Origin: Brachybacterium timonense
GTDB taxonomy: Bacteria; Actinomycetota; Actinomycetes; Actinomycetales; Dermabacteraceae
DNA: 64,000 nt
Direction: 5' to 3'
Assembly: GCF_900258505.1 (NCBI RefSeq)
Contig: NZ_LT984895.1
Coordinates: forward strand, 1,021,952 to 1,085,951
In this document: one piece after another, positions 1 to 64,000 of the stretch
How the letters are laid out: each line of letters opens with the position of its first letter
Numbering within the stretch: the first letter of the stretch is position 1
Program-made: the position numbers and the translations under genes
Notes under the pieces: model-generated
Database searches by the model: none
What the model was told of the DNA's origin: nothing
The model's input: the letters and a program-made list of their open reading frames with translations, nothing else

Positions 1-1
1 C

Positions 2-1024
2 GACGCCATCCTCGATGCCTTCGTCAGCCACCTGCGGTGGGAGCGCAGCCGAAGCGAGCACACCATCACCGCGTATCGCCGCGAGGCCGACACGTTGCTG
101 CGCCACTGCCACGACGTCGAGCGGATCGAGATGAGCGAACTCGACGTCGTGGCGCTGCGCTCCTGGCTCGCCGCACGCGCGGAGACCGGCGCGGCCGCGA
201 GCACTCTTGCCCGCTCCGCCGCCGCTGCACGCACCCTGACCCGATGGCTCGCCTCCACCGGACGCATCCCGCACGATGTCGGCGCACGCCTGCGGGCTCC
301 GCGGCGCGGCCGCCACCTGCCTACCGTGCTCTCCACCGGCCAAGCCGTCGATCTCCTGAGTGCCGCCCGCATAGGCGGTCCGACACAGCAGGACCGACGC
401 CCGGATGCGGACCCCTCCGCTGCGCGGCGTGACCGGACGTCAACCGACGCCAGCAGCGGCACAACAGCGCAGGGCGGTGATGGAGGCCCCAGCGACCCGG
501 TCACAGAGGCGGTCGCCCTGCGCGATGCTGCCGTGCTCGAACTGCTGTACTCCTCGGGCCTGCGCGTCAGCGAACTCGTGGCACTCGATCTGAACAGTAT
601 CGACCGTGCTGAACGCACCGTGCGCGTGCATGGCAAGGGCGACAAGGAACGGATCGTGCCCGTCGGCCTGCCCGCCCTCGACGCGATCGACGCCTGGATC
701 GCGAAGGGACGAGACCTCCTGCACAAGCAGGGAAGGGGGCGTGCGGGGACCGCGCTGTTCCTGGGTGTACGTGGCGGACGCCTCGGCGACCGCGCAGTGC
801 GCACCCTGCTGGATCGCCACGCTCGGGAAGCAGGCATCCCCGCGCACCTCAGCCCCCACACCTTGCGCCATACCGCCGCGACGCATCTGATCGACGGTGG
901 CGCAGACCTGCGCAGCGTCCAGGACTTCCTGGGTCACTCCTCCCTCGCCACCACGCAGATCTATACGCACGTCAGCGCAGAACGCCTGCGCCGAACCGTG
1001 GAGCAGGCACACCCACGGGCCTGA
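2..1024 (+). CDS. xerC: Tyrosine recombinase XerC (5' end outside window)
   Basis: Site-specific tyrosine recombinase that, with XerD, resolves chromosome dimers at dif. The open frame enters from the left edge, and its first residues (DAILDAFVSHLRWERSRSEH) are the conserved start of the SAM-like core-binding domain, so only a few codons are missing and the TTG at 95 is not the start. The catalytic domain shows the first Arg in SSGLRVSEL, the Lys in HGKGDKERIVP, the HxxR box in HTLRHTAATHL, the second His in LGHSSLATTQ and the Tyr in IYTHV. A low-complexity insertion of about 45 residues lies between the two domains (nt 385-510). The 3' end overlaps the convergent M23 gene by 53 bp. The upstream neighbour is not visible. 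Confidence 0.93.
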   Translation, partial: DAILDAFVSHLRWERSRSEHTITAYRREADTLLRHCHDVERIEMSELDVVALRSWLAARAETGAAASTLARSAAAARTLTRWLASTGRIPHDVGARLRAPRRGRHLPTVLSTGQAVDLLSAARIGGPTQQDRRPDADPSAARRDRTSTDASSGTTAQGGDGGPSDPVTEAVALRDAAVLELLYSSGLRVSELVALDLNSIDRAERTVRVHGKGDKERIVPVGLPALDAIDAWIAKGRDLLHKQGRGRAGTALFLGVRGGRLGDRAVRTLLDRHAREAGIPAHLSPHTLRHTAATHLIDGGADLRSVQDFLGHSSLATTQIYTHVSAERLRRTVEQAHPRA

Positions 1025-1832
1025 TCACCCGCGGCCGTTCCGCACGCCGCGGCCCGGCCCGATGCGCTGGAGGTTGGCCTGCACGGCTCGTCGGAGACTG
1101 GCCTGAGCGGCTTGTCGGCGGCTTCTCGCCATGCCGTGGAACCTTCCCACCCTGCGGGGGAGGCGGCTCAGCGTGCCCCGCGGGCACCCCGGAATCCGTC
1201 GGCGCCGCGGACAATCCCGGCGTATCAGACGAGGCAGACGTAACGGGCGCCGCAGACATGCCGGGGGCGGAGGCGCCCTCATCCGGCAACAGCACACTGG
1301 GGCCCAGCTCGCCGAGCAGCAGCAGCGGATCGGTGTAGTGCGTCCCCCGACGCGCCCCCAAATGCAGGCACGGCCCTGCATCACAGTGCGGGCCGCCATG
1401 CGCAGCCACCCCAAGATTCCCTATGACGTCGCCGGCAGCCACAGCGTCGCCCGCCGCCACCACCGCGATGACCGGCTCATACGTCGAGAGCAGACCATCC
1501 GCATGCATCACCGACACCACTGGCCGGCCCGCGACCTCGCCGGCAAAGTGCACTGTTCCATCCTCAACAGCCTGGACAGCAGCGCCGTCGGCGGCGGCGA
1601 TGTCAATACCTCGGTGCCCCGGCCCGTACTGATGCGCCGGCGCCTCGAAGACACGCACCACCGGATGCGGGGGAGGGAGCGGCCACTGCCAGCGCGCATC
1701 CGGTGCCCCCACCGAGGAGGGAGTCGGCACCGCGAGCAGCGTGAGCACGGCAAGTACCGTCACGAGCAGCACACGGATTCCGAGGCTCGTGCGCCGTGGC
1801 GGTCGAGCGGAGTTCTGGCCCAGAGCAGTCAT
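972..1832 (-). CDS. Secreted M23 (LytM-like) peptidase-family protein
   Basis: A 286-residue exported protein of the M23 peptidoglycan endopeptidase family. The ATG at 1832 is chosen because GGTGGAG precedes it and an N-terminal hydrophobic segment (about residues 20-42, VLLVTVLAVLTLLAVPTP) follows as signal peptide or anchor. The M23 domain shows GHRGIDIAA (metal ligands H and D) and the C-terminal CLHLGAR. The first His of the usual HxH is Cys here, a change I recall in other actinobacterial members near rpsB, so metallo-hydrolase activity is uncertain. A long Pro/Arg/Ser-rich tail follows to residue 286. It is convergent with xerC, overlapping by 53 bp, and divergent from rpsB. It may be a degenerate cell-wall hydrolase or a regulator. 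Confidence 0.8.
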   Translation of the reverse strand: MTALGQNSARPPRRTSLGIRVLLVTVLAVLTLLAVPTPSSVGAPDARWQWPLPPPHPVVRVFEAPAHQYGPGHRGIDIAAADGAAVQAVEDGTVHFAGEVAGRPVVSVMHADGLLSTYEPVIAVVAAGDAVAAGDVIGNLGVAAHGGPHCDAGPCLHLGARRGTHYTDPLLLLGELGPSVLLPDEGASAPGMSAAPVTSASSDTPGLSAAPTDSGVPAGHAEPPPPQGGKVPRHGEKPPTSRSGQSPTSRAGQPPAHRAGPRRAERPRVIRPVGVPAPRFGAGVLR

Positions 1833-2296
1833 AGCTCCACCGTGCGCGGAGACTGCGCACCGCACCAGCGCACCATCACAGCCGTGGACAACCCACGATG
1901 GGGAGGACGCGGGGCGGGCGCGCCAGCCCAGCGCGGCACGCCCGTGTGTCACGTCCGATGCACAGAACCGCCTCCAGACGCGATGGCCCACCCGGGCATG
2001 CCCCAACGTGATGCACGCCAACACACCGCAGCCCGCGCTGTCAGCTAGACTGCCCACAGCATCCGGCATGCCCGGATGACTTCGCGTGCCCACCAGGGCC
2101 CGCAGATCATCGGTCCTGCGTCGGCGCTCCGAACACCATCGGAGACGCACCACCCAGGCGGTCTGCAACCCGGGCACCAGGCCCGCACCGACCGGTGGCG
2201 GGGAACAACCGAGAAAGCAGGTCCTGCGCGAGGACCGCGGACGCCCCGACCAGGGGTGCGCCGCGCGAGCCCAGGGCCGTGGAAAGAGGACACCAG
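1833..2296. promoter_or_regulatory. Divergent M23/rpsB intergenic region with probable rpsB promoter
   Basis: This 464-bp region separates the M23 start from rpsB. A TAGACT hexamer at 2046-2051 fits an actinobacterial -10 box reading toward rpsB, but no convincing -35 is seen. If used, it leaves an untranslated leader of about 240 nt, consistent with autogenous control of a ribosomal protein gene, although I could not fold a definite S2-binding structure. No gene is supported here. Confidence 0.35.
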
Positions 2297-3259
2297 ATGG
2301 CAGTCGTCACCATGCGCCAGCTCCTGGAGAGCGGCGTCCACTTCGGGCACCAGACCCGTCGCTGGAACCCCAAGATGCGCCGCTTCATCTTCACCGAGCG
2401 CAACGGCATCTACATCGTCGACCTCATGCAGACCCTGTCGTACATCGACAAGGCCTTCGACTTCGTCAAGCAGACCGTCGCCCACGGCGGCACCATCCTG
2501 TTCGTCGGCACCAAGAAGCAGGCGCAGGAGTCCATTCAGGAGCAGGCCACCCGCGTGGGCATGCCCTACGTGAACCAGCGCTGGCTCGGCGGCATGCTGA
2601 CCAACCTGCAGACCGTCTCCGCGCGCGTGGACCGCCTCAAGGAGCTCGAGCAGATCGACTTCGACGACGTGGCCGGCTCCGGTCGCACGAAGAAGGAACT
2701 GCTCATGATGCGCCGCGAGAAGGAGAAGCTCGAGAAGACCCTCGGCGGCATCCGCGACATGGGCAAGGCCCCGAGCGCCGTGTGGGTGGTCGACACCAAC
2801 AAGGAGCACCTGGCCGTCGACGAGGCGCAGAAGCTCAACATCCCGGTCGTCGCGATCCTGGACACCAACTGCGATCCTGACGAGGTTGCATACCCCATCC
2901 CGGGCAACGATGACGCGATCCGTTCGGTCACCCTGCTGACCCGCGTGATCGCCGACGCCGTGGCCGCTGGCCTGCAGGCCCGCCACGAGAAGTCCACCGG
3001 CGGCGAGAAGAACGTCTCCGCTGTGGACGCCGAGCCGCTGGCGGAGTGGGAGCAGGAGCTGCTCAAGCAGTCCGAGGTTCAGCAGCAGAACGCCCCCGCC
3101 GAGGAGTCCGTCGCGGCCGAGAAGTCCGGCGATGCCGAGAAGTCCGGCGATGCCGAGAAGAAGGCCGAGCAGCCCGCTGCCGACGAGCCGGCGGCCGAGG
3201 CGACGACCAAGCCCGAGGCAGAGGCGCAGGCTGACACGAAGGCCGACTCCGCCGAGTGA
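2297..3259 (+). CDS. rpsB: 30S ribosomal protein S2
   Basis: A small-subunit ribosomal protein of 320 residues. Translation from ATG 2297 gives the conserved opening [18 protein letters not shown] and then [13 protein letters not shown]. An upstream in-frame extension to 2195 has no S2 similarity and is rejected; GGAAAGAGGA lies just before 2297. Conserved S2 blocks include [22 protein letters not shown] and [13 protein letters not shown]. Relative to E. coli S2 (about 240 residues) it carries an acidic/Ala/Lys-rich C-terminal tail of about 70 residues, with an 18-bp DNA repeat near 3118-3160. It heads the rpsB-tsf-pyrH-frr run. Confidence 0.97.
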
Positions 3260-3265
3260 CCTGGA

Positions 3266-3298
3266 GCGTCCGGGAGCGATAACCTCGCTTCCGGACGC
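3266..3298 (+). terminator. Hairpin between rpsB and tsf
   Basis: A 13-bp stem (GCGTCCGGGAGCG with CGCTTCCGGACGC, one G-T pair) around a 7-nt loop lies 6 bp after the rpsB stop. No T-run follows, so it could be a U-less actinobacterial terminator, an attenuator, or a processing or stability hairpin setting rpsB:tsf ratios. Confidence 0.6.
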
Positions 3299-3379
3299 CC
3301 CACCCGGGCGCTCCGCTCGGCTTTCGCATCCGCGACAACAGGATCAACAGGACCATAAGGACCAAGGGGACAAACGCAC

Positions 3380-4204
3380 ATGGCGAACTACACCGCTGCT
3401 GACATCAAGGAGATCCGCGAGTCCACCGGCGCCGGCATGCTCGACGTCAAGAAGGCGCTCGACGAGGCCGACGGCGACAAGGCCAAGGCCATCGAGCTGA
3501 TTCGCGTGAAGGGCCTGAAGGGCATCGCCAAGCGCGAGGGCCGCACCGCCTCCGAAGGCCTCATCGCCGTCGACGTGCGCGACAGCGAACAGGGCCAGAC
3601 CGGCACCCTGGTCGAGCTCAACTCCGAGACCGACTTCGTGGCCAAGAACGACAAGTTCGTGGCCCTGGGCGATGAGGCCGTCGCGGCCGCCGTCGAGTCC
3701 GGTGCCTCCGAGCCGGCCGAGCTGGCCGACACCCCCTTCGGCGAGGCGCTCACCAACGCCGGCGCGACCATGGGCGAGAAGATCCTGGTGCGCCGCATCG
3801 GCCGCGTCTCCGGCGAGGTCGTCTCCAGCTACATGCACCGCACCAACAAGGACCTGCCCCCGCAGGTCGGCGTGCTGGTGGCCAGCGACAAGGCGGGCGC
3901 CGAGGTCGCGAAGGACGTGGCGATGCACATCGCCGCCTTCTCCCCGACCTACCTCAATCGCGATGAGGTCCCCGCCGACATCGTCGAGAACGAGCGCCGC
4001 ATCGCCGAGGAGACCGCGAAGAACGAAGGCAAGCCCGAGAAGGCCCTGCCGAAGATCGTCGAGGGCCGCCTGAACGGCTTCTTCAAGGAGAACTGCCTGC
4101 TGGACCAGCCCTTCGCGAAGGACCCGAAGGTCACCGTCGGCCAGCTGGTCGCTGACGCGGGCGGCACCGTCACCGGTTTCGTCCGCTTCCGCGTCGGCAA
4201 CTGA
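3380..4204 (+). CDS. tsf: Translation elongation factor Ts
   Basis: Guanine-nucleotide exchange factor that regenerates EF-Tu-GTP. The 274-residue product (E. coli 283) starts [20 protein letters not shown] with the N-terminal UBA-like domain, followed by the EF-Tu-contact motif TDFVAKN near residues 80-86 and the dimerisation region. ATG 3380 follows AAGGGGAC. It is the second gene of the rpsB-tsf pair, with about 120 bp and a hairpin between them. Confidence 0.97.
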
Positions 4205-4242
4205 TCCGACCCCGGAGCGCCCGTGACCACCACCACGGGCCC

Positions 4243-4272
4243 GCGGCCCCGCACCACAGGGTGCGGGGCCGC
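4243..4272 (+). terminator. Strong hairpin between tsf and pyrH
   Basis: A perfect 13-bp inverted repeat (GCGGCCCCGCACC with GGTGCGGGGCCGC) around a 4-nt loop lies 38 bp past the tsf stop. A smaller CCCGTG/CACGGG repeat precedes it. It lacks a T-tract, as is common for terminators in high-GC actinobacteria, and probably ends most rpsB-tsf transcripts. Confidence 0.7.
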
Positions 4273-4317
4273 GCCGGTATCATCAGCCAGGACCACGCGA
4301 GCGTCGGAAGGACCGTC

Positions 4318-5073
4318 ATGACCCAGACCATCACGTCCCCCATCCCGGTGCTGCCCAAGCGGGAGAACGGCCGACGCGTACTGCTCAAGCTGTCGGGCGA
4401 GGCCTTCGGCGGCGGAGCCGTCGGCGTCGACCCCGACGTCGTCTCGCGGATCGCCGGCGAGATCGCCGAGGGCATCTCCGCCGGCGTCGAGTGCGCGATC
4501 GTCGTGGGCGGCGGCAACTTCTTCCGCGGCGCCGAACTCTCGCAGCGCGGCATGGATCGTCGACGTGCCGACTACATGGGCATGCTCGGCACCGTCATGA
4601 ACTGCCTCGCACTGCAGGACTTCCTCGAGCAGCGCTCTGTCTCCACGCGCGTACAGACCGCTATCGCCATGGGACAGGTGGCTGAGCCGTACCTGCCGCT
4701 GCGCGCCGTGCGGCATCTGGAGAAAGGCCGCGTGGTGATCTTCGGCGCCGGCGCCGGCATGCCCTACTTCTCCACCGACACCGTCGCTGTGCAGCGCGCC
4801 CTCGAGATCGGCTGCCATGAAGTGCTCATGGCGAAGAACGGCGTCGACGGCGTCTACACCGCAGACCCGCGCAAGGACCCCGCAGCCGAAAAGCTCGGGC
4901 ACATCACCTACCAGGAGGCCCTGCAGAAGGGGCTCAAGGTGGTCGACGCGACCGCGTTCAGCCTCTGCATGGACAACGGCCAGCCGATGATGGTGTTCGG
5001 CCTGGACGAACCTGGATCGATCACCCGCGCCATCCACGGCGACCGCATCGGCACGATCGTCACCCGCGACTGA
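4318..5073 (+). CDS. pyrH: Uridylate kinase
   Basis: Phosphorylates UMP to UDP in pyrimidine nucleotide synthesis; a cytosolic hexamer of the amino-acid kinase fold. The 251-residue product shows [13 protein letters not shown] near the N-terminus, [10 protein letters not shown] (nucleotide/phosphate loop), [23 protein letters not shown] and [14 protein letters not shown] 4318 follows GGAAGGACC; the in-frame start at 4261 lies inside the preceding hairpin and is rejected. It is followed by frr, the usual pairing. Confidence 0.96.
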
Positions 5074-5154
5074 TCCGCACACCGTTCCGCCCTGCACCGG
5101 ACCGCAGTGCGGGAGAATGACCCGCACACCCACGATTGAACGAGGAGACACCCC

Positions 5155-5721
5155 GTGAGCGACGACATCCCCAGCATCCTCAAAGAAGCCGAAGCCAAGA
5201 TGGCAAAGTCCATCGAGGTGACCAAGGAGGAGTTCTCCTCCATCCGCACCGGCCGCGCCAGCGCCGCCATGTTCCAGGGCATCACGGTCGAGTACTACGG
5301 CACCCCGACGCCGCTGAACCAGATCGCCTCCCTGCAGTTCCCCGAGGCCCGCACCGTCATCGTCACCCCGTACGACAAGACCGCGATGGCCGACGTCGAG
5401 ACCGCCCTGCGTGATTCTGACCTGGGCGTGAACCCCACCAACAACGGTGACAACCTGCGTGTCGTCCTGCCCGCCCTCACCGAGGAACGCCGCAAGGACT
5501 ACATCAAGCTGGCCCGCACCAAGGCAGAGGACGGTCGTATCGCCGTGCGCGGCAGCCGCGCTCACGCCAAGAAGGCCATCGAGAAGCTGGTCAAGGACAA
5601 GGAGATCGGCGAGGACGAGGGCACACGCGCCGAAAAGGACCTCGAGGCAACCACGAAGAAGCACATCGAACTGGTTGATGCCGCGCTCGAGGCCAAGGAA
5701 ACGGAGCTCGCGACGGTCTGA
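5155..5721 (+). CDS. frr: Ribosome recycling factor
   Basis: Splits post-termination ribosomes together with EF-G. The 188-residue product has the full three-helix-bundle/beta-domain pattern: the N-terminal helix EAEAKMAKSIEVTKEEFSS, RTGRASAAMFQGITVEYYGT and the C-terminal helices rich in Lys/Glu. GTG 5155 is preceded by CGAGGAGAC. It lies 81 bp after pyrH and 38 bp before cdsA, so the three are probably co-transcribed. Confidence 0.96.
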   Translation: MSDDIPSILKEAEAKMAKSIEVTKEEFSSIRTGRASAAMFQGITVEYYGTPTPLNQIASLQFPEARTVIVTPYDKTAMADVETALRDSDLGVNPTNNGDNLRVVLPALTEERRKDYIKLARTKAEDGRIAVRGSRAHAKKAIEKLVKDKEIGEDEGTRAEKDLEATTKKHIELVDAALEAKETELATV

Positions 5722-5759
5722 CCTCGCAGCCACTCCGCTTCCCCGAGACCCGGCACCGG

Positions 5760-6647
5760 GTGACTAGCCCCGCCACCGCCACCGCCGCCCCGACCGCAGC
5801 CGTCGGGGCGGCGAAGGGCGAGCCCGCACCAGCCCGGCATCGCGGCCCCGGACGCAACCTCCCGGCGGCCACCGGCGTGGGGCTCGCCCTCGGGGCGATT
5901 CTGCTCGGCTCACTGTTCTGGCTGCCCCGGGTCTTCCCCGTCGTGGTCGTGCTCGTGCTGGTCGCGGGCGTGCTGGAGCTGACCCGTGCACTCGGCCGCG
6001 GTGGCCTGCGGGTGCCGGCCACGCCGGTGCTCATCGGCGTGATCGGGATGGTGATCTCCACCGTCGTGTACTCCACGCTCGGACTGGTGACGGCCACAGC
6101 CGTCGCCGTCTGCGTGGTGATCCTGTGGCGCGTGAGCGAATCCCTGGGCCTTACAGCCCTGCGTGATGTCGCCGCGGGCGTGTTCACCATCGCCTGGGTG
6201 CCGTTCCTGGGCTGCTTCACCTTGCTGCTGCTGCAGCACGAACACGGCCAGATGCTGGTGCTCCTCGCGGTCATGGTGCCGGTGGCGAACGACGTCGGCG
6301 GCTACACCACCGGCGTGCTGTTCGGATCCCACCCCATGGCTCCGAGCATCAGCCCGAAGAAGAGCTGGGAAGGCTTCATCGGCTCACTCGTGGCCGGCAC
6401 CGCTGCCGCGACCGCTCTCATGGTGATCGCCCTGGACGAGCCCTGGTGGGTGGGTGTCGTGCTGGGCGTGGTGCTCGTTGTGGTCTCCACATGTGGTGAC
6501 CTGGCCGAATCCCTGCTCAAGCGCGACCTGGGCCTGAAAGACATGGGGCACCTGCTGCCCGGTCACGGCGGCATGCTCGACCGCATCGACTCGATTCTGC
6601 TGGCCGCCCCCACCACCTACATCCTGCTGGAGATTCTGCTGCCATGA
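5760..6647 (+). CDS. cdsA: Phosphatidate cytidylyltransferase (CDP-diglyceride synthase)
   Basis: An integral membrane enzyme making CDP-diacylglycerol from phosphatidate and CTP, the precursor used by PgsA encoded downstream in this window. The 295-residue product has a polar N-terminus of about 30 residues and then multiple membrane segments. The family signature is at the C-terminal end (SLLKRDLGLKDMG followed by LPGHGGMLDRIDS). The GTG 5760 start has no good Shine-Dalgarno; alternatives are slightly downstream. Its stop overlaps the rlmN start (ATGA), indicating translational coupling. Confidence 0.94.
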   Translation: MTSPATATAAPTAAVGAAKGEPAPARHRGPGRNLPAATGVGLALGAILLGSLFWLPRVFPVVVVLVLVAGVLELTRALGRGGLRVPATPVLIGVIGMVISTVVYSTLGLVTATAVAVCVVILWRVSESLGLTALRDVAAGVFTIAWVPFLGCFTLLLLQHEHGQMLVLLAVMVPVANDVGGYTTGVLFGSHPMAPSISPKKSWEGFIGSLVAGTAAATALMVIALDEPWWVGVVLGVVLVVVSTCGDLAESLLKRDLGLKDMGHLLPGHGGMLDRIDSILLAAPTTYILLEILLP

Positions 6648-7981
6648 CCGACCCGACCGCGCACGATCCATCGCGCCGTACGACCCGGCCCGGTGTGGAA
6701 CCCACGGCCGAGACGTCTGCGACCCCTCGTCGCGCCACCGGCAATCCTGATCTCTCCCGCGAGGCGATCCCGGGGCAGGCCGTCGCTCTCGCCCCCGGCC
6801 AGCTGCAGCTGCGCCCCACTCGCCGCGGCAAGCCACCGGTGCATCTCGCAGATCTGACCCTCGCCGAGCGCACCGCCGCTGTGCAGGAGATGCGGCTGCC
6901 CGGCTTCCGCGCCAAGCAGCTGTCCGTGCACTACTTCGATCACTCCACCACCGATCCCGCGGCCATGACCGACCTGCCACAGGACCGCCGCGACGAGCTC
7001 GTCGAGAAATTCTTCCCGCCACTGCTGACGCTCGTCTCGATGCAGTCAGCCGATCACGGCGCCACCCAGAAGATGCTGTGGAAACTGTTCGACGGCTCCC
7101 TCGTGGAGTCGGTGCTGATGCGGTATGCCGACAGGATCACTCTGTGCATCTCCTCGGAGGCCGGGTGCGGCATGAACTGCCCGTTCTGCGCCACCGGCCA
7201 GATGGGGCTGACCCGCAACCTCTCCGCCGCGGAGATCCTCGAGCAGGTGCGCATCGCCAACCAGAAGCTCGCCTCCGGCGCGGTGCCCGGCGGCACGGGC
7301 CGCGTCAGCAACATCGTGTTCATGGGCATGGGGGAGCCGCTCGCGAATTACCGCGCCGTCGCAACCGTGTGCCGTCGGCTGAACGCACCCTCCCCGGAGG
7401 GCTTCGGCATCGGCGCCCGCCACATCACCGTCTCCACCGTCGGCCTCGCCCCCGCCGTGCGGCGCCTGATCGCCGAGGAGATCCCGCTCACCCTCGCCGT
7501 CTCCCTGCATGCGCCCGACGACGAGCTGCGCGACGAACTCGTGCCGATCAACACCCGGTTCGACATCGACGAGATCCTGTCGGCCGCCCACGAATACTTC
7601 GAGGCCACAGGCCGAAGGGTCAGCATCGAGTACGCGCTGATCCGCGACATCAACGATCAGGCGCATCGCGCCCAGCTGCTGGCTGACCGGCTCATCGCCA
7701 CGGGCGGCACCGGGTGGGTGCACATCAACCCGATCCCGCTCAACCCGGTGAAGGGCTCCAAGTGGACCGCATCCGACCCGCGCGTGGAGAAGCGGTTCAT
7801 CGAGATCCTGCGCGAGAACGGCCTGTCCGCGACGATCCGCGACACACGCGGCTCCGATATCGATGGTGCCTGCGGGCAGCTCGCCGCTGAGGTCATCGAA
7901 TCCGATCGACACCGGGAGGACCGTGAGGCGCGGGTGGCGCGCGTCGAAGCGATTGCGGGCGGCGCAGAACCCACGCGCTGA
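6644..7981 (+). CDS. rlmN: Dual-specificity RNA methyltransferase RlmN
   Basis: Radical-SAM enzyme that methylates C2 of adenosine 2503 in 23S rRNA and of tRNA A37. The radical-SAM cysteines C175, C179 and C182 lie in GCGMNCPFCATGQMG, and the C-terminal IRDTRGSDIDGACGQL carries the conserved second catalytic Cys. At 445 residues it is about 70 longer than E. coli RlmN because of a polar N-terminal extension (residues 1-60). ATG 6644 overlaps the cdsA stop by 4 bp. Confidence 0.95.
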   Translation: MTDPTAHDPSRRTTRPGVEPTAETSATPRRATGNPDLSREAIPGQAVALAPGQLQLRPTRRGKPPVHLADLTLAERTAAVQEMRLPGFRAKQLSVHYFDHSTTDPAAMTDLPQDRRDELVEKFFPPLLTLVSMQSADHGATQKMLWKLFDGSLVESVLMRYADRITLCISSEAGCGMNCPFCATGQMGLTRNLSAAEILEQVRIANQKLASGAVPGGTGRVSNIVFMGMGEPLANYRAVATVCRRLNAPSPEGFGIGARHITVSTVGLAPAVRRLIAEEIPLTLAVSLHAPDDELRDELVPINTRFDIDEILSAAHEYFEATGRRVSIEYALIRDINDQAHRAQLLADRLIATGGTGWVHINPIPLNPVKGSKWTASDPRVEKRFIEILRENGLSATIRDTRGSDIDGACGQLAAEVIESDRHREDREARVARVEAIAGGAEPTR

Positions 7982-8046
7982 GCCTCCAGCGCTGCGCAAG
8001 CACCCGCCGTTACAGTGGTGAACGTCGGTCACGGAAGGAACCTCAG

Positions 8047-8595
8047 GTGAGCACATCATTCCAGCGAGTCGGCCGCTTCAGCATCGGGTATAACCCACGG
8101 GAAGTGGACGAGTTCCTCGCCCGCGCCCGCACGGCATACGAAGGCCGCGACCCCGGATTCAGCGGCGCCGACATCACCTCCGCGAGCTTCGGCACCGAGC
8201 GCGGCGGCTACGACATGCGCGTGGTCGACGAAGCACTCGACCGCCTCTCCGATGCCTTCGCCCTGCAGGCACGCGACGACGCCATCGCCGAACACGGTGA
8301 GCAGGCCTGGATCGCTGAACTCACCGAACGCGCCGAGGTGCTCAAGGAGCGTCTCGAGCGTCCCGCCGGTCAACGCTTCGCCCCCGGCGCCGCCGGAGAG
8401 CCGTCCTACGACAAGGGCGACGTCGACGCCCTGTGCGACCAGCTCGTCGCCTACTTCACCGAAGGCCTGCCGATGAGCGTCGACGATGTGCGCCGCGCCG
8501 CGTTCCGCCGCCGCAAGGGGGAGGACGGTTACCGCGAGGCCGTGGTGGACGTCTACCTCGACCACGTCGCGGACGTGATGGCTTCCGTGCCGTGA
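8047..8595 (+). CDS. DivIVA/DivI1A-repeat domain protein
   Basis: A 182-residue cytosolic protein with repeated DivIVA-type motifs: FSIGYNPREVDEFLARA (residues 9-25), FGTERGGYDMRVVDEALDRL (about 50-70) and a third, more divergent segment SYDKGDVDALCDQL. Such proteins are found in actinobacteria and may relate to polar growth or wall synthesis, but it lacks the long coiled coil of Wag31/DivIVA, so it is not the main polar organiser. GTG 8047 has GGAAGGAAC upstream. Its stop overlaps the dxr GTG by 4 bp. Exact function is unknown. Confidence 0.72.
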   Translation: MSTSFQRVGRFSIGYNPREVDEFLARARTAYEGRDPGFSGADITSASFGTERGGYDMRVVDEALDRLSDAFALQARDDAIAEHGEQAWIAELTERAEVLKERLERPAGQRFAPGAAGEPSYDKGDVDALCDQLVAYFTEGLPMSVDDVRRAAFRRRKGEDGYREAVVDVYLDHVADVMASVP

Positions 8596-9815
8596 CCGTC
8601 GGCCTCGACCGTCGCCTCGTGCTGCTGGGATCGACGGGCTCCATCGGTACCCAGACCCTCAGCGTCCTCGAACGGTTCCCCAACCTGGCCCGCCTGCACG
8701 GCCTGGCTGCCGGTGGATCACGGCCCCAGATCGTCGCTGAGCAGGTCGTGCACCACCGGCCTGAACGGGTGGCGATCTTCAATGAGCAGGCTGCGGACAC
8801 GGTGGACCAGGCCATCACCCAGGCATGCCGCGCCGCAGGCATCCCCGCCCCGCAGCTGAGCGCCGGAGGGGACGCCGTCGTGGAACTCGCCGGCAGCCTC
8901 GGTCCCGGCGATGCGGTGCTCAACGGCATCACCGGATCCGTCGGCCTGCTGCCCACCCTCGCAGCACTTGCCTCCGGGGCGCGGCTGGCACTGGCCAATA
9001 AGGAATCCCTTGTCGTCGGCGGCCAGCTGGTGACCGACGCCGCGCACGATGGCCAGATCCTTCCCGTGGACTCCGAGCACACGGCGATCGCGCAAGCCCT
9101 CGCGGGCGTCAGGCACGATCAGATCGACCACCTCGTGATCACCGCGTCCGGCGGACCGTTCCGCGGCCGCAGCCGCGCCGAGCTCGCCGAGGTCGATCCC
9201 CAGCAGGCGCTCGCCCACCCCACCTGGGCCATGGGCCCCGTGATCACCACGAACTCCGCGACGCTGGTGAACAAGGCACTCGAGGTGATCGAAGCCTGCT
9301 TCCTGTTCGACCTGCCCGAGGACCGGGTGCAGGTGGTCGTGCACCCGCAGTCGATCGTCCACTCCATGGCCACCCTGGTGGACGGCTCCACGATCGCCCA
9401 GGCGAGCCCGCCCGACATGGGGCATGCCATCGGATGGGCACTCGCCCACCCCGAGAAACTGCCCGGCCTCGCCCGTGCCCTCGACTTCACCACCGCCCAG
9501 TCCTGGACCTTCGAGCCCGTGGATGAGGACACCTTCCCGGCGATCCGCACCGCCCGTGCCGCACACCGCGAAGGAGGCGGCGCCATGGCCGTGCTGAACG
9601 CCGCCAATGAGGAAGCTGTCACCGCCTTCCTCGGCGACCGGCTGCCGTTCCTCGGCATCCACGACGTCATCGCTTCTGTGCTCGGGCGACCAGACAGGCC
9701 GCGCGTGCACAGCACCCAGGGCGTGCAGGCTCTGCTGGACCTCGAGACCTGGGCACGCCGCGCCGCAGCAGAACTGATCGACGCCACAGCAGACCCGAAG
9801 GGGGAGCAGCCGTGA
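8592..9815 (+). CDS. dxr: 1-deoxy-D-xylulose 5-phosphate reductoisomerase
   Basis: The committed step of the MEP isoprenoid pathway: NADPH-dependent conversion of DXP to MEP. From GTG 8592 (overlapping the preceding stop) the 407-residue product begins TVGLDRRLVLLGSTGSIGTQ, the Rossmann loop. Conserved blocks are LANKESLV, VDSEHTAIAQAL (metal ligands), ITASGGPF, HPTWAMGPVITTNSATLVNKALEVIEA (given as two adjoining motifs) and HPQSIVHSM. It is co-transcribed with rseP, and ispG of the same pathway lies 1.6 kb further on. Confidence 0.96.
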   Translation: MTVGLDRRLVLLGSTGSIGTQTLSVLERFPNLARLHGLAAGGSRPQIVAEQVVHHRPERVAIFNEQAADTVDQAITQACRAAGIPAPQLSAGGDAVVELAGSLGPGDAVLNGITGSVGLLPTLAALASGARLALANKESLVVGGQLVTDAAHDGQILPVDSEHTAIAQALAGVRHDQIDHLVITASGGPFRGRSRAELAEVDPQQALAHPTWAMGPVITTNSATLVNKALEVIEACFLFDLPEDRVQVVVHPQSIVHSMATLVDGSTIAQASPPDMGHAIGWALAHPEKLPGLARALDFTTAQSWTFEPVDEDTFPAIRTARAAHREGGGAMAVLNAANEEAVTAFLGDRLPFLGIHDVIASVLGRPDRPRVHSTQGVQALLDLETWARRAAAELIDATADPKGEQP

Positions 9816-11155
9816 CGGTGCTCGCGTTCGTCCTGGGCGTGCTGATCCTCGCGCTTGGCCTGGGCATCTCGATCGCCCTGCACGAGATCGGGCACCTCGT
9901 GCCCGCCAAACTGTTCGGGGTGCGGGTCACCCAGTACATGATCGGCTTCGGGCCGACGATCCTCTCCCGCACCCGCGGCGAGACCGAATACGGCCTCAAG
10001 GCGATCCCGCTGGGCGGATACATCCGCATGATCGGGATGTTCCCGCCGCACAAGGGGGATCCCGAGGGAACCGTCCGCGAGGACTCCACCGGCTTCCTGC
10101 AGCAGATGTCGAACGACGCCAAGGAATGGGAAGCCACCCAGTACGGGCCCGACGAGCTGCACCGCACCTTCAGCGCCCTGTCCGTTCCCAAGAAGCTCGT
10201 GGTCATGCTCGGGGGCCCGACCATGAACCTGCTCATCTCCATCGTGCTGATGGCGATCATGGTCACCGGCGTCGGCCTGCCTGCAGTCACACCGAAGGTC
10301 GCCTCGGTCTCCGAGTGCGTGGTGCCGGCCGACGCCCCGCCGGACACATCCTGCGAGGGCCGACCGGAAGCGCCCGCGCTCGCCGCCGGGATCCGGCCCG
10401 ACGATCTGCTCGTCTCGATCGACGGACACGACATCCGCACCTGGGCCGACGTCACCACCGCGGTGCGTGCTGCCGGTGACCGTGAGGTACCCGTCGTGGT
10501 CGAACGCGACGGGAAGCAGATCACGCTGCGTGCTACTCCGATCGTCGATGCCCGTCCCGTGCTCGATGACCAGGGCAACGTGGTGCGCGACGCGGATGGG
10601 ACGATCCGCACCGAGCAGGTGGGCTTCTTGGGTGTGGCCGGCACGCCCGATCTTGTTCCCGCTTCACCCGCCGTTGTGCCGCAGATGGCGTGGGATGCCT
10701 TCGTCGGCACCGCCCGGATCATCGTGACGCTGCCGATGCGGCTCATCGACGTGGCCAAGGCGGCGTTCGGACCGGGCGAGCGCGACCCGAATGGGCCGAT
10801 CGGTGTGGTCGGGGTCAGCCGCCTCGCCGGCGAGATCGCCTCCGCCGAGGAACCCGGCTTCGAGCTGAAACAGAAGACCGGCACCATGCTGTCGGTGCTG
10901 GCCTCGCTGAACATGGCGCTGTTCGTGTTCAACCTCGTGCCTCTCATGCCGCTGGATGGCGGGCACGTGGCAGGCGCCCTCGTCGAAGGAGCGAGGCGGT
11001 TCCTCGCCCGCCTGCGCGGACGGCCCGACCCAGGCCCGGTGGACATGTCGAAGCTGCTGCCGCTCACGAACGCCGTGGCGGTGCTGCTGCTCGTGATGAC
11101 GGTGCTGCTGGTGTACGCCGACATCGTCAAGCCGGTGACGCTGTTCGGCGGGTGA
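9812..11155 (+). CDS. rseP: Site-2 membrane metalloprotease RseP/Rip family
   Basis: Intramembrane zinc protease (M50B) that cleaves anti-sigma factors or other membrane substrates. The HEIGH zinc motif is at residues 24-28 in the first membrane helix, a PDZ domain lies at about residues 190-250 (ALAAGIRPDDLLVSIDGHDI), and the second zinc-site motif LMPLDGGHVAG is in a C-terminal helix. The 447-residue length is normal. GTG 9812 overlaps the dxr stop. The last 30 bp of the gene are the first unit of a 56-bp tandem repeat that runs into the intergenic region. Confidence 0.93.
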   Translation: MTVLAFVLGVLILALGLGISIALHEIGHLVPAKLFGVRVTQYMIGFGPTILSRTRGETEYGLKAIPLGGYIRMIGMFPPHKGDPEGTVREDSTGFLQQMSNDAKEWEATQYGPDELHRTFSALSVPKKLVVMLGGPTMNLLISIVLMAIMVTGVGLPAVTPKVASVSECVVPADAPPDTSCEGRPEAPALAAGIRPDDLLVSIDGHDIRTWADVTTAVRAAGDREVPVVVERDGKQITLRATPIVDARPVLDDQGNVVRDADGTIRTEQVGFLGVAGTPDLVPASPAVVPQMAWDAFVGTARIIVTLPMRLIDVAKAAFGPGERDPNGPIGVVGVSRLAGEIASAEEPGFELKQKTGTMLSVLASLNMALFVFNLVPLMPLDGGHVAGALVEGARRFLARLRGRPDPGPVDMSKLLPLTNAVAVLLLVMTVLLVYADIVKPVTLFGG

Positions 11156-11280
11156 TCCAGGTCGGTGGCTGCGCTGCCCGCGTCAGGCTGGTGACGCTGT
11201 TCGGCGGGTGAGCCGGGTCGGTTCCTGCGCTGCTCGCGTCAAGCCGGTGGCGCTGTTCGGCGGGTGAGCCGGGCAACGGC
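11126..11280. repeat. 56-bp tandem repeat seeded by the rseP 3' end
   Basis: Units begin at 11126, 11182 and 11238, exactly 56 bp apart; the third is partial. Each opens with a close copy of the last codons and stop of rseP (GTCAAGCCGGTGACGCTG, then TTCGGCGGGTGA). Only the first is in the reading frame. The copies differ by a few substitutions. The array fills the rseP-ispG gap. Confidence 0.9.
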
Positions 11281-11392
11281 CGACACCGATGACACCGGCT
11301 TCCGATGCCGCTCGGCCAGCAGAACCAGACGTCGGCCCGTGCAGATCCGGTGCAGGTGCCATGTCCCACAGCGACCAGCCGGGCTCGGCGTC

Positions 11393-11407
11393 CATAATGG
11401 GACGGTG
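11393..11407 (+). promoter_or_regulatory. ispG -10 box and leaderless start
   Basis: CATAAT (11393-11398) is followed by 6 nt and the GTG at 11405. This is the spacing expected when transcription starts on the start codon. No Shine-Dalgarno is present. Confidence 0.6.
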
Positions 11408-12565
11408 ACTTCAGTGAGCCTCGGCATCCCCCGCATCAAGGAACCGCCCCCGGTCCTCGCGCCCCGTCGGAAGACCCGCAAGGTCAAACTCGGCGACATC
11501 GCCGTCGGCGGCGACGCACCGATCACCGTGCAGTCGATGACCATCACGCCCACCCACGACGTGAACGCGACGCTCCAGCAGATCGCGGAGCTGACCGCCG
11601 CCGGCTGCGACATCGTGCGCGTGGCCTGCCCCCGCAGCGAGGACGCGGAGGCGCTGCCCGCCATCGCGAAGAAGTCGCCGATCCCCGTGATCGCCGACAT
11701 CCACTTCCAGCCGAAGTACGTCTTCGCCGCGATCGAAGCCGGCTGCGCTGGCGTGCGCGTGAACCCCGGCAACATCCGCCGCTTCGACGACCAGGTCAAG
11801 GACATCGCCCAGGCCGCCAAGGACCACGGCACTGCGCTGCGCATCGGCGTGAACGCCGGCTCCATCGACCAGCGCATGATGAAAGCTGATCGCGTCACCC
11901 CGGAGGCGCTCGTAGCCTCCGCGGTGTGGGAGGCGAGCCTGTTCGAGGAGCATGACTTCCACGACTTCGGCATCTCCGTCAAGCACAACGACCCGATCAT
12001 CATGGTCGAGGCCTATCGCCAGCTCTCCGAGAAGGGTGACTGGCCCCTCCACCTGGGCGTCACCGAGGCGGGGCCTGCTTTCCAGGGAACCATCAAGAGC
12101 TCTGTCGCGTTCGGCATCCTGCTGGGCGAGGGCATCGGCGACACCATCCGCGTGTCCCTGTCCGCCCCGCCGGTCGAAGAGGTGAAGGTGGGCAACCAGA
12201 TCCTCCAGTCCCTGAACCTCAAACCGCGCAAGCTCGACATCGTCTCCTGCCCCTCGTGCGGACGCGCACAGGTGGACGTGTACACGCTCGCCGAGAAGGT
12301 CACGGAGGGCCTGAAGCACCTTGAGGTGCCGCTACGTGTTGCCGTCATGGGCTGCGTCGTCAACGGCCCGGGCGAGGCCCGCGAGGCCGATCTCGGCGTC
12401 GCCTCCGGCAACGGTAAGGGGCAGATCTTCGTTAAGGGTGAGGTCATCAAGACCGTGCCCGAAGCCGAGATCGTCGAGACTCTGCTGGCCGAGGCGACAC
12501 GCATCGCTGCCGAGATGGACGCTCAGGGCGAACCCTCTGGGGCTCCAACTGTGTCGGTGAGCTGA
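11405..12565 (+). CDS. ispG: 4-hydroxy-3-methylbut-2-en-1-yl diphosphate synthase
   Basis: The [4Fe-4S] enzyme of the MEP pathway converting MEcPP to HMBPP. The 386-residue product has the TIM-barrel opening [20 protein letters not shown] and the cluster cysteines in CPSCGR and [15 protein letters not shown]. The start is placed at GTG 11405, the position matching a leaderless promoter; a second GTG (11414) is possible. The in-frame extension back to 11264 overlaps the 56-bp repeat and has no family similarity. Confidence 0.95.
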
Positions 12566-12569
12566 CCTC

Positions 12570-13613
12570 ATGTTCCGTCGAGCGCCGCGGGTGCGCCCGC
12601 TGCGCCCGGCGAGCACAGGCGCGGCCCTCGAGCTCGCCCTGCGTGATCCCGTCGTCAATGCCCTGGGCGGTGCTCGCCTGCGAGACCTCTCGGGCGCGCT
12701 GAGCATCGGTCGCGAGTTCTCCTTCTTCGGCCCCGACGCGGAGCCTGAAGGCGTGCTGTGGAATGGCGTGAACATCTCCGCGATGCAGGCGAGCCCACGT
12801 GCGCTCGCCGCCTTCGGCGCGCATCTTGCCGAGCGTGGCCGTCGCGCCAGCTCGATCGTGGGAGAGCGCGCCGCGGTTGAAACACTGTGGGATGTGCTGG
12901 GCCCGATCTGGGACAGCCAGGTGCGCGAATACCGCTGGTCGCAGCCGCTTCTGCTCGCGCAGCCCGAGGCGACGACGGGCGCAGATGGGGCCGCGGTGTC
13001 ATCGCGCGGGCCTTCGACACCGAGTCGCTGCGTCGGCCTTCGCGCGGCGCACCCTGATGAGGTGGACGCGGTGCCATCGCGCGGGCTCTCGACGCCGAGT
13101 CGCTGCGGTGGCCTTCGCGCGGCGCACCCTGATGAGGTGGACGCGGTGCCATCGCGCGGGCTCTCGACGCCGAGTCGCTGCGGTGGCCTTCGCGCGGCGC
13201 ACCCCGACGAGGTCGACGCGGTGTTTCCCGCGGCGGTGGCCATGTTTCGTGAAGAGGTCGGTCTCGACCCGACTCTTGGGGACCATGGCCGGGCTTATCG
13301 AGCCCGCGTGGTTGAGCTGCTGCGCGGCGGCCGCACCTACGTGGTGACCGATACGGACGGTGCTGTGGTGTTCAAAGCCGACGTCGGTGCCCTTTTCGGA
13401 CCGGTCGCGCAGATCCACGGCGTGTGGACCCGCCCGGACATGCGCGGCCGTGGCATCGGCCGACGGGCCATGTCTGACCTGGTCACTCAGGTTCGGCGCG
13501 ACCATGCGCCGCAGGTGTCCCTCTACGTAAACGACTTCAACGCCCCAGCGCGCCGTGCATATGCCGCTGCAGGCTTCCGCCAGGTTGGCGAGCTCAGCAC
13601 GATCTTGTTCTAA
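12570..13613 (+). CDS. GNAT-family acetyltransferase with DUF4081-like N-terminus and internal 25-aa repeats
   Basis: A 347-residue protein 4 bp after ispG. The N-terminal half (to about residue 140, with LWNGVNISAM) resembles the DUF4081 domain that precedes GNAT domains in actinobacteria. The C-terminal GNAT domain shows VFPAAVAMFREEVG, the acetyl-CoA pyrophosphate-binding loop RPDMRGRGIGRRAM and LYVNDFNAPARRAYAAAGF. Between them, residues 142-216 are three tandem 25-residue repeats (SRGLSTPSRCGGLRAAHP core), encoded by 75-bp DNA repeats. The last repeat joins the normal HPDEVDAVFPAA sequence, so the array looks like an in-frame expansion. The substrate is unknown. Confidence 0.8.
   Translation: MFRRAPRVRPLRPASTGAALELALRDPVVNALGGARLRDLSGALSIGREFSFFGPDAEPEGVLWNGVNISAMQASPRALAAFGAHLAERGRRASSIVGERAAVETLWDVLGPIWDSQVREYRWSQPLLLAQPEATTGADGAAVSSRGPSTPSRCVGLRAAHPDEVDAVPSRGLSTPSRCGGLRAAHPDEVDAVPSRGLSTPSRCGGLRAAHPDEVDAVFPAAVAMFREEVGLDPTLGDHGRAYRARVVELLRGGRTYVVTDTDGAVVFKADVGALFGPVAQIHGVWTRPDMRGRGIGRRAMSDLVTQVRRDHAPQVSLYVNDFNAPARRAYAAAGFRQVGELSTILF
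12993..13217. repeat. Three 75-bp tandem repeats inside the GNAT gene
   Basis: Units are 12993-13067, 13068-13142 and 13143-13217. Units 2 and 3 differ at only three positions, near their 3' ends, and unit 1 differs at a few more. 75 bp is 25 codons, so the reading frame is kept. Confidence 0.93.
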
Positions 13614-13635
13614 CGGCGTGGGTGCCCCGCTCGGC

Positions 13636-13853
13636 GGCTCACTCTCGCTCCCGTAGGCGCTCCGCGTACCGGCTCACTCTCGCTGCCGTGGGCACTCCGC
13701 GTACCGGCTCACTCTCGGTGCCACCCGGGTGCCCCGCTTGCCGGCTCACCTTCGGTGCCGCCCGGGTGCCCCGCTTGCGTGCTCACTCTCGGTGCTGCCC
13801 GGGTACTCCGCTTGCCGGCTCACTCTCGGGGCCGCCCGGGTGCGCTCGGCATG
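13636..13853. repeat. Six-copy 35-37 bp tandem repeat downstream of the GNAT gene
   Basis: Copies start at 13636, 13671, 13706, 13743, 13780 and 13817. The consensus opens GGCTCACTCTCGGTGCC and continues with GCCCGGGTGCCCCGCTTGCC. The first two copies are 35 bp, the next three 37 bp, and the last is incomplete. Units are contiguous, with no spacers. No gene is supported in this stretch. Confidence 0.88.
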
Positions 13854-13870
13854 AGATGCGCGGTGTCAAT

Positions 13871-13930
13871 CCGTGGCGGTATTCGTGGAACCGCGACGAT
13901 ATTGCCGCGGCTCCACGAATACCGCCACGG
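13871..13930. repeat. Long hairpin element, copy 1
   Basis: A near-perfect inverted repeat: a 19-bp stem (13871-13889 with 13912-13930), one mismatch, 5 more base pairs (CCGCG/CGCGG) and a 10-nt loop ACGATATTGC. The inner 56 bp (13873-13928) recur at 15507-15562 in the same orientation. It has no terminator T-run. Confidence 0.92.
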
Positions 13931-14260
13931 CTGAACAGATCGTGCCTCCCGATAACCGCAGGAGGCAGTGCGATCCGTTGGGGGAGGGCAGGCAAGCCTG
14001 AACCCGGTCGAGCGCAGCGCAGCGGATCCGGTCGAGCGGAGCGGATCTGGCGGAGATGAGCAGGTCTGGCTCAGAAGATTGGATCCGGTCGAGCGCAGCG
14101 GATCCGGTGGAGATGAGCAGGTCTGGCTCAGAAGATTGGATCTGGCCGAGAACCGAGAACCGAGGAGCGGTAGCCCCCGGCGGCAACCGCCATATCGGTC
14201 AGCCTCACCTCGTCGCTGCGACCGGGCCGGGTAGCACCCGGCGGCAACCGCCACATCCCG
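13931..14260. repeat. Intergenic repeats: 57-bp tandem array and a dispersed direct repeat
   Basis: A 57-bp unit (starts GGATCCGGTCGAGCG, ends GGCTCAGAAGATT) occurs at 14024-14080 and 14081-14137, with a partial third copy to 14150. Separately, GGTAGC(C/A)CCCGGCGGCAACC plus flanks occurs at 14169-14204 and 14230-14266. An 88-codon open frame at 13968-14234 spans the array, but its protein is only the translated repeat, so I do not call a gene. Confidence 0.8.
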
Positions 14261-15136
14261 TCAGCCGCGCCGAGGTCGCCGGTGGTCACGACGGCGGATG
14301 ACATGCTGAAGCATCCGTCGGGTTTCGCCCCAGCGGAGGAAGACCTGCTCCCAGGTCAGGCGGGTGACCACGTATCCGAGTGCGCGCAGCGCAAGGTCGC
14401 GTTCGCGGTCGCGGTGATAGTGCTCATCGGCAGTATGAAAACTGCGGGAGTCGCACTCGATCACCCAGCTCTCGCCGACGAGCAGATCCACTCGGCCGAC
14501 ACCGGGAATCGTGACCTGAGGCTCGACTCGAACACCCTGCGATTCGAGCCACCATCTGACCGCGGTCTCAGTTCCGGATTCGGCTCGCCCATCGACTCGG
14601 CTCAAGGCGGTACGTCGATCGAACGGCAACTGGGCAAGGAGACGGGACAGCTCGTCGTAGCCCAGCTTCCCCTGGTGCAGAGCTGATTCGAAGAGAATCG
14701 CTGCGTTGGTTGTGCTCAGGCACCTCGCTGCATGGTTGAGCACAAGGGGAAGCGCGGGGACCGGGTCGTGATCGGGCCACGCCAGAAGAACCGGGGCATG
14801 CAGGACTGGCCGAGACGGGGTGACTCTTTCAGCGCGGGCCGCTATCGGGGCGATCCGGGCTTCGGCGAATCGGTCGCTGCGTCTGCTGCAGCGTGGATGA
14901 AACACATGTGGGCGGTAGTTCGCGGGTACCCACAGTCCGTGTAAAGCTGCGGCATCCGTGCAGGTCGGTCTCAGCCCGTGTGCCAGGAACGGGAGGATCC
15001 GTTCGTCTGCATGCGCAGTGTGGAGGAAGTCGCCGACGCGGTGGAGGGCGCCAGAGGCGAGCAGGCGCCGCACATCGCGGCGATCCAAGCCGATCTGCGC
15101 GGTCTTGAGATGGTGAATGATGCCGGGGAGCTGCAT
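14261..15136 (-). CDS. AbiEi-like winged-helix plus DUF559/PD-(D/E)XK nuclease-like protein
   Basis: A 291-residue protein from ATG 15136 (or 297 from 15154). The upstream extension to 15337 is translated tandem repeat and is rejected. The N-terminal part (GIIHHLKTAQIGLDRRDVRR and what follows) resembles the winged-helix domain of AbiEi-type antitoxin/regulator families. The C-terminus (about residues 205-285) has an Vsr/DUF559-like nuclease core: an SGTE glutamate, GRVDLLVGE with the catalytic-type Asp, and WVIECDS with the E-x-D pair, then HYHRDRERDLAL. It may be a defence or housekeeping nuclease; no partner toxin is adjacent. The gene lies between two copies of a 56-bp hairpin element and amid VNTR arrays, which suggests an accessory insertion. 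Confidence 0.68.
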   Translation of the reverse strand: MQLPGIIHHLKTAQIGLDRRDVRRLLASGALHRVGDFLHTAHADERILPFLAHGLRPTCTDAAALHGLWVPANYRPHVFHPRCSRRSDRFAEARIAPIAARAERVTPSRPVLHAPVLLAWPDHDPVPALPLVLNHAARCLSTTNAAILFESALHQGKLGYDELSRLLAQLPFDRRTALSRVDGRAESGTETAVRWWLESQGVRVEPQVTIPGVGRVDLLVGESWVIECDSRSFHTADEHYHRDRERDLALRALGYVVTRLTWEQVFLRWGETRRMLQHVIRRRDHRRPRRG

Positions 15137-15192
15137 GGCATGAGCACAGCTCATCGGCGGCCATCGGGAAGGGCAGGTGCCCAAATCCGGGA

Positions 15193-15400
15193 TGACTGCG
15201 GCTGGGGAGGGAACGCGGGACGTCGGCCCGTTCCTTGAGTGCTGGCCTGCGGGAGGACTGCGGGGAGGGAGCGCGGGACGTCGGCCCGTTCTACGAGTGC
15301 TGGCCTGCGGGTGGGCTGCGGGGAGGAAACGCTGCACGTCGGCCCATTCGTTGAGTGCTGGCCTGCGGGAGGACTACGGGGAGGGGCGTGGCCCTTCGCG
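15193..15400. repeat. 58-bp tandem repeat upstream of the AbiEi/DUF559 gene
   Basis: Units start near 15193 and at 15251, 15309 and 15367 (partial), exactly 58 bp apart. The core reads GCGGGACGTCGGCCCGTTC and ends GAGTGCTGGCCTGCG. The array covers the 5' flank of the minus-strand gene and produces a spurious N-terminal extension. Confidence 0.9.
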
Positions 15401-15506
15401 TCGTCGATGCGGCGCCGCCCATCACCTCCGCGACACCGTCGCACATGCCACGTGATGCTGGACTGCTGTTCTTCAGGACGGTGTACGTCCGGATCAAGCG
15501 TCGGCT

Positions 15507-15562
15507 GTGGCGCTATTCGTGGAGCCGCGACGATATTGCCGCGGCTTCACGAATAACGCCAC
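15507..15562. repeat. Long hairpin element, copy 2
   Basis: Second copy of the 56-bp inverted repeat seen at 13873-13928, in the same orientation and with the same loop ACGATATTGC. Arms GTGGCGCTATTCGTGGAGCC and GGCTTCACGAATAACGCCAC pair with one mismatch and one G-T pair. Confidence 0.92.
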
Positions 15563-15617
15563 GCGTGACCGGTGTTCCTGGTTGCCGGTAGCGCTGGGCC
15601 TGCTGTCGTGCTGGGCA

Positions 15618-15720
15618 GCGGTTGCTGTGTGGTGACTGCTGCCAGTCGGGCTTGCCGCTATTCCAGGTGAGCGGTTGCTGTGTGGTGACTGTTGCCAGCC
15701 GGGCTTGCCGCCGTGCCGGG
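15618..15720. repeat. 53-bp tandem repeat
   Basis: Units start at 15618 and 15671 (GCGGTTGCTGTGTGGTGACT), with a degenerate continuation of the TTGCCGCCGTGCCGGG part to about 15760. No credible gene is seen from 15563 to 15965. Confidence 0.82.
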
Positions 15721-15965
15721 CTGCTGTTGCCTCGCGAGCCTGCCGCCGTGCCGGGCGGTCCGTTCCCCGCGGCGGCTGTTTCCGCCTGCCGGGTTGCTGT
15801 TAGCGCGCCCGCCGTGCCGCTGCCCGGTCGCGCGAACGACACCCCGTCGCTCCGCCGCACGCACGCATCACCGGGATCAGCGTGAGGCAAGAGCAGATCG
15901 CGTATGCAGTCGCGCGTACGACCCACAACACCTCCACATCTCCTCCTTGCACACCACACCGTTAG

Positions 15966-15982
15966 CTATTGATAAACGATAG
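15966..15982 (+). promoter_or_regulatory. AT-rich palindrome, candidate operator of the DUF2975-HTH pair
   Basis: CTATTGATAAACGATAG is an imperfect inverted repeat (CTATTG/CGATAG) in an unusually AT-rich patch about 20 bp upstream of the DUF2975 start. Position and symmetry suggest a binding site for the HTH protein encoded second in the operon. This is inference only. Confidence 0.4.
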
Positions 15983-16003
15983 ATATTGGGCGATCATCGA
16001 TGC

Positions 16004-16483
16004 ATGATGAATCGACTTCTGCACGACGCGCTGCGCGCCCTGCTGGGCCTTGCCGTCGTTCTCATCCTGCTCATGCAGGTCGTTGCGCTGCCGTGGCTCT
16101 CGGGGGAGTTGGCGCGAGAGTTCCCCGAGGTTGCGCACATGCGTTGGCCGATCCTCGCCCTCGCGATTCTGGGGCTTCTCGCGGTGCAGGCGAGCCTCAT
16201 ATGCACGATCCGCCTGCTCGGTTTCACTCGACGCGATGACGTGTTCACAGCCCGAGCACTGCCCTGGGTGGACGGCATCACGGGCGCCTTCCTCGCGGGC
16301 GGCCTCGTGTGCCTGGTGACCTTCGTCTACCAGCTCACGCAGGAGATGGGGCCGCCGGCCTGGCTTCTCCTGCTCCTGATGGGCACGGCGACAGGGGGTG
16401 GCCTCGCCATGCTGATGCGAGTCATGCGCCGGCTCCTGGTGCAGGCCTCGGCGCTGCGCAGCGAGATGGACCAGGTGATCTGA
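16004..16483 (+). CDS. DUF2975-family membrane protein
   Basis: A 159-residue integral membrane protein with four hydrophobic segments (about residues 10-30, 45-67, 92-113 and 120-140) and the short motif RRDDVFTARAL between the second and third, as in DUF2975 proteins. That family is typically encoded next to a small Cro/C1-type regulator, as here, with TGATG overlap. The physiological role is unknown; it probably acts with or responds to the regulator. ATG 16004 or 16007 may be used. Confidence 0.75.
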   Translation: MMNRLLHDALRALLGLAVVLILLMQVVALPWLSGELAREFPEVAHMRWPILALAILGLLAVQASLICTIRLLGFTRRDDVFTARALPWVDGITGAFLAGGLVCLVTFVYQLTQEMGPPAWLLLLLMGTATGGGLAMLMRVMRRLLVQASALRSEMDQVI

Positions 16484-16710
16484 TGGCGATCATCGTGCGA
16501 CTGGATGTGGAACTGGCCCGCCGCAAGATGGCCGTCGGGGACTTCGCCGAGGCCGTCGGCATCACGCCGGCGAACGTCGCGGTGCTGAAGAACGGTCGGG
16601 CGAAGGCGATCCGCTTCAGCACGCTGGAACGGATCTGCGAAGTGCTCGACTGTCAGCCCGGAGACATCCTGGAGTGGGAGCCGGAGCGCACAGGGGACGG
16701 GCAGGAGTGA
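16483..16710 (+). CDS. Small Xre/Cro-type transcriptional regulator
   Basis: A 75-residue single-domain HTH protein: LDVELARRKMAVGDFAEAVGIT (helices 1-2), then ANVAVLKNGRAKAIRFSTL (recognition helix) and ERICEVLDCQPGDILEW, the classic end of YozG-like Cro/C1 repressors. ATG overlaps the DUF2975 stop by 1 bp, so the two are translationally coupled. It probably autoregulates the pair through the upstream AT-rich palindrome. Confidence 0.85.
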   Translation: MAIIVRLDVELARRKMAVGDFAEAVGITPANVAVLKNGRAKAIRFSTLERICEVLDCQPGDILEWEPERTGDGQE

Positions 16711-16877
16711 GACAGCGAGTGAGCTGTCGCCGACGGGGCAAGCAGCCCCGCCAGCACCGCCCCACGACGAGCCGGCCACTACGATGGGCCTGTTCGTCGC
16801 CCACCCGAGACCACTCACCCCAGGCCGCCCAGTCGAGGCAGCCGCCAGAGTTGTCCGTCTGAGAAAGGCCCGCCCAG
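16711..16877 (+). promoter_or_regulatory. Hairpins after the HTH gene and proS promoter
   Basis: GACAGC/GCTGTC and GGGGC/GCCCC hairpins directly follow the HTH stop. A TACGAT hexamer at 16780-16785 fits a -10 box for proS, giving a leader of about 85 nt. Confidence 0.45.
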
Positions 16878-18647
16878 ATGATGCGCCTGTCCTCCTCCTT
16901 CATCCGCACCCTGCGCGAGGATCCCGCGGACGCAGAGGTCGCCAGCCACAAGCTGCTGGTCCGCGCCGGCTACATCCGCCGCAGCGCCCCGGGCGTGTAC
17001 TCGTGGCTGCCGCTGGGTCTGCGGGTGCTGCGCAAGGTCGAGCAGATCGTGCGTGAGGAGCAGGAGCGCATCGGTGCGCAGGAGGTGCTGTTCTCGGCCC
17101 TGCAGCCGCGTGAACCGTATGACGCAACCGGCCGCTGGGAGGACTACGGCGACGGCATCTTCCGCCTCAAGGACCGTAAACAGGCCGACTACCTCCTCGC
17201 CCCCACCCATGAGGAGATGTTCACCCTGCTGGTGAAGGACCTGTACAACTCGTACAAGGACCTCCCGGCGATGCTCTACCAGATCCAGAACAAGTTCCGC
17301 GATGAAGCGCGTCCCCGTGCCGGCCTGCTGCGCACCCGAGAGTTCGTCATGAAGGACGCGTACTCCTTCGACATCGACGACGCCGGGCTGGACGCGAGCT
17401 ACGCCCGTCAGCGTGAGGCGTACCAGCGGACCTTTGAGCGCCTGGGCCTGCCCACTGTGATCTGTGCCGCGAACGCCGGGGCGATGGGCGGCGCTCGCTC
17501 CGAGGAGTTCCTGCACCCGACCCCGATCGGCGAGGACACATTTGTTGTCTCCGACGGTGGCTACGCCGCGAACGTCGAGGCCGTCACCACCGTCGCCCCC
17601 GAGCCGCTGAGTGCTGAGCAGATCGCCGCACTGCCGCCCATGCGAGACGTCATCACGCCCGGTACCGGCACCATCGATGCCCTCGTCGACTACCTCAACG
17701 AGAAGGAGCCGCGCGAGGATGGCCGTGACTGGACTGCCGCGGACACCCTCAAGGCGCTGATCTACATGCTCCATCACCCCGACGGCTCCTCGCAGCCGCT
17801 GCTGGTGATGATCCCCGGTGACCGCCAGGCCGATGAGAAACGGCTCGAGGCGGCGCTCGCCCCGGCCGTCGCGGTGCCTTTCACCGCCGAGGATTTCGAG
17901 AAGCATCCGGCCCTCGTGAAGGGCTTCACCGGCCCGGTGGGGCTCGGGGAGGAGTCCGAGTCCGGCGTGAAGGTGCTGGTGGATCCGCGGGCCGTCGACG
18001 GCACACGCTGGGTTGTGGGCGCACGCACGCCCGACACGCATACGGTCGACGTCGTGCCCGGTCGTGACTTCACGCCCGACGGGTACATCGAGGCCGCGGA
18101 GATTCGCGACGGTGACCCGGCGCCCGACGGCTCCGGCCCGCTGCGCCTGACCCGCGGTATGGAAATGGGGCACATCTTCCAGCTCGGCCGCAAGTACGCC
18201 GATGCGCTCGGCCTTACTGTGCTCGACGAAAACGGGAAACAGGCTGTGGTCACGATGGGCTCCTACGGGGTGGGCGTCACCCGTGCTGTGGCGGCCATTG
18301 CGGAGCTTCACCATGACGAGAAGGGCCTGGCCTGGCCGCGGGAGGTGGCACCTGCTGATGTGCATGTGCTCGCCACCGGCAAGGATCAGGCGGCTTTCGA
18401 GGAAGCGGAGCGGATCGCCGCGGAGCTCGAACAGCATGGGCTCGAGGTGATCTACGACGATCGACCGAAGGTGTCCCCGGGCGTGAAATTCAAGGACGCC
18501 GAGCTGCTGGGGGTGCCCACCTCGGTGGTGGTCGGTCGTGGTCTTGCCGAGGGTGTTGTCGAGGTGCGTGATCGCGCCTCAGGCGCCATCGCCGAGCACG
18601 CTCCCGCCGACGTCGTGGACGCTGTGCTCGCCGCCGTGCGCGCGTGA
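16878..18647 (+). CDS. proS: Prolyl-tRNA synthetase (bacterial, with editing domain)
   Basis: Class II synthetase charging tRNA-Pro. The 589-residue product is the bacterial long form: motif 1 in the N-terminal part ([20 protein letters not shown]), motif 2 [20 protein letters not shown], an INS editing domain at about residues 220-400, motif 3 [15 protein letters not shown] and a C-terminal anticodon-binding domain ([10 protein letters not shown]). ATG 16878. It is monocistronic, ending in a strong hairpin. Confidence 0.96.
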
Positions 18648-18669
18648 GAACAGCACAGCACGGGGGAAC

Positions 18670-18703
18670 CGCGCGGCGGGTATGAAGGACTCACCGCCGC
18701 GCG
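18670..18703 (+). terminator. proS terminator hairpin
   Basis: A 10-bp perfect stem (CGCGCGGCGG/CCGCCGCGCG) with a 14-nt loop begins 23 bp after the proS stop. No U-tract follows. The 123 bp from there to the convergent lipoprotein gene hold nothing else I recognise. Confidence 0.6.
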
Positions 18704-18826
18704 TGACGCAGAGCGGTTCATGCCGGAAACCTGGCGTGCCGGGAAAGCGGGCACACCGGGAATCGCTGTGGGCCGGGGAACGACGTGGACCGGGGGACGA
18801 CGCGGGTCACGCGTACGCGCGGCACG

Positions 18827-19987
18827 TCAGTCGTTGGACAGGTCGTTCGGATCCGGTTCCATTGACGGCATCGCGGAGAGCGCGTCGGTGAGCGGAGCCA
18901 GCTGCGCGGCGAGCGTGAGCGCGGCCGCGATCGGCAGGGGGCGGCGCTCGAACGGCGCGAAGCCTGCCAGAGCAATGTGGTCCACCAGTAGCGTGCTGAG
19001 CGTCGTGCCGATCACCCTGTCACGGCCCGTCGGATCAAGCGCGTTCTCAGGAAGCGCGTACACCGCTTCGCGCACCACCACCGGTCCGCCGTCGTCGGTG
19101 GCGATGGTCCGCAGCTGGGTCGCGAGCGTGCGGTGGGCTTCGCTGCGGGTCATCAAGCTCTTGCGCTCATCGCCCTCGGATTGTGCCGCAAGGACTTCGA
19201 GGAGGTACCCGGTGTACCACTCGTCGGTCTGCGTCCGCTCAAGGGCGCCGTCGTAGTCCACCCGGGCGGCGATCGACGGCGGGTCCTGGGACGGGACCTC
19301 GCGCGTGGGCACGATCTCCTCGGCGGCTGGCGGCGGTGGCACGGCTCCGGTCCCGACTGCCGTGACCAGGCGTGTCACCGCCCACGCCGCATAGGCGCTG
19401 ATCGCGCAGACGGGGCGGGCCAGCAGCCCGGAGACCTGACGTGCCGCCTGCGCCCCCAGATCCCGCACACCTGCCAGCTGCGTCACCAGGTCGGTGACGT
19501 CTGCAGGTGCCCCAGGTGTTGGGTCGGGAGTCTGCCCGGGGGTGGTGTCGAGCGCCCGCTCCTGCTCCTGCTCTGCTTCCGCACCGGTGAGCAGCGCCTG
19601 TCTCTGCACGGGGAGAGCAGCGTGAAGGCGGGCGAGTTCGGCCCCGACCTCGGGGCTCGCTGCTGCGCCGACCAGTGTGCGCACCCCTGCCTCGAGCTGC
19701 GCGAGTGCCGTCACCAGGTCGGTGCGGTAGAGGTCGTCGATCCCGGGGGGTGGCGGCGTGTAGGTCGGTGGTTGGCCCACGCGTAATGGTCCGCACCCGC
19801 TCAGGCCAGTCGTTGTCAGCCCGAAGGCGATCGCGGCAGGGCCGATAGCGGTCAGGTGCAGGGCTGCGCGACGCGGCAGTTCACGGCGGCGAGGGGATGC
19901 ATCTGGTCCCGGCAGGCCCACCTCGGGATGCAGCACCGAGCGGCGCCGCGGCGCGGCGGGCCAGGAAGCGGGCGTAGGTGCGGGCAC
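18827..19987 (-). CDS. Ferritin-like (DUF4439-type) lipoprotein, probably Tat-exported
   Basis: A 386-residue protein starting at GTG 19987. Residues 32-66 carry twin arginines (RRRELPRRAAL) followed by a hydrophobic stretch and LSGC, a lipobox, which suggests Tat-dependent export and lipidation at Cys65. The remainder is helical and Ala-rich; the C-terminal third (DEWYTGYLLEVLAAQSEGDE, then RSEAHRTLATQL) resembles ferritin-like DUF4439 proteins that lie beside rimP in other actinobacteria. A GACAAT box 6 nt before the GTG suggests leaderless expression, though its first base departs from TAnnnT. Function is unknown. Confidence 0.6.
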   Translation of the reverse strand: MPAPTPASWPAAPRRRSVLHPEVGLPGPDASPRRRELPRRAALHLTAIGPAAIAFGLTTTGLSGCGPLRVGQPPTYTPPPPGIDDLYRTDLVTALAQLEAGVRTLVGAAASPEVGAELARLHAALPVQRQALLTGAEAEQEQERALDTTPGQTPDPTPGAPADVTDLVTQLAGVRDLGAQAARQVSGLLARPVCAISAYAAWAVTRLVTAVGTGAVPPPPAAEEIVPTREVPSQDPPSIAARVDYDGALERTQTDEWYTGYLLEVLAAQSEGDERKSLMTRSEAHRTLATQLRTIATDDGGPVVVREAVYALPENALDPTGRDRVIGTTLSTLLVDHIALAGFAPFERRPLPIAAALTLAAQLAPLTDALSAMPSMEPDPNDLSND

Positions 19988-20064
19988 GTCGGGATTGTCT
20001 CACTCTTCTGTGCAAAGGCTGTGTTCGTGACGGCGCAGGGGTCTCATCCCAGGTGTGGGCCCAC

Positions 20065-20070
20065 TATCCT
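20065..20070 (+). promoter_or_regulatory. -10 box of the rimP-nusA operon
   Basis: TATCCT, about 87 bp before the rimP ATG, is the best -10 match in the 169-bp divergent gap. No clear -35 is seen. Confidence 0.4.
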
Positions 20071-20156
20071 GGGTGGTGCCCCGCCGTCGGCGCGCGTCCC
20101 CCGCGACACCGATCGCGTCTTGCCCCGTCGGCCCGCGACAAGAAGGTGACCCGCAG

Positions 20157-20759
20157 ATGACGACCGTTCCCCAGCCCGAGGCGCTGCGCACAGCGATCGA
20201 GCCTGTGCTCGCCGAGTTCTCCCTGATCCTCGAGGACTTGTCGGTGCGTGCACGATCGGGACAGACCGAGCTGCAGCTCGTTGTGGATCTGCCCGATGAC
20301 GCGCTGGGAGCCCCGGATCTGGACACTGTGGCCGACGCCTCGGAGGCGATCTCGTCGGTCCTGGATGAGCGTGAGGATCTGCTGGGGGAGGGGCCGACAG
20401 TACTGGAGGTGACAACACCGGGCCTTGATCGACCGCTGAGTGACGAGCGTCGCCTGCGCCGCGCACGGGGTCGGTTGGTCGAACTGCCCGAGCAGTCTTC
20501 GCATGCCGGGCTGCGTGCCCGGATCCTGGACGTGGCAAGTGGCCAGGTGCTGTTGCGCAGCGAACCAGGACGAGATGATCGCGGGCGGCCGCTGAAGATG
20601 CCGGCCGGGACTCCGGCACACCCGATACTCAGCGTTGACGAGGTAGCTGGGGCGCGTATCGTCGTCGAGTTCGATCCCCCGACGGATCTTGAGGACTTCC
20701 TGGACCGGGCGCTCGTTGACGCCCCGGCCCTGCCCGCGACCGCACCGAAGGAGAGCTGA
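20157..20759 (+). CDS. rimP: Ribosome maturation factor RimP
   Basis: Assists 30S subunit assembly. The 200-residue product from ATG 20157 (AAGGTGAC upstream) has the conserved [16 protein letters not shown] block ([20 protein letters not shown]) and an SH3-like C-terminal domain interrupted by an actinobacterial linker. It heads the rimP-nusA-ylxR-infB cluster and its stop is adjacent to the nusA ATG. Confidence 0.92.
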
Positions 20760-20760
20760 G

Positions 20761-21765
20761 ATGGACATCGATATGGGGGCGCTACGGGCGCTCGAGCGCG
20801 AACGCGATATCCGCCTGCCGGTGCTGCTGGACGCGATTCGCCAGGCGCTGCACGCTGCGTACCTGCACACCGATCATCCGGTGCAGGACTCCGAGGTGCT
20901 GATTGACGAGAAGACCGGCGCCGTCTGCGTGATCGCCCGTGAGCGGTCGGAAGATGGCAGGGTCCTCGACGAGTGGGACGACACTCCGGAGAACTTCGGC
21001 CGCGTTGCGGCGTCCACGGCCCGCCAGGTGATCTTCCAGCGCATCCGCGACCTCGAGGATGAGGCGGTTCTGGGCGAGTACGCGGACCGCGCCGAGGACA
21101 TCGTCTCCGGCGTGATCCAGCAGGGCCGCGACCCCCGGATGGTGATGGTGGACCTGGGCGAGGTCGAGGCCGTGCTGCCGCCGCACGAACGCGTGCCGGG
21201 CGAGGATTACTCGCATGGCCGACGGCTGCGCGCCTATGTGCTCGAAGCACGGCGCGGCACGAACGGCCCTCAGATCACGCTGTCGCGGTCACATCCGAAC
21301 CTGGTGCGTCGCCTCTTCGATCTTGAAGTCCCCGAAGTGGCCGACGGCACGGTCGAGATCGCCGGCCTCGCCCGGGAGGCTGGTCATCGCACCAAGATGG
21401 CGGTGCGCGCCACCGTCTCCGGTGTGAACCCCAAGGGTGCATGCATCGGCCCGATGGGTGCGCGCGTGCGAGCCGTCATGAATGAGCTCGGCGGCGAGAA
21501 AATCGACATCGTCGACTTCGATGAGGACCCTGCGGCATATGTCGCGAACGCCCTGTCCCCGGCGAAGGTCTCCGCCGTGACCGTGGTGGATGAGGTCGGT
21601 CGGGCCGCGCGGGCCGTGGTGCCGGCTGGGCAGTTCTCGCTGGCGATCGGTAAGGACGGTCAAAATGCCCGACTCGCGGCGAAACTGACTGGCTGGAAGA
21701 TCGATATCGTTGCGGAGCCCGCTGCGGACGACGTCGTGCCGGAGAGTGCCTCGGCGCGTCCCTGA
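20761..21765 (+). CDS. nusA: Transcription termination/antitermination protein NusA
   Basis: RNA polymerase-binding elongation factor. The 334 residues comprise the N-terminal domain ([16 protein letters not shown]), an S1 domain (about residues 115-185) and two KH domains ([38 protein letters not shown]). It lacks the C-terminal acidic repeats of E. coli NusA, as is normal in actinobacteria. ATG 20761 follows GGAGAGCTGAG, 1 bp after the rimP stop. Confidence 0.95.
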
Positions 21766-21979
21766 GCGCGATGAATGCGGGCGACACCGATGCGTGGCGC
21801 CGCACTGCCAGATGTGTCCCATGCCTCCTGAATGGCGCGCCTGAGCCTGGTCGGGGCTAGGATGGTGAGGCTGTCGCCTCCTCGGCGGCTGCTGCAGAGT
21901 GGATCACATGACCACCGAGTCGGGTCGATCGCCGCGGGAGTTTTCGGGGAGACGGTGCTTGGAGTGAAGGAGGGCCACG

Positions 21980-22285
21980 GTGACAACCACCGAGGTCATT
22001 CATCGCCCCGAGCGGACGTGCGTCGGCTGTCGCCAGAGAGCCGACCGCGATCAGTTGCTGCGTCTGGTCAGGGAGCCCGCTCCCGACGGTTCCGCAGACC
22101 GCATCCGACCGGATCTCTCTGGATCCGCCCCCGGGCGCGGTGCGTGGCTCCATCCCGACGCCGCGTGCCTCGACCTCGCCCTGCGGCGGGGTGGTTTCGC
22201 CCGGGCCTTCCGCGGCTCGGTCGATACCGAGACGCTGCGTGAGCAGCTCGAGGCGTCCGTACCCACCATCACGTGGAACAGGTAG
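21980..22285 (+). CDS. ylxR: YlxR-family nucleic-acid-binding protein
   Basis: A 101-residue DUF448 protein with the signature ERTCVGCRQRADRDQLLRLV and GRGAWLHPDAACLDLAL. YlxR members bind RNA or act as nucleoid-associated regulators and sit between nusA and infB almost universally, as here. GTG 21980 follows GAGGGCCACG. The 214-bp gap after nusA contains a TAGGAT hexamer near 21858 that could be a secondary promoter. Confidence 0.9.
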   Translation: MTTTEVIHRPERTCVGCRQRADRDQLLRLVREPAPDGSADRIRPDLSGSAPGRGAWLHPDAACLDLALRRGGFARAFRGSVDTETLREQLEASVPTITWNR

Positions 22286-22381
22286 AAGAACCCATGGACA
22301 TCCGATGAGTACTCGATCATGAGCACCCACAGGAGCTAATGGTCCGCGCCCTTCTGTCGGCCGGACCGAGACAGGAGAATT

Positions 22382-25279
22382 GTGGCTAAGGTCCGCGTCC
22401 ACGAGCTCGCCAAGGAGCTCGGACAGCCGAGCAAGGTCGTTCTGCAGAAGCTGCAGGACATGGGCGAATTCGTTCGCTCCGCCTCGTCCACCATCGAGGC
22501 CCCCGTCGCCCGCCGCCTGCGGGCAGAATTCCCCACACAGAGCGGGGACTCCACGACGTCGCAGCGCAGCGGGAGCACCCCGAAGCCGGGTGCGCGCAAG
22601 CCTGCGTCCACGCCCAAACCCGCAGCGGGCTCCGCGGCGTCCACATCCCCGCAGACGAAGCCCGAGCGTGCGAAGCCCAAGGAGAGCACGCCCGCTACCG
22701 AGGCGAAGTCCACGGGATCGAAGGCGCCATCCCCCGCAGACGCCAAGCCTGCCCCGAAGCCGTCGGCTGCTGCGCCGAAGCGTCCCGCGCCGCCGAAACC
22801 CGACAAACCGAAGTCGGAGCGGCCCACGCCGGGCCCCAAGCCGCCGGCGGACTCTGCCGAGCGTTCGGGTGCACCGAAGCCTGGTGGCGAGCGTCCTGGT
22901 CCCCGCCCTGGTGGCGCGCGCCCCGGCAATAATCCGTTCGCGAGCGCGCAGGGCATGCCGCGTCCCGGGCAGCGCCCCGGGGGCCCGCGACCTGGCGGCC
23001 CGCGCCCCGGCAATAATCCGTTCGCGAGCGCGCAGGGCATGCCGCGTCCCGGGCAGCGTCCCGGGGGTCCGCGTCCCGGTGCCCGCGGTGGCGAGCAGGG
23101 CGGTCAGCGTCCCGCCCGTGACGGCGCTCCCCGTCCGCAGGGCGGTGGGCGCTCGGGCGGTCCGCGTCCGGGGATGCCCACACCCGGCATCATGAACAAG
23201 CACTCGCACGGCGGCCTGGCTGATACGAAGCCGGGCGGTGGCGGCCGCGGAGGCGGTCGCGGACGTGGCCCCCGTGGTGGTGGCCCGGGTGGTCCCGGGG
23301 GCGGCCCCGGCGGTCTGCCTCCGCGCGGCCGTGGCGGTCGCGGTGCGACCCAGGGCGCATTCGGACGCGGCGGCAAGCCGGCGCGTTCGCGCAAGTCGAA
23401 GCGCGCCAAGCGCCAGGAGTTCGAGCAGATGCAGGCTCCGGCGCCGGGTGGCGTCAAGATTCCGCGCGGCAATGGCAAGACCATTCGTCTTCGCCGCGGC
23501 GCTTCGCTCAGCGATTTTGCCGAGCGTATCGACGTCAATCCCGCGTCGCTGATTACCGTGCTGTTCGCCATGGGTGAGATGGCCACGGCCACACAGTCGC
23601 TGGATGAGGACACCTTCCAGCTGCTCGGCGAGGAGCTCGAGTACAAGATCGAGATCGTCTCCCCGGAGGACGAGGAGCGTGAGCTGCTTGAGCAGTTCGA
23701 CATCGACCTTGAGGCTGAGCTGGAGGAGGAAGACGACGAGGATCGTCTCCCGCGTCCGCCGGTCGTGACCGTCATGGGTCACGTCGACCACGGCAAGACC
23801 CGCCTGCTGGACACCATCCGCTCGACGAAGGTCGCCGCGGGCGAGGCCGGCGGCATCACCCAGCACATCGGTGCCTACCAGGTGCAGGTGGAACACGAGG
23901 GCGATGATCGCGCCATCACCTTCATCGACACCCCTGGTCACGAGGCGTTCACCGCCATGCGTGCCCGCGGCGCCAAGGTCACCGACATCGCCATCCTGGT
24001 GGTGGCGGCCGACGACGGCGTGATGCCCCAGACCATTGAGGCGCTCAACCACGCCCAGGCGGCGGATGTGCCGATCGTGGTAGCGGTCAATAAGATCGAC
24101 AAGCCCGAGGCGAACCCCCAGAAGATCCGCCAGCAGCTGACCGAGTACAACCTGATCGCAGAGGAGTACGGCGGCGACACGATGTTCGTGGACGTCTCCG
24201 CACGCGAGAACCTCAACATCGATCAGCTGCTCGAGGCTGTCCTGCTGACCGCGGACGCTGCCCTGGACCTGCGCGCCAACCCCGACAAGGACGCGCGCGG
24301 CGTGTCGATCGAGGCGAATCTCGACCGTGGTCGTGGCCCCGTGGCCACGGTCCTGGTCGAACAGGGCACCCTGCGCGTGGGCGATGCGATCGTGTGCGGC
24401 ACCGGCTACGGCCGTGTGCGCGCCATGATCAACGAGCACGGCGAGAGCCTCGATGAGGCCGGACCGTCGCGTCCCGTCCAGGTGCTGGGTCTGACCTCGG
24501 TGCCGGGCGCCGGCGACTCCTTCCTGGTGGCGCCCGATGACCGCACGGCACGGCAGATCGCCGAGAAGCGCGAGGCGGCCCAGCGTGCTGCGGCCCTGTC
24601 CAAGGCCCGCAAGCGCATCAGCCTGGAGGACATCAACACGGCCCTGGCCGAAGGCAAGGTCGAGACCCTCAACCTCATCCTCAAGGGCGATGCGGCCGGC
24701 TCGGTCGAGGCCCTGGAGGAGTCCCTGCTGGGCATCGATGTGGGCGACGAAGTGCAGCTGCGCATCATCGACCGCGGCGTCGGCGCCATCACGATGAACA
24801 ACATCAACCTGGCCGTCGCCTCCGATGCCGTGATCATCGGCTTCAACGTGCGCGCTGAGGGCCAGAACGCCGAGTACGCCGACCGCGAGGGCGTGGAGAT
24901 CAAGTACTACAGCGTGATCTACCAGGCCATCGACGAGGTCGAGAGTGCACTGAAGGGCATGCTGAAGCCGGAGTACGAGGAGGTCGAGCTGGGCTCGGCC
25001 GAGATCCGCGAGATCTTCCGCTCCTCCAAGTTCGGCAACATCGCTGGCTCGATCGTCCGCTCTGGGCTCATCAAGCGCGGTGCGAAGGCCCGTATCACCC
25101 GCGATGGCGTGGTCATCACGGAGAACCTGGAGATCGCGGGTCTGCGGCGCTTCAAGGACGATGTCACCGAAGTCCGTGAGGGCTACGAGTGCGGCATCAA
25201 CCTGGGGTCCTTCAACGATCTCCAGCTCGGTGACCTCATCACCACGTACGAAATGCAGGAGAAGCCGCGCACCACGTGA
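22382..25279 (+). CDS. infB: Translation initiation factor IF-2
   Basis: GTPase delivering fMet-tRNA to the 30S subunit. The 965-residue product starts GTG 22382 (ACAGGAGAATT upstream) with the IF2 N-terminal motif [19 protein letters not shown]. It is followed by a Pro/Gly/Arg/Lys-rich linker (residues 50-345), the G domain with GHVDHGKT at 466-473, DTPGHEAF and NKIDKP, then domains III and IV. Within the linker, an 84-bp (28-residue) unit containing [19 protein letters not shown] occurs twice (from 22921 and 23005). The linker is likely disordered. Confidence 0.97.
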
Positions 25280-25286
25280 GCGCGGT

Positions 25287-25321
25287 GAGCGGGGCGGTCG
25301 CCGGTGGCGGGCGCCCCGCTC
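25287..25321 (+). terminator. Hairpin after infB
   Basis: A 10-bp stem (GAGCGGGGCG/CGCCCCGCTC) around a 15-nt GC-rich loop starts 8 bp past the infB stop. No T-run; it may attenuate read-through into the methyltransferase gene. Confidence 0.5.
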
Positions 25322-25347
25322 GTGCTCCCTCGGGGAGGTGAGGAGCC

Positions 25348-26514
25348 GTGACTGGCCAGACGCTGCGTCTGATCGCGCTGCGCGCACCGTCGGCGAACCG
25401 TGTCTACACCGCCGCCGCGGGAAGCCTGGGCGCTATGGAAGCACGCTGGGTGCTCGGCGCCCGACTCGGAGCCCTCCCCACCGTTCAGCAGCAGACCGTG
25501 GGCGGGATGGACGCTCTCAGGATCGAGGCGCCCGACGATTCCCGCCTGCCGGGGCTGGTCGGTTCCCTGTCGACCACTTTGGGTGTGCTCCAGGAGGTGC
25601 CCGGTGCAGGCAGTGAGATCATGCTGCGCCCGCTCGATGCACTGCCGGCCCGGCGCCACCCCAGCGATCTAGAGACCACACTCAAATACCCCGGCAAGAC
25701 CAATGAGCAGTTCACCGCCCTGCTGGTGAATCTCGCTGCCGCACTCAGCACCCGCGCTGACGCGCTCGAGGACGGCACGCTCGCGCTGCTGGATCCGTTG
25801 TGCGGGCGCGGCACCACACTGAACCGTGCCTTGGCGCTCGGTCTCAGCCCCGTCGGCGCGGATATCGACGCGCGCGACTTGGAGCAGTACCGCGCGTTCC
25901 TCACGGCATGGCTGCGCACGCACCGCTACAAGCATCAGGTCCGTTCGGGACGGCTCGCTGTCGATCGCACCGTGCTCGGCACCCGGATCGATGCGGAGCT
26001 GGCTGTTGACAAGCAGGCGCAGCGGCGTGGCGAGCAGCAGACCCTCGCGGTGCTCGGCTGCGACACGACGCAGCTGGGGCGCCTCCTGCCCTCGGCGAAG
26101 ACCGACGTGATCGTGACTGACCTGCCCTATGGCGTCCAGCATGGTGCACGCGCGGGTCACGATCTGCAGCGCTCTCCGCGTGAGCTGCTGCGTGTGGCCG
26201 CCCCCGTCTGGCATGGCCTGCTGCGCAGCGGCGGTGCGATCGCCCTGGCCCTCAACCGTCATACACTCCGCTACGACGATGCGACCGCCGTGCTCGACGA
26301 TGCAGGATTCTGCGTCCTCTCCACCGACGGGGCATTTCGCCACCGGGTGGACCAGTCCATCGATCGTGACGTCCTGCTCGCCGTTCCGCATGAGCACCCG
26401 CAGGCGGAGCACTTGCGCTCTCTCGCCGCCGAGATCGACCGGGCGTCAACGCCCGAGCATGACCACAACGCCCACCCGTCCGCCGCCCATCCCCAGGAGG
26501 ATCCCCATGCCTGA
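25348..26514 (+). CDS. TRM11/RlmKL-like SAM-dependent RNA methyltransferase
   Basis: A 388-residue class I methyltransferase. The C-terminal half has the SAM-binding loop LLDPLCGRGTTLNRALALG and the DPPY-type catalytic motif in DVIVTDLPYGVQHG, the arrangement seen in tRNA guanosine-N2 (TRM11/Trm14) and RlmKL enzymes. The N-terminal part (residues 1-110) may be a THUMP-like or unrelated RNA-binding region. GTG 25348 follows GAGGTGAGGAG. It overlaps rbfA by 8 bp, which ties it to ribosome and tRNA maturation. The exact RNA target is unknown. Confidence 0.75.
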   Translation: MTGQTLRLIALRAPSANRVYTAAAGSLGAMEARWVLGARLGALPTVQQQTVGGMDALRIEAPDDSRLPGLVGSLSTTLGVLQEVPGAGSEIMLRPLDALPARRHPSDLETTLKYPGKTNEQFTALLVNLAAALSTRADALEDGTLALLDPLCGRGTTLNRALALGLSPVGADIDARDLEQYRAFLTAWLRTHRYKHQVRSGRLAVDRTVLGTRIDAELAVDKQAQRRGEQQTLAVLGCDTTQLGRLLPSAKTDVIVTDLPYGVQHGARAGHDLQRSPRELLRVAAPVWHGLLRSGGAIALALNRHTLRYDDATAVLDDAGFCVLSTDGAFRHRVDQSIDRDVLLAVPHEHPQAEHLRSLAAEIDRASTPEHDHNAHPSAAHPQEDPHA

Positions 26515-27055
26515 GAACCCGCGCGCCCTGCGCCTGGCCGACCGGATCAAGACCATCGTGGCCACCATGGTCGATACCCGTATCAAGGATCCGCGGCTCG
26601 GTTTCGTGACCATCACCGATGTGCGCGTCACCGGTGACCTCCAGCACGCCAGCGTGTTCTACACAGTCTTCGGCAGCGAGGAGGAGCGCGCCAGCACCGC
26701 AGCGGCGCTCGCCAGCGCCACCGGCATGCTGCGCCGCGAGGTAGGCCGCCAGACCGGCGTGCGCCTCACTCCCACACTGGAGTTCATCCATGACGCCGTG
26801 CCGGAGAACGCGCGCACTATTGAGGACCTGCTGGTCCAGGCCCGCCACCGCGACGCGGAGCTGGCGCGCACCAAGGAAGGCGCGGCGTATGCCGGTGACG
26901 CCGATCCCTACCGCGTGCCGCGCGAGGACGATGACAGCAGTGATGACCGCGATGACAGCCTGAGTTCCGCGGACCGTGCGGCACGGAGTGGGCAGTCGAC
27001 ACAAGGCGCGGCCGACGCGGATGAGGACACCGACAGCGAGGACCGCCCCGCGTGA
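26507..27055 (+). CDS. rbfA: Ribosome-binding factor A
   Basis: A cold-shock 30S maturation factor with a KH-like fold. From ATG 26507 (CAGGAGGATCCCC upstream) the product begins PENPRALRLADRIKTIVATM, then RIKDPRLGFVTITDVRVTGDL and a helix ending EFIHDAVPENARTIEDLL. At 182 residues it has an acidic, low-complexity C-terminal tail (residues 135-182) rich in Asp/Ser. The start overlaps the methyltransferase stop, and its own stop overlaps truB. Confidence 0.93.
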   Translation: MPENPRALRLADRIKTIVATMVDTRIKDPRLGFVTITDVRVTGDLQHASVFYTVFGSEEERASTAAALASATGMLRREVGRQTGVRLTPTLEFIHDAVPENARTIEDLLVQARHRDAELARTKEGAAYAGDADPYRVPREDDDSSDDRDDSLSSADRAARSGQSTQGAADADEDTDSEDRPA

Positions 27056-28095
27056 GTGCACGCCGACCCCGCACCGACGTGCACGGCATTGTGCTGGTGG
27101 ACAAGGCGCCCGATCGCACCAGCCACGACGTGGTCGCCCGGGTGCGCTGGCTGCTCGGGACGAAGAAGGTCGGTCACGCAGGCACGCTCGACCCGATGGC
27201 CACCGGCCTGCTCGTGCTCGGTATCGGGCAGGGAACCCGGTTGCTCACACACCTGGTGGGACTGGATAAGACCTATACGGCCACGATCCGCCTGGGGCAG
27301 GGCACAACGACCGATGACCGTGAAGGCGAGCCGATGGGGGAGCGGTGCGATGCGAGCGCGCTGACAGCCGCACAGATCGAGGCTGGCATTGATGCGCTGC
27401 GCGGCGACATCCAGCAGGTGCCCTCCACCGTGAGCGCCATCAAAGTCAACGGACAGCGCGCCTACGCCCGCGCCCGTGCCGGTGAAGACGTGCAACTGGC
27501 CGCGCGAGCGATCCGTATCAGTCGCTTCGACGTCGTGGCTCGACGCGATGTCGACGGCTGGGTCGATCTCGATGTCGAGGTCGACTGCTCGACCGGTACC
27601 TATATCCGTGCTCTTGCGCGCGACCTTGGCTCCGGGCTCGGCGTGGGCGGTCACCTCACCGCGTTGCGACGCACTGCCGTCGGCCCATTCCGCGTGAGCG
27701 ATGGCATTCATGTGCCCGCACGCGGCGAGGGCGATGACATCGAGCTGCCGCTGCGTGGCCTCGGGCAGATTGCCGCCGCCGTGCTGCCCACTCTCGACGT
27801 CGACGACGCGCACGTGACGGCTCTCGGCCACGGCCAGCGTCTGAACGCGGCTGACCTACCCGACCCCACCGGTGCCACCGGGAGCGGTCGACACAGCCCC
27901 TGCGACGCTGCAGGCGCAGGAGGAGCTGCAGTCACAGAAGACTCCGGCGGGGAGCATGCGCCACGCAGGCACAGTGTTCCCGACACCGGAGCGGTTGCCG
28001 CCTGTGACGCTGCTGGACGGCTCGTCGCGGTGGTTCGCCGCGACGGGCGGTTCTGGGCACCCGATCTGGTCATCGCCCCCGAGGGACGCTGCTGA
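27052..28095 (+). CDS. truB: tRNA pseudouridine-55 synthase TruB
   Basis: Isomerises U55 in the T-loop of tRNA. The catalytic Asp47 lies in GHAGTLDPMATGLL, and KVNGQRAYARAR and TGTYIRALARDLG are conserved. The 347-residue product carries, near the C-terminus (about 265-325), a Gly/Ala/Ser-rich insertion of about 55 residues within the PUA-like region, after LGHGQRLNAADLP and before GRLVAVVRRDG. GTG 27052 overlaps the rbfA stop by 4 bp. It is convergent with the L,D-transpeptidase. Confidence 0.95.
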   Translation: MSARRPRTDVHGIVLVDKAPDRTSHDVVARVRWLLGTKKVGHAGTLDPMATGLLVLGIGQGTRLLTHLVGLDKTYTATIRLGQGTTTDDREGEPMGERCDASALTAAQIEAGIDALRGDIQQVPSTVSAIKVNGQRAYARARAGEDVQLAARAIRISRFDVVARRDVDGWVDLDVEVDCSTGTYIRALARDLGSGLGVGGHLTALRRTAVGPFRVSDGIHVPARGEGDDIELPLRGLGQIAAAVLPTLDVDDAHVTALGHGQRLNAADLPDPTGATGSGRHSPCDAAGAGGAAVTEDSGGEHAPRRHSVPDTGAVAACDAAGRLVAVVRRDGRFWAPDLVIAPEGRC

Positions 28096-28169
28096 CGAAC
28101 GAGAGTCATGGCGGCGGCGACGTCGTCACCAGCTGGAGCAGAGAACCTCTGCGCATCGAACGTTGAACG

Positions 28170-28197
28170 GCCCGCACAGACATGTGTCCGTGCGGGC
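28170..28197. terminator. Bidirectional terminator between truB and ldt
   Basis: GCCCGCAC and GTGCGGGC form an 8-bp outer stem. After one mismatch, GACA/TGTC extends it, with a 2-nt apex. It sits between two convergent genes and probably serves both. Confidence 0.7.
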
Positions 28198-28225
28198 TGT
28201 TCGGGCGCTGTGCTGGATCAGGCGA

Positions 28226-29755
28226 TCACCGGTGCACCTCGACACGGGTTCCCATCGACGCCCAGTTGTACAGCCACTTGGCGTCAGAGACCTTCATGTT
28301 GATGCAGCCGTGGGAGCCGGAGTAGCCGAAGGAGGATCGCCACGGAGCGCCATGGAATGCGTACCCCTTGTAGAAGTACTGCACCCATGGCACGTCCTTG
28401 GTGTAGTAGTGCTTCGGGTGCCCCTTGGGGTAGCGGCTCTGATTGGTCATGTCCTGCTTGTCGTAGCGCAGGTAGATGTTGTACGAGCCGGTCACGGTCT
28501 CGTACCCGGATTTGCCGTCCACCATGGAGCGGGGGCCCCACACGGGCGTGTCACCCACGTACGCGGTCACGGTCTTTGCCGTGAGGTCGACGTCGATCCA
28601 CTTCTCACCTGTGGGTGCGGGAGCATCGCCCGCAGCGGGGTCATCGTCGCTGGGTGTCTCGTCGTTCTGCGCCGGGGCCTTGGCCTGCGTCACTTTCGCT
28701 TCGACGGTCTTGGATTCGAACGCCGCCTCGAGCGGTGAGGATCCCTTCAGCGCTGCGATGAGCTCGTCGGCCACCGCATCCGTATTCGTGATCTCAACAC
28801 CGTCAGTCTTCTCGGCGACGACCTTGACGACCTTGCCAGACTCATCAACCTGCTCGATGCCGTCCTTCGGCTTCACCGCCGACTTATCGGCGCGCTGCGA
28901 GACCCAGTCGCGCACCGCCTCCTCATCGACGGACATGACGAGCTTCTCACCGGCCTCGTCAGGGCCGACGGACAGCCACGAGCTACGACGCTCGGGAGAG
29001 ACCTCGTAGGTCTTGTCCTTCGGGCCGGAGATTTGCATCGGCTGCTCGAGGAGAGCACTGATATCTCCGACGACGGTTTCCGCCTCTTCGGTGGTGATCG
29101 ACGGGGCGATCTGTGAGATCGACTGCTCCACGGAGAAGCTCTTCAGCGAAGGAGCATTCTTCTCGACGGCGGCGACCAGCTCACTGGGGTCCACGCCCTG
29201 ACCGTCGGTGCCCGGAGTGACCGTCCACTCCTCGCTCTCCTCATCGAAGGAGACGGAGGCATCGACGGGGGCTGCCTTCTCATCCGCCACCAAGCCCTTG
29301 GCGTACTCAGCAGCCGCGGCGGAGTCCACGGACATGACGGGCTCGACCGCGTGCTCGCCCGACCACAGCGAGGCGATCAGAGCCGTGATGGAGTCATCGC
29401 GTGAGAGGGCTGCTTTCGCGGTGGCCTGCGCATCGACGTTCACACCGAGGTCCACGAGAGATGCCTCATGATCGGTGCCGTCCGCAGTGACCGTGACCTT
29501 CACGCCGTCGGCGCGCTTGGTGAGTTCCTCGGCGATCTGCTCGGGCGTGTGGCCAGCGATATCCTCACCCAGCAGGGTGGTGCCGGGCAGAGCTCGGCCA
29601 TCGTATTTCTGCGCGAGGCCGTAGGCGCTGCCCGCGAGCACGACGCCGATGACGGCGAGGATCGCGACCAGAATCAGGGCCAAGCGCATTCGTCCCCTGC
29701 TGGACACGGGGCGCGAGGGGCCGCCGAGGGCGGCCGCGTCGGTACCGTGAGTCAT
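28226..29755 (-). CDS. Membrane-anchored L,D-transpeptidase (YkuD)
   Basis: A peptidoglycan 3-3 crosslinking enzyme. The 509-residue product starts at ATG 29755 (AGAGGACAACTC upstream); the in-frame extension to 30139 is rejected because it runs into the ribF 5' region. It has a polar N-terminus, a transmembrane helix at about residues 23-45 (LALILVAILAVIGVVLAG), two peptidoglycan-binding-type domains (repeated DISALLEQ-like segments) and a C-terminal YkuD domain with the catalytic motif HGAPW...SGSHGCINM (His and Cys). It is divergent from ribF. Confidence 0.92.
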   Translation of the reverse strand: MTHGTDAAALGGPSRPVSSRGRMRLALILVAILAVIGVVLAGSAYGLAQKYDGRALPGTTLLGEDIAGHTPEQIAEELTKRADGVKVTVTADGTDHEASLVDLGVNVDAQATAKAALSRDDSITALIASLWSGEHAVEPVMSVDSAAAAEYAKGLVADEKAAPVDASVSFDEESEEWTVTPGTDGQGVDPSELVAAVEKNAPSLKSFSVEQSISQIAPSITTEEAETVVGDISALLEQPMQISGPKDKTYEVSPERRSSWLSVGPDEAGEKLVMSVDEEAVRDWVSQRADKSAVKPKDGIEQVDESGKVVKVVAEKTDGVEITNTDAVADELIAALKGSSPLEAAFESKTVEAKVTQAKAPAQNDETPSDDDPAAGDAPAPTGEKWIDVDLTAKTVTAYVGDTPVWGPRSMVDGKSGYETVTGSYNIYLRYDKQDMTNQSRYPKGHPKHYYTKDVPWVQYFYKGYAFHGAPWRSSFGYSGSHGCINMKVSDAKWLYNWASMGTRVEVHR

Positions 29756-30062
29756 GAGTTGTCCTCTTCTCGGCGGTGCACGCGAGCCCTCGAGGCCGTG
29801 GCTCACGGTATGGCGCGCCGGAGCGGTGGGCCTGAAGGCACAGGGGTCCCTCCCCGCGCCGCCGTTGGCGCCACGATACCCGAGCGAGGCATCCGCGTCC
29901 CGGTGCGCGGGCTGGTGATTCATCACAGACGTGCATCGACGACAGGGGCCGCGCGGGCCCCTCAGCCTACGCCGAGGCGTCGGTGCGTATGGGCAGCTGC
30001 TCAGCGCGGCTATACAGTGAACCCTGCTCGGATCGAGCCACACCGGAAGGACCCTGAAAGCC
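29756..30062. promoter_or_regulatory. Divergent ldt/ribF promoter region
   Basis: In this 307-bp gap, TATACA at 30011-30016 is a likely -10 box for ribF (leader about 40 nt). No clear -35 is seen and I could not pick an ldt promoter. No gene is supported. Confidence 0.45.
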
Positions 30063-31085
30063 GTGACGCACCCCGCCATTTGGCACTCCCGTGAGGAGCT
30101 GCCCGCGGACCTGCCTGCGACGGCGGTCTCGATCGGCAACTACGACGGCGTCCACCGCGGCCATCGTGAAGTGCTCACCCGTCTCGTGCGCGAGGCCGAG
30201 GCGCGCGCTCTCGCGCCCGTCGCTATGACCTTCTGGCCGCATCCCCGCCATGTCATGGGTGTGCCGGGAGCCCCGACGCTCATCACCGGGCGCGATGAGC
30301 GTGACCAGTTGCTGCTTGGCACAGGTCTTGCTGGGGTGCTGGACCTGGAGTTCACCCGCGCTTTCGCCCAGCACAGCCCCGAAGAGTTTGTGCGCGTGTT
30401 CCTCGTGGAGGCGCTGCGCATGCGCTGCGTCGTGTTGGGCGAGGACGCGCTGTTCGGCCGCGGCAATTCAGGGACCATTCACACCATGCGCGAGCTCAGC
30501 GAACAGTACGGGTTCGACGTGGTGACCGTCGCTGACCTCGGGCCGGGGGCGGACGGGGGTGCGGGCCGAATCTCCTCCTCCGCCGTCCGAGCGGCGCTGC
30601 TGACCGGTGACGTCGACAGTGCGGCACGGATGCTCGGGCGGCCGCATGCCGTCACCGATGTGGTGCGCCACGGCTTCCAACGTGGCCGCGAGCTGGGCTT
30701 CCCCACAGCCAACCTTGGGCCGGAGCCCAGCGGGCTGGTGCCCGCCGATGGTGTGTACGCGGGCACTCTCACCGTGACCGCGCAGCACCCGGAGCATCAC
30801 GACGCCGCACAGCTAGAGCGAGCCCCCGCCACGATCTCCATCGGCACCAACCCGACCTTCCCTGCCGCCGACGGAGCGCCGACTCGCACCGTCGAGGCCC
30901 ATGTGCTCGGCGAGAGTGACCTCGACCTCTACGGCGACACCGTGCGCCTGGAACTGATCGCCTTCCAGAGGCCCACCGTCCGTTTCGACAGTGCGGCGGC
31001 GCTCATTGCCCAGATGCGCGAGGATGTCGAGGTGACCCGCCGCACTCTCGACGACTCTGGTCTGCTGGGTGAGGTCGCGGACTGA
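30063..31085 (+). CDS. ribF: Bifunctional riboflavin kinase/FAD synthetase
   Basis: Makes FMN and FAD. The N-terminal FMN adenylyltransferase domain has [16 protein letters not shown] (HxGH-type nucleotidyltransferase motif) and [15 protein letters not shown]. The C-terminal riboflavin kinase domain has [12 protein letters not shown] and VEAHVLGES followed by [16 protein letters not shown] 30063 gives 340 residues, normal length. A GGAAGG lies 13 nt upstream. It is followed by rpsO. Confidence 0.94.
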
Positions 31086-31087
31086 TA

Positions 31088-31187
31088 CTCTGTGCGGGCC
31101 GTGCAATCGGCCGCGGAGGGCAGCGTCCCGCTGAACCTGGGAATCCCCGGGGTGGCGGTGATCACCAGCGCAGGCCCGCACACAGAG
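31088..31187 (+). promoter_or_regulatory. Candidate rpsO leader structure
   Basis: CTCTGTGCGGGCC (31088-31100) can pair with GGCCCGCACACAGAG (31173-31187) with a 2-nt bulge, closing a roughly 100-nt element just before rpsO. S15 is known to autoregulate through structured leaders in several phyla. A GATACT hexamer (31085-31090) overlaps the left arm and could be a -10 box, in which case the arm would not be transcribed from that promoter. Confidence 0.4.
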
Positions 31188-31234
31188 CCCGGGAGAACAG
31201 GCCCCGGAGCGCCGCGCAACGACCCAGGAGAGAC

Positions 31235-31504
31235 ATGGCTTTCGACGCCGCCACCAAGCAGGAGATCATCAAGGAATACGCGACCGCCGAGCGCGACACC
31301 GGCTCTCCCGAGGTCCAGATCGCTCTGCTCACCCACCGCATCTCGTACCTCACCGAGCACCTCAAGACCCACAAGCACGACCATCACAGTCGTCGGGGCC
31401 TGATGCTGCTCGTCGGCCAGCGCAAGCGCATGCTGCAGTATCTGGCCAGCGTCGACATCGAGCGGTACCGTTCGCTGATCCAGCGCCTCGGTATCCGTCG
31501 GTGA
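31235..31504 (+). CDS. rpsO: 30S ribosomal protein S15
   Basis: A primary 16S rRNA-binding protein of the central domain. The 89-residue product is full length with [38 protein letters not shown] and [15 protein letters not shown] 31235 follows AGGAGAGAC. It precedes pnp, the classical rpsO-pnp pair. Confidence 0.97.
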
Positions 31505-31585
31505 CCACCTCCGCCGCTCGTCCCCATCGGGGCGGGCGGCGGCTTCACATGCCCGGTGCGCCGGGCACATATCCCGCAGATACCC

Positions 31586-31608
31586 CGGGCGATCGCAGTG
31601 ATCGCCCG
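31586..31608 (+). terminator. Hairpin after rpsO
   Basis: A 9-bp perfect stem (CGGGCGATC/GATCGCCCG) with a 5-nt loop, 81 bp past the rpsO stop. It may terminate or attenuate rpsO transcription before pnp. Confidence 0.55.
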
Positions 31609-31642
31609 CCGCAGAACTGCCCCGAGCCGGTTCGGTCCTCGG

Positions 31643-31687
31643 CAGTGGCCCGCGGACGGGAGCGCGCTCTCAGACCGCGGGCCACTG
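31643..31687 (+). promoter_or_regulatory. pnp leader hairpin (Actino-pnp-like, RNase III-type)
   Basis: A 13-bp perfect stem (CAGTGGCCCGCGG/CCGCGGGCCACTG) encloses a 19-nt region that itself contains the palindrome GAGCGCGCTC. It lies 46 bp before the pnp ATG. Rfam describes an Actino-pnp motif in this position, and in Streptomyces the rpsO-pnp intergenic hairpin is an RNase III target controlling PNPase levels. Assignment here is by position and form. Confidence 0.6.
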
Positions 31688-31733
31688 GCGATGGCCGCAC
31701 CGACGGGGCCCCTTCACCACAAGGAGAATCCCT

Positions 31734-34004
31734 ATGGCCATGGATGGCCCTGAGATCACCGCTACCACCGCAGTCATCGACAACGGCTCCTTCGGACGCC
31801 GTGAGATCCGCTTCGAGACCGGCCGCCTCGCCCAGCAGGCCGCCGGCGCCGTCGCCGTCTACCTCGACGACGACACCATGGTCTTCTCGGCCACCGCGGT
31901 GTCCAAGCAGCCCAAGGAGCACTTCGACTTCTTCCCGCTGACCGTCGACGTCGAGGAGCGGATGTACGCCGCGGGTCGCATCCCCGGCTCATTCTTCCGT
32001 CGCGAGGGCCGTCCCGGCACCGACGCGATCCTCGCCGCCCGCCTCACCGACCGCCCGCTGCGCCCCGCCTTCGTCAAGGGGCTGCGCAACGAGGTCCAGG
32101 TCGTGCTGACCGTCATGGCTGCCGGCCCGGATGACGCCTATGACGTGGTCGGCATCAACGGCGCCTCCGCCTCCACGCAGATCTCCGGCCTGCCGTTCTC
32201 CGGTCCGATCGGTGGTGTGCGTATCGCGCTCATGCCCACCGCGCAGGGTGGCCAGTGGGTGGCGTTCCCAACCTTCTCGCAGCTGGACGAGGCCGTGTTC
32301 TCCATGGTCGTCGCCGGCCGCATCGTGGGTGATGACGTCGCCATCATGATGGTCGAGGCAGAGGCCACCGACAACGCCTGGGACCTGGTGAAGAACCAGG
32401 GCGCCATCGCCCCCACCGAGGAAGTCGTGGCCGAGGGCCTCGACGCGGCGAAGGTGTTCATCCGCACGCTGTGCGAAGCGCAGCAGGAGCTCGCCCAGAA
32501 GGCCGCGAAGCCGGTGCGCGAGTACCCGCTGTTCCTGGCCTACCAGGACGACGTCTACGAGGCTGTCGAGAAGGCTGGCGCCGAGCGCGTCGCCGAGGTG
32601 ATGAGCATCGCCGGCAAGCAGGAGCGCGAGGACCGTAGCGACGAGCTCGCCCAGCAGCTTGAGTCCGAGCTCGCTGAGCAGTTCGAAGGCCGCGAGTCCG
32701 AGATCCATGGCGCCTACTCCGCGCTCACCAAGAAGGTTGTGCGCCAGCGAGTGCTCACCGAGGGTGTGCGTATCGACGGCCGTGGCCTGAAGGACATCCG
32801 TCAGCTCTCCGCCGAGGTCGAGGTGCTGCCGCGCGTGCACGGCTCGGCGCTGTTCGAGCGCGGCGAGACCCAGATCCTGGGCGTGACCACGCTGAACATG
32901 CTCAAGATGGAGCAGCAGATCGATTCGCTCTCCCCGGTGGACCACAAGCGGTACATCCACCACTACAACTTCCCGCCGTTCTCCACCGGTGAGACCGGCC
33001 GCGTCGGCTCCCCGAAGCGTCGCGAGATCGGCCACGGCATGCTCGCCGAGCGTGCGCTCGTGCCGGTGCTGCCCAGCCGCGAGGAGTTCCCCTACGCGAT
33101 CCGTCAGGTCTCCGAAGCCCTCGGCTCCAACGGCTCCACCTCGATGGGCTCCGTGTGCGCCTCGACCCTGTCACTGCTGAACGCGGGCGTGCCGCTGCGT
33201 GCACCCGTGGCCGGTATCGCGATGGGCCTGATCTCCGGTGAGGTCGACGGCGAGACCAAGTACGCCGCGCTCACCGACATCCTGGGCGCTGAGGACGCGC
33301 TGGGCGATATGGATTTCAAGGTCGCCGGCACGCGCGAGTTCGTCACCGCCATTCAGCTGGACACCAAGCTCGACGGCATCCCGGCCTCCGTGCTGGGTGG
33401 TGCGCTTTCCCAGGCGCGCGATGCTCGCCTGGCGATCCTCGATGTGCTGCACGAGGCCATCGACACGCCTGACGAGATGAGCCCGCACGCCCCGCGCGTG
33501 ATCGCCCTGACCATCCCGGTTGACAAGATCGGTGCGGTCATCGGCCCCAAGGGGCAGATGATCAATCAGATCCAGGACGACACCGGCGCCGACATCACCA
33601 TCGAGGACGACGGCACCGTGTACATCGGCGCCACCGATGGTCCGTCGGCGGAGGCCGCCCGCTCCGCAATCAACGCCATCGCCAACCCGATGGTGCCGGA
33701 GGTTGGCGAGCGTTACCTCGGCACAGTCGTGCGCGTGGTCGACTTCGGTGCCTTTGTCTCGCTCACCCCGGGCAAGGACGGCCTGCTGCACGTGACCCAG
33801 CTGCGCAAGCTGAACGGCGGAAAGCGCGTTGCGAACGTCGAGGACGTCGTCTCGGTCGGCCAGAAGATCGAGGTGGAGATCCGCGAGATCGACGCCCGTG
33901 GCAAGATCAGCCTGGCTGTGCCGGAGGAGGAGACACAGGCGGGCGAGGAGCGTCCGTCCGAGTCCGCCGAATCCGCTGCGGCCGAGGAGCCGACCGCGGA
34001 GTGA
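31734..34004 (+). CDS. pnp: Polyribonucleotide nucleotidyltransferase (PNPase)
   Basis: 3'-5' phosphorolytic exoribonuclease and RNA polymerase-like polymerase. The 756-residue protein has two RNase PH-like cores ([39 protein letters not shown]), the linker helical domain, a KH domain ([17 protein letters not shown]) and an S1 domain ([20 protein letters not shown]), plus an acidic tail. ATG 31734 (second ATG at 31740) is preceded by CACAAGGAGAA. Confidence 0.97.
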
Positions 34005-34041
34005 TGCGCTGACCACGCAGAGCCAGATCCCGAACGGGCCG

Positions 34042-35763
34042 ATGCCGAGAGCGTCGGCCCGTTCGGTGCATCGTGCCCGCACGGCAGCGATGCTGCTCAT
34101 GATGCTCGCCGCCGTGCTGATGCTCAGCGCCTGCACCGGCCGAGTGGACACCGAACTGAGAATCAACGCCGATGGCAGCGGGGCGCGAACTCTGAGCGTC
34201 GCGCTCGAGCGCACCGGCGCCGCCGGTGGGCAGCTTGACGTCGACGACGTCGAAGCCGTGATCCTGTCCTCCCTGCCCGACGGTATGGAGTACGTGGGAC
34301 GCAACGCGGCCTCTGACGGCTCGCCCCGCTTCACGTTCCGTATCCCCTTTGACTCCACGCGCCAGTACGAGCAGCGCGTGGAGGAGATCCTCGAGGCAGG
34401 TGAGGTCCCCGATGATCGCCGCGGCCTCGAGCTGGAGCAGGGCAGCGGGCCGCTGCGCAGCGGTCTGCGGATCGACGAACGCTTTACCTCAACGGACCTG
34501 CTCGCCTGGCTGATCACCGCCTTGATCGCCGACGGGACAGTTCCTGCAGACCGGGCGGATGACCTGCTGGAGAGCGGACCCACCAGGATCGTGGTCGATG
34601 GTGTCACCCATGACGTGGACGAACGGATCTCCTACGACGACCTGCGCGGCCGCGGCATCGACGACGTGCGAATCCGCACCAGCGGTCTCGACACCACTGA
34701 CGGGATCCAGCGCACCTTGGAGCTGAGTATCGACCCGGAGGCCTACGCTCAGGACCCGGAGATCTACGACGACTTCCTCGCCGGAGTCACACCCCCGGGA
34801 GGAGAGCTCAGTCGTGGTGACGACACCGACCCGTGGACCCTGCGGTTCCCACCGGGCAGCGCCGCACAGGTCGCGGATTGGACGGACCAGGCGCTCGCCG
34901 CGAGCGGCGGCACGCTTCAGGTGATGCGACGCGCAGCTGACGAGGCGCCGCTGCGTCAGGTGACCACGATCGAATCGACCGTGGACTGCAGCGCCGTGTG
35001 CACGAACGGCGGCGACGTCCACCAGACCGTCGAGGTCCCCGCCGCCTGGGCTCCCGATGAGAAGCCGCAGGCCAGTGGCACTGTTGAACTGCGTCTGCAC
35101 GACGGCCAGGTCACAGTCGACCACCCGGTTGCCGTGAGCCGCGTGGAGCTCGCGTTCACACTTCACCCGACCGGAGAGTCCGAGGCCGATCTCACCCTGG
35201 TCCTTCCTGCCGAGGCAGACCCGGCCGAGCTGGACCCGCTGCGGCAGTGGCTCGGGGAAGACCGCACCGAGGTGGAGGAGCGTGAGGAGTCCGTCCGCGT
35301 CACTGCCCGCTACCGGGCCGCTGACCCCGCGCAGCTTGCCGTCATGCTCGGTGAGCAGGGCATGACAGGGGCCGACGGACAGGGACAGCCGCGGCTCGAC
35401 GCTGCCGTGGCCTCACGCAACCCCGGGGCCGTGCAGCACCGTCTGCACATGGATCTCGCTTTGCCGCGCGACCTCCGGGAGCTGCCGGGGACGACAGAGC
35501 TGACCTGGTCGATCCGTACGAGCACCGGCATGGACGCACCGCGGACGCAGAACGCGGATCCGCACCTTGTCCAGGGACCCGGAGGCGCGCTCGTCGCGGC
35601 CGCCACCCTGGAGAGCCCCTCGATCCACGCTGACCTCGAGATCCGCGAGGGCAGGCTGGCCAGCGCCGGCCTCGCGGCCGCGCTACTGGCCTTCGCCGTC
35701 TTCGCACTGATCGGCATCGTCGCCGGCGTGCGCTGGCGGCTGCGCACGGCGGCGGAGCGCTGA
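34042..35763 (+). CDS. Membrane-anchored lipoprotein with LppM-like domain
   Basis: A 573-residue exported protein. The N-terminal signal AAMLLMMLAAVLMLSAC ends in the lipobox LSAC; the next part (TGRVDTELRINADGSGARTL) matches the start of LppM-type domains common in actinobacterial lipoproteins. A C-terminal transmembrane helix (about residues 540-560, LAAALLAFAVFALIGIVAG) and a short basic tail suggest a protein anchored at both ends. It begins 38 bp after pnp. No enzymatic motif is seen; function is unknown. Confidence 0.65.
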   Translation: MPRASARSVHRARTAAMLLMMLAAVLMLSACTGRVDTELRINADGSGARTLSVALERTGAAGGQLDVDDVEAVILSSLPDGMEYVGRNAASDGSPRFTFRIPFDSTRQYEQRVEEILEAGEVPDDRRGLELEQGSGPLRSGLRIDERFTSTDLLAWLITALIADGTVPADRADDLLESGPTRIVVDGVTHDVDERISYDDLRGRGIDDVRIRTSGLDTTDGIQRTLELSIDPEAYAQDPEIYDDFLAGVTPPGGELSRGDDTDPWTLRFPPGSAAQVADWTDQALAASGGTLQVMRRAADEAPLRQVTTIESTVDCSAVCTNGGDVHQTVEVPAAWAPDEKPQASGTVELRLHDGQVTVDHPVAVSRVELAFTLHPTGESEADLTLVLPAEADPAELDPLRQWLGEDRTEVEEREESVRVTARYRAADPAQLAVMLGEQGMTGADGQGQPRLDAAVASRNPGAVQHRLHMDLALPRDLRELPGTTELTWSIRTSTGMDAPRTQNADPHLVQGPGGALVAAATLESPSIHADLEIREGRLASAGLAAALLAFAVFALIGIVAGVRWRLRTAAER

Positions 35764-35806
35764 GGCGCTGCACAGGATCGCGCAGGAACCGTGGGAGGAT
35801 CGTCGG

Positions 35807-37177
35807 GTGCCTGTTGACCTGACCCTCGATAATCCCGACGCCGATGACCTGCTTGACCCGTCGGAGTCGATCCGCCGCAGTATCCTTCCCGGCGGCGTGC
35901 GGCTGCTGACCCAGCAGGACACCTCCGTGCGCTCGGCTAGCATCGGTTTGTGGCTGCCCGTCGGCTCCCGCCACGAGCGATCGGAACACGCCGGCTCCAC
36001 GCACGCCCTCGAGCATCTGTTCTTCAAGGGCACTGAGCGACGCAGCGCCCTGGAGATTGCCGCAGCCTTTGACGAGGTGGGCGGCGATTCGAACGCCGTC
36101 ACCGCCAAGGAGCACACGCTCTACCACGGACGCGTCCGCTCGGCGGATCTGCCGCGTGCGATCGATGTGCTCAGCGACATGGTCACGTCGAGCCGGTTGG
36201 AAGGCAACGCGCTCGAGACGGAGCGGGAAGTGATCCTTGAGGAGCTCGCCGCCGCCTACGACGATCCGCATGACATCGGCTACGAAACGTTCCTGGCTGA
36301 CGTGCTCGGCCCTGACACCCCGATGGGGCGGCCGGTGGGCGGCACCGTCGACTCCGTGACCGCGCTCGGGATCGAGGACGTGCGTGCCCACTGGCATGAG
36401 CACTATCAGCCGCAGAACCTGGTGGTCACCGCGGTGGGTGCCCTCGAGCATGAGGACGTGGCTGGCCTCCTGGTCGAGGCGTTGCGCCGCGGCGGGTGGT
36501 CGCTCGAGGATGGTGCTCTGCCGTCTGGGCCGCGCGCGACAGAGCCGTCGGCCCCCGATCATGCGGGAGCTCAGGCAGGCGGTGCGGATCCAGCGGGGAC
36601 AGCTGAGCGATCCGGCAGGATCCCCGCGCCCCACCGCTTGCATCGCCCCTCCGAACAGACTCACGTGTATCTGGGCGGGCCGGGGCTGACAGCGACGAGC
36701 GAGGACCGCCACACTCTCTCGGTGCTCATGTCGATCCTGGGCGGCGGCATGTCCTCGCGCCTGTTCCAGAACATCCGTGAGCGGCTCGGCCTGGTCTACT
36801 CGGTGCAGTCCTTCAGCGCCGGGTACAGCGATGCAGGCCTGTTCTGCCTCTACGCGGCATGCAGGCCGGCGCGAGCCGAGCAGGTCGCAGACCTCATGGT
36901 GCAGGAGGTGGAGCAGCTCGCGGAGCACGGCGTCACGCGTGAGGAGCTTGACCGAGCGCGCGGCCAGCTCGCCGGCGCTTTCGCACTCGGCCTCGAGGAC
37001 ACCACCAGCCGCATGGGCAGGCTCGGCGCGATCGAGCTGATCCACGGGCGATATCAGAGCGTGGATGAGATCCTGGACCGGATTGAGCATGTCAGCGCTC
37101 GGGACGTGCGTGAGCTCGCCGCCCGGTTCGCCGCACAGCTCACCACCCGCGTGGACGTCGGCCCCGACGCTGCATGA
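35807..37177 (+). CDS. M16-family zinc metallopeptidase (pitrilysin/MPP-like)
   Basis: A 456-residue peptidase with the inverted zinc motif HALEHLFFKG (HxxEH) and the distal ligand in EREVILEELAA, plus the C-terminal half containing SSRLFQNIRERLGLVYSVQS. The family functions as homodimers degrading peptides. An Ala/Gly/Pro-rich interdomain linker of about 40 residues (36530-36640) separates the halves. GTG 35807 follows GGGAGGATCG. Adjacency to pnp and dapB is a common bacterial arrangement. Confidence 0.92.
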   Translation: MPVDLTLDNPDADDLLDPSESIRRSILPGGVRLLTQQDTSVRSASIGLWLPVGSRHERSEHAGSTHALEHLFFKGTERRSALEIAAAFDEVGGDSNAVTAKEHTLYHGRVRSADLPRAIDVLSDMVTSSRLEGNALETEREVILEELAAAYDDPHDIGYETFLADVLGPDTPMGRPVGGTVDSVTALGIEDVRAHWHEHYQPQNLVVTAVGALEHEDVAGLLVEALRRGGWSLEDGALPSGPRATEPSAPDHAGAQAGGADPAGTAERSGRIPAPHRLHRPSEQTHVYLGGPGLTATSEDRHTLSVLMSILGGGMSSRLFQNIRERLGLVYSVQSFSAGYSDAGLFCLYAACRPARAEQVADLMVQEVEQLAEHGVTREELDRARGQLAGAFALGLEDTTSRMGRLGAIELIHGRYQSVDEILDRIEHVSARDVRELAARFAAQLTTRVDVGPDAA

Positions 37178-37272
37178 ATCGATGACGACCGGTCAGACCG
37201 CCGAGCCGCCGGATGCTCCCGGCGGACTCGACGTATCCGACCGGCCGACCGCCCTGACTGGAAGGACACGCC

Positions 37273-38043
37273 ATGACTGCTTCCGAATCCCCGACCCCGA
37301 TCCGCGTGGGTGTGATCGGCGCCGCGGGCCGTATGGGCTCGCAGACCTGCTGCGCTGTGGAGGAGGCCTCTGACCTCGACCTTGTGGCGCGTATCGGCGA
37401 CGGTGACGACCTGCAGGCAGTGCTCGACGCCCGGGCGCAGGTGATCGTGGACTTCACCGTGCCCGATGCATCGCTCGGCACCGTACTGTGGGCGATCGAG
37501 CACGGCATCCATGCCGTAGTGGGCACCACCGGGTGGACGGACGAGAAGCTCGACCAGGTCCGGGCCGCACTCGAGCAGTCGCCGACTGTGGGCGTGCTGA
37601 TCGCCCCGAACTTCGCGATTGGCGCGGTGCTCACCATGCGTTTCGCTGAAATCGCGGCCCGCTACTACGAGAGCGCGGAGATCATCGAGATGCACCATCC
37701 GCGCAAGCTCGACGCCCCTTCGGGAACGGCCGCCCACACGGCCGCAGCGATCGCCCGGGGGCGGGCAGAGGCCGGCCTGGGCGCGGTGCCTGACGCCACT
37801 GCGAGCGATCCGCATGGTGCTCGCGGGGCCGTGATCGACGGCATCCATGTTCATGCGGTGCGTCAGCAGGGCCTGGTGGCTCACGAGGTCGTGCAGTTCG
37901 GTGGGGCGGGTGAGCAGCTGCAGCTGCGCCACGACTCCTTCGACCGGGCGAGCTTCATGCCCGGTGTCCTCCTGGGCGTGCGCGAGGTGGCATCCCGTCC
38001 CGGTCTCACCGTGGGCCTGGATCAGTACATGGATCTCGGGTGA
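37273..38043 (+). CDS. dapB: 4-hydroxy-tetrahydrodipicolinate reductase
   Basis: Reduces the DapA product in diaminopimelate/lysine synthesis. The Rossmann loop VGVIGAAGRMGSQ, the DFT motif (VIVDFTVPDAS) and the substrate-binding EMHHPRKLDAPSGTA are intact. The 256-residue length is normal. ATG 37273 follows TGGAAGGACACGCC. dapA and dapF of the same pathway lie 6 and 19 kb downstream. The stop overlaps the next gene by 4 bp. Confidence 0.96.
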   Translation: MTASESPTPIRVGVIGAAGRMGSQTCCAVEEASDLDLVARIGDGDDLQAVLDARAQVIVDFTVPDASLGTVLWAIEHGIHAVVGTTGWTDEKLDQVRAALEQSPTVGVLIAPNFAIGAVLTMRFAEIAARYYESAEIIEMHHPRKLDAPSGTAAHTAAAIARGRAEAGLGAVPDATASDPHGARGAVIDGIHVHAVRQQGLVAHEVVQFGGAGEQLQLRHDSFDRASFMPGVLLGVREVASRPGLTVGLDQYMDLG

Positions 38044-38513
38044 GCGGCGCCGGAGGAATCGGCCGACGGCTCATGGTGGTCGGCCTTGTGCTGATCACGC
38101 TGCTGTATTGCTGGGCGCTGCTGTGGCTGGCGTGGGGATTCGCCCGCGCCGGTGGGGTCGTGGGTTGGGGGCTTGCCGCTGCCGTCGCGATTCTGCTGGC
38201 GCTCACGGTCTGGGTCATCTGGCGTGAGGTGCTGTTCGGCCTGAACGCTGCACGGCTGGCACGCGAGTACAGCAGTGACGGTGCATCGGGGCCCACGGCA
38301 ACGGATGCTGCAGACGTGAAGCCCGCTGAGCCCAGCTGCGCCGTGCCCCGCGCAGAATTCGACCTGGCCAAGGCAGCAATTGAACAGGGGACGGGGGAGA
38401 GCGACTGGCGGGCCTGGTTCCGTCTCTCGCTCGCCTACGACGCCCTGCACGACCGCAGACAGGCCCGCGCAGCGGCACGACGCGCGATCGAACTGCACCG
38501 CGCGGCCCGCTGA
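38040..38513 (+). CDS. Small membrane protein with TPR-like C-terminus
   Basis: A 157-residue protein with two transmembrane helices (about residues 10-34 and 42-63) and a cytosolic tail. The tail's end (WRAWFRLSLAYDALHDRRQA followed by RAAARRAIELHRAA) looks like one tetratricopeptide-type helical pair. GTG 38040 overlaps the dapB stop, so it is translated with dapB. I do not recognise a named family. Confidence 0.6.
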   Translation: MSGAGGIGRRLMVVGLVLITLLYCWALLWLAWGFARAGGVVGWGLAAAVAILLALTVWVIWREVLFGLNAARLAREYSSDGASGPTATDAADVKPAEPSCAVPRAEFDLAKAAIEQGTGESDWRAWFRLSLAYDALHDRRQARAAARRAIELHRAAR

Positions 38514-38594
38514 ACGCCACAGGGTTCCGGCCACCGAATCGGGGCCTGAGCAGGTGTCGCCCCGCCGCGCGCCTGAGAGGGGAGCAGGCGGGGA

Positions 38595-38909
38595 TCAGCC
38601 CCAGCCAAGCGCCCGGACGGCCGCCGTCACCACCGCGGCCCCCACGACAACCGCCAGGAACGGCGCCCGCAGCACGAGCATGACCATCGCTACCGCAAGC
38701 CCCGCGAGTCGGGCATCGAGCACCAGCTCTGGGCCGCTCGTCGCCGTCTGCACCGCCACGAGCGCCCCGAGCAGCGCCACCGGCAATAGCGTGGTGATGC
38801 GCCGGATCCGTGGACGCTCCAGTAGCTCTGGCGGCACCTGATATCCGAGCCACTTCTGCGCGAAGGACACCACAGAGGCGCCGAGCACGGCTAGCCACAG
38901 CCTGGTCAT
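38595..38909 (-). CDS. azlD: AzlD-family branched-chain amino acid transport subunit
   Basis: A 104-residue membrane protein with three to four hydrophobic helices and the AzlD pattern WLGYQVPPELLERPRIRRIT near residue 20. With AzlC it forms an exporter-like complex (branched-chain amino acids and azaleucine in Bacillus). ATG 38909 overlaps the azlC stop by 4 bp. Confidence 0.82.
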   Translation of the reverse strand: MTRLWLAVLGASVVSFAQKWLGYQVPPELLERPRIRRITTLLPVALLGALVAVQTATSGPELVLDARLAGLAVAMVMLVLRAPFLAVVVGAAVVTAAVRALGWG

Positions 38910-39643
38910 GTGCCTCGCTCCTCACGCATCGATCCGTCATGCGTCGGCATCAGGCCCGCCACAACGGCGACCAGGGCCGCGGCCAGAACCGGCAGCCCCG
39001 GCGGCAGGAGCGGCGTGGTCACCAGCGCCACGAAGGCCGCCGCCACAGCGACCGCGATCAGATCCCTCTGACGCAAGCGCGGCCACAGCAGCCCCAGGAA
39101 CGCGGCAGCGGCTGCGGCGTCGAGTCCCCAGGCGCCGGGATCCGAGGCGTACTGGCCGATCAATGCACCCAGCAGCGAGAACAGGTTCCAGAACACGTAC
39201 ACCCAGACACCTGCAGACCAGAAACCAGCGCGTTGCGCCGCACGTGTCGTGCCGGAGGCAGAGGTGGCGGCGGACTCGTCGATCGTCAGCTGCGCCCGGG
39301 CGAACCCACGCAGCCCACCGCGCGGCAGGATCGGGCTGAGGGTCAATCCGTACAGCGTGTTGCGCACACCCAGCAGGATCGCCGCGAGCGCCGCGCCGAA
39401 CGGTGCCCCGCCACCAGAGATGACACCGATGAAGGCGAACTGGCTGCCGCCGGTGAACATCACGGCGGAGAGCACCATCGCCTGCCACACGTCCAGCCCC
39501 GCGGCGGTCGCCAGCGCACCGTAGGAGATGCCGTACAAGCCTGTTGCGAGACCAACGGCCATGCCGGTGCGACGGATCTGCTGCACGTGCGGGTCATCGC
39601 AGACATCGGCGGGTGAGGAGGGGGAGTGGGGTGACACCCGCAT
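38906..39643 (-). CDS. azlC: AzlC-family branched-chain amino acid permease
   Basis: A 245-residue membrane protein with the family motifs GLATGLYGISYGALATAAGL, MVLSAVMFTGGSQFAFIGV and LLGVRNTLYGLTLSP. The start at ATG 39643 is chosen by alignment to AzlC; a longer frame runs upstream over the HAD gene and is rejected. No clear Shine-Dalgarno is seen. It is divergent from the HAD gene with a 60-bp gap. Confidence 0.88.
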   Translation of the reverse strand: MRVSPHSPSSPADVCDDPHVQQIRRTGMAVGLATGLYGISYGALATAAGLDVWQAMVLSAVMFTGGSQFAFIGVISGGGAPFGAALAAILLGVRNTLYGLTLSPILPRGGLRGFARAQLTIDESAATSASGTTRAAQRAGFWSAGVWVYVFWNLFSLLGALIGQYASDPGAWGLDAAAAAAFLGLLWPRLRQRDLIAVAVAAAFVALVTTPLLPPGLPVLAAALVAVVAGLMPTHDGSMREERGT

Positions 39644-39703
39644 CACTGTACGACGCCGGTGCGTCGGCGGCGCAGACGGTGCCTCATGTGAGACGTTGGA
39701 GCC

Positions 39704-40423
39704 ATGACCACCACACCTGATGCGGCGCGCACCGTCGAGCCGTTCCCGCTGGACGTCGACGCGATCCTGCTGGACATGGACGGCACCCTGGTCGATTCCG
39801 GGGCCGCTGTTGAACGTTCCTGGAACCGATTGCTCGACGAGCTCGGACTCGAGACGCGATTCACGCACACCATGCACGGGGTGCCCGCCCGACTCTCGCT
39901 GCGTCAGCTGTTGCCGGATGCCTCTGAGGAGCAGCTCGATGCAGCGCATCGACGCATTGAGGAGATCGAGATCGGCGATGTCGACGGCATCGAGGTCCTC
40001 CCCGGCACTGCGCGTGTGCTGGCTGAGCTTGAAGCGGCCAGCGCGGCCCGAGGACGGCCCGCGTGGACGATCGTCACCTCCTGCACCCGAGAGCTGTTCG
40101 AGGCGCGCTGGGCCACCACCGGTCTGCCTGCGCCAGCCGCCACCGTGACCGCCGACCAGGTCACTCGCGGCAAACCCGATCCGGAACCGTTCGTCACCGG
40201 CGCCACACGCCTGGGCATTGCCCCTGCACGCTGCCTCGCCGTCGAGGACTCCCTGGGTGGGATCCGTTCCGCCGGCGGCGCCGGTTGCCGCACTGTCGCG
40301 GTCACCACCACCACACCGGCCGCTGACCTCACGGATCTCGCGGACGCTCTCATCACGTCCCTGGACGACATCGAGGTGACGGTGCATGAGGGCCGTCTTC
40401 GCGTGCAGCGCCGCGGTGCCTGA
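39704..40423 (+). CDS. HAD-superfamily phosphatase (sugar-phosphatase type)
   Basis: A 239-residue hydrolase with the nucleophile motif LLDMDGTLVDSG, a four-helix cap, motif II TIVTSCT, motif III lysine in TRGKPDPEPF and motif IV VEDSLGGIRSA. It resembles small sugar-phosphate or 2-deoxyglucose-6-phosphatase-type enzymes; the substrate is not predictable. ATG 39704 follows TTGGAGCC. It lies 122 bp upstream of the AsnB/CofE fusion. Confidence 0.82.
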   Translation: MTTTPDAARTVEPFPLDVDAILLDMDGTLVDSGAAVERSWNRLLDELGLETRFTHTMHGVPARLSLRQLLPDASEEQLDAAHRRIEEIEIGDVDGIEVLPGTARVLAELEAASAARGRPAWTIVTSCTRELFEARWATTGLPAPAATVTADQVTRGKPDPEPFVTGATRLGIAPARCLAVEDSLGGIRSAGGAGCRTVAVTTTTPAADLTDLADALITSLDDIEVTVHEGRLRVQRRGA

Positions 40424-40545
40424 CCAGAGAGCTCCAGAACGACCTTGGTATCCTCGGGCGGCTCGACGCCCAGGCGCCACTACCGCGCGACGCGCTGTCG
40501 CGCCCCGTCACGGCAGGACACCCCAGCGGTGAAAGGAACACCACC

Positions 40546-43242
40546 ATGAGCGCGATCGCGGGAACCTTCGGCTTCGGACCCGACGGCGAGGCGCTGGCAC
40601 GGCGCATGGGTGCGGCTCTCGCCCATCGCGGCCCGGATGGTGAGGACATCCGAGCGGTTGGCAATGCAGTGCTTGTCCATCGACAGCTCGCCATGGCCGA
40701 CCCGGGCAGTGCGGACCAGTCCGTGACCACCTCCGATGGCCGCTGGACGATCGTGCTCGACGGCGCGATCCACAACCAGCAGCAGCTGCGCGCCGAGCTC
40801 GTAGCGCTCGGGCAGGACGTCCGCACCGGGATCGACGCCGAGCTCGTGCTCGCGGCGCACGTTGCATGGGGAGCTGAGGCCTATGACCGGCTCACCGGCA
40901 GGTTCGCCCTCGCGATCCACGATGCGCTCACGGACACGGTCACGCTCGCTCGTGACCACATCGGCATCGCGCCGCTGTACTACTGGAGTGATGACGCCGG
41001 CCGGGTGCTGTTCGCCTCCGACATGAAGGCGCTGCTGGCCACCGAGGTGTTCACGCCCGAGCCCGACGACCGCGCGATCTACCGCTACCTCGCCCTCGGT
41101 GTGCAGGACGACGACGAGCACACCCTGGTGCGGGATGTGACGGCCGTGCTGCCCGGACAGATGGTGACCCTGGGGGCCGAAGGCGTGCGCACACGGTGCT
41201 ACACGCGCCTGCAGGATGAGCTGCGCGAGCTCGCCTCACGGCCGGGTCGCCCGTACACCCCCGAGGTTGCTCGTGAGTTCCGCGAACGGTTCGAGCACGC
41301 GGTGCATGCCTGTCTGCCCGCCGACGTCCCGGTCGGTACCGCGCTGCTCGGCGGGCTCGACACGGCCGCGGCCGCCGCCGTGATCGCACGGGACATGCAG
41401 CAGGCGCCGCCGGACGATGCGCACAGCGCCGTGGGCCCGCAGCAGAACACCTTCTCCGCCGCACCCGCGCGGCCGAGCGCCCATGCGAGGACCGACGCGG
41501 CAATGCTGCGCGAGCAGTACGGCGAGCTCATTGACGAGCACAGCATCCGCCCCACGCCGGATGCGCTGATCGAGGACCTCACCGACCTCGTCCGTAGCCA
41601 GGACCAGCCCATGGCCACCCCGGACGCGTACACGCACTACGCCGTGATGCGCGAGGCCGCCGAGCATGTGACGGTGCTGCTCGACGGCGCCGACGAGGCA
41701 CCAGCAGACCACCTCACGCACCTGCAGGTGAGGCTGCGTGAGCTGCGCGCGGGCAAGCGCATCGCCCAGCTGGCGCGTGAGACAGCAGCGGCACGGGACA
41801 TGCTCTTCCGCGCCGCCCGCCAGCGGCGCGGCGGACGGGCCGACGTGCCCGTGCACGCATTGCTCGACAACAGCTTCGTCGCGGCGCACAAGGGCGAGAA
41901 ACTCGACGTCATCCGCGACAACCTGCGACTGCGTCTGCTGGATGATCTCTTCCGCACCCCAGGGCAGTCTCGGCTGCGGACCGGTGATCGCAATGCGATG
42001 CGTTTCGGTATCGAAAGGCGCGTGCCGATCCTCGATAAGGATCTGCTGCGTTTCCTCATGGGGGTGGACTCCGCTGCGATCGTCGACGGCCAGGGGAGCG
42101 GCCGGATCCTGCGCGACGCCATGGCGGATCTCCTGCCTGAGGCGATCCGCGGCCGTCGCGACGTGATCGGCCACACCGCTGCGGAGCCCGCGTGGTTCTC
42201 GCGATGTGCAGACGCACTGCAGGAGATCTTCGCTTCGCCCACCTTCGCGGCACGCCGCTACGTGGATGCCCCCACGGTGCAGGCCGTGCACGCCGACTGC
42301 ATGCAGCATCCCGAGCGGCACGAGACCCTCACGCTGTGGCGTCTGGCGAGCCTCGAGCTGTGGATGCGTGAGTTCCTGGACCCCGCACCCGGCATCCCCG
42401 CCCCGTCGACAGCCCGGCAGCCCGCCGCTGAGGACGATGCGCAGGAGCAGGCGCCGATCGCCAAGAGCGACTACGAGCCGAACGACGGCAAACAGCTGGA
42501 CCTGGTCTCCGCCGAGGACGGGCACACCTGGCGTCGCTTCCCGCTGCAGACCGATCTGGTGGGCCGTGACAGCGACCTCGAGAGCATCGTTCGCGGCCAT
42601 GTCGAACGGTTCCTCGCGGGCCTGCCCGATGACGCGATTCCTGACGGCGCGCACTGGTACTTCGTCATCAGCGAGAAGATCGTCGCGATCACCCAGGGAC
42701 GCTCCTGGTACACGTGGGAGGTCGCACCCCGACGGGCGGCGCGGCTGCTCAGCCGTTTCGTCACCCGCACCCCGGCGGGCATCGGCCTGGGCGACCCCAC
42801 CACGATGGAGCTCGCTATGCGTGAGGTGGGCGTGCCACGCATCATGGTCGCTGCGGCCGCCGGCGCTGCCGGCAAGGTCGTGGGTCGACGCGGCGTGTTC
42901 TACGAGATCGTCGGCGCCAATGTGCGAGCGATCGATGGACCGACGGTCTACTCCGCGTTCCCCTCGAATGTCTCCGCGAAGCTGCCGCCGAAGGACCCTG
43001 ACGCCGTCTCCGCACGCCTCAGCCGCGCCATCCGTGCCGCCGACGCTCCTGCTGGTGCTCTGGAAGGCTTTTCCGGCGTGGTGGTGATGGACGCCAATGA
43101 CATCGGCCGCAACGTGCTGGGCACCGATACACAGGTCCCATGCGCCGTGCTCGAAGCCACCTTCGCAGACAACCCGCTGGGGCAGGGACGCCAGCGCACC
43201 CCGATGGCGATCCTGGTGGACCTGGGTCCTTCCGCGTCCTGA
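40546..43242 (+). CDS. Asparagine-synthetase-like pseudoenzyme fused to a CofE-like ligase domain
   Basis: An 898-residue protein. Residues 1-165 have the class II glutamine amidotransferase fold (HRGPDGE, ARDHIGIAPLYY, FASDMKALL), but the nucleophile Cys2 is Ser (MSAIAGTFGF for MCGIAG), HRRL is HRQL (45-48) and NGEIYN is DGAIHN (72-77). Residues 240-630 follow the synthetase domain, ending in FGIERRVPILDKDLLRFLMG, yet SGGLDSS is LGGLDTA (268-274) and SGDGGDE is LDGADEA (379-385). So both active sites look inactive. Residues 650-898 match CofE-like (F420-0:gamma-glutamyl ligase-like) proteins: VISEKIVAITQGRSW, TRTPAGIGLGDPTTMELAM, GVPRIMVAAAAGAAGK, VVVMDANDIGRNVLG and NPLGQGRQRTP. GAAAGGAACACCACC precedes ATG 40546. 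The ligase substrate is unknown. Confidence 0.78.
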   Translation: MSAIAGTFGFGPDGEALARRMGAALAHRGPDGEDIRAVGNAVLVHRQLAMADPGSADQSVTTSDGRWTIVLDGAIHNQQQLRAELVALGQDVRTGIDAELVLAAHVAWGAEAYDRLTGRFALAIHDALTDTVTLARDHIGIAPLYYWSDDAGRVLFASDMKALLATEVFTPEPDDRAIYRYLALGVQDDDEHTLVRDVTAVLPGQMVTLGAEGVRTRCYTRLQDELRELASRPGRPYTPEVAREFRERFEHAVHACLPADVPVGTALLGGLDTAAAAAVIARDMQQAPPDDAHSAVGPQQNTFSAAPARPSAHARTDAAMLREQYGELIDEHSIRPTPDALIEDLTDLVRSQDQPMATPDAYTHYAVMREAAEHVTVLLDGADEAPADHLTHLQVRLRELRAGKRIAQLARETAAARDMLFRAARQRRGGRADVPVHALLDNSFVAAHKGEKLDVIRDNLRLRLLDDLFRTPGQSRLRTGDRNAMRFGIERRVPILDKDLLRFLMGVDSAAIVDGQGSGRILRDAMADLLPEAIRGRRDVIGHTAAEPAWFSRCADALQEIFASPTFAARRYVDAPTVQAVHADCMQHPERHETLTLWRLASLELWMREFLDPAPGIPAPSTARQPAAEDDAQEQAPIAKSDYEPNDGKQLDLVSAEDGHTWRRFPLQTDLVGRDSDLESIVRGHVERFLAGLPDDAIPDGAHWYFVISEKIVAITQGRSWYTWEVAPRRAARLLSRFVTRTPAGIGLGDPTTMELAMREVGVPRIMVAAAAGAAGKVVGRRGVFYEIVGANVRAIDGPTVYSAFPSNVSAKLPPKDPDAVSARLSRAIRAADAPAGALEGFSGVVVMDANDIGRNVLGTDTQVPCAVLEATFADNPLGQGRQRTPMAILVDLGPSAS

Positions 43243-43256
43243 GCGGGGACCTCGAC

Positions 43257-43272
43257 TAGCATCACTGTCATG
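43257..43272 (+). promoter_or_regulatory. thyX -10 box and leaderless start
   Basis: TAGCAT (43257-43262) is followed by 7 nt and ATG 43270, with no Shine-Dalgarno, as expected of a leaderless transcript. Confidence 0.55.
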
Positions 43273-44010
43273 AGCGAGGGCACCGAGCAGCAGACCGACG
43301 TCGTCTTCCGATCCGATATGACCGTGGAACTGGTGAGGGCTGCGGCGCAGGACGGAGACGTTGTCTTCGCCGCCCGCGTCTCCACGCAGGGCGAGAAAAC
43401 ACTGGACAGCGCAGGGGAGGACGCGTCGGCGCGTGATCGTGGGCTGATCCGCTACCTCATGCGCGACCGCCACGGCAGTCCTTTCGAGCACAACAGCTTC
43501 ACCTTCTACGTGCAGGCGCCGATCTTCGTGTTCCGCGAGTTCATGCGCCACCGCATCGCCTCCTACAACGAGGAGTCCGGCCGCTACCGCGAGATGCGCC
43601 CCGTCTTCTACGTGCCCGCGCGCGAGCGCAATCTCGTGCAGGTGGGCAAGCCCGGCGCGTACGTGTTCGAACCGGGCAGCGACGAACAGTATGAGCTCGT
43701 GGAGCGTTCAGTGCGCGAGCAATGCACCAGCGCGTATCGCGCCTACCAGGAGATGCTGCAGGCGGGAGTGGCCCGCGAGGTCGCCCGCTCCGTCTTGCCG
43801 CTGACCCTGTACTCCTCGATGTACGTGACCATCAACGCCCGCTCGCTGATGAACGTGCTGTCGCTGCGCACCACCCGGGAGGGCTCTGCCTACCCGTCGT
43901 TCCCGCAGCGCGAGATCGAAATGGTGGCCGAGCAGATGGAGGAGCATTTCAAGGCCGCCATGCCCATCACCTACGAGGCGTTCCAAGACGGCGGCCGCGT
44001 CGCCCCGTGA
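43270..44010 (+). CDS. thyX: Flavin-dependent thymidylate synthase
   Basis: FAD-dependent methylation of dUMP to dTMP, an alternative to ThyA. The ThyX signature RHRIASYNEESGR spans residues 93-105. Other conserved blocks are SPFEHNSFTFYVQAPIFVFR and the C-terminal RSLMNVLSLRTT. The 246-residue length is normal. It immediately precedes dapA with a 40-bp gap, the order seen in many actinobacteria (thyX-dapA-rnj). Confidence 0.96.
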   Translation: MSEGTEQQTDVVFRSDMTVELVRAAAQDGDVVFAARVSTQGEKTLDSAGEDASARDRGLIRYLMRDRHGSPFEHNSFTFYVQAPIFVFREFMRHRIASYNEESGRYREMRPVFYVPARERNLVQVGKPGAYVFEPGSDEQYELVERSVREQCTSAYRAYQEMLQAGVAREVARSVLPLTLYSSMYVTINARSLMNVLSLRTTREGSAYPSFPQREIEMVAEQMEEHFKAAMPITYEAFQDGGRVAP

Positions 44011-44050
44011 CCTGTTGCACGCCACGTCTGCCACATCCAGGGAGGACACT

Positions 44051-44994
44051 GTGACCACCTCCGATTCTCATGCTGCGCGTCCTGCGCGGCCCTTCGGTGC
44101 CGTCGGTACCGCGCTCGTCACCCCGTTCACCGCGGATGGCAAGGCCGTGGATCTCGAGGCCGCCCAGGCACTCGCCGAGCACGCCGTCTCCCGCGGCAAC
44201 GACCTCGTGGTCGTGGCCGGAACAACGGGGGAGTCTCCGACCCTGTCGGATCATGAACGGCTGGACCTCGCCCGCGCGGTCCTCGATGCGGTGGGGGAGA
44301 AGGCCACAGTGGTCGCCGGCGCCGGCACCTACGACACACGCCACTCCATCGAGCTCGCCCGCGCTCATGCCGACCTCGGCGTCCACGGTCTGCTCGTGGT
44401 CACCCCGTACTACTCGAAGCCCTCACAGCAGGGTGCGCGCGCCCACCTGGAGGCGGTGGCGGACGCCACGGACCTGCCGGTGATGCTGTACGACATTCCG
44501 GGCCGTACCGGTCTCCCGCTAGCGAAGGACACACTGCTGCGCCTCGCGGAGCATCCCCGCATCGCTGCCGTCAAAGACGCCAAGAGCGACCTGCACGAGG
44601 CCACCGAGGTGATGGCCGCCACCGGCACCGCCTACTACTCCGGTGAAGACGCCCTGAACCTGCCCTGGCTCGCCATCGGCGCCGCCGGCATCGTTTCGGT
44701 GGTCAGCCAGGTGGCCCCTGAGCTCGACGCCGCGCTTGTGCGTGCCGTTGACCGCTCCGATCTCGACGCCGCTCGTGAGATCCACCGTGCGCTCGCCCCG
44801 CTCGTGAGCGCGATCATGACGTGCATGCCCGGAGCAGTGGCCGCCAAGGCCGCCCTCATGCTCCAGGGTGTGCTTCCCCACGCCGTCGTGCGCGCGCCGC
44901 ACGCCCCGGCCGACGCCGACCATGTGCAGATGCTGGCCCGCGCGATCGATGACGCCGACGGCATCACCCCTGTGCACGCATCCCGGAGGACCCT

Positions 44995-44998
<4 letters not shown>
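44051..44998 (+). CDS. dapA: 4-hydroxy-tetrahydrodipicolinate synthase
   Basis: Condenses pyruvate and aspartate semialdehyde, the entry into lysine/DAP synthesis. The 315-residue product has GTTGESPTLSDHE (residues 58-69), Tyr147 in MLYDIPGRTG and the Schiff-base Lys175 in AAVKDAKSD. GTG 44051, preceded by AGGGAGGACACT, is preferred over an upstream TTG at 44015. The stop overlaps rnj by 4 bp. Confidence 0.95.
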
Positions 44999-46689
<1,691 letters not shown>

Positions 46690-46831
46690 GTATCGAGCAG
46701 CGGCCCACGCCTTGAACGTTCTGCGCGTCGCGGGTGGGCCATCGCGGCCCGGTCCGCCCTGCCTGGGTCGAGAGCGTCACGTCGTCCGAGGTGTCGGCGC
46801 GGATCTGCGGCGCTGACGGGGCCCGTCCACG

Positions 46832-46847
46832 TACCATGGTTGGCATG
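46832..46847 (+). promoter_or_regulatory. ftsK -10 box and leaderless start
   Basis: TACCAT (46832-46837) is followed by 7 nt and ATG 46845. This favours 46845 over the ATG at 46836, which lies inside the -10 box. Confidence 0.5.
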
Positions 46848-49724
46848 GCGACACGTACGTCTTCCCCCGCACGTGCGTCGAAAGGCTCCTCGCGGTCCGC
46901 ATCCGCCGGCACATCTCGTACAGCTGGCGCGGCCCACGATCCGTCGACGCTTCCGCTACCTGTGCGCGCTGTGCGCGCTGGCTACCTCGCGATCGCCCGC
47001 ATGGTCGGCGGTTTCGTCCGCGCTGTCGGCGTGACCCGCTGGGAGGTGGCTCCCGAGCAGCGCCGCGACGGCTACGCCCTGTTCCTCATGCTGCTGGCCG
47101 CGCTCGTCGCCGTGCGTGAATGGTGGCAGGTGGGCGGCTGGTTCTTCGACTCTGTGCATACCGTGGTGGTCGGTACCTTCGGCATTGCCGCGATTGCGAT
47201 GCCGCTGCTGCTGGCCGGCTGGTCGCTCCGCATGTTCCGCCGTCCCGACCTGGTGCGTGCCAACACCCGGATCGCCCTTGGCGTCGGCATTCTGATCACC
47301 TGCATCGCGGGCATCGCATCCGTGTCCGCGAAGATGCCCGCCCCGGCCGACGGCATCGCCGCACTCGGTCGAGGTGGCGGCGTTCTCGGCTATCTCCTTG
47401 CGGCTCCGCTCATGGCGTTGCTGCCCGGCATCGCTGTGATCGTGCTGTGCTCGGTGGGGATCGCGCTGGGCATTCTGGTGCTGACGGCCACCCCCGTCGA
47501 GTCCGTGCCCGCGCGTGTGCGCGGTGTGTACGACGTGCTCGTCGGCCGCAGCGAGGAAGAGGACGAAGAGCGCCTCGCCTTTGGACTGCGTCCCCGCCGC
47601 AGCACGGTGGAGGACACGGAAACGCTGCAGGCTGAGAAGACGGAGCCGATGAAACGGCCGCGTCGCCGCACTCGCGCCGAGAAGGAAGCCGACGCAGCCC
47701 GCGACCACGACGAGTTCGGATACGCTGGCGACGAAGCCTTCGAACAGGGCGTCACCGGGGAGGCCGACGCCAAGACACCCGCACGCCGCGGGAAGAAGAA
47801 CAGCCGTCGCAGTCAGGACCAGGATGGGCCACGACGCGGTGTGCCGAACGATGCCACCGAGGTGTTCGACGTCGTTGCCGAGGAGAACGCGCGCGAGAAG
47901 TCGTTCCCGAGCGGGACGGACGCCACCACGCCACTGCCCGCGGCGAAGCCGTCGCGCGCGCAGAAGAAGCCGTCGGCCGCCACCACAGCCGTGTCCGAGA
48001 CCACCGAGAAGGACCCGGATCTGGTGCTGCCCCCGATGGGGGACCTGCCGCGGGCCGGAGAGCAGCTCGAGCTCGCCGGTGACATCGTCTACACGCTGCC
48101 GGACTCGTCGTTCCTCGTGGAGGGGCCGCCCGCGAAGACCCGTTCCGAGGCGAACGACCGTGTCGTCGAGGCGCTTGGTGAGGTCTTCAGCCAGTTCAAG
48201 GTTGACGCCGAGGTCGTGGGCTTCTCCCGCGGACCGACAGTCACCCGCTACGAGGTCGAGCTTGCGCCCGGCACGAAGGTGGAGAAGGTCACCGCCCTCG
48301 ACAAGAACATCGCCTACGCGGTGGCAAGCGCCGACGTGCGCATCCTCTCTCCGATCCCCGGCAAGAAAGCGATCGGCATTGAGATCCCCAACACCGACCG
48401 CGAGACCGTGGCGCTCGGTGATGTGCTGCGCAGCGCTGTCGCCGCGAAGAACGAACACCCCATGGTGATGGGCGTCGGCAAGGACGTCGAGGGCGGCTAC
48501 GTGGTGGCGAACCTCGCGAAGATGCCGCACATGCTGGTGGCGGGCGCCACCGGTGCCGGTAAGTCCAGCTTCGTCAACTCCATGATCACCTCGATCCTGA
48601 TGCGTGCCACCCCAGAAGAGGTGCGCATGGTGCTGGTGGACCCCAAACGCGTGGAGCTCACCATCTACGAAGGCATCCCGCACCTGATCACCCCGATCAT
48701 CACCAACCCGAAGAAGGCCGCCGAGGCCCTCGAATGGGTGGTGCGCGAGATGGACGCCCGCTACGACGACCTGGCCGCTTTCGGGTTCAAGCACATCGAC
48801 GACTTCAACAAGGCCGTGCGCAACGGCGAAGTCACCCCGCCACCCGGCAGCGAACGCACGCTCGCCCCGTACCCGTACCTGCTGGTCGTGGTCGACGAGC
48901 TCGCGGACCTCATGATGGTCGCGCCCCGCGACGTGGAAGGGTCGATCCAGCGCATCACCCAGCTGGCCCGCGCCGCCGGCATCCACCTGGTGCTCGCCAC
49001 CCAGCGCCCGTCGGTCGACGTCGTCACCGGCATCATCAAGGCGAACGTGCCCAGCCGCCTCGCCTTCGCCACCTCCTCCCTGCAGGATTCGCGCGTTATC
49101 CTCGACTCGCCCGGTGCCGAGAAGCTGATCGGCCAGGGCGATGCCCTGTTCCATCCGATGGGCAAGGCCAAGCCCATGCGCGTGCAGGGCGCCTGGGTCA
49201 ACGAATCGGAGATCCACAAGGTCGTCGACCACGTCAAGACGCAGATGAAGCCCTCCTACCGGGAGGACGTCACCGTGGCCGCGGCCAAGAAGCAGATCGA
49301 TGATGACATCGGCGGCGACATGGACGTGCTGCTGCAGGCCGCCGAGCTCGTGGTCACCACCCAGTTCGGGTCGACCTCCATGCTGCAGCGCAAGCTGCGG
49401 GTCGGCTTCGCGAAAGCCGGCCGCCTCATGGATCTGCTCGAGTCCCGTGAGATCGTCGGCCCCTCAGAGGGATCGAAGGCGCGCGATGTGCTCGTGCACC
49501 CCGATGATCTGGCCGGGGCGATCGCGCGGATCAAGGGCGAGCCAGAGCCGGACGAGGCACCGCAGCAGGCCGAAGCTCCCGTGGCAGGTGACGAGGGCGG
49601 AGCCGACGGCGACCGCTACGCCTCCGATCCGCTCGACCACGATGATGATGCAGTCGCCCCCGAGTACTACGACGATGCCGAGGAGTCCGACTCCGAGGAC
49701 GCGTGGCAGCTCACCGGGCGCTGA
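46845..49724 (+). CDS. ftsK: DNA translocase FtsK/SpoIIIE
   Basis: A septal DNA pump that clears chromosomes and activates XerCD. The 959 residues comprise a basic N-terminus, four membrane helices (about 65-230), a charged linker (230-390) and the motor: Walker A VAGATGAGKSSF near residue 567, Walker B LLVVVDELADLMMVAP near 680, and LATQRPSVDVVTGIIKANVP. The C-terminal winged-helix gamma domain (STSMLQRKLRVGFAKAGRLM) binds KOPS, followed by an acidic tail. It pairs functionally with XerC at the start of the window. Confidence 0.96.
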   Translation: MATRTSSPARASKGSSRSASAGTSRTAGAAHDPSTLPLPVRAVRAGYLAIARMVGGFVRAVGVTRWEVAPEQRRDGYALFLMLLAALVAVREWWQVGGWFFDSVHTVVVGTFGIAAIAMPLLLAGWSLRMFRRPDLVRANTRIALGVGILITCIAGIASVSAKMPAPADGIAALGRGGGVLGYLLAAPLMALLPGIAVIVLCSVGIALGILVLTATPVESVPARVRGVYDVLVGRSEEEDEERLAFGLRPRRSTVEDTETLQAEKTEPMKRPRRRTRAEKEADAARDHDEFGYAGDEAFEQGVTGEADAKTPARRGKKNSRRSQDQDGPRRGVPNDATEVFDVVAEENAREKSFPSGTDATTPLPAAKPSRAQKKPSAATTAVSETTEKDPDLVLPPMGDLPRAGEQLELAGDIVYTLPDSSFLVEGPPAKTRSEANDRVVEALGEVFSQFKVDAEVVGFSRGPTVTRYEVELAPGTKVEKVTALDKNIAYAVASADVRILSPIPGKKAIGIEIPNTDRETVALGDVLRSAVAAKNEHPMVMGVGKDVEGGYVVANLAKMPHMLVAGATGAGKSSFVNSMITSILMRATPEEVRMVLVDPKRVELTIYEGIPHLITPIITNPKKAAEALEWVVREMDARYDDLAAFGFKHIDDFNKAVRNGEVTPPPGSERTLAPYPYLLVVVDELADLMMVAPRDVEGSIQRITQLARAAGIHLVLATQRPSVDVVTGIIKANVPSRLAFATSSLQDSRVILDSPGAEKLIGQGDALFHPMGKAKPMRVQGAWVNESEIHKVVDHVKTQMKPSYREDVTVAAAKKQIDDDIGGDMDVLLQAAELVVTTQFGSTSMLQRKLRVGFAKAGRLMDLLESREIVGPSEGSKARDVLVHPDDLAGAIARIKGEPEPDEAPQQAEAPVAGDEGGADGDRYASDPLDHDDDAVAPEYYDDAEESDSEDAWQLTGR

Positions 49725-49747
49725 CAGGTCAGCAGAGAGGACACGCC

Positions 49748-50344
49748 ATGAGCGCACAGGAGCGCACGGACCAGGCGCCGCTGTGGAATATCGCGAACAT
49801 CCTCACCATGGCTCGTTGCGTCATGGTGCCAATCTTCGTGGTGCTCGCCGCACTGCTGCATGACCAGGTGCCGGGCCGACTCCTCATCGCGGGTGTGTTC
49901 GTGCTCGCAATGCTGACGGATCTGGCCGACGGGCACCTGGCGCGCTCACGGAACCTCATAACCGACTTCGGCAAGATCATGGATCCGATCGCCGATAAAG
50001 CGATGACCGGTGCCGCCCTGATCATGCTGTCGGTGTGGGAGTACGTGCCCTGGTGGATGACGATCCTCATCCTGGTGCGCGAGATCGGTATCACCATCAT
50101 GCGTTTCACGATCCTGCGCTACGGCGCGCTGCCGGCGAATTTCTCCGGGAAGGCCAAGACGATGGTGCAGTCCATCGGCATCACCTTCTGCCTGCTCCCC
50201 GTCGACCTGTGGTGGGAGCCGGCCCGCTGGATCGGACTCGCCATCATCCTGGTGGCCGTGGTGCTCACTGTCTGGTCCGGTCTGCTGAACGTGCGCGATG
50301 GGCTGCGGCTGCGCCGCGAGGCCCTCGCGGCCAGCCACGGCTGA
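49748..50344 (+). CDS. pgsA: CDP-diacylglycerol-glycerol-3-phosphate 3-phosphatidyltransferase
   Basis: Membrane enzyme of phosphatidylglycerol synthesis using the CdsA product. The CDP-alcohol phosphotransferase signature is intact (DLADGHLARSRNLITDFG then KIMDPIADK). The 198-residue product has about five membrane helices. ATG 49748 follows GAGAGGACACGCC. The alternative substrate myo-inositol (PgsA1) cannot be fully excluded. It lies 23 bp after ftsK and just before cinA. Confidence 0.92.
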   Translation: MSAQERTDQAPLWNIANILTMARCVMVPIFVVLAALLHDQVPGRLLIAGVFVLAMLTDLADGHLARSRNLITDFGKIMDPIADKAMTGAALIMLSVWEYVPWWMTILILVREIGITIMRFTILRYGALPANFSGKAKTMVQSIGITFCLLPVDLWWEPARWIGLAIILVAVVLTVWSGLLNVRDGLRLRREALAASHG

Positions 50345-50355
50345 CAGGACACGTG

Positions 50356-50853
50356 ATGGACGCGGACGTGGAACAGGCGGTGGCCAGCGCGGATCCGGCG
50401 CAGATCATCGCCGCTGCCGTCCAACGCGGGATGCAGCTCGCCACGGCGGAGTCGCTCACCGGCGGCTTGCTGGTCTCACGTCTTGTGGATGTGCCGGGTG
50501 CGAGTCGAGCCGTGGCTGGGGGAGCGGTCTGCTACTCCTATGCTGCCAAGACGCGGCTGCTGGGCGTGCCCGCTGGCCTGCTCGAGCGCGATGGTGCCGT
50601 GAACGGTCGCGTCGCAGAACTGATGGCACAGGGGGCCCTTCATCTGTATGGCGCGGATTTGGCAGTCTCGACCACCGGCGTCGCTGGGCCCGGGCCGGAT
50701 GATCGGGGCGTGCCCGCTGGGCGGGTGCACCTGGGCATCGCCACGGCCGACGGGGCACGCAGCTGTGACGTGTATCTCGCGGGAAATCGAGCGGCTGTTC
50801 GTGTGCAGGCGGTCGCGGCTGCCCTGAATCTGCTCGCCGATCACCTGCTCTGA
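50356..50853 (+). CDS. cinA: CinA C-terminal domain protein (nicotinamide-nucleotide amidase type)
   Basis: A 165-residue stand-alone CinA-C domain: MQLATAESLTGGLLVSRL, AVAGGAVCYSYAAKTRLLGV and the STTGVAGPGPDDRGVPAGRV catalytic region, matching PncC-type NMN deamidases. It lacks the N-terminal MoCF/ADP-ribose domain, as usual in actinobacterial pgsA-cinA-clgR-recA clusters. GTG 50353 is an alternative start. Follows pgsA by 11 bp. Confidence 0.9.
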   Translation: MDADVEQAVASADPAQIIAAAVQRGMQLATAESLTGGLLVSRLVDVPGASRAVAGGAVCYSYAAKTRLLGVPAGLLERDGAVNGRVAELMAQGALHLYGADLAVSTTGVAGPGPDDRGVPAGRVHLGIATADGARSCDVYLAGNRAAVRVQAVAAALNLLADHLL

Positions 50854-50950
50854 CCAGCGCGGGGATACGGCTGGCGGTGAAGTGACCCGTCGACCTCCCT
50901 CCCCAGCCGACGCACAGTGGATGTCCAGGCGCGACTGGGGTATCAGTGGC

Positions 50951-50956
50951 TAGCAT
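50951..50956 (+). promoter_or_regulatory. Candidate clgR -10 box
   Basis: TAGCAT, 100 bp before the clgR ATG, in the 202-bp gap after cinA. No convincing -35 or ClgR operator could be assigned. Confidence 0.35.
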
Positions 50957-51055
50957 CGTGGGAACATTCGTCGCCCCCGCCGCGTTGCGGGGACCGTGAA
51001 TGATCGACCGGTGAGCGCGCCGTCCGCGCTCCCCTCAGGAAAAGGAGGACGAGCC

Positions 51056-51358
51056 ATGGTGCTGTTTCGTCAGGAGCTCGGGGATGTGCTGCGCGGCGCT
51101 CGCCGCGCCCAGGGGCGCACCCTGCGAGAGGTGTCCTCCGATGCCCGCGTGTCCCTTGGGTACCTCAGCGAGATCGAGCGGGGGCAGAAGGAGGCGTCCA
51201 GCGAGCTGCTGATCTCCGTCACCGAGGCCCTCGGTCTGCCGCTGTCCTGCGTGCTGCGTGAAGTCTCCGACCGCATCGCCGTTATCGAGGGTGTGACTGT
51301 GCCGGACACGGTGCCGGATGAGCTGACGAGCCCGGCAGAACTGGTGGGCATGCGCTGA
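51056..51358 (+). CDS. clgR: ClgR-type HTH transcriptional regulator
   Basis: A 100-residue Xre-family protein matching ClgR, the activator of clpP/clpC and other stress genes in actinobacteria: [20 protein letters not shown] and [23 protein letters not shown] 51056 follows the very strong AAGGAGGACGAGCC and is preferred over GTG 50996. ClgR proteins are themselves often ClpCP substrates through their C-terminus. It sits 1 bp before a DUF3046 gene and upstream of recA. Confidence 0.9.
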
Positions 51359-51359
51359 C

Positions 51360-51584
51360 GTGCGCCGCAGCGAGTTTACCGAGCTGTCCGACCACGTCTT
51401 CGGTGTCGTGCTCGCTCGCACCTACCGTCAGGAGCTTGTGCTCGAGGAGTTCGGCGGTCTGAGCGCGGATGAGGCGATCGACCAGGGCGAGCCCGTGCGC
51501 CGCGTGTGGACCGCACTGTGTGATGCCATGGACGTGCCGGAGGATCGGCGCTGGGAGATCCCGCCGGATGAGCGCCGCCGCTGA
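51360..51584 (+). CDS. DUF3046 protein
   Basis: A 74-residue protein with the DUF3046 pattern (MRRSEFTELSDHVFGVVLAR, then LGGLSADEAIDQG-like EFGGLSADEAIDQGEP). It is encoded between clgR and recA in most actinobacteria. GTG 51360 starts 1 bp after the clgR stop, so it is translationally coupled. Function is unknown. Confidence 0.85.
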   Translation: MRRSEFTELSDHVFGVVLARTYRQELVLEEFGGLSADEAIDQGEPVRRVWTALCDAMDVPEDRRWEIPPDERRR

Positions 51585-51672
51585 CGGCCGCTGACGAGTC
51601 GAGCAGCGCCGAGCTGCACGCCCTGCCGTGGCGGCAGCGCGGTCTCGACACGCCGAGGCGCGCTCGATTCGA

Positions 51673-51694
51673 TCGAACGTCTGTTCGGTAGTGT
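51673..51694 (+). promoter_or_regulatory. LexA (SOS) box and distal recA promoter
   Basis: TCGAAC-GTCT-GTTCGG (51673-51688) matches the actinobacterial SOS box TCGAAC(N4)GTTCGA at 11 of 12 positions. It abuts TAGTGT (51689-51694), a -10 box, so LexA would block this promoter. It lies about 200 bp before recA. The rest of the 301-bp gap (51585-51885) holds no gene. Confidence 0.85.
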
Positions 51695-51826
51695 GTGTGC
51701 TGGCGGTCGGCACTCGCGGCGCGGGGCGCCGACGATCGACCCGCGGCGACGGCGGATCGAGCTCCCTCCCCATCGGCGCAGATCCACAGCGCCCGGGGTG
51801 GCCGCAGGTTTGTCGTACCCGCCGCC

Positions 51827-51832
51827 TAGTGT
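51827..51832 (+). promoter_or_regulatory. Candidate proximal recA -10 box
   Basis: A second TAGTGT, 53 bp before the recA ATG and without a LexA box. A two-promoter arrangement, one SOS-independent, is known for mycobacterial recA. Confidence 0.4.
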
Positions 51833-51885
51833 GGCCGCACGATCAGCTCGCCGGGACCGCCCGGTACACGGAAGGAACATCGCAC

Positions 51886-52977
51886 ATGACTGCTTCGAAG
51901 TCCGCCGGGAAGGCCACCACGGAACGCGGCTCCCAGCTTGACGCCGCGCTCGCGCAGATCGACCGCCAGTTCGGCAAGGGGTCGATTATGCGGCTCGGGG
52001 ATGACACACGCCCGCCGGTCGAGGTGATCCCCACCGGCTCTGTGGCGCTGGATGCCGCGCTCGGTATCGGCGGACTCCCCCGCGGCCGCATCGTCGAGAT
52101 TTACGGGCCGGAATCCTCCGGCAAGACCACCGTCGCCCTGCATGCCGTGGCCAACGCCCAGCGCAACGGTGGCATCGCCGCGTTCATTGACGCTGAGCAC
52201 GCTCTGGATCCCGAGTACGCCAAAAAGCTCGGCGTGGATACCGACGCCCTGCTCGTCTCCCAGCCTGATACCGGTGAGCAGGCACTCGAGATCACCGACA
52301 TGCTGGTGCGCTCCGGTGCGCTCGACGTGGTGGTCATCGACTCCGTGGCGGCTCTCGTGCCGAAGGCGGAAATCGAAGGCGAGATGGGTGACTCCCACGT
52401 CGGCCTGCAGGCCCGCCTCATGTCGCAGGCCCTGCGCAAGCTCGCAGGTGCCCTGCACGCATCCGGAACCAGCGCCATCTTCATCAACCAGCTGCGCGAG
52501 AAGATCGGCGTGTTCTTTGGCAGCCCCGAGACCACCACCGGTGGTAAGGCGCTGAAGTTCTACGCCTCTGTGCGCATGGACATCCGCCGCATCGAGACCC
52601 TCAAGCAGGGGCAGGACTCCGTGGGCAACCGCACCCGGGTGAAGATCGTCAAGAACAAGATGGCCCCGCCTTTCAAGCAGGCCGAATTCGACATTCTCTA
52701 CGGTGAAGGCATCTCCCGCGAGGGCGGGCTCATCGATCTGGGTGTTGAGCATGGAATCGTGCGCAAGTCCGGTGCGTGGTTCACCTACGAAGGTGACCAG
52801 CTGGGGCAGGGCAAGGAGAACGCCCGCCAGTTCCTTAAAGACAACACGGACCTTGCTGCCGAGATTGAGGAGAAGATTCTCCGTACTCTCGGTGTCGGTA
52901 AGTTCGCTGAGGCTCCGGCCCCACAGGACGAGGTGGAGGAGGACTTCCTCGACGATGACGTCCCGGCCGCCATCTGA
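51886..52977 (+). CDS. recA: Recombinase A
   Basis: Forms DNA filaments for homologous recombination and triggers LexA self-cleavage. The 363-residue product has Walker A GPESSGKT (near residue 75), [20 protein letters not shown] (loop 2) and the C-terminal acidic tail. ATG 51886 follows ACGGAAGGAAC; an in-frame upstream extension from 51628 crosses the SOS promoter and is rejected. No intein interrupts it. recX follows at 17 bp. Confidence 0.98.
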
Positions 52978-52994
52978 ACGGGACCACGGCGGGG

Positions 52995-53636
52995 ATGAGC
53001 CACACCATGCACGACGTCGCTTCCCGGGCTGAGCCCCGGGCGGCCGACGGTGTCCGCACTCAGCTTGCTCAGCGCATCGCTCGAATCGAGCAGGCCCCCA
53101 CCGCGCCACCGGATCCCGCTGCTATCGAGCGCGAGAAACAGATTGTGGCGCAGTGCCGGTATCTGATGCGTCTGCTCGCCATGCGCAGGCGCAGCGAGCA
53201 TGAGATGCGAGAACGTCTCGTTGCTCGGGAGGTCAGTGCCGATGTGGTGCATGAGGCGATGGCACGAATCCGACGCGCTGGCCTGGTGGACGATGCCGCG
53301 TTTGCCGCAGAGTGGGTTCAGCAGCGCCGCGCAGCCCGCGGACTGGCCGATGACCGCCTGCGCCGCGAACTGCTCCGCCGCGGTGTGGCCGCCCCCGTCA
53401 TTGATGCGGCACTGCTGGATGCCGCTGATGACGAAGAGACGCGGTGCCGCCAACTGGTGCGCGACCGCCTACGTCGAGACCGAGCACGCCTCACCGACCC
53501 TGCCGTGCGGGAGGGGGACAGCACCTGGCGGGCGATCGCGCGCCGCCTGGACGCGTTCCTCGCCCGGCGCGGCTACGACGGGGCCCTCGCTGTTCACGTG
53601 ATCTCCACCGAGATGCGCGCGGTCAGCACCAGCTGA
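52995..53636 (+). CDS. recX: RecA regulator RecX
   Basis: Modulates RecA filaments. The 213-residue product has the three-helix repeats of RecX: YLMRLLAMRRRSEHEMRERL, RIRRAGLVDDAAFAAEWVQQ and GLADDRLRRELLRRGV. It carries an extended N-terminus of about 45 residues. The 17-bp spacing implies co-transcription with recA. Confidence 0.9.
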   Translation: MSHTMHDVASRAEPRAADGVRTQLAQRIARIEQAPTAPPDPAAIEREKQIVAQCRYLMRLLAMRRRSEHEMRERLVAREVSADVVHEAMARIRRAGLVDDAAFAAEWVQQRRAARGLADDRLRRELLRRGVAAPVIDAALLDAADDEETRCRQLVRDRLRRDRARLTDPAVREGDSTWRAIARRLDAFLARRGYDGALAVHVISTEMRAVSTS

Positions 53637-53666
53637 GGCCGGGCTGCGCCGTACCCTGGATCCACT

Positions 53667-55265
53667 ATGTCGACTGCCCCCACCGCTTCTCCCGCCCGTG
53701 AACACGCCGACGGCGCCGCGCGAAACCGCGGCACCTATCAGGTGCGCACCTTCGGCTGCCAGATGAACGTGCACGACTCTGAACGGCTCACGGGCCTGCT
53801 GGAGGACGCTGGCTACATTGCGGCTGCGCCGGATGCTGACATCGACGCTGGCGAGGTCGATGTGATCGTCTTCAACACCTGCGCCGTGCGTGAGAACGCC
53901 GCGAACAAGCTGTATGGCAACCTCGGCGCGCTGCGCCCCGCTAAGACAGCGCACCCAGGCCTGCAGATCGCCGTCGGCGGCTGCCTCGCACAGAAGGATC
54001 GCTCCACCATCGTCGAGCGTGCACCGTGGGTTGATGTGGTCTTCGGTACCCACAACATCGGCTCCCTGCCGGTGCTGCTCGAGCGCGCCCGCCACAACGC
54101 GGAGGCACAGGTCGAGATCAAGGAGGCGTTGGAGGTCTTCCCCTCCACACTGCCCACCCGCCGTGAGTCTGTGTACGCCGCCTGGGTGTCGATCTCCGTG
54201 GGCTGCAACAACACCTGCACCTTCTGCATCGTCCCGTCGCTGCGCGGCAAGGAGAAGGACCGCCGCCCCGGTGACGTGCTGGCTGAGGTCCGCCAGGTGG
54301 TCGACACTGGCGCCATCGAGGTCACTCTGCTGGGCCAGAACGTGAACTCCTACGGCGTCGAGTTCGGTGATCGCGGCGCTTTCGCGAAGCTGCTACGCGC
54401 CTGCGGCGAAGTCGACGGCCTTGAACGGGTCCGGTTCACCTCGCCCCACCCGGCCATGTTCACCGATGACGTCATCGACGCTATGGCCGAGACCCCCACC
54501 GTCATGCCGCAGCTACACATGCCGCTCCAGTCTGGATCGGACCGCATCCTCAAGGCGATGCGACGCTCCTACCGCTCCACGAAGTTCCTGGGCATCCTCG
54601 AGAAGGTGCGTGAGCGCATCCCGGAAGCCGCTATCACCACCGACATCATCGTCGGCTTCCCCGGAGAGACCGAGGAGGACTTCCAGCGGACCTTGGATGT
54701 CGTGGAGGAGTCCCGGTTCTCGAGCGCCTTTACCTTCCAGTACTCGGTTCGGCCCGGCACCCCGGCCGCCACGATGGAGGACCAGATCCCCAAAGCCGTT
54801 GTGCAGGAGCGATTTGAACGACTCATCGCCTTGCAGGAGCGGATCACGCTCGAGGAGAACCAGGCGCTCGAAGGGACCGTCGTCGAGCTGCTGATCGCCG
54901 AAGGCGAAGGTGACCGTGACGCCGAAACGAACCGCATCTCCGGCCGGGCCCGCGACAACCGGCTGGTGCATTGCGCACTGCCCGCGGACCTGCCCGAACA
55001 CGCCCGCCCGCGCCCCGGTGACCTGGTCACGGCGACCGTGACCCGAGCCGCCCCGCACTACCTCATCGCGGACAGCGCCATGCAGGCCGGTGTCCCAGCT
55101 GCCCAGCTGCGGCCCGAGCACTTCTCGGTGCGGCGCACCCGCTCGGGCGACGCGTGGGAGGCCGGCCTGCAGGGCCTCGAGCAGGGATCGGCCTGCGGCA
55201 CGGGACCAGGCGCGGCGCCGACAGGTCCGGTGGGGCTCGGTATGCCAACGCTGCGGCGCGCGTAA
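53667..55265 (+). CDS. miaB: tRNA-2-methylthio-N6-dimethylallyladenosine synthase
   Basis: A radical-SAM methylthiotransferase acting on i6A37 made by MiaA, encoded downstream. The N-terminal auxiliary-cluster cysteines C31, C72 and C106 and the radical-SAM set C180, C184, C187 ([14 protein letters not shown]) are intact. The TRAM domain follows near 385-460, with a C-terminal extension of about 60 residues. ATG 53667; a TACCCT hexamer lies 9 nt upstream and no Shine-Dalgarno is visible, so the mRNA may be nearly leaderless. Confidence 0.95.
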
Positions 55266-55336
55266 GGATGCACCCTCACCTGCGGGTGGTCAGCCACCTG
55301 CAGGCTGGATGCACCTGCAGGCTGGATGGCCTGTGA
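55266..55336. repeat. Short 17-bp direct repeat between miaB and the YbjN gene
   Basis: CACCTGCAGGCTGGATG occurs at 55295-55311 and 55312-55328 in the gap between convergent genes. Confidence 0.7.
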
Positions 55337-55822
55337 TCAGTCGTCGAGGTCGTCGAGTTCGGGGCCGAGCCGCTCCTCGAGGCTGTGGAAGAACGCGATC
55401 ACGGTGCTGAGCCCGCACTCGATCGACGCATCGACCTGCGCATCGGTTCCACCCTCGCGGAAATCACTGATCGTCTCGCCGTACACGCCCAGCAGCCCCT
55501 CGGACTCGCGGCGCACGTACACCTTCGGCGAGACGCGGTTCATGTTCCACTCGTTGCAGAGCTTGATCATCTCGACCTTGCGGGAGATGTCCACCGAGTG
55601 GTTCCAGCGACCACGGGTCTGCAGCACCGCACGCTCATCACCGGTGAGCAAGAAATGGAAACGGTAATCGTCGAAACGAGCCCGCAGCACATCCGGATGC
55701 TCGTCGTCCTCGATGTAGGCGTAGCCAGCGCGGGTGAGGCGCTCCTGCACCCGCTCCAACGTCACCGGAGCCACCTGTGCGTCCGTCACCGCCACGGAAT
55801 CATGTCCAGCAGTCACATCCAC
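55337..55822 (-). CDS. YbjN-domain (CesT-like fold) protein
   Basis: A 161-residue cytosolic protein with the YbjN pattern: [39 protein letters not shown] strands, [20 protein letters not shown] and the helix [22 protein letters not shown] 55822 is preferred; an open frame continues upstream to 55936, but those residues are not YbjN-like and overlap the miaA promoter region. YbjN proteins resemble type III secretion chaperones in fold; their role is unclear. Confidence 0.75.
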
Positions 55823-55962
55823 TCTCAGCCACTCGTCACAATGGGATTCACGCCGCCTCACGGCGACGCCGACACACTGTACCGCTCTTCCATCTGCCGC
55901 CGACCACCGAGGTGACGGGATCGGCTCAACGAGCATCCCTGCAGCGTTCCCGCAGCACTCAG

Positions 55963-55977
55963 TACGATGCCTTCATG
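55963..55977 (+). promoter_or_regulatory. miaA -10 box and leaderless start
   Basis: TACGAT (55963-55968), 6 nt, then ATG 55975; no Shine-Dalgarno. Confidence 0.6.
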
Positions 55978-56934
55978 ACCCGTCTGCGTGTGCTCGCCAT
56001 CGTCGGCGCCACCGCGACGGGCAAGAGCGACATCGCCGTTCACCTTGCCGAGCGTCTGGGCGGCGAGATCATCAATGCCGACGCTCTCCAGCTCTACCGT
56101 GGCATGGACATCGGCACCGCGAAGATCCTCCCCGCCGAACGCCGCGGCATCCCGCACCACCTGCTCGACGTGCTCGACGTCACCGAGGAAGCCTCCGTGA
56201 GCGCCTACCAGCAGCAGGCGCGGCAGCTGATTGATGGGATTCGTGAGCGCGGTCGCCTCCCGATCCTGGTCGGCGGCTCAGGGCTGTATATCCGGGCCGT
56301 GCTCGACGACATCGAGTTCCCGCCCACCGACCCGGCCGTGCGTGCACGACTCGAACAGGAAGCCGCCGACCAGGGGCTGTCGGCGCTGCGAGAGCGGCTC
56401 ATACGCACCGACCCAGCCTCGGCTGAACGCATCGGTGCCGCCGATGCGCGCCGAGTCATCCGTGCACTCGAAGTAAAGGAGATCACCGGCAGGCCCTTCA
56501 CCGCGTTCATGCCGCAGCGCCGCTATATCCACCCCGGGACCGTGCAGCTCGGCATACAACGTCCCCGTCCGGAACTGCATGAACGCATCGAACGCCGCGT
56601 GCACAGCATGGTTGAGCGCGGCCTCCTCGATGAAGTGCGCACCCTGCGCGCAGCGGGGCTGGACCGTGGGCTCACAGCGCGCCGGGCCATCGGGTACGAG
56701 CAGGCTCTTGCCGTCCTCGACGGCACCATGACCTGTGAGCAGGCGATCGAAGCGACGATCGTCGGCACCCGTCGGCTCGTGCGCAAACAGGACACCTGGT
56801 TCCGCCGCGACCCGCGTGTGCACTGGATCTGCGCCGAACAGACCACCTCAGGTTCGATGGCAGACGTCCTGCTCGACCACGCGTTGACTGCCCTCAACGA
56901 CGTCGAGGTCGTTGCCTCAGGTGAGGACTCCTAA
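55975..56934 (+). CDS. miaA: tRNA dimethylallyltransferase
   Basis: Transfers dimethylallyl to A37 of UNN-decoding tRNAs, the substrate step for MiaB. The P-loop [12 protein letters not shown] (residues 11-22), [29 protein letters not shown] and [10 protein letters not shown] are conserved. The 319-residue length is normal. The in-frame extension to 55777 is rejected because a leaderless promoter sits at 55963. Its TAA stop forms part of the dapF -10 box. Confidence 0.95.
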
Positions 56935-56946
56935 GCTTCATCTATG
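56932..56946 (+). promoter_or_regulatory. dapF -10 box overlapping the miaA stop
   Basis: TAAGCT (56932-56937) includes the miaA TAA stop; 6 nt later comes ATG 56944. No Shine-Dalgarno. Confidence 0.5.
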
Positions 56947-57801
56947 ACCACCGCCGACGCTGCACTGCATTTCCTCACCGGGCACGGTACGGAGAACGAC
57001 TTCGTACTTCTCGATGACCCCGAGGGCGCGCTCGAACTCGACACGGCCCGTGTGGCGGCTCTGTGCGACCGACGCTCCGGCATCGGGGGCGATGGACTGA
57101 TCCGAGCAGTGCGCACCAGTGCCGCCGGTATCGACGCTCCGCCCGATGCGCCGGAGTGGTTCATGGACTACCGCAACGCCGATGGGTCCCTCGCTGAGAT
57201 GTGCGGCAACGGGGTGCGGGTGTTCGCCGCTCTGCTCCAGCACGCCGGGCATGTTGACGACGACGTCTTCGCGATCTGGACACGGGCAGGCCGACGAGAC
57301 GTGGAGGTGCTCACCCGCCCAGACACGCCCGCCTCGCCGTGGATGGTGCGCGTGGGCATGGGTACGCCGACGACCGGCACACAGCGCCGTCGCATCACGG
57401 TGGGTGAGCTCGTGCTGGAGAGCACGGACGTCGACATGGGAAACCCGCATGCGGTCGCGTTCCTGCCCGCAGGAGAGCCGCTCGAGCAGCTCGACCTGAC
57501 CCGTCGGCCTGCCGTCGACCCCGATCCGGCGGACGGCACGAATATCGAGCTGGTCTGCCTGCGGGGCGAGCGTCACGTGGCACTGCGGGTGTATGAACGC
57601 GGGGTGGGGGAGACCCGTTCCTGCGGCACCGGCGTGGCGGCGGTCGCCGTCGCAGCCGCGCAGCGCACGAGCGATACCAGCGGGAGACCATGGACGGTCG
57701 ACGTGCCAGGAGGCCGGCTCGAAGTTGGCTTTCTGCCCGATGGCACGGTCACCCTCACCGGCCCCGCGATGCTCGTTGCCGCCGGCAGGCTGCTCGGCTG
57801 A
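56944..57801 (+). CDS. dapF: Diaminopimelate epimerase
   Basis: Converts LL-DAP to meso-DAP for lysine and peptidoglycan. The two catalytic cysteines are C87 (NADGSLAEMCGNGVR) and C227 (GETRSCGTG). The N-terminal KGHGTENDF-type block is present as TGHGTENDFVLLDD. The 285-residue length is normal. Convergent with the following methyltransferase, 17 bp apart. Confidence 0.95.
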   Translation: MTTADAALHFLTGHGTENDFVLLDDPEGALELDTARVAALCDRRSGIGGDGLIRAVRTSAAGIDAPPDAPEWFMDYRNADGSLAEMCGNGVRVFAALLQHAGHVDDDVFAIWTRAGRRDVEVLTRPDTPASPWMVRVGMGTPTTGTQRRRITVGELVLESTDVDMGNPHAVAFLPAGEPLEQLDLTRRPAVDPDPADGTNIELVCLRGERHVALRVYERGVGETRSCGTGVAAVAVAAAQRTSDTSGRPWTVDVPGGRLEVGFLPDGTVTLTGPAMLVAAGRLLG

Positions 57802-57818
57802 GCCCCAGGGGTCGCTGC

Positions 57819-58433
57819 TCAGCGCTGCGGACCCACCTCGATGACCCGGTAGCCCTTCGCACTCGCCACGCGCCGCACGTCGCGCTCAGGAAGCTCATCG
57901 CTCAGCCAGCGCATCAGCGGATCGGCGCCAAGGTTCTTGCCGACGACGAGCGCGGCGGTGCCCGTCGGCCTCAGGCGCGCGATCCAGGTGAGCAGCAGCT
58001 CATGAAGCGCCGCCTTGCCGATCCTGATCGGGGGGTTGGACCAGATCGCATCGACCTCGAGATCCTCAGGCACATCCTCGGGCGCCAGGACCTGCACCTG
58101 GTCCAGGCCCAGGATCCGGGCGTTCTCTGCGGTGAGTTCACGAGCACGCGCGCTCACATCGACGGCCCACACCTGCGCATCCGGATGCTCGAGAGCTGCG
58201 GTCAGAGCGATTGGTCCCCATCCACAGCCCAGATCCAGGATCCGCGGTGCCTGCGGCAGCGGGGTGAGCAGTTCACGTCGGTCCAGCAGGACGCGCGTGG
58301 CCAGGTCCAGGCCGTGTCCGCTGAAGACCGAGGCGGCTGAGACCAGCTGACGCTCCTGCCCGGCCAGCTGCACCCGCAGTGGATGGCGGGCGGCGTCGGT
58401 CGCGGATTCGGCGGTGAAATAGTGCTCGTTCAC
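57819..58433 (-). CDS. RsmC-like class I methyltransferase
   Basis: A 204-residue protein resembling the catalytic half of RsmC/RlmG 16S/23S rRNA guanine-N2 methyltransferases: SAM loop ILDLGCGWGPIALTAALEHP, AVDVSARARELTAENA and the catalytic NPP in IWSNPPIRIGK, preceded by FSGHGLDLATRVLL. GTG 58433 is chosen because TATCCT lies 6 nt before it; the longer frame to 58517 is rejected. Confidence 0.85.
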   Translation of the reverse strand: MNEHYFTAESATDAARHPLRVQLAGQERQLVSAASVFSGHGLDLATRVLLDRRELLTPLPQAPRILDLGCGWGPIALTAALEHPDAQVWAVDVSARARELTAENARILGLDQVQVLAPEDVPEDLEVDAIWSNPPIRIGKAALHELLLTWIARLRPTGTAALVVGKNLGADPLMRWLSDELPERDVRRVASAKGYRVIEVGPQR

Positions 58434-58445
58434 CGGCCCAGGATA
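58431..58445 (-). promoter_or_regulatory. -10 box and leaderless start of the RsmC-like gene
   Basis: On the minus strand, TATCCT (58445-58440) is followed by 6 nt and GTG 58433. Confidence 0.55.
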
Positions 58446-58630
58446 CGAAGCGGCCGACCCGACAGCTGTTCGCTCGTCCGCAACCAGTCGACGCGGCACG
58501 CAGCCACATGAGAGCACGAATCAGCCGGACGGCGTGATGCACCCGGAAATCGCTCGACCGGTGCCGCGCCACATGGGATTCTTGGAACTCTCGCACCGCC
58601 CGGTGCCCACTGACCAAGGAGATCCCGCCT

Positions 58631-60187
58631 GTGCCCATCCGTTTCCGTCCCGACCCCGTTCCCCCTACTGCTGAGGCGACGAGTGGATCTGACGGCCGGC
58701 ACACGCCTTCGAGCCCCGCTCTCTCCGACAGCCGTAGTGCTGCTCCTTCTCCTGACTCTGTGACTGAGCGGATTCTCGCGCGGGGCGATGCCAGTGTCTC
58801 CGCCGTCACCTACAGCTCGGACGCCGACGGCGACCAGATGGACCTCGCCGACAGGCAGGCTCTGCGCCGCGTCCATGGTCTATCCACCGAGCTCGAGGAC
58901 ATCACCGAGGTCGAATACCGCAAGGTGCGTCTTGAACGCGTGGTGCTCGCGGGGCTGTACCAGCGCGGTGACGCCGAGGACGCGGAGAACAGCCTGCTTG
59001 AGCTCGCTGCGCTCGCTGAGACGGCCGGATCACAGGTGCTCGACGGCGTGCTGCAGCGCCGCGCCCACCCGGATCCCGCCACCTTCCTGGGGCGCGGCAA
59101 GGCACAGGAACTCGCCGAGATCGTCGCCGAGGTGGAGGCTGACACGGTGATCGCCGACGGCGAGCTCGCCCCGAGCCAGCGTCGCGCACTCGAAGACATC
59201 GTGAAGGTCAAAGTGGTGGACCGCACCGCCCTGATCCTCGACATCTTCGCTCAGCACGCCAAGTCCCGCGAAGGCAAAGCACAGGTCGAGCTCGCCCAGC
59301 TCGAATACCTGCTGCCGCGACTGCGCGGTTGGGGCGAGTCGATGTCGCGTCAGGCCGGCGGACGCATCGCCGCCGGTGGCGCTGGCATGGGCTCACGTGG
59401 CCCCGGTGAGACGAAGATCGAGCTTGACCGTCGGCGCATCCGCGACCGCATGGCGAAGCTGCGGCGCGAGATCAAGCAGATGGCGCCTGGGCGTGAAGCC
59501 CAGCGGGCCGACCGTAAACGCAGCGACGTGCCCGCCGTTGCCATCGCCGGGTACACGAACGCCGGGAAGTCCTCTCTGCTCAATCGCCTCACCGGCGCGG
59601 GGGTGCTGGTCGAGAACGCGCTGTTCGCGACCCTGGATCCGACGGTGCGTCGCGCCCAGACGCCCGACGGCCGTGAGTTCACCTTCGCTGACACCGTCGG
59701 CTTCGTCCGACACTTGCCCACGCAGCTGGTCGAGGCGTTCCGCTCGACCCTCGAGGAAGTGGGTGATGCGGATCTGCTGCTCCACGTGGTCGACGCCTCC
59801 CACCCTGATCCCGAGGGGCAGATCCGTGCCGTGCGCAGCGTGCTCAGCGAGATCGACGGTTTCGATGTGCCCGAGATCATCGTGCTGAACAAGGCGGACG
59901 TTGCCGCGCCCGAGACCATCGCGCGCATTCGCAGCCAGGTTGAGCTCTCCGCCGTGGTCTCCGCACGCACAGGCGAGGGCATCGAGGACCTGCGACACCT
60001 GATTGCCGAGCATCTGCCGCGCCCGGCCGTCGAAGTTGACGTCATCGTCCCGTACACCCGCGGTGATCTGGTCTCCCGTGTTCATACGACCGGGGAGATC
60101 CTGGCGGAAGAGCATCTGCCGGACGGCACCCGTCTGCACGCCCGTGTGGACGCGGCGCTTGCGGCAGAGCTCGGCGTCGCGGCCTAA
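58631..60187 (+). CDS. hflX: Ribosome-associated GTPase HflX
   Basis: Heat-shock GTPase that splits stalled ribosomes. The 518-residue product has an N-terminal HflX domain (LLELAALAETAGSQVLDGVL, HPDPATFLGRGKAQEL), the GSRGPGETKIELDRRRI linker and a G domain with GYTNAGKSSLLNRL (near residue 305), DTVGFVRHLP and NKAD. A nonconserved polar N-terminus of about 75 residues precedes it. GTG 58631 follows CCAAGGAGATCC. The neighbourhood with miaA/dapF is typical of actinobacteria. Confidence 0.95.
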   Translation: MPIRFRPDPVPPTAEATSGSDGRHTPSSPALSDSRSAAPSPDSVTERILARGDASVSAVTYSSDADGDQMDLADRQALRRVHGLSTELEDITEVEYRKVRLERVVLAGLYQRGDAEDAENSLLELAALAETAGSQVLDGVLQRRAHPDPATFLGRGKAQELAEIVAEVEADTVIADGELAPSQRRALEDIVKVKVVDRTALILDIFAQHAKSREGKAQVELAQLEYLLPRLRGWGESMSRQAGGRIAAGGAGMGSRGPGETKIELDRRRIRDRMAKLRREIKQMAPGREAQRADRKRSDVPAVAIAGYTNAGKSSLLNRLTGAGVLVENALFATLDPTVRRAQTPDGREFTFADTVGFVRHLPTQLVEAFRSTLEEVGDADLLLHVVDASHPDPEGQIRAVRSVLSEIDGFDVPEIIVLNKADVAAPETIARIRSQVELSAVVSARTGEGIEDLRHLIAEHLPRPAVEVDVIVPYTRGDLVSRVHTTGEILAEEHLPDGTRLHARVDAALAAELGVAA

Positions 60188-60250
60188 CGGGCAGCCGCTC
60201 GCCCCGGCGCGTTCAGGGCGTGGCACCCCGGTATGGCGGTCCCGGATCGC

Positions 60251-60265
60251 TACCGTGGAGCGGTG
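60251..60265 (+). promoter_or_regulatory. dinG-like -10 box and leaderless start
   Basis: TACCGT (60251-60256), 6 nt, then GTG 60263. Confidence 0.45.
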
Positions 60266-62272
60266 CCACCCGCCCCGTGCCCTGAGGACTCCCTGCCACC
60301 CCTTGCCGACATGCTCAGCCGTGCTGTTGCCGCCATCGGCGGGGCACCGCGCGATGGGCAGACGGCGATGTGCGACGCAGTCGGGACCGCGATGGAGGCC
60401 GGGCGGCACTTGTTCGTCCAGGCAGGGACGGGAACCGGCAAATCACTCGCCTACCTTGTGCCGGCCGTCCGCCACGCGCTGCTGACAGGACGGCCCGTGG
60501 TCGTCTCGACAGCCACGATCGCGTTGCAAAGCCAGATCATCCGCAAGGATCTGCCCCGGATCATTGAGGCGCTCGCGCCCGCACTGCCTCGCACTCCATC
60601 ATTCGCCCTGCTCAAGGGGCGCAGCAACTACGTGTGCCGCCACAAACTCGAGGGCGGGTATCCCATCGACGCTGACCCGGGCACCCTGTTCGCTGCAGGC
60701 GGTTCGGGCACGGCATCCGGCGGCGCGGAGCGACTGGGCGAGCAGATTCGCAGGCTGCGTGCGTGGGCGGAGGAGACCGATACCGGAGACCGTGACTCCC
60801 TCACCGACCCCGTCTCGGACCGGGCGTGGCGGCAGGTGTCCGTGAGTGGATCCCACTGCCTGGGAACCTCATGCCCCCTGGTCGATGACTGTTTCGCTGA
60901 GCGCAGCCGCGACGTGGCTCGCGAGGTCGACCTCGTCGTGACCAACCATGCGTTGCTCGCGATCGACGCCTTCGATCGCCACGGCATCATCCCTGACCAC
61001 GACGTGGTGGTCTTTGATGAGGCGCACGATCTTGTCGACCGCGTGACCAGCGCGGTCACCGACCAGCTCAGTGCAGGCATGGTCCGCTCCGCCGTGCGGG
61101 GCCTGCGCGGCCTCGGCATCGCTGCCACGGCGCTTGATGACGCCGGCGACGAGCTGCGCGAGGCTCTCGGAGCGCTTCCGGACGGGCGTATCGTCGGCCC
61201 CCTGCCAGACCGGCTTGCGGACGCGCTCGGCACGCTCAGGGTCGAGGCGCGCACGGTGCACGCGGATGCGAAGGAGCCTGGTGATGCTGCGACGGCCGGT
61301 GCGCGACGCGCGGTGCGTTCGGACCTGCAGGAGATCATCGATGTGTGTGAGCGGGCCGCCGACCCAGCCACGGATGACGTCATATCGGTCTCGCACTCTG
61401 AGGCGACCGGGCGCTCCAGCCTGCAGATCGCTCCGCTGTCGGTGGCGGGTCCCATGCGCTCATCGGTGCTCGAGGACCGGACAGTGGTGATGACCTCAGC
61501 AACGCTGGCCCCAGGCGACAGATTCGAAGCCGCGGCTGGCTCGGTCGGGCTTGCAGCACGCGACCGCTTCGGCGCCGCCGACGACGACGTGCGGGAGGAT
61601 TCGTCGGCCTGGGCCGGGATCGACGTGGGCAGTCCTTTCGACTATCCACGGCAGGGCATTCTGTATGTGGCTCGGCATCTGCCGCCGCCGGGACGCGACG
61701 GGCCGCGCACCGAAATGCTGGGGCATCTTGCCGAGCTGGTGGATGCCTCCGGTGGGGGAGCGCTGTGCCTGTTCTCCTCGCGGCGCGGCGCGGAGGAGGC
61801 AGCCGAGTACGTGCGCGCCCGCACGGATCTCACGATCGGGGTGCAGGGCGAGGACTCCATGGCAAACCTTGTGCGGCTGTTCGCGAGCGAACAGGATTCG
61901 TGCCTGTTCGGCACGCTCACGCTGTGGCAGGGCGTCGACGTGCCTGGCCGCTCGTGCCGTCTGGTGACGATCGACAGGATCCCGTTTCCACGCCCGGATG
62001 ATCCTCTGATGTCCGCGCGCTCCGAGCGGGTCGCGGAACGGGGCGGCAACGGGTTCATGATGGTTTCGGTGCGCCATGCGGCGCTGCTGCTGGCACAGGG
62101 GGCCGGGCGACTGATTCGCTCGGCCGAGGACCGAGGCATGGTTGCGGTGCTGGATCCGCGTCTGGCAACGGCGCGTTACGGCCGGGTGCTCGCGGGTGCT
62201 ATGCCGCCGCTGTGGCGCACCGACGACCCCGATGTGGCGGTGGCGGCGCTGCGGCGCCTTGCCGTGATCTGA
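60263..62272 (+). CDS. dinG: DinG/XPD-like ATP-dependent DNA helicase
   Basis: A superfamily 2 helicase of the iron-sulfur DinG group. From GTG 60263 (669 residues; ATG 60233 gives ten more) it shows Walker A QAGTGTGKSLAYLVP near residue 55, cluster cysteines in YVCRHKL and GTSCPLVDDCF, the DEAH box VVVFDEAHDLVDRV near 250, and C-terminal motifs LWQGVDVPGRSCRLV and RHAALLLAQGAGRLIRS. Probably a DNA-repair helicase. No LexA box is seen at its promoter. Convergent with lexA. Confidence 0.9.
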   Translation: MPPAPCPEDSLPPLADMLSRAVAAIGGAPRDGQTAMCDAVGTAMEAGRHLFVQAGTGTGKSLAYLVPAVRHALLTGRPVVVSTATIALQSQIIRKDLPRIIEALAPALPRTPSFALLKGRSNYVCRHKLEGGYPIDADPGTLFAAGGSGTASGGAERLGEQIRRLRAWAEETDTGDRDSLTDPVSDRAWRQVSVSGSHCLGTSCPLVDDCFAERSRDVAREVDLVVTNHALLAIDAFDRHGIIPDHDVVVFDEAHDLVDRVTSAVTDQLSAGMVRSAVRGLRGLGIAATALDDAGDELREALGALPDGRIVGPLPDRLADALGTLRVEARTVHADAKEPGDAATAGARRAVRSDLQEIIDVCERAADPATDDVISVSHSEATGRSSLQIAPLSVAGPMRSSVLEDRTVVMTSATLAPGDRFEAAAGSVGLAARDRFGAADDDVREDSSAWAGIDVGSPFDYPRQGILYVARHLPPPGRDGPRTEMLGHLAELVDASGGGALCLFSSRRGAEEAAEYVRARTDLTIGVQGEDSMANLVRLFASEQDSCLFGTLTLWQGVDVPGRSCRLVTIDRIPFPRPDDPLMSARSERVAERGGNGFMMVSVRHAALLLAQGAGRLIRSAEDRGMVAVLDPRLATARYGRVLAGAMPPLWRTDDPDVAVAALRRLAVI

Positions 62273-62362
62273 CCATCGGCACATCAGGCCCTGCCCGGCA
62301 GACAGGGTAGCCCGGTGGCCTACTGAACCGTGGATCGACCCTGCTGACGTGTTGGACGAGGG

Positions 62363-63085
62363 TCAGACAGAGCGGAGAACGGCGACGACCTTGCCCAGGA
62401 TCTCGGCGCTGTCACCGAGGATCGGGGCGAAAGCGGGGTTGTGAGGCATGAGCCAGACGTGTCCGTCACGCTGCGTGAACGTCTTGACGGTTGCCTCCCC
62501 ATCGATCATCGCCGCGACGATCTCGCCTTTCTCAGCCGTCTTCTGACTGCGCACGACCACCCAGTCCCCATCGCAGATGGCAGCATCAATCATGGAGTCA
62601 CCCACGACTTTCAGCAGGAACAGCTCTCCGCCGCCCACGATCTGCTCTGGCAGGGTGAAGACGTCTTCCACCTGCTCCTGGGCGGTGATCGGGACGCCAG
62701 CGGCGATGCGCCCGACCAGTGGCACACGCACCGAGGGCGATGAGGAGATGTCGGGCTGATCCTCTTCCGCGTGCGGAGCATCGTCCTCGCCAGGCATGAC
62801 GACCTCCATCGCCCGCGGCCGCTTGGGATCCCGGCGCAGATAGCCCTTGCGTTCGAGCGCCTGCAACTGATGGGACACCGATGAGGAGGACGTCAGCCCG
62901 ACGGCGTCCCCGATCTCTCGCATCGACGGTGGGTATCCGCGCGACGTGATCGCCTCCGTGATGGTGGCGAGCACACGCCGTTGACGAGCTGTCAGCGCCG
63001 GCTGTGCCTCTGCGTCATACGCGGGGACTGCGGAGATGTCGGGACCCGCAGTGGGGCGTCCTCCGGGGGCGTTGCTCGGCGTCAT
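62363..63085 (-). CDS. lexA: LexA repressor
   Basis: SOS master repressor that self-cleaves on RecA filaments. The 240-residue product has an N-terminal winged helix ([39 protein letters not shown]), the A129-G130 cleavage site in GRIAAGVPI, and the Ser164/Lys201 dyad ([18 protein letters not shown]). ATG 63085 is preceded by GGCAGGAGG. It is divergent from the LysM gene with two LexA boxes in the shared region. Confidence 0.97.
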
Positions 63086-63145
63086 CGTGCGGGCCTCCTG
63101 CCGTTCGTTTGTCGGACCCTCCCGGTTGCATGAGTCCTGTCACCG

Positions 63146-63186
63146 AGCGTAGGCCGTCAGATGTCGAACGCCAAACACATGTTCGA
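63146..63186 (-). promoter_or_regulatory. lexA promoter with LexA box
   Basis: On the minus strand: -35 TTGGCG (63174-63169), 17-bp spacer, -10 TACGCT (63151-63146). The LexA box TCGAAC-ATGT-GTTTGG (63186-63171) overlaps the -35, giving autorepression. It matches the TCGAAC(N4)GTTCGA consensus at 10 of 12 positions. Confidence 0.75.
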
Positions 63187-63193
63187 TCGGAGC

Positions 63194-63254
63194 TTGCGTG
63201 TCGCGCTCGGTGGCGGATACAGTCGCACACGAATTCGATCGAACAGGAGTTCGG
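63194..63254 (+). promoter_or_regulatory. LysM-gene promoter and downstream LexA box
   Basis: -35 TTGCGT (63194-63199), an 18-bp spacer and -10 TACAGT (63218-63223). A LexA box TCGAAC-AGGA-GTTCGG (63239-63254) lies downstream, 3 bp before the ATG. The Shine-Dalgarno AGGAG (63245-63249) is within the box. Confidence 0.75.
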
Positions 63255-63257
63255 ACA

Positions 63258-63632
63258 ATGGATACGGTTCTCCCCTTCCGTCGCCCTCAGCAGCCCGCGC
63301 GCACGGCGCGGGGTCGAGCGAGCGTTCGACTCGCACTCACGCGCCGTGGACGCCGTCTCGTCGTCCTCATCGCGTTTCTGCTGGGGCTGGCGGTCGCTGC
63401 GGTGTCGATGCTTGCGCTGGATATCTCCTCGGCCGTGGCGGGAGGATCCGATCGTGCCGTCACCGTCACCGTGGAATCGGGAGACACGCTCTGGGGCTAC
63501 GCCGAGGAGTACGCCCCCACGCAGGATCCGCAGGACTTCGTGCAGCGTGCACAGCAGCTGAATAATCTGACCACCGCGCGGCTCACAGCAGGCTCGACCA
63601 TCACCCTGCCCGTTGGAGAGATCGAGCGCTGA
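63258..63632 (+). CDS. SOS-induced LysM membrane protein (ChiZ/DivS-like division suppressor)
   Basis: A 124-residue protein divergent from lexA, the position of Rv2719c (ChiZ) in mycobacteria and of SOS division inhibitors in other actinobacteria. It has a basic cytosolic N-terminus, one membrane helix (about residues 34-56, VVLIAFLLGLAVAAVSML) and an extracytoplasmic LysM domain (VESGDTLWGYAEEYAPTQ ... LTAGSTITLP). ATG 63258 follows a LexA box. Presumably it delays septation during DNA damage; this is inferred from position and architecture. Confidence 0.82.
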   Translation: MDTVLPFRRPQQPARTARGRASVRLALTRRGRRLVVLIAFLLGLAVAAVSMLALDISSAVAGGSDRAVTVTVESGDTLWGYAEEYAPTQDPQDFVQRAQQLNNLTTARLTAGSTITLPVGEIER

Positions 63633-63749
63633 GTGTTCGCCCGGTCGGCGGAGGTGCTGTGTGTGGCCGACGGCATGACTGTGCCGTGGTCGAGGCATCG
63701 TCGATGCGCGGTGCGGTCGCACTCGGGCGCGCTGGTGGGCGAGTGCGGG

Positions 63750-63764
63750 TAGTCTGATGCGGTG
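63750..63764 (+). promoter_or_regulatory. nrdR -10 box and leaderless start
   Basis: TAGTCT (63750-63755), 6 nt, then GTG 63762. Confidence 0.55.
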
Positions 63765-64000
63765 CACTGCCCGTTCTGCCGCCACCCCGACTCGCGTGTC
63801 GTCGACTCCCGCACCACCGACGATGGTGCGGCTATTCGACGCCGTCGGCAGTGCCCGAACTGCGGTCGGCGCTTCTCTACCTCTGAGTCCGCCTCGCTCT
63901 CCGTGCGCAAACGCTCCGGCGCCAGTGAGCCGTTCAGCCGCGCGAAGGTGGTCTCAGGCGTGCGCAAGGCGTGCCAGGGGCGCCCCGTGACGGATGATCA
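63762..64000 (+). CDS. nrdR: Transcriptional repressor NrdR (3' end outside window)
   Basis: The zinc-ribbon/ATP-cone repressor of ribonucleotide reductase genes. The visible 79 residues start at GTG 63762 with [38 protein letters not shown] (the zinc ribbon Cys pairs) and the beginning of the ATP cone ([17 protein letters not shown]). It is truncated by the window edge. lexA-LysM-nrdR is the conserved actinobacterial order. Confidence 0.92.

Follow-up and report, generated by a model that had tools for sequence, protein, structure and literature searches.

The window (i.e., the whole stretch of 64,000 nucleotides of Brachybacterium timonense DNA that was analysed) encodes a protein in which a degenerate asparagine synthetase (AsnB) half is fused to a conserved CofE-like ligase half, and we found that Brachybacterium genomes without the CofE-like domain carry a MurT-GatD pair in the same chromosomal slot (five of the six slots read). 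This same-slot replacement is new here, and throughout the sampled genomes the two systems shared slots while occurring in a mutually exclusive manner. That the ligase half is found in the chromosomal places of MurT-GatD suggests that it is an unrecognised cell-wall enzyme. We put a probability of about one half, or marginally above, on the reading that a CofE-fold ligase takes the place of MurT-GatD on a peptidoglycan precursor while the AsnB half of the window protein has become a pseudoenzyme scaffold, with position and distribution as the basis for the assigned function. Amidation of D-Glu(2) in lipid II, the reaction carried out by MurT-GatD, is reported to matter for cross-linking and for the response to beta-lactams, and it is discussed as a drug target (PMC6085368, PMC3266927). 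Should the exchange prove functional, a large number of proteins whose present annotation is F420 ligase or asparagine synthase would be enzymes of the cell wall. In addition, the fusion provides a natural series, running from intact to unrecognisable AsnB, on one constant partner.

Architecture of the fusion protein

The 898-residue fusion of AsnB with a CofE-like domain was confirmed as real (Table 1). The sequence-only reading of this DNA had described a protein whose AsnB half is degenerate and whose CofE-type half is intact, and both the motif losses and the predicted folds bear this out. Residues 1-612 are predicted to adopt the AsnB fold with its two domains, with Cys2 (here Ser2), the NGE block and the PP-loop serines absent and the second ATP motif altered; the AsnB profile TIGR01536 still recognises the protein, barely above its curated cut-off (268.8 vs. 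267.1 bits). PDB sequence searches with the C-terminal half gave no match. Its proposed similarity to CofE was recovered through membership in PF01996 and through the predicted fold, for which we obtained five PDB matches at E<=0.001, every one of them to A. fulgidus CofE.

Sequencing error was considered as the cause of the motif losses in the window and was rejected. Among the relatives, two fusion copies (L064, and L100 of genome G021) have a changed reading frame, and folC is likewise split in G021; these frame-shifted copies are likely to be assembly or sequencing errors. A search of the open-licence literature found no described enzyme of the AsnB-CofE architecture, in line with the earlier statement that none was known, and no report linking a CofE-type enzyme with MurT.

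Table 1. Features of the fusion gene and of the genes around the exchanged slot (positions in the window).
Feature	Position	Strand	Basis
Whole fusion gene, 898 residues	40546..43242	+	Sequence
Residues 1-216, a degenerate class II glutaminase (GATase_7)	40546..41193	+	Domain match and fold
Codon 2 = Ser, replacing the glutaminase nucleophile Cys	40549..40551	+	Sequence, alignment of relatives
DGAIHN where NGExYN is expected	40759..40776	+	Sequence, alignment of relatives
Residues 217-612, a degenerate AsnB synthetase (Asn_synthase)	41194..42381	+	Domain match and fold
LGGLDTA where the PP-loop SGGLDSS is expected	41347..41367	+	Sequence, alignment of relatives
LDGADEA, i.e., LDGQGADE minus two residues (second ATP motif)	41680..41700	+	Sequence, alignment of relatives
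Conserved CofE-like ligase part, residues 641-895	42466..43230	+	Family match, fold, conservation
HAD-family phosphatase gene, bordering the exchanged slot on the left	39704..40423	+	
thyX, right border of the slot in the window	43270..44010	+	
dapA (diaminopimelate pathway), bordering the slot on the right	44015..44998	+	
dapB, upstream, same conserved block	37273..38043	+	

Relation of the C-terminal half to canonical CofE

Profile A1 aligned with canonical CofE in a single short block of 42 columns, and the fused domain had no match in NCBIfam up to E 10, TIGR01916 included. The sole TIGR01916 match of the host genome (G000) was a different gene (C1:2224854-2225540, corresponding to L092:6355-7041), namely a canonical CofE with a 403-residue ORF that scored 203.6-204.6 bits against a cut-off of 180.65. 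Brachybacterium may make F420. Adjoining its canonical CofE in the host genome is a TIGR03089 protein.

We further aligned 12 canonical CofE with 23 CofE-like rows and found that the segment Af 158-191, which follows D150, spans 34 residues in all 12 canonical rows vs. 13-14 residues in all 23 CofE-like rows. By our own reading, this segment is the hairpin for which F420 contacts are reported (PMC10861534). Because the host genome has a separate canonical CofE, the fused CofE-like domain is, judging from these sequence comparisons, probably not the F420 ligase. Its invariant AIDGP and DxND motifs lie near CofE D109 and D150, which we take to be metal ligands, with the alignment there off by a few residues.

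Repeated decay of the AsnB half

To survey motif loss, we aligned 46 distinct rows of the fusion, with row starts set by script. Cys was found at position 2 in 37 of the 42 rows having that residue, and SGGxDS was kept in 36 of the 44 rows having a PP-loop, meaning that the inactivation proposed from the sequence holds for the window strain but fails as a trait of the family. As to whether the changes are private to this strain, close homologues keep Cys2 and SGGxDS, yet the loss is common to several other lineages. Specifically, degraded N-terminal halves were found in the window protein, in B. squillarum together with SGAir0954, in Dermabacter/Helcobacillus and in two further genomes of the same genus (L101, L102); in these last two AsnB falls below Pfam recognition at E 0.01, and approximately 550-590 residues of open frame precede the CofE-like part. 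Two copies of family f17 (L138, L139; loci cut) were classed as degraded by their synthetase motifs only, and those of B. merdigallinarum and B. phenoliresistens, which are fragments at contig edges, by their last synthetase motifs. The fusions of I. flavum and Humibacillus are degraded in the PP-loop alone, while a fusion from a Coriobacteriales MAG has Ser2 and NGALL, yet an intact PP-loop.

AsnB motifs have thus decayed on several branches, with most relatives intact. Our trees place the copies of the window, of squillarum with SGAir0954 and of merdigallinarum apart, with a single clade not rejected (p-AU 0.10). At its origin, the fusion probably contained a functional AsnB, which decayed several times afterwards. 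The earlier idea of an AsnB scaffold carried on an amide ligase fits the window strain, but as a state reached late by a fusion that is older and whose AsnB motifs were intact.

The earlier claim that the CofE-like half is the more constrained of the two was upheld. Taking columns invariant in 26 intact rows (picked by their motifs), five degraded rows kept 96-100% of those in the CofE-like half vs. 28-67% of those in the AsnB half. The quicker change seen in the AsnB half extends to intact rows, as in the pair L062/L063, where dN was 0.15 for the AsnB half vs. 0.08 for the CofE-like half. In the close degraded pair L045/L046, the synthetase part had a dN/dS of approximately 0.22 (0.33/1.51).

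Exchange with MurT-GatD within Brachybacterium

The Brachybacterium gene order is M16-dapB-p4-p5-HAD-fusion-(thyX)-dapA-rnj-ftsK; dapA and dapB in this block, like alr in the Microbacteriaceae slot described below, are genes for cell-wall precursors. In the window, thyX separates the fusion from dapA; the MurT-GatD genomes also have thyX at this place, but many other Brachybacterium had none that we could find at it.

We detected the CofE-like domain in 28 of 36 genomes of the genus. Among the eight without it, five have MurT_C (PF08353), and none of the 36 has both. Two of the eight are incomplete (G001 and G006, the latter with an N-half fragment); when the slot was read in the remaining six, all but one had a MurT-like and GatD-like pair between HAD and thyX-dapA, with MurT_C and Mur_ligase_M confirmed by domain match in L112. 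The sixth slot (G012, L111) has neither the fusion nor MurT-GatD, and approximately 140 bases separate HAD from thyX. The five MurT-GatD genomes form one clade in a tree of dapA, dapB, M16 and HAD, and we therefore count a single exchange within Brachybacterium. The fusion protein itself had no match at E 0.001 to PF08353, PF08245 or PF07685, the domains of the Mur ligase and the class I glutaminase.

Distribution in the order and exchanges in other lineages

The survey of the order covered 297 genomes, drawn evenly: 37 had the CofE-like domain, 99 had MurT_C (98 above cut-off), none had both and 161 had neither (Fisher one-sided p 8.7e-8, uncorrected for kinship). Given the 161 genomes with neither gene, the function is not generally required. 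Common ancestry could lie behind part of the exclusion.

Flanks beyond the genus were compared in 12 regions. In Microbacteriaceae, the slot between sigA and gyrB holds a stand-alone CofE-like gene in L153, L154 and L161 and MurT-GatD in L155 and L160, with alr also lying between sigA and gyrB in L153, L154 and L155. Within the genus Dermabacter, the place beside cmk-engA is taken by the fusion in L151 and by MurT-GatD in L152, the two being on opposite strands. In family f17 (which includes Intrasporangium), the interval from guaA to an LPG-synthase gene contains the fusion in L156 and L157 and MurT-GatD, with extra genes in between, in L162. Family f6 was covered by two CofE-like regions (L158, L159). 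From the same-slot and exclusive occurrence with MurT-GatD, the acceptor, called unknown in the sequence-only reading, can be narrowed, the likely candidate being a peptidoglycan precursor.

When the fused AsnB half was compared with nine Microbacteriaceae genomes carrying the stand-alone gene, there was no full-length match; short weak matches were found (28-34% over approximately 70-100 residues among the matches listed), as they were in four of seven MurT-bearing Microbacteriaceae genomes. Because the Microbacteriaceae form stands alone, with no full-length AsnB-half match in the genomes searched, the CofE-like part may suffice by itself. Stand-alone relatives in Microbacterium and Clostridia are annotated as coenzyme F420-0:L-glutamate ligase. 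The clostridial copies have a glmS cluster upstream in four of 11 loci (L052, L053, L065 and L066, three of them Pfam-confirmed) and unrelated genes elsewhere. TIGR01536 AsnB was above cut-off in eight of 10 clostridial genomes; a Rosetta-stone link to this separate clostridial AsnB was rejected, the four proteins compared being SGEGADE enzymes with 22-30% identity to the fused halves.

Some observations count against the exclusion. A remote MurT-like protein was found in six of 34 genomes with a CofE-like domain (23 with the fusion and 11 with the stand-alone gene), all six from the Terrabacter-Terracoccus group and with the fusion (L128-L133), and the exclusion is not absolute where such remote kin are counted. 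These proteins scored 23.4-28.4 bits, with four of the six above cut-off; Brachybacterium MurT scored 95-100 bits, and the MurT of Microbacteriaceae is itself a weak match (34.6 bits). The three remote proteins examined share approximately 26% identity with Brachybacterium MurT and have a 417-residue frame and paired Cys motifs. The opposite strands in Dermabacter and the additional genes in the slot of L162 likewise speak against a simple exchange.

Proposed mechanism

In the reported reaction of CofE, a carboxylate is phosphorylated and an amino acid then attacks it (PMC10861534); MurT is believed to use ammonia derived from GatD after phosphorylating the carboxyl of D-Glu (PMC6085368, PMC3266927). 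A CofE-fold ligase that targets the carboxyl used by MurT would fit the exchange. In what follows, we infer the substrate, the nucleotide, the nucleophile, the original activity of the AsnB half and its role as a scaffold. With its CofE fold, the CofE-like half would act as a nucleotide-dependent amide ligase, activating a carboxylate of the precursor (most likely the alpha-carboxyl of D-Glu(2)) as an acyl phosphate, and ammonia or an amino acid would then be joined to the activated carboxylate. The AsnB half would originally have been a working glutamine amidotransferase, which either supplied ammonia or amidated a second carboxylate; intact fusions would still have a class II glutaminase at hand as the ammonia source. 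The window strain and several other branches would have the AsnB half as a pseudoenzyme, kept as a fold or interaction module only.

Where a working glutaminase is missing (i.e., in the window strain and in Microbacterium), this would leave free ammonia or an amino acid as the nucleophile. In the walls of Microbacteriaceae, the alpha-carboxyl of D-Glu is joined to a bridge amino acid and used for cross-links, which would need a reaction other than plain amidation and would favour an amino acid as the nucleophile. Glycine is reported in the wall of two Brachybacterium species (PMC6090031), and mDAP, Ala and Glu in that of B. faecium (PMC3035206); our literature search for glycine on D-Glu in such walls led to these reports of wall composition only. 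As a more specific and more tentative proposal, we suggest that the CofE-fold ligase could be a second, unrelated solution for modifying the alpha-carboxyl of D-Glu(2), one that displaced MurT-GatD in place several times, that probably adds an amino acid (e.g., glycine) and not plain ammonia, and whose AsnB half repeatedly turned into a pseudoenzyme.

Alternative explanations

The CofE-like domain might instead add an amino acid to some other carboxylate (e.g., one in a wall glycopolymer or in a folate-like cofactor), in which case the exclusion of MurT-GatD would stem from ancestry and shared loci. We regard this as possible, though on the unlikely side. Published examples are a CofE homologue with another acceptor, Chlamydia CT611, which complements an E. 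coli folC mutant (PMC1971073); FolC2 of L. reuteri, also of the CofE group, which works in folate metabolism alongside FolC (PMC5061717); and qimC, annotated from structure as an F420-0:gamma-glutamyl ligase, which belongs to a Streptococcus pyogenes operon for wall modification (PMC13059722). The window gene also adjoins thyX, a folate enzyme, and the mixed neighbourhoods of the stand-alone clostridial copies (glmS in some, unrelated genes in others) point the same way. However, FolC was above cut-off in 57 of 58 genomes, in many relatives no thyX was found at the slot, and exchanges in four different neighbourhoods are hard to explain by one hot spot. The FolC count also disposes of the idea of a stand-in for missing FolC, as in Chlamydia; since FolC2 of L. 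reuteri works alongside FolC, we nonetheless retain a folate role within this alternative.

We think it improbable that the intact members are still mainly asparagine synthetases or mDAP/D-Asp amidotransferases and that the degraded copies are genes being lost. Such a scenario would agree with the intact AsnB motifs of most relatives, with the window protein just reaching TIGR01536 and with the lack of an AsnRS above cut-off in 58 genomes (three scored 167-222 bits), where free asparagine may be dispensable; the AsnRS result also suggests that Asn-tRNA is made by the amidotransferase route. By contrast, the degraded copies retain an open frame and a CofE-like half that is 96-100% intact at invariant positions, the dN/dS of the synthetase part in L045/L046 is still about 0.22, and a stand-alone CofE-like gene exists.

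Finally, it is very improbable that the fused domain is the F420-0:gamma-glutamyl ligase that PF01996 membership, the CofE fold and the public name of the stand-alone relatives would imply, given the separate TIGR01916 CofE of the host genome, the lack of a TIGR01916 match in the fused domain and the shortening, in CofE-like rows, of the segment taken as the F420 hairpin.

Comparison with known systems

With asparagine synthetase AsnB and its wall-amidating kin (LtsA; AsnB of B. subtilis and Listeria), the fusion shares the two-domain fold of residues 1-612 and, in most of its relatives, intact motifs; the window protein differs in having lost Cys2, the NGE block and the PP-loop serines and in carrying a fused CofE-like domain. 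In Listeria, Bacillus and Corynebacterium, the mDAP of peptidoglycan is reported to be amidated by enzymes of the AsnB type (PMC8554201). CofE/FbiB (PF01996, TIGR01916; PDB 2phn, 7uld) has the same fold as the C-terminal half, and SEKIVAITQGR matches TSKIVSKAEGR, whereas the C-terminal half of the fusion has invariant motifs of its own (GIGLGxPxTM, AIDGP, DxND and DNPLGQ). FolC2 and Chlamydia CT611 (COG1478, CofE group), set beside the fusion at the level of their descriptions, are likewise CofE homologues with a non-F420 acceptor, and differ in their folate role.

MurT-GatD is the system whose place we propose that the CofE-fold ligase takes on the peptidoglycan precursor. The two are alike in occupying the same chromosomal slots, with MurT-GatD and the CofE-like domain not found together in the 297 genomes of the order, and in that MurT (as is thought) and CofE (as is reported) phosphorylate a carboxylate. 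They differ in having no Pfam domain in common, the CofE fold replacing the Mur ligase in the fusion, and in their glutaminases: that of the fusion, where present, belongs to class II, whereas GatD belongs to class I.
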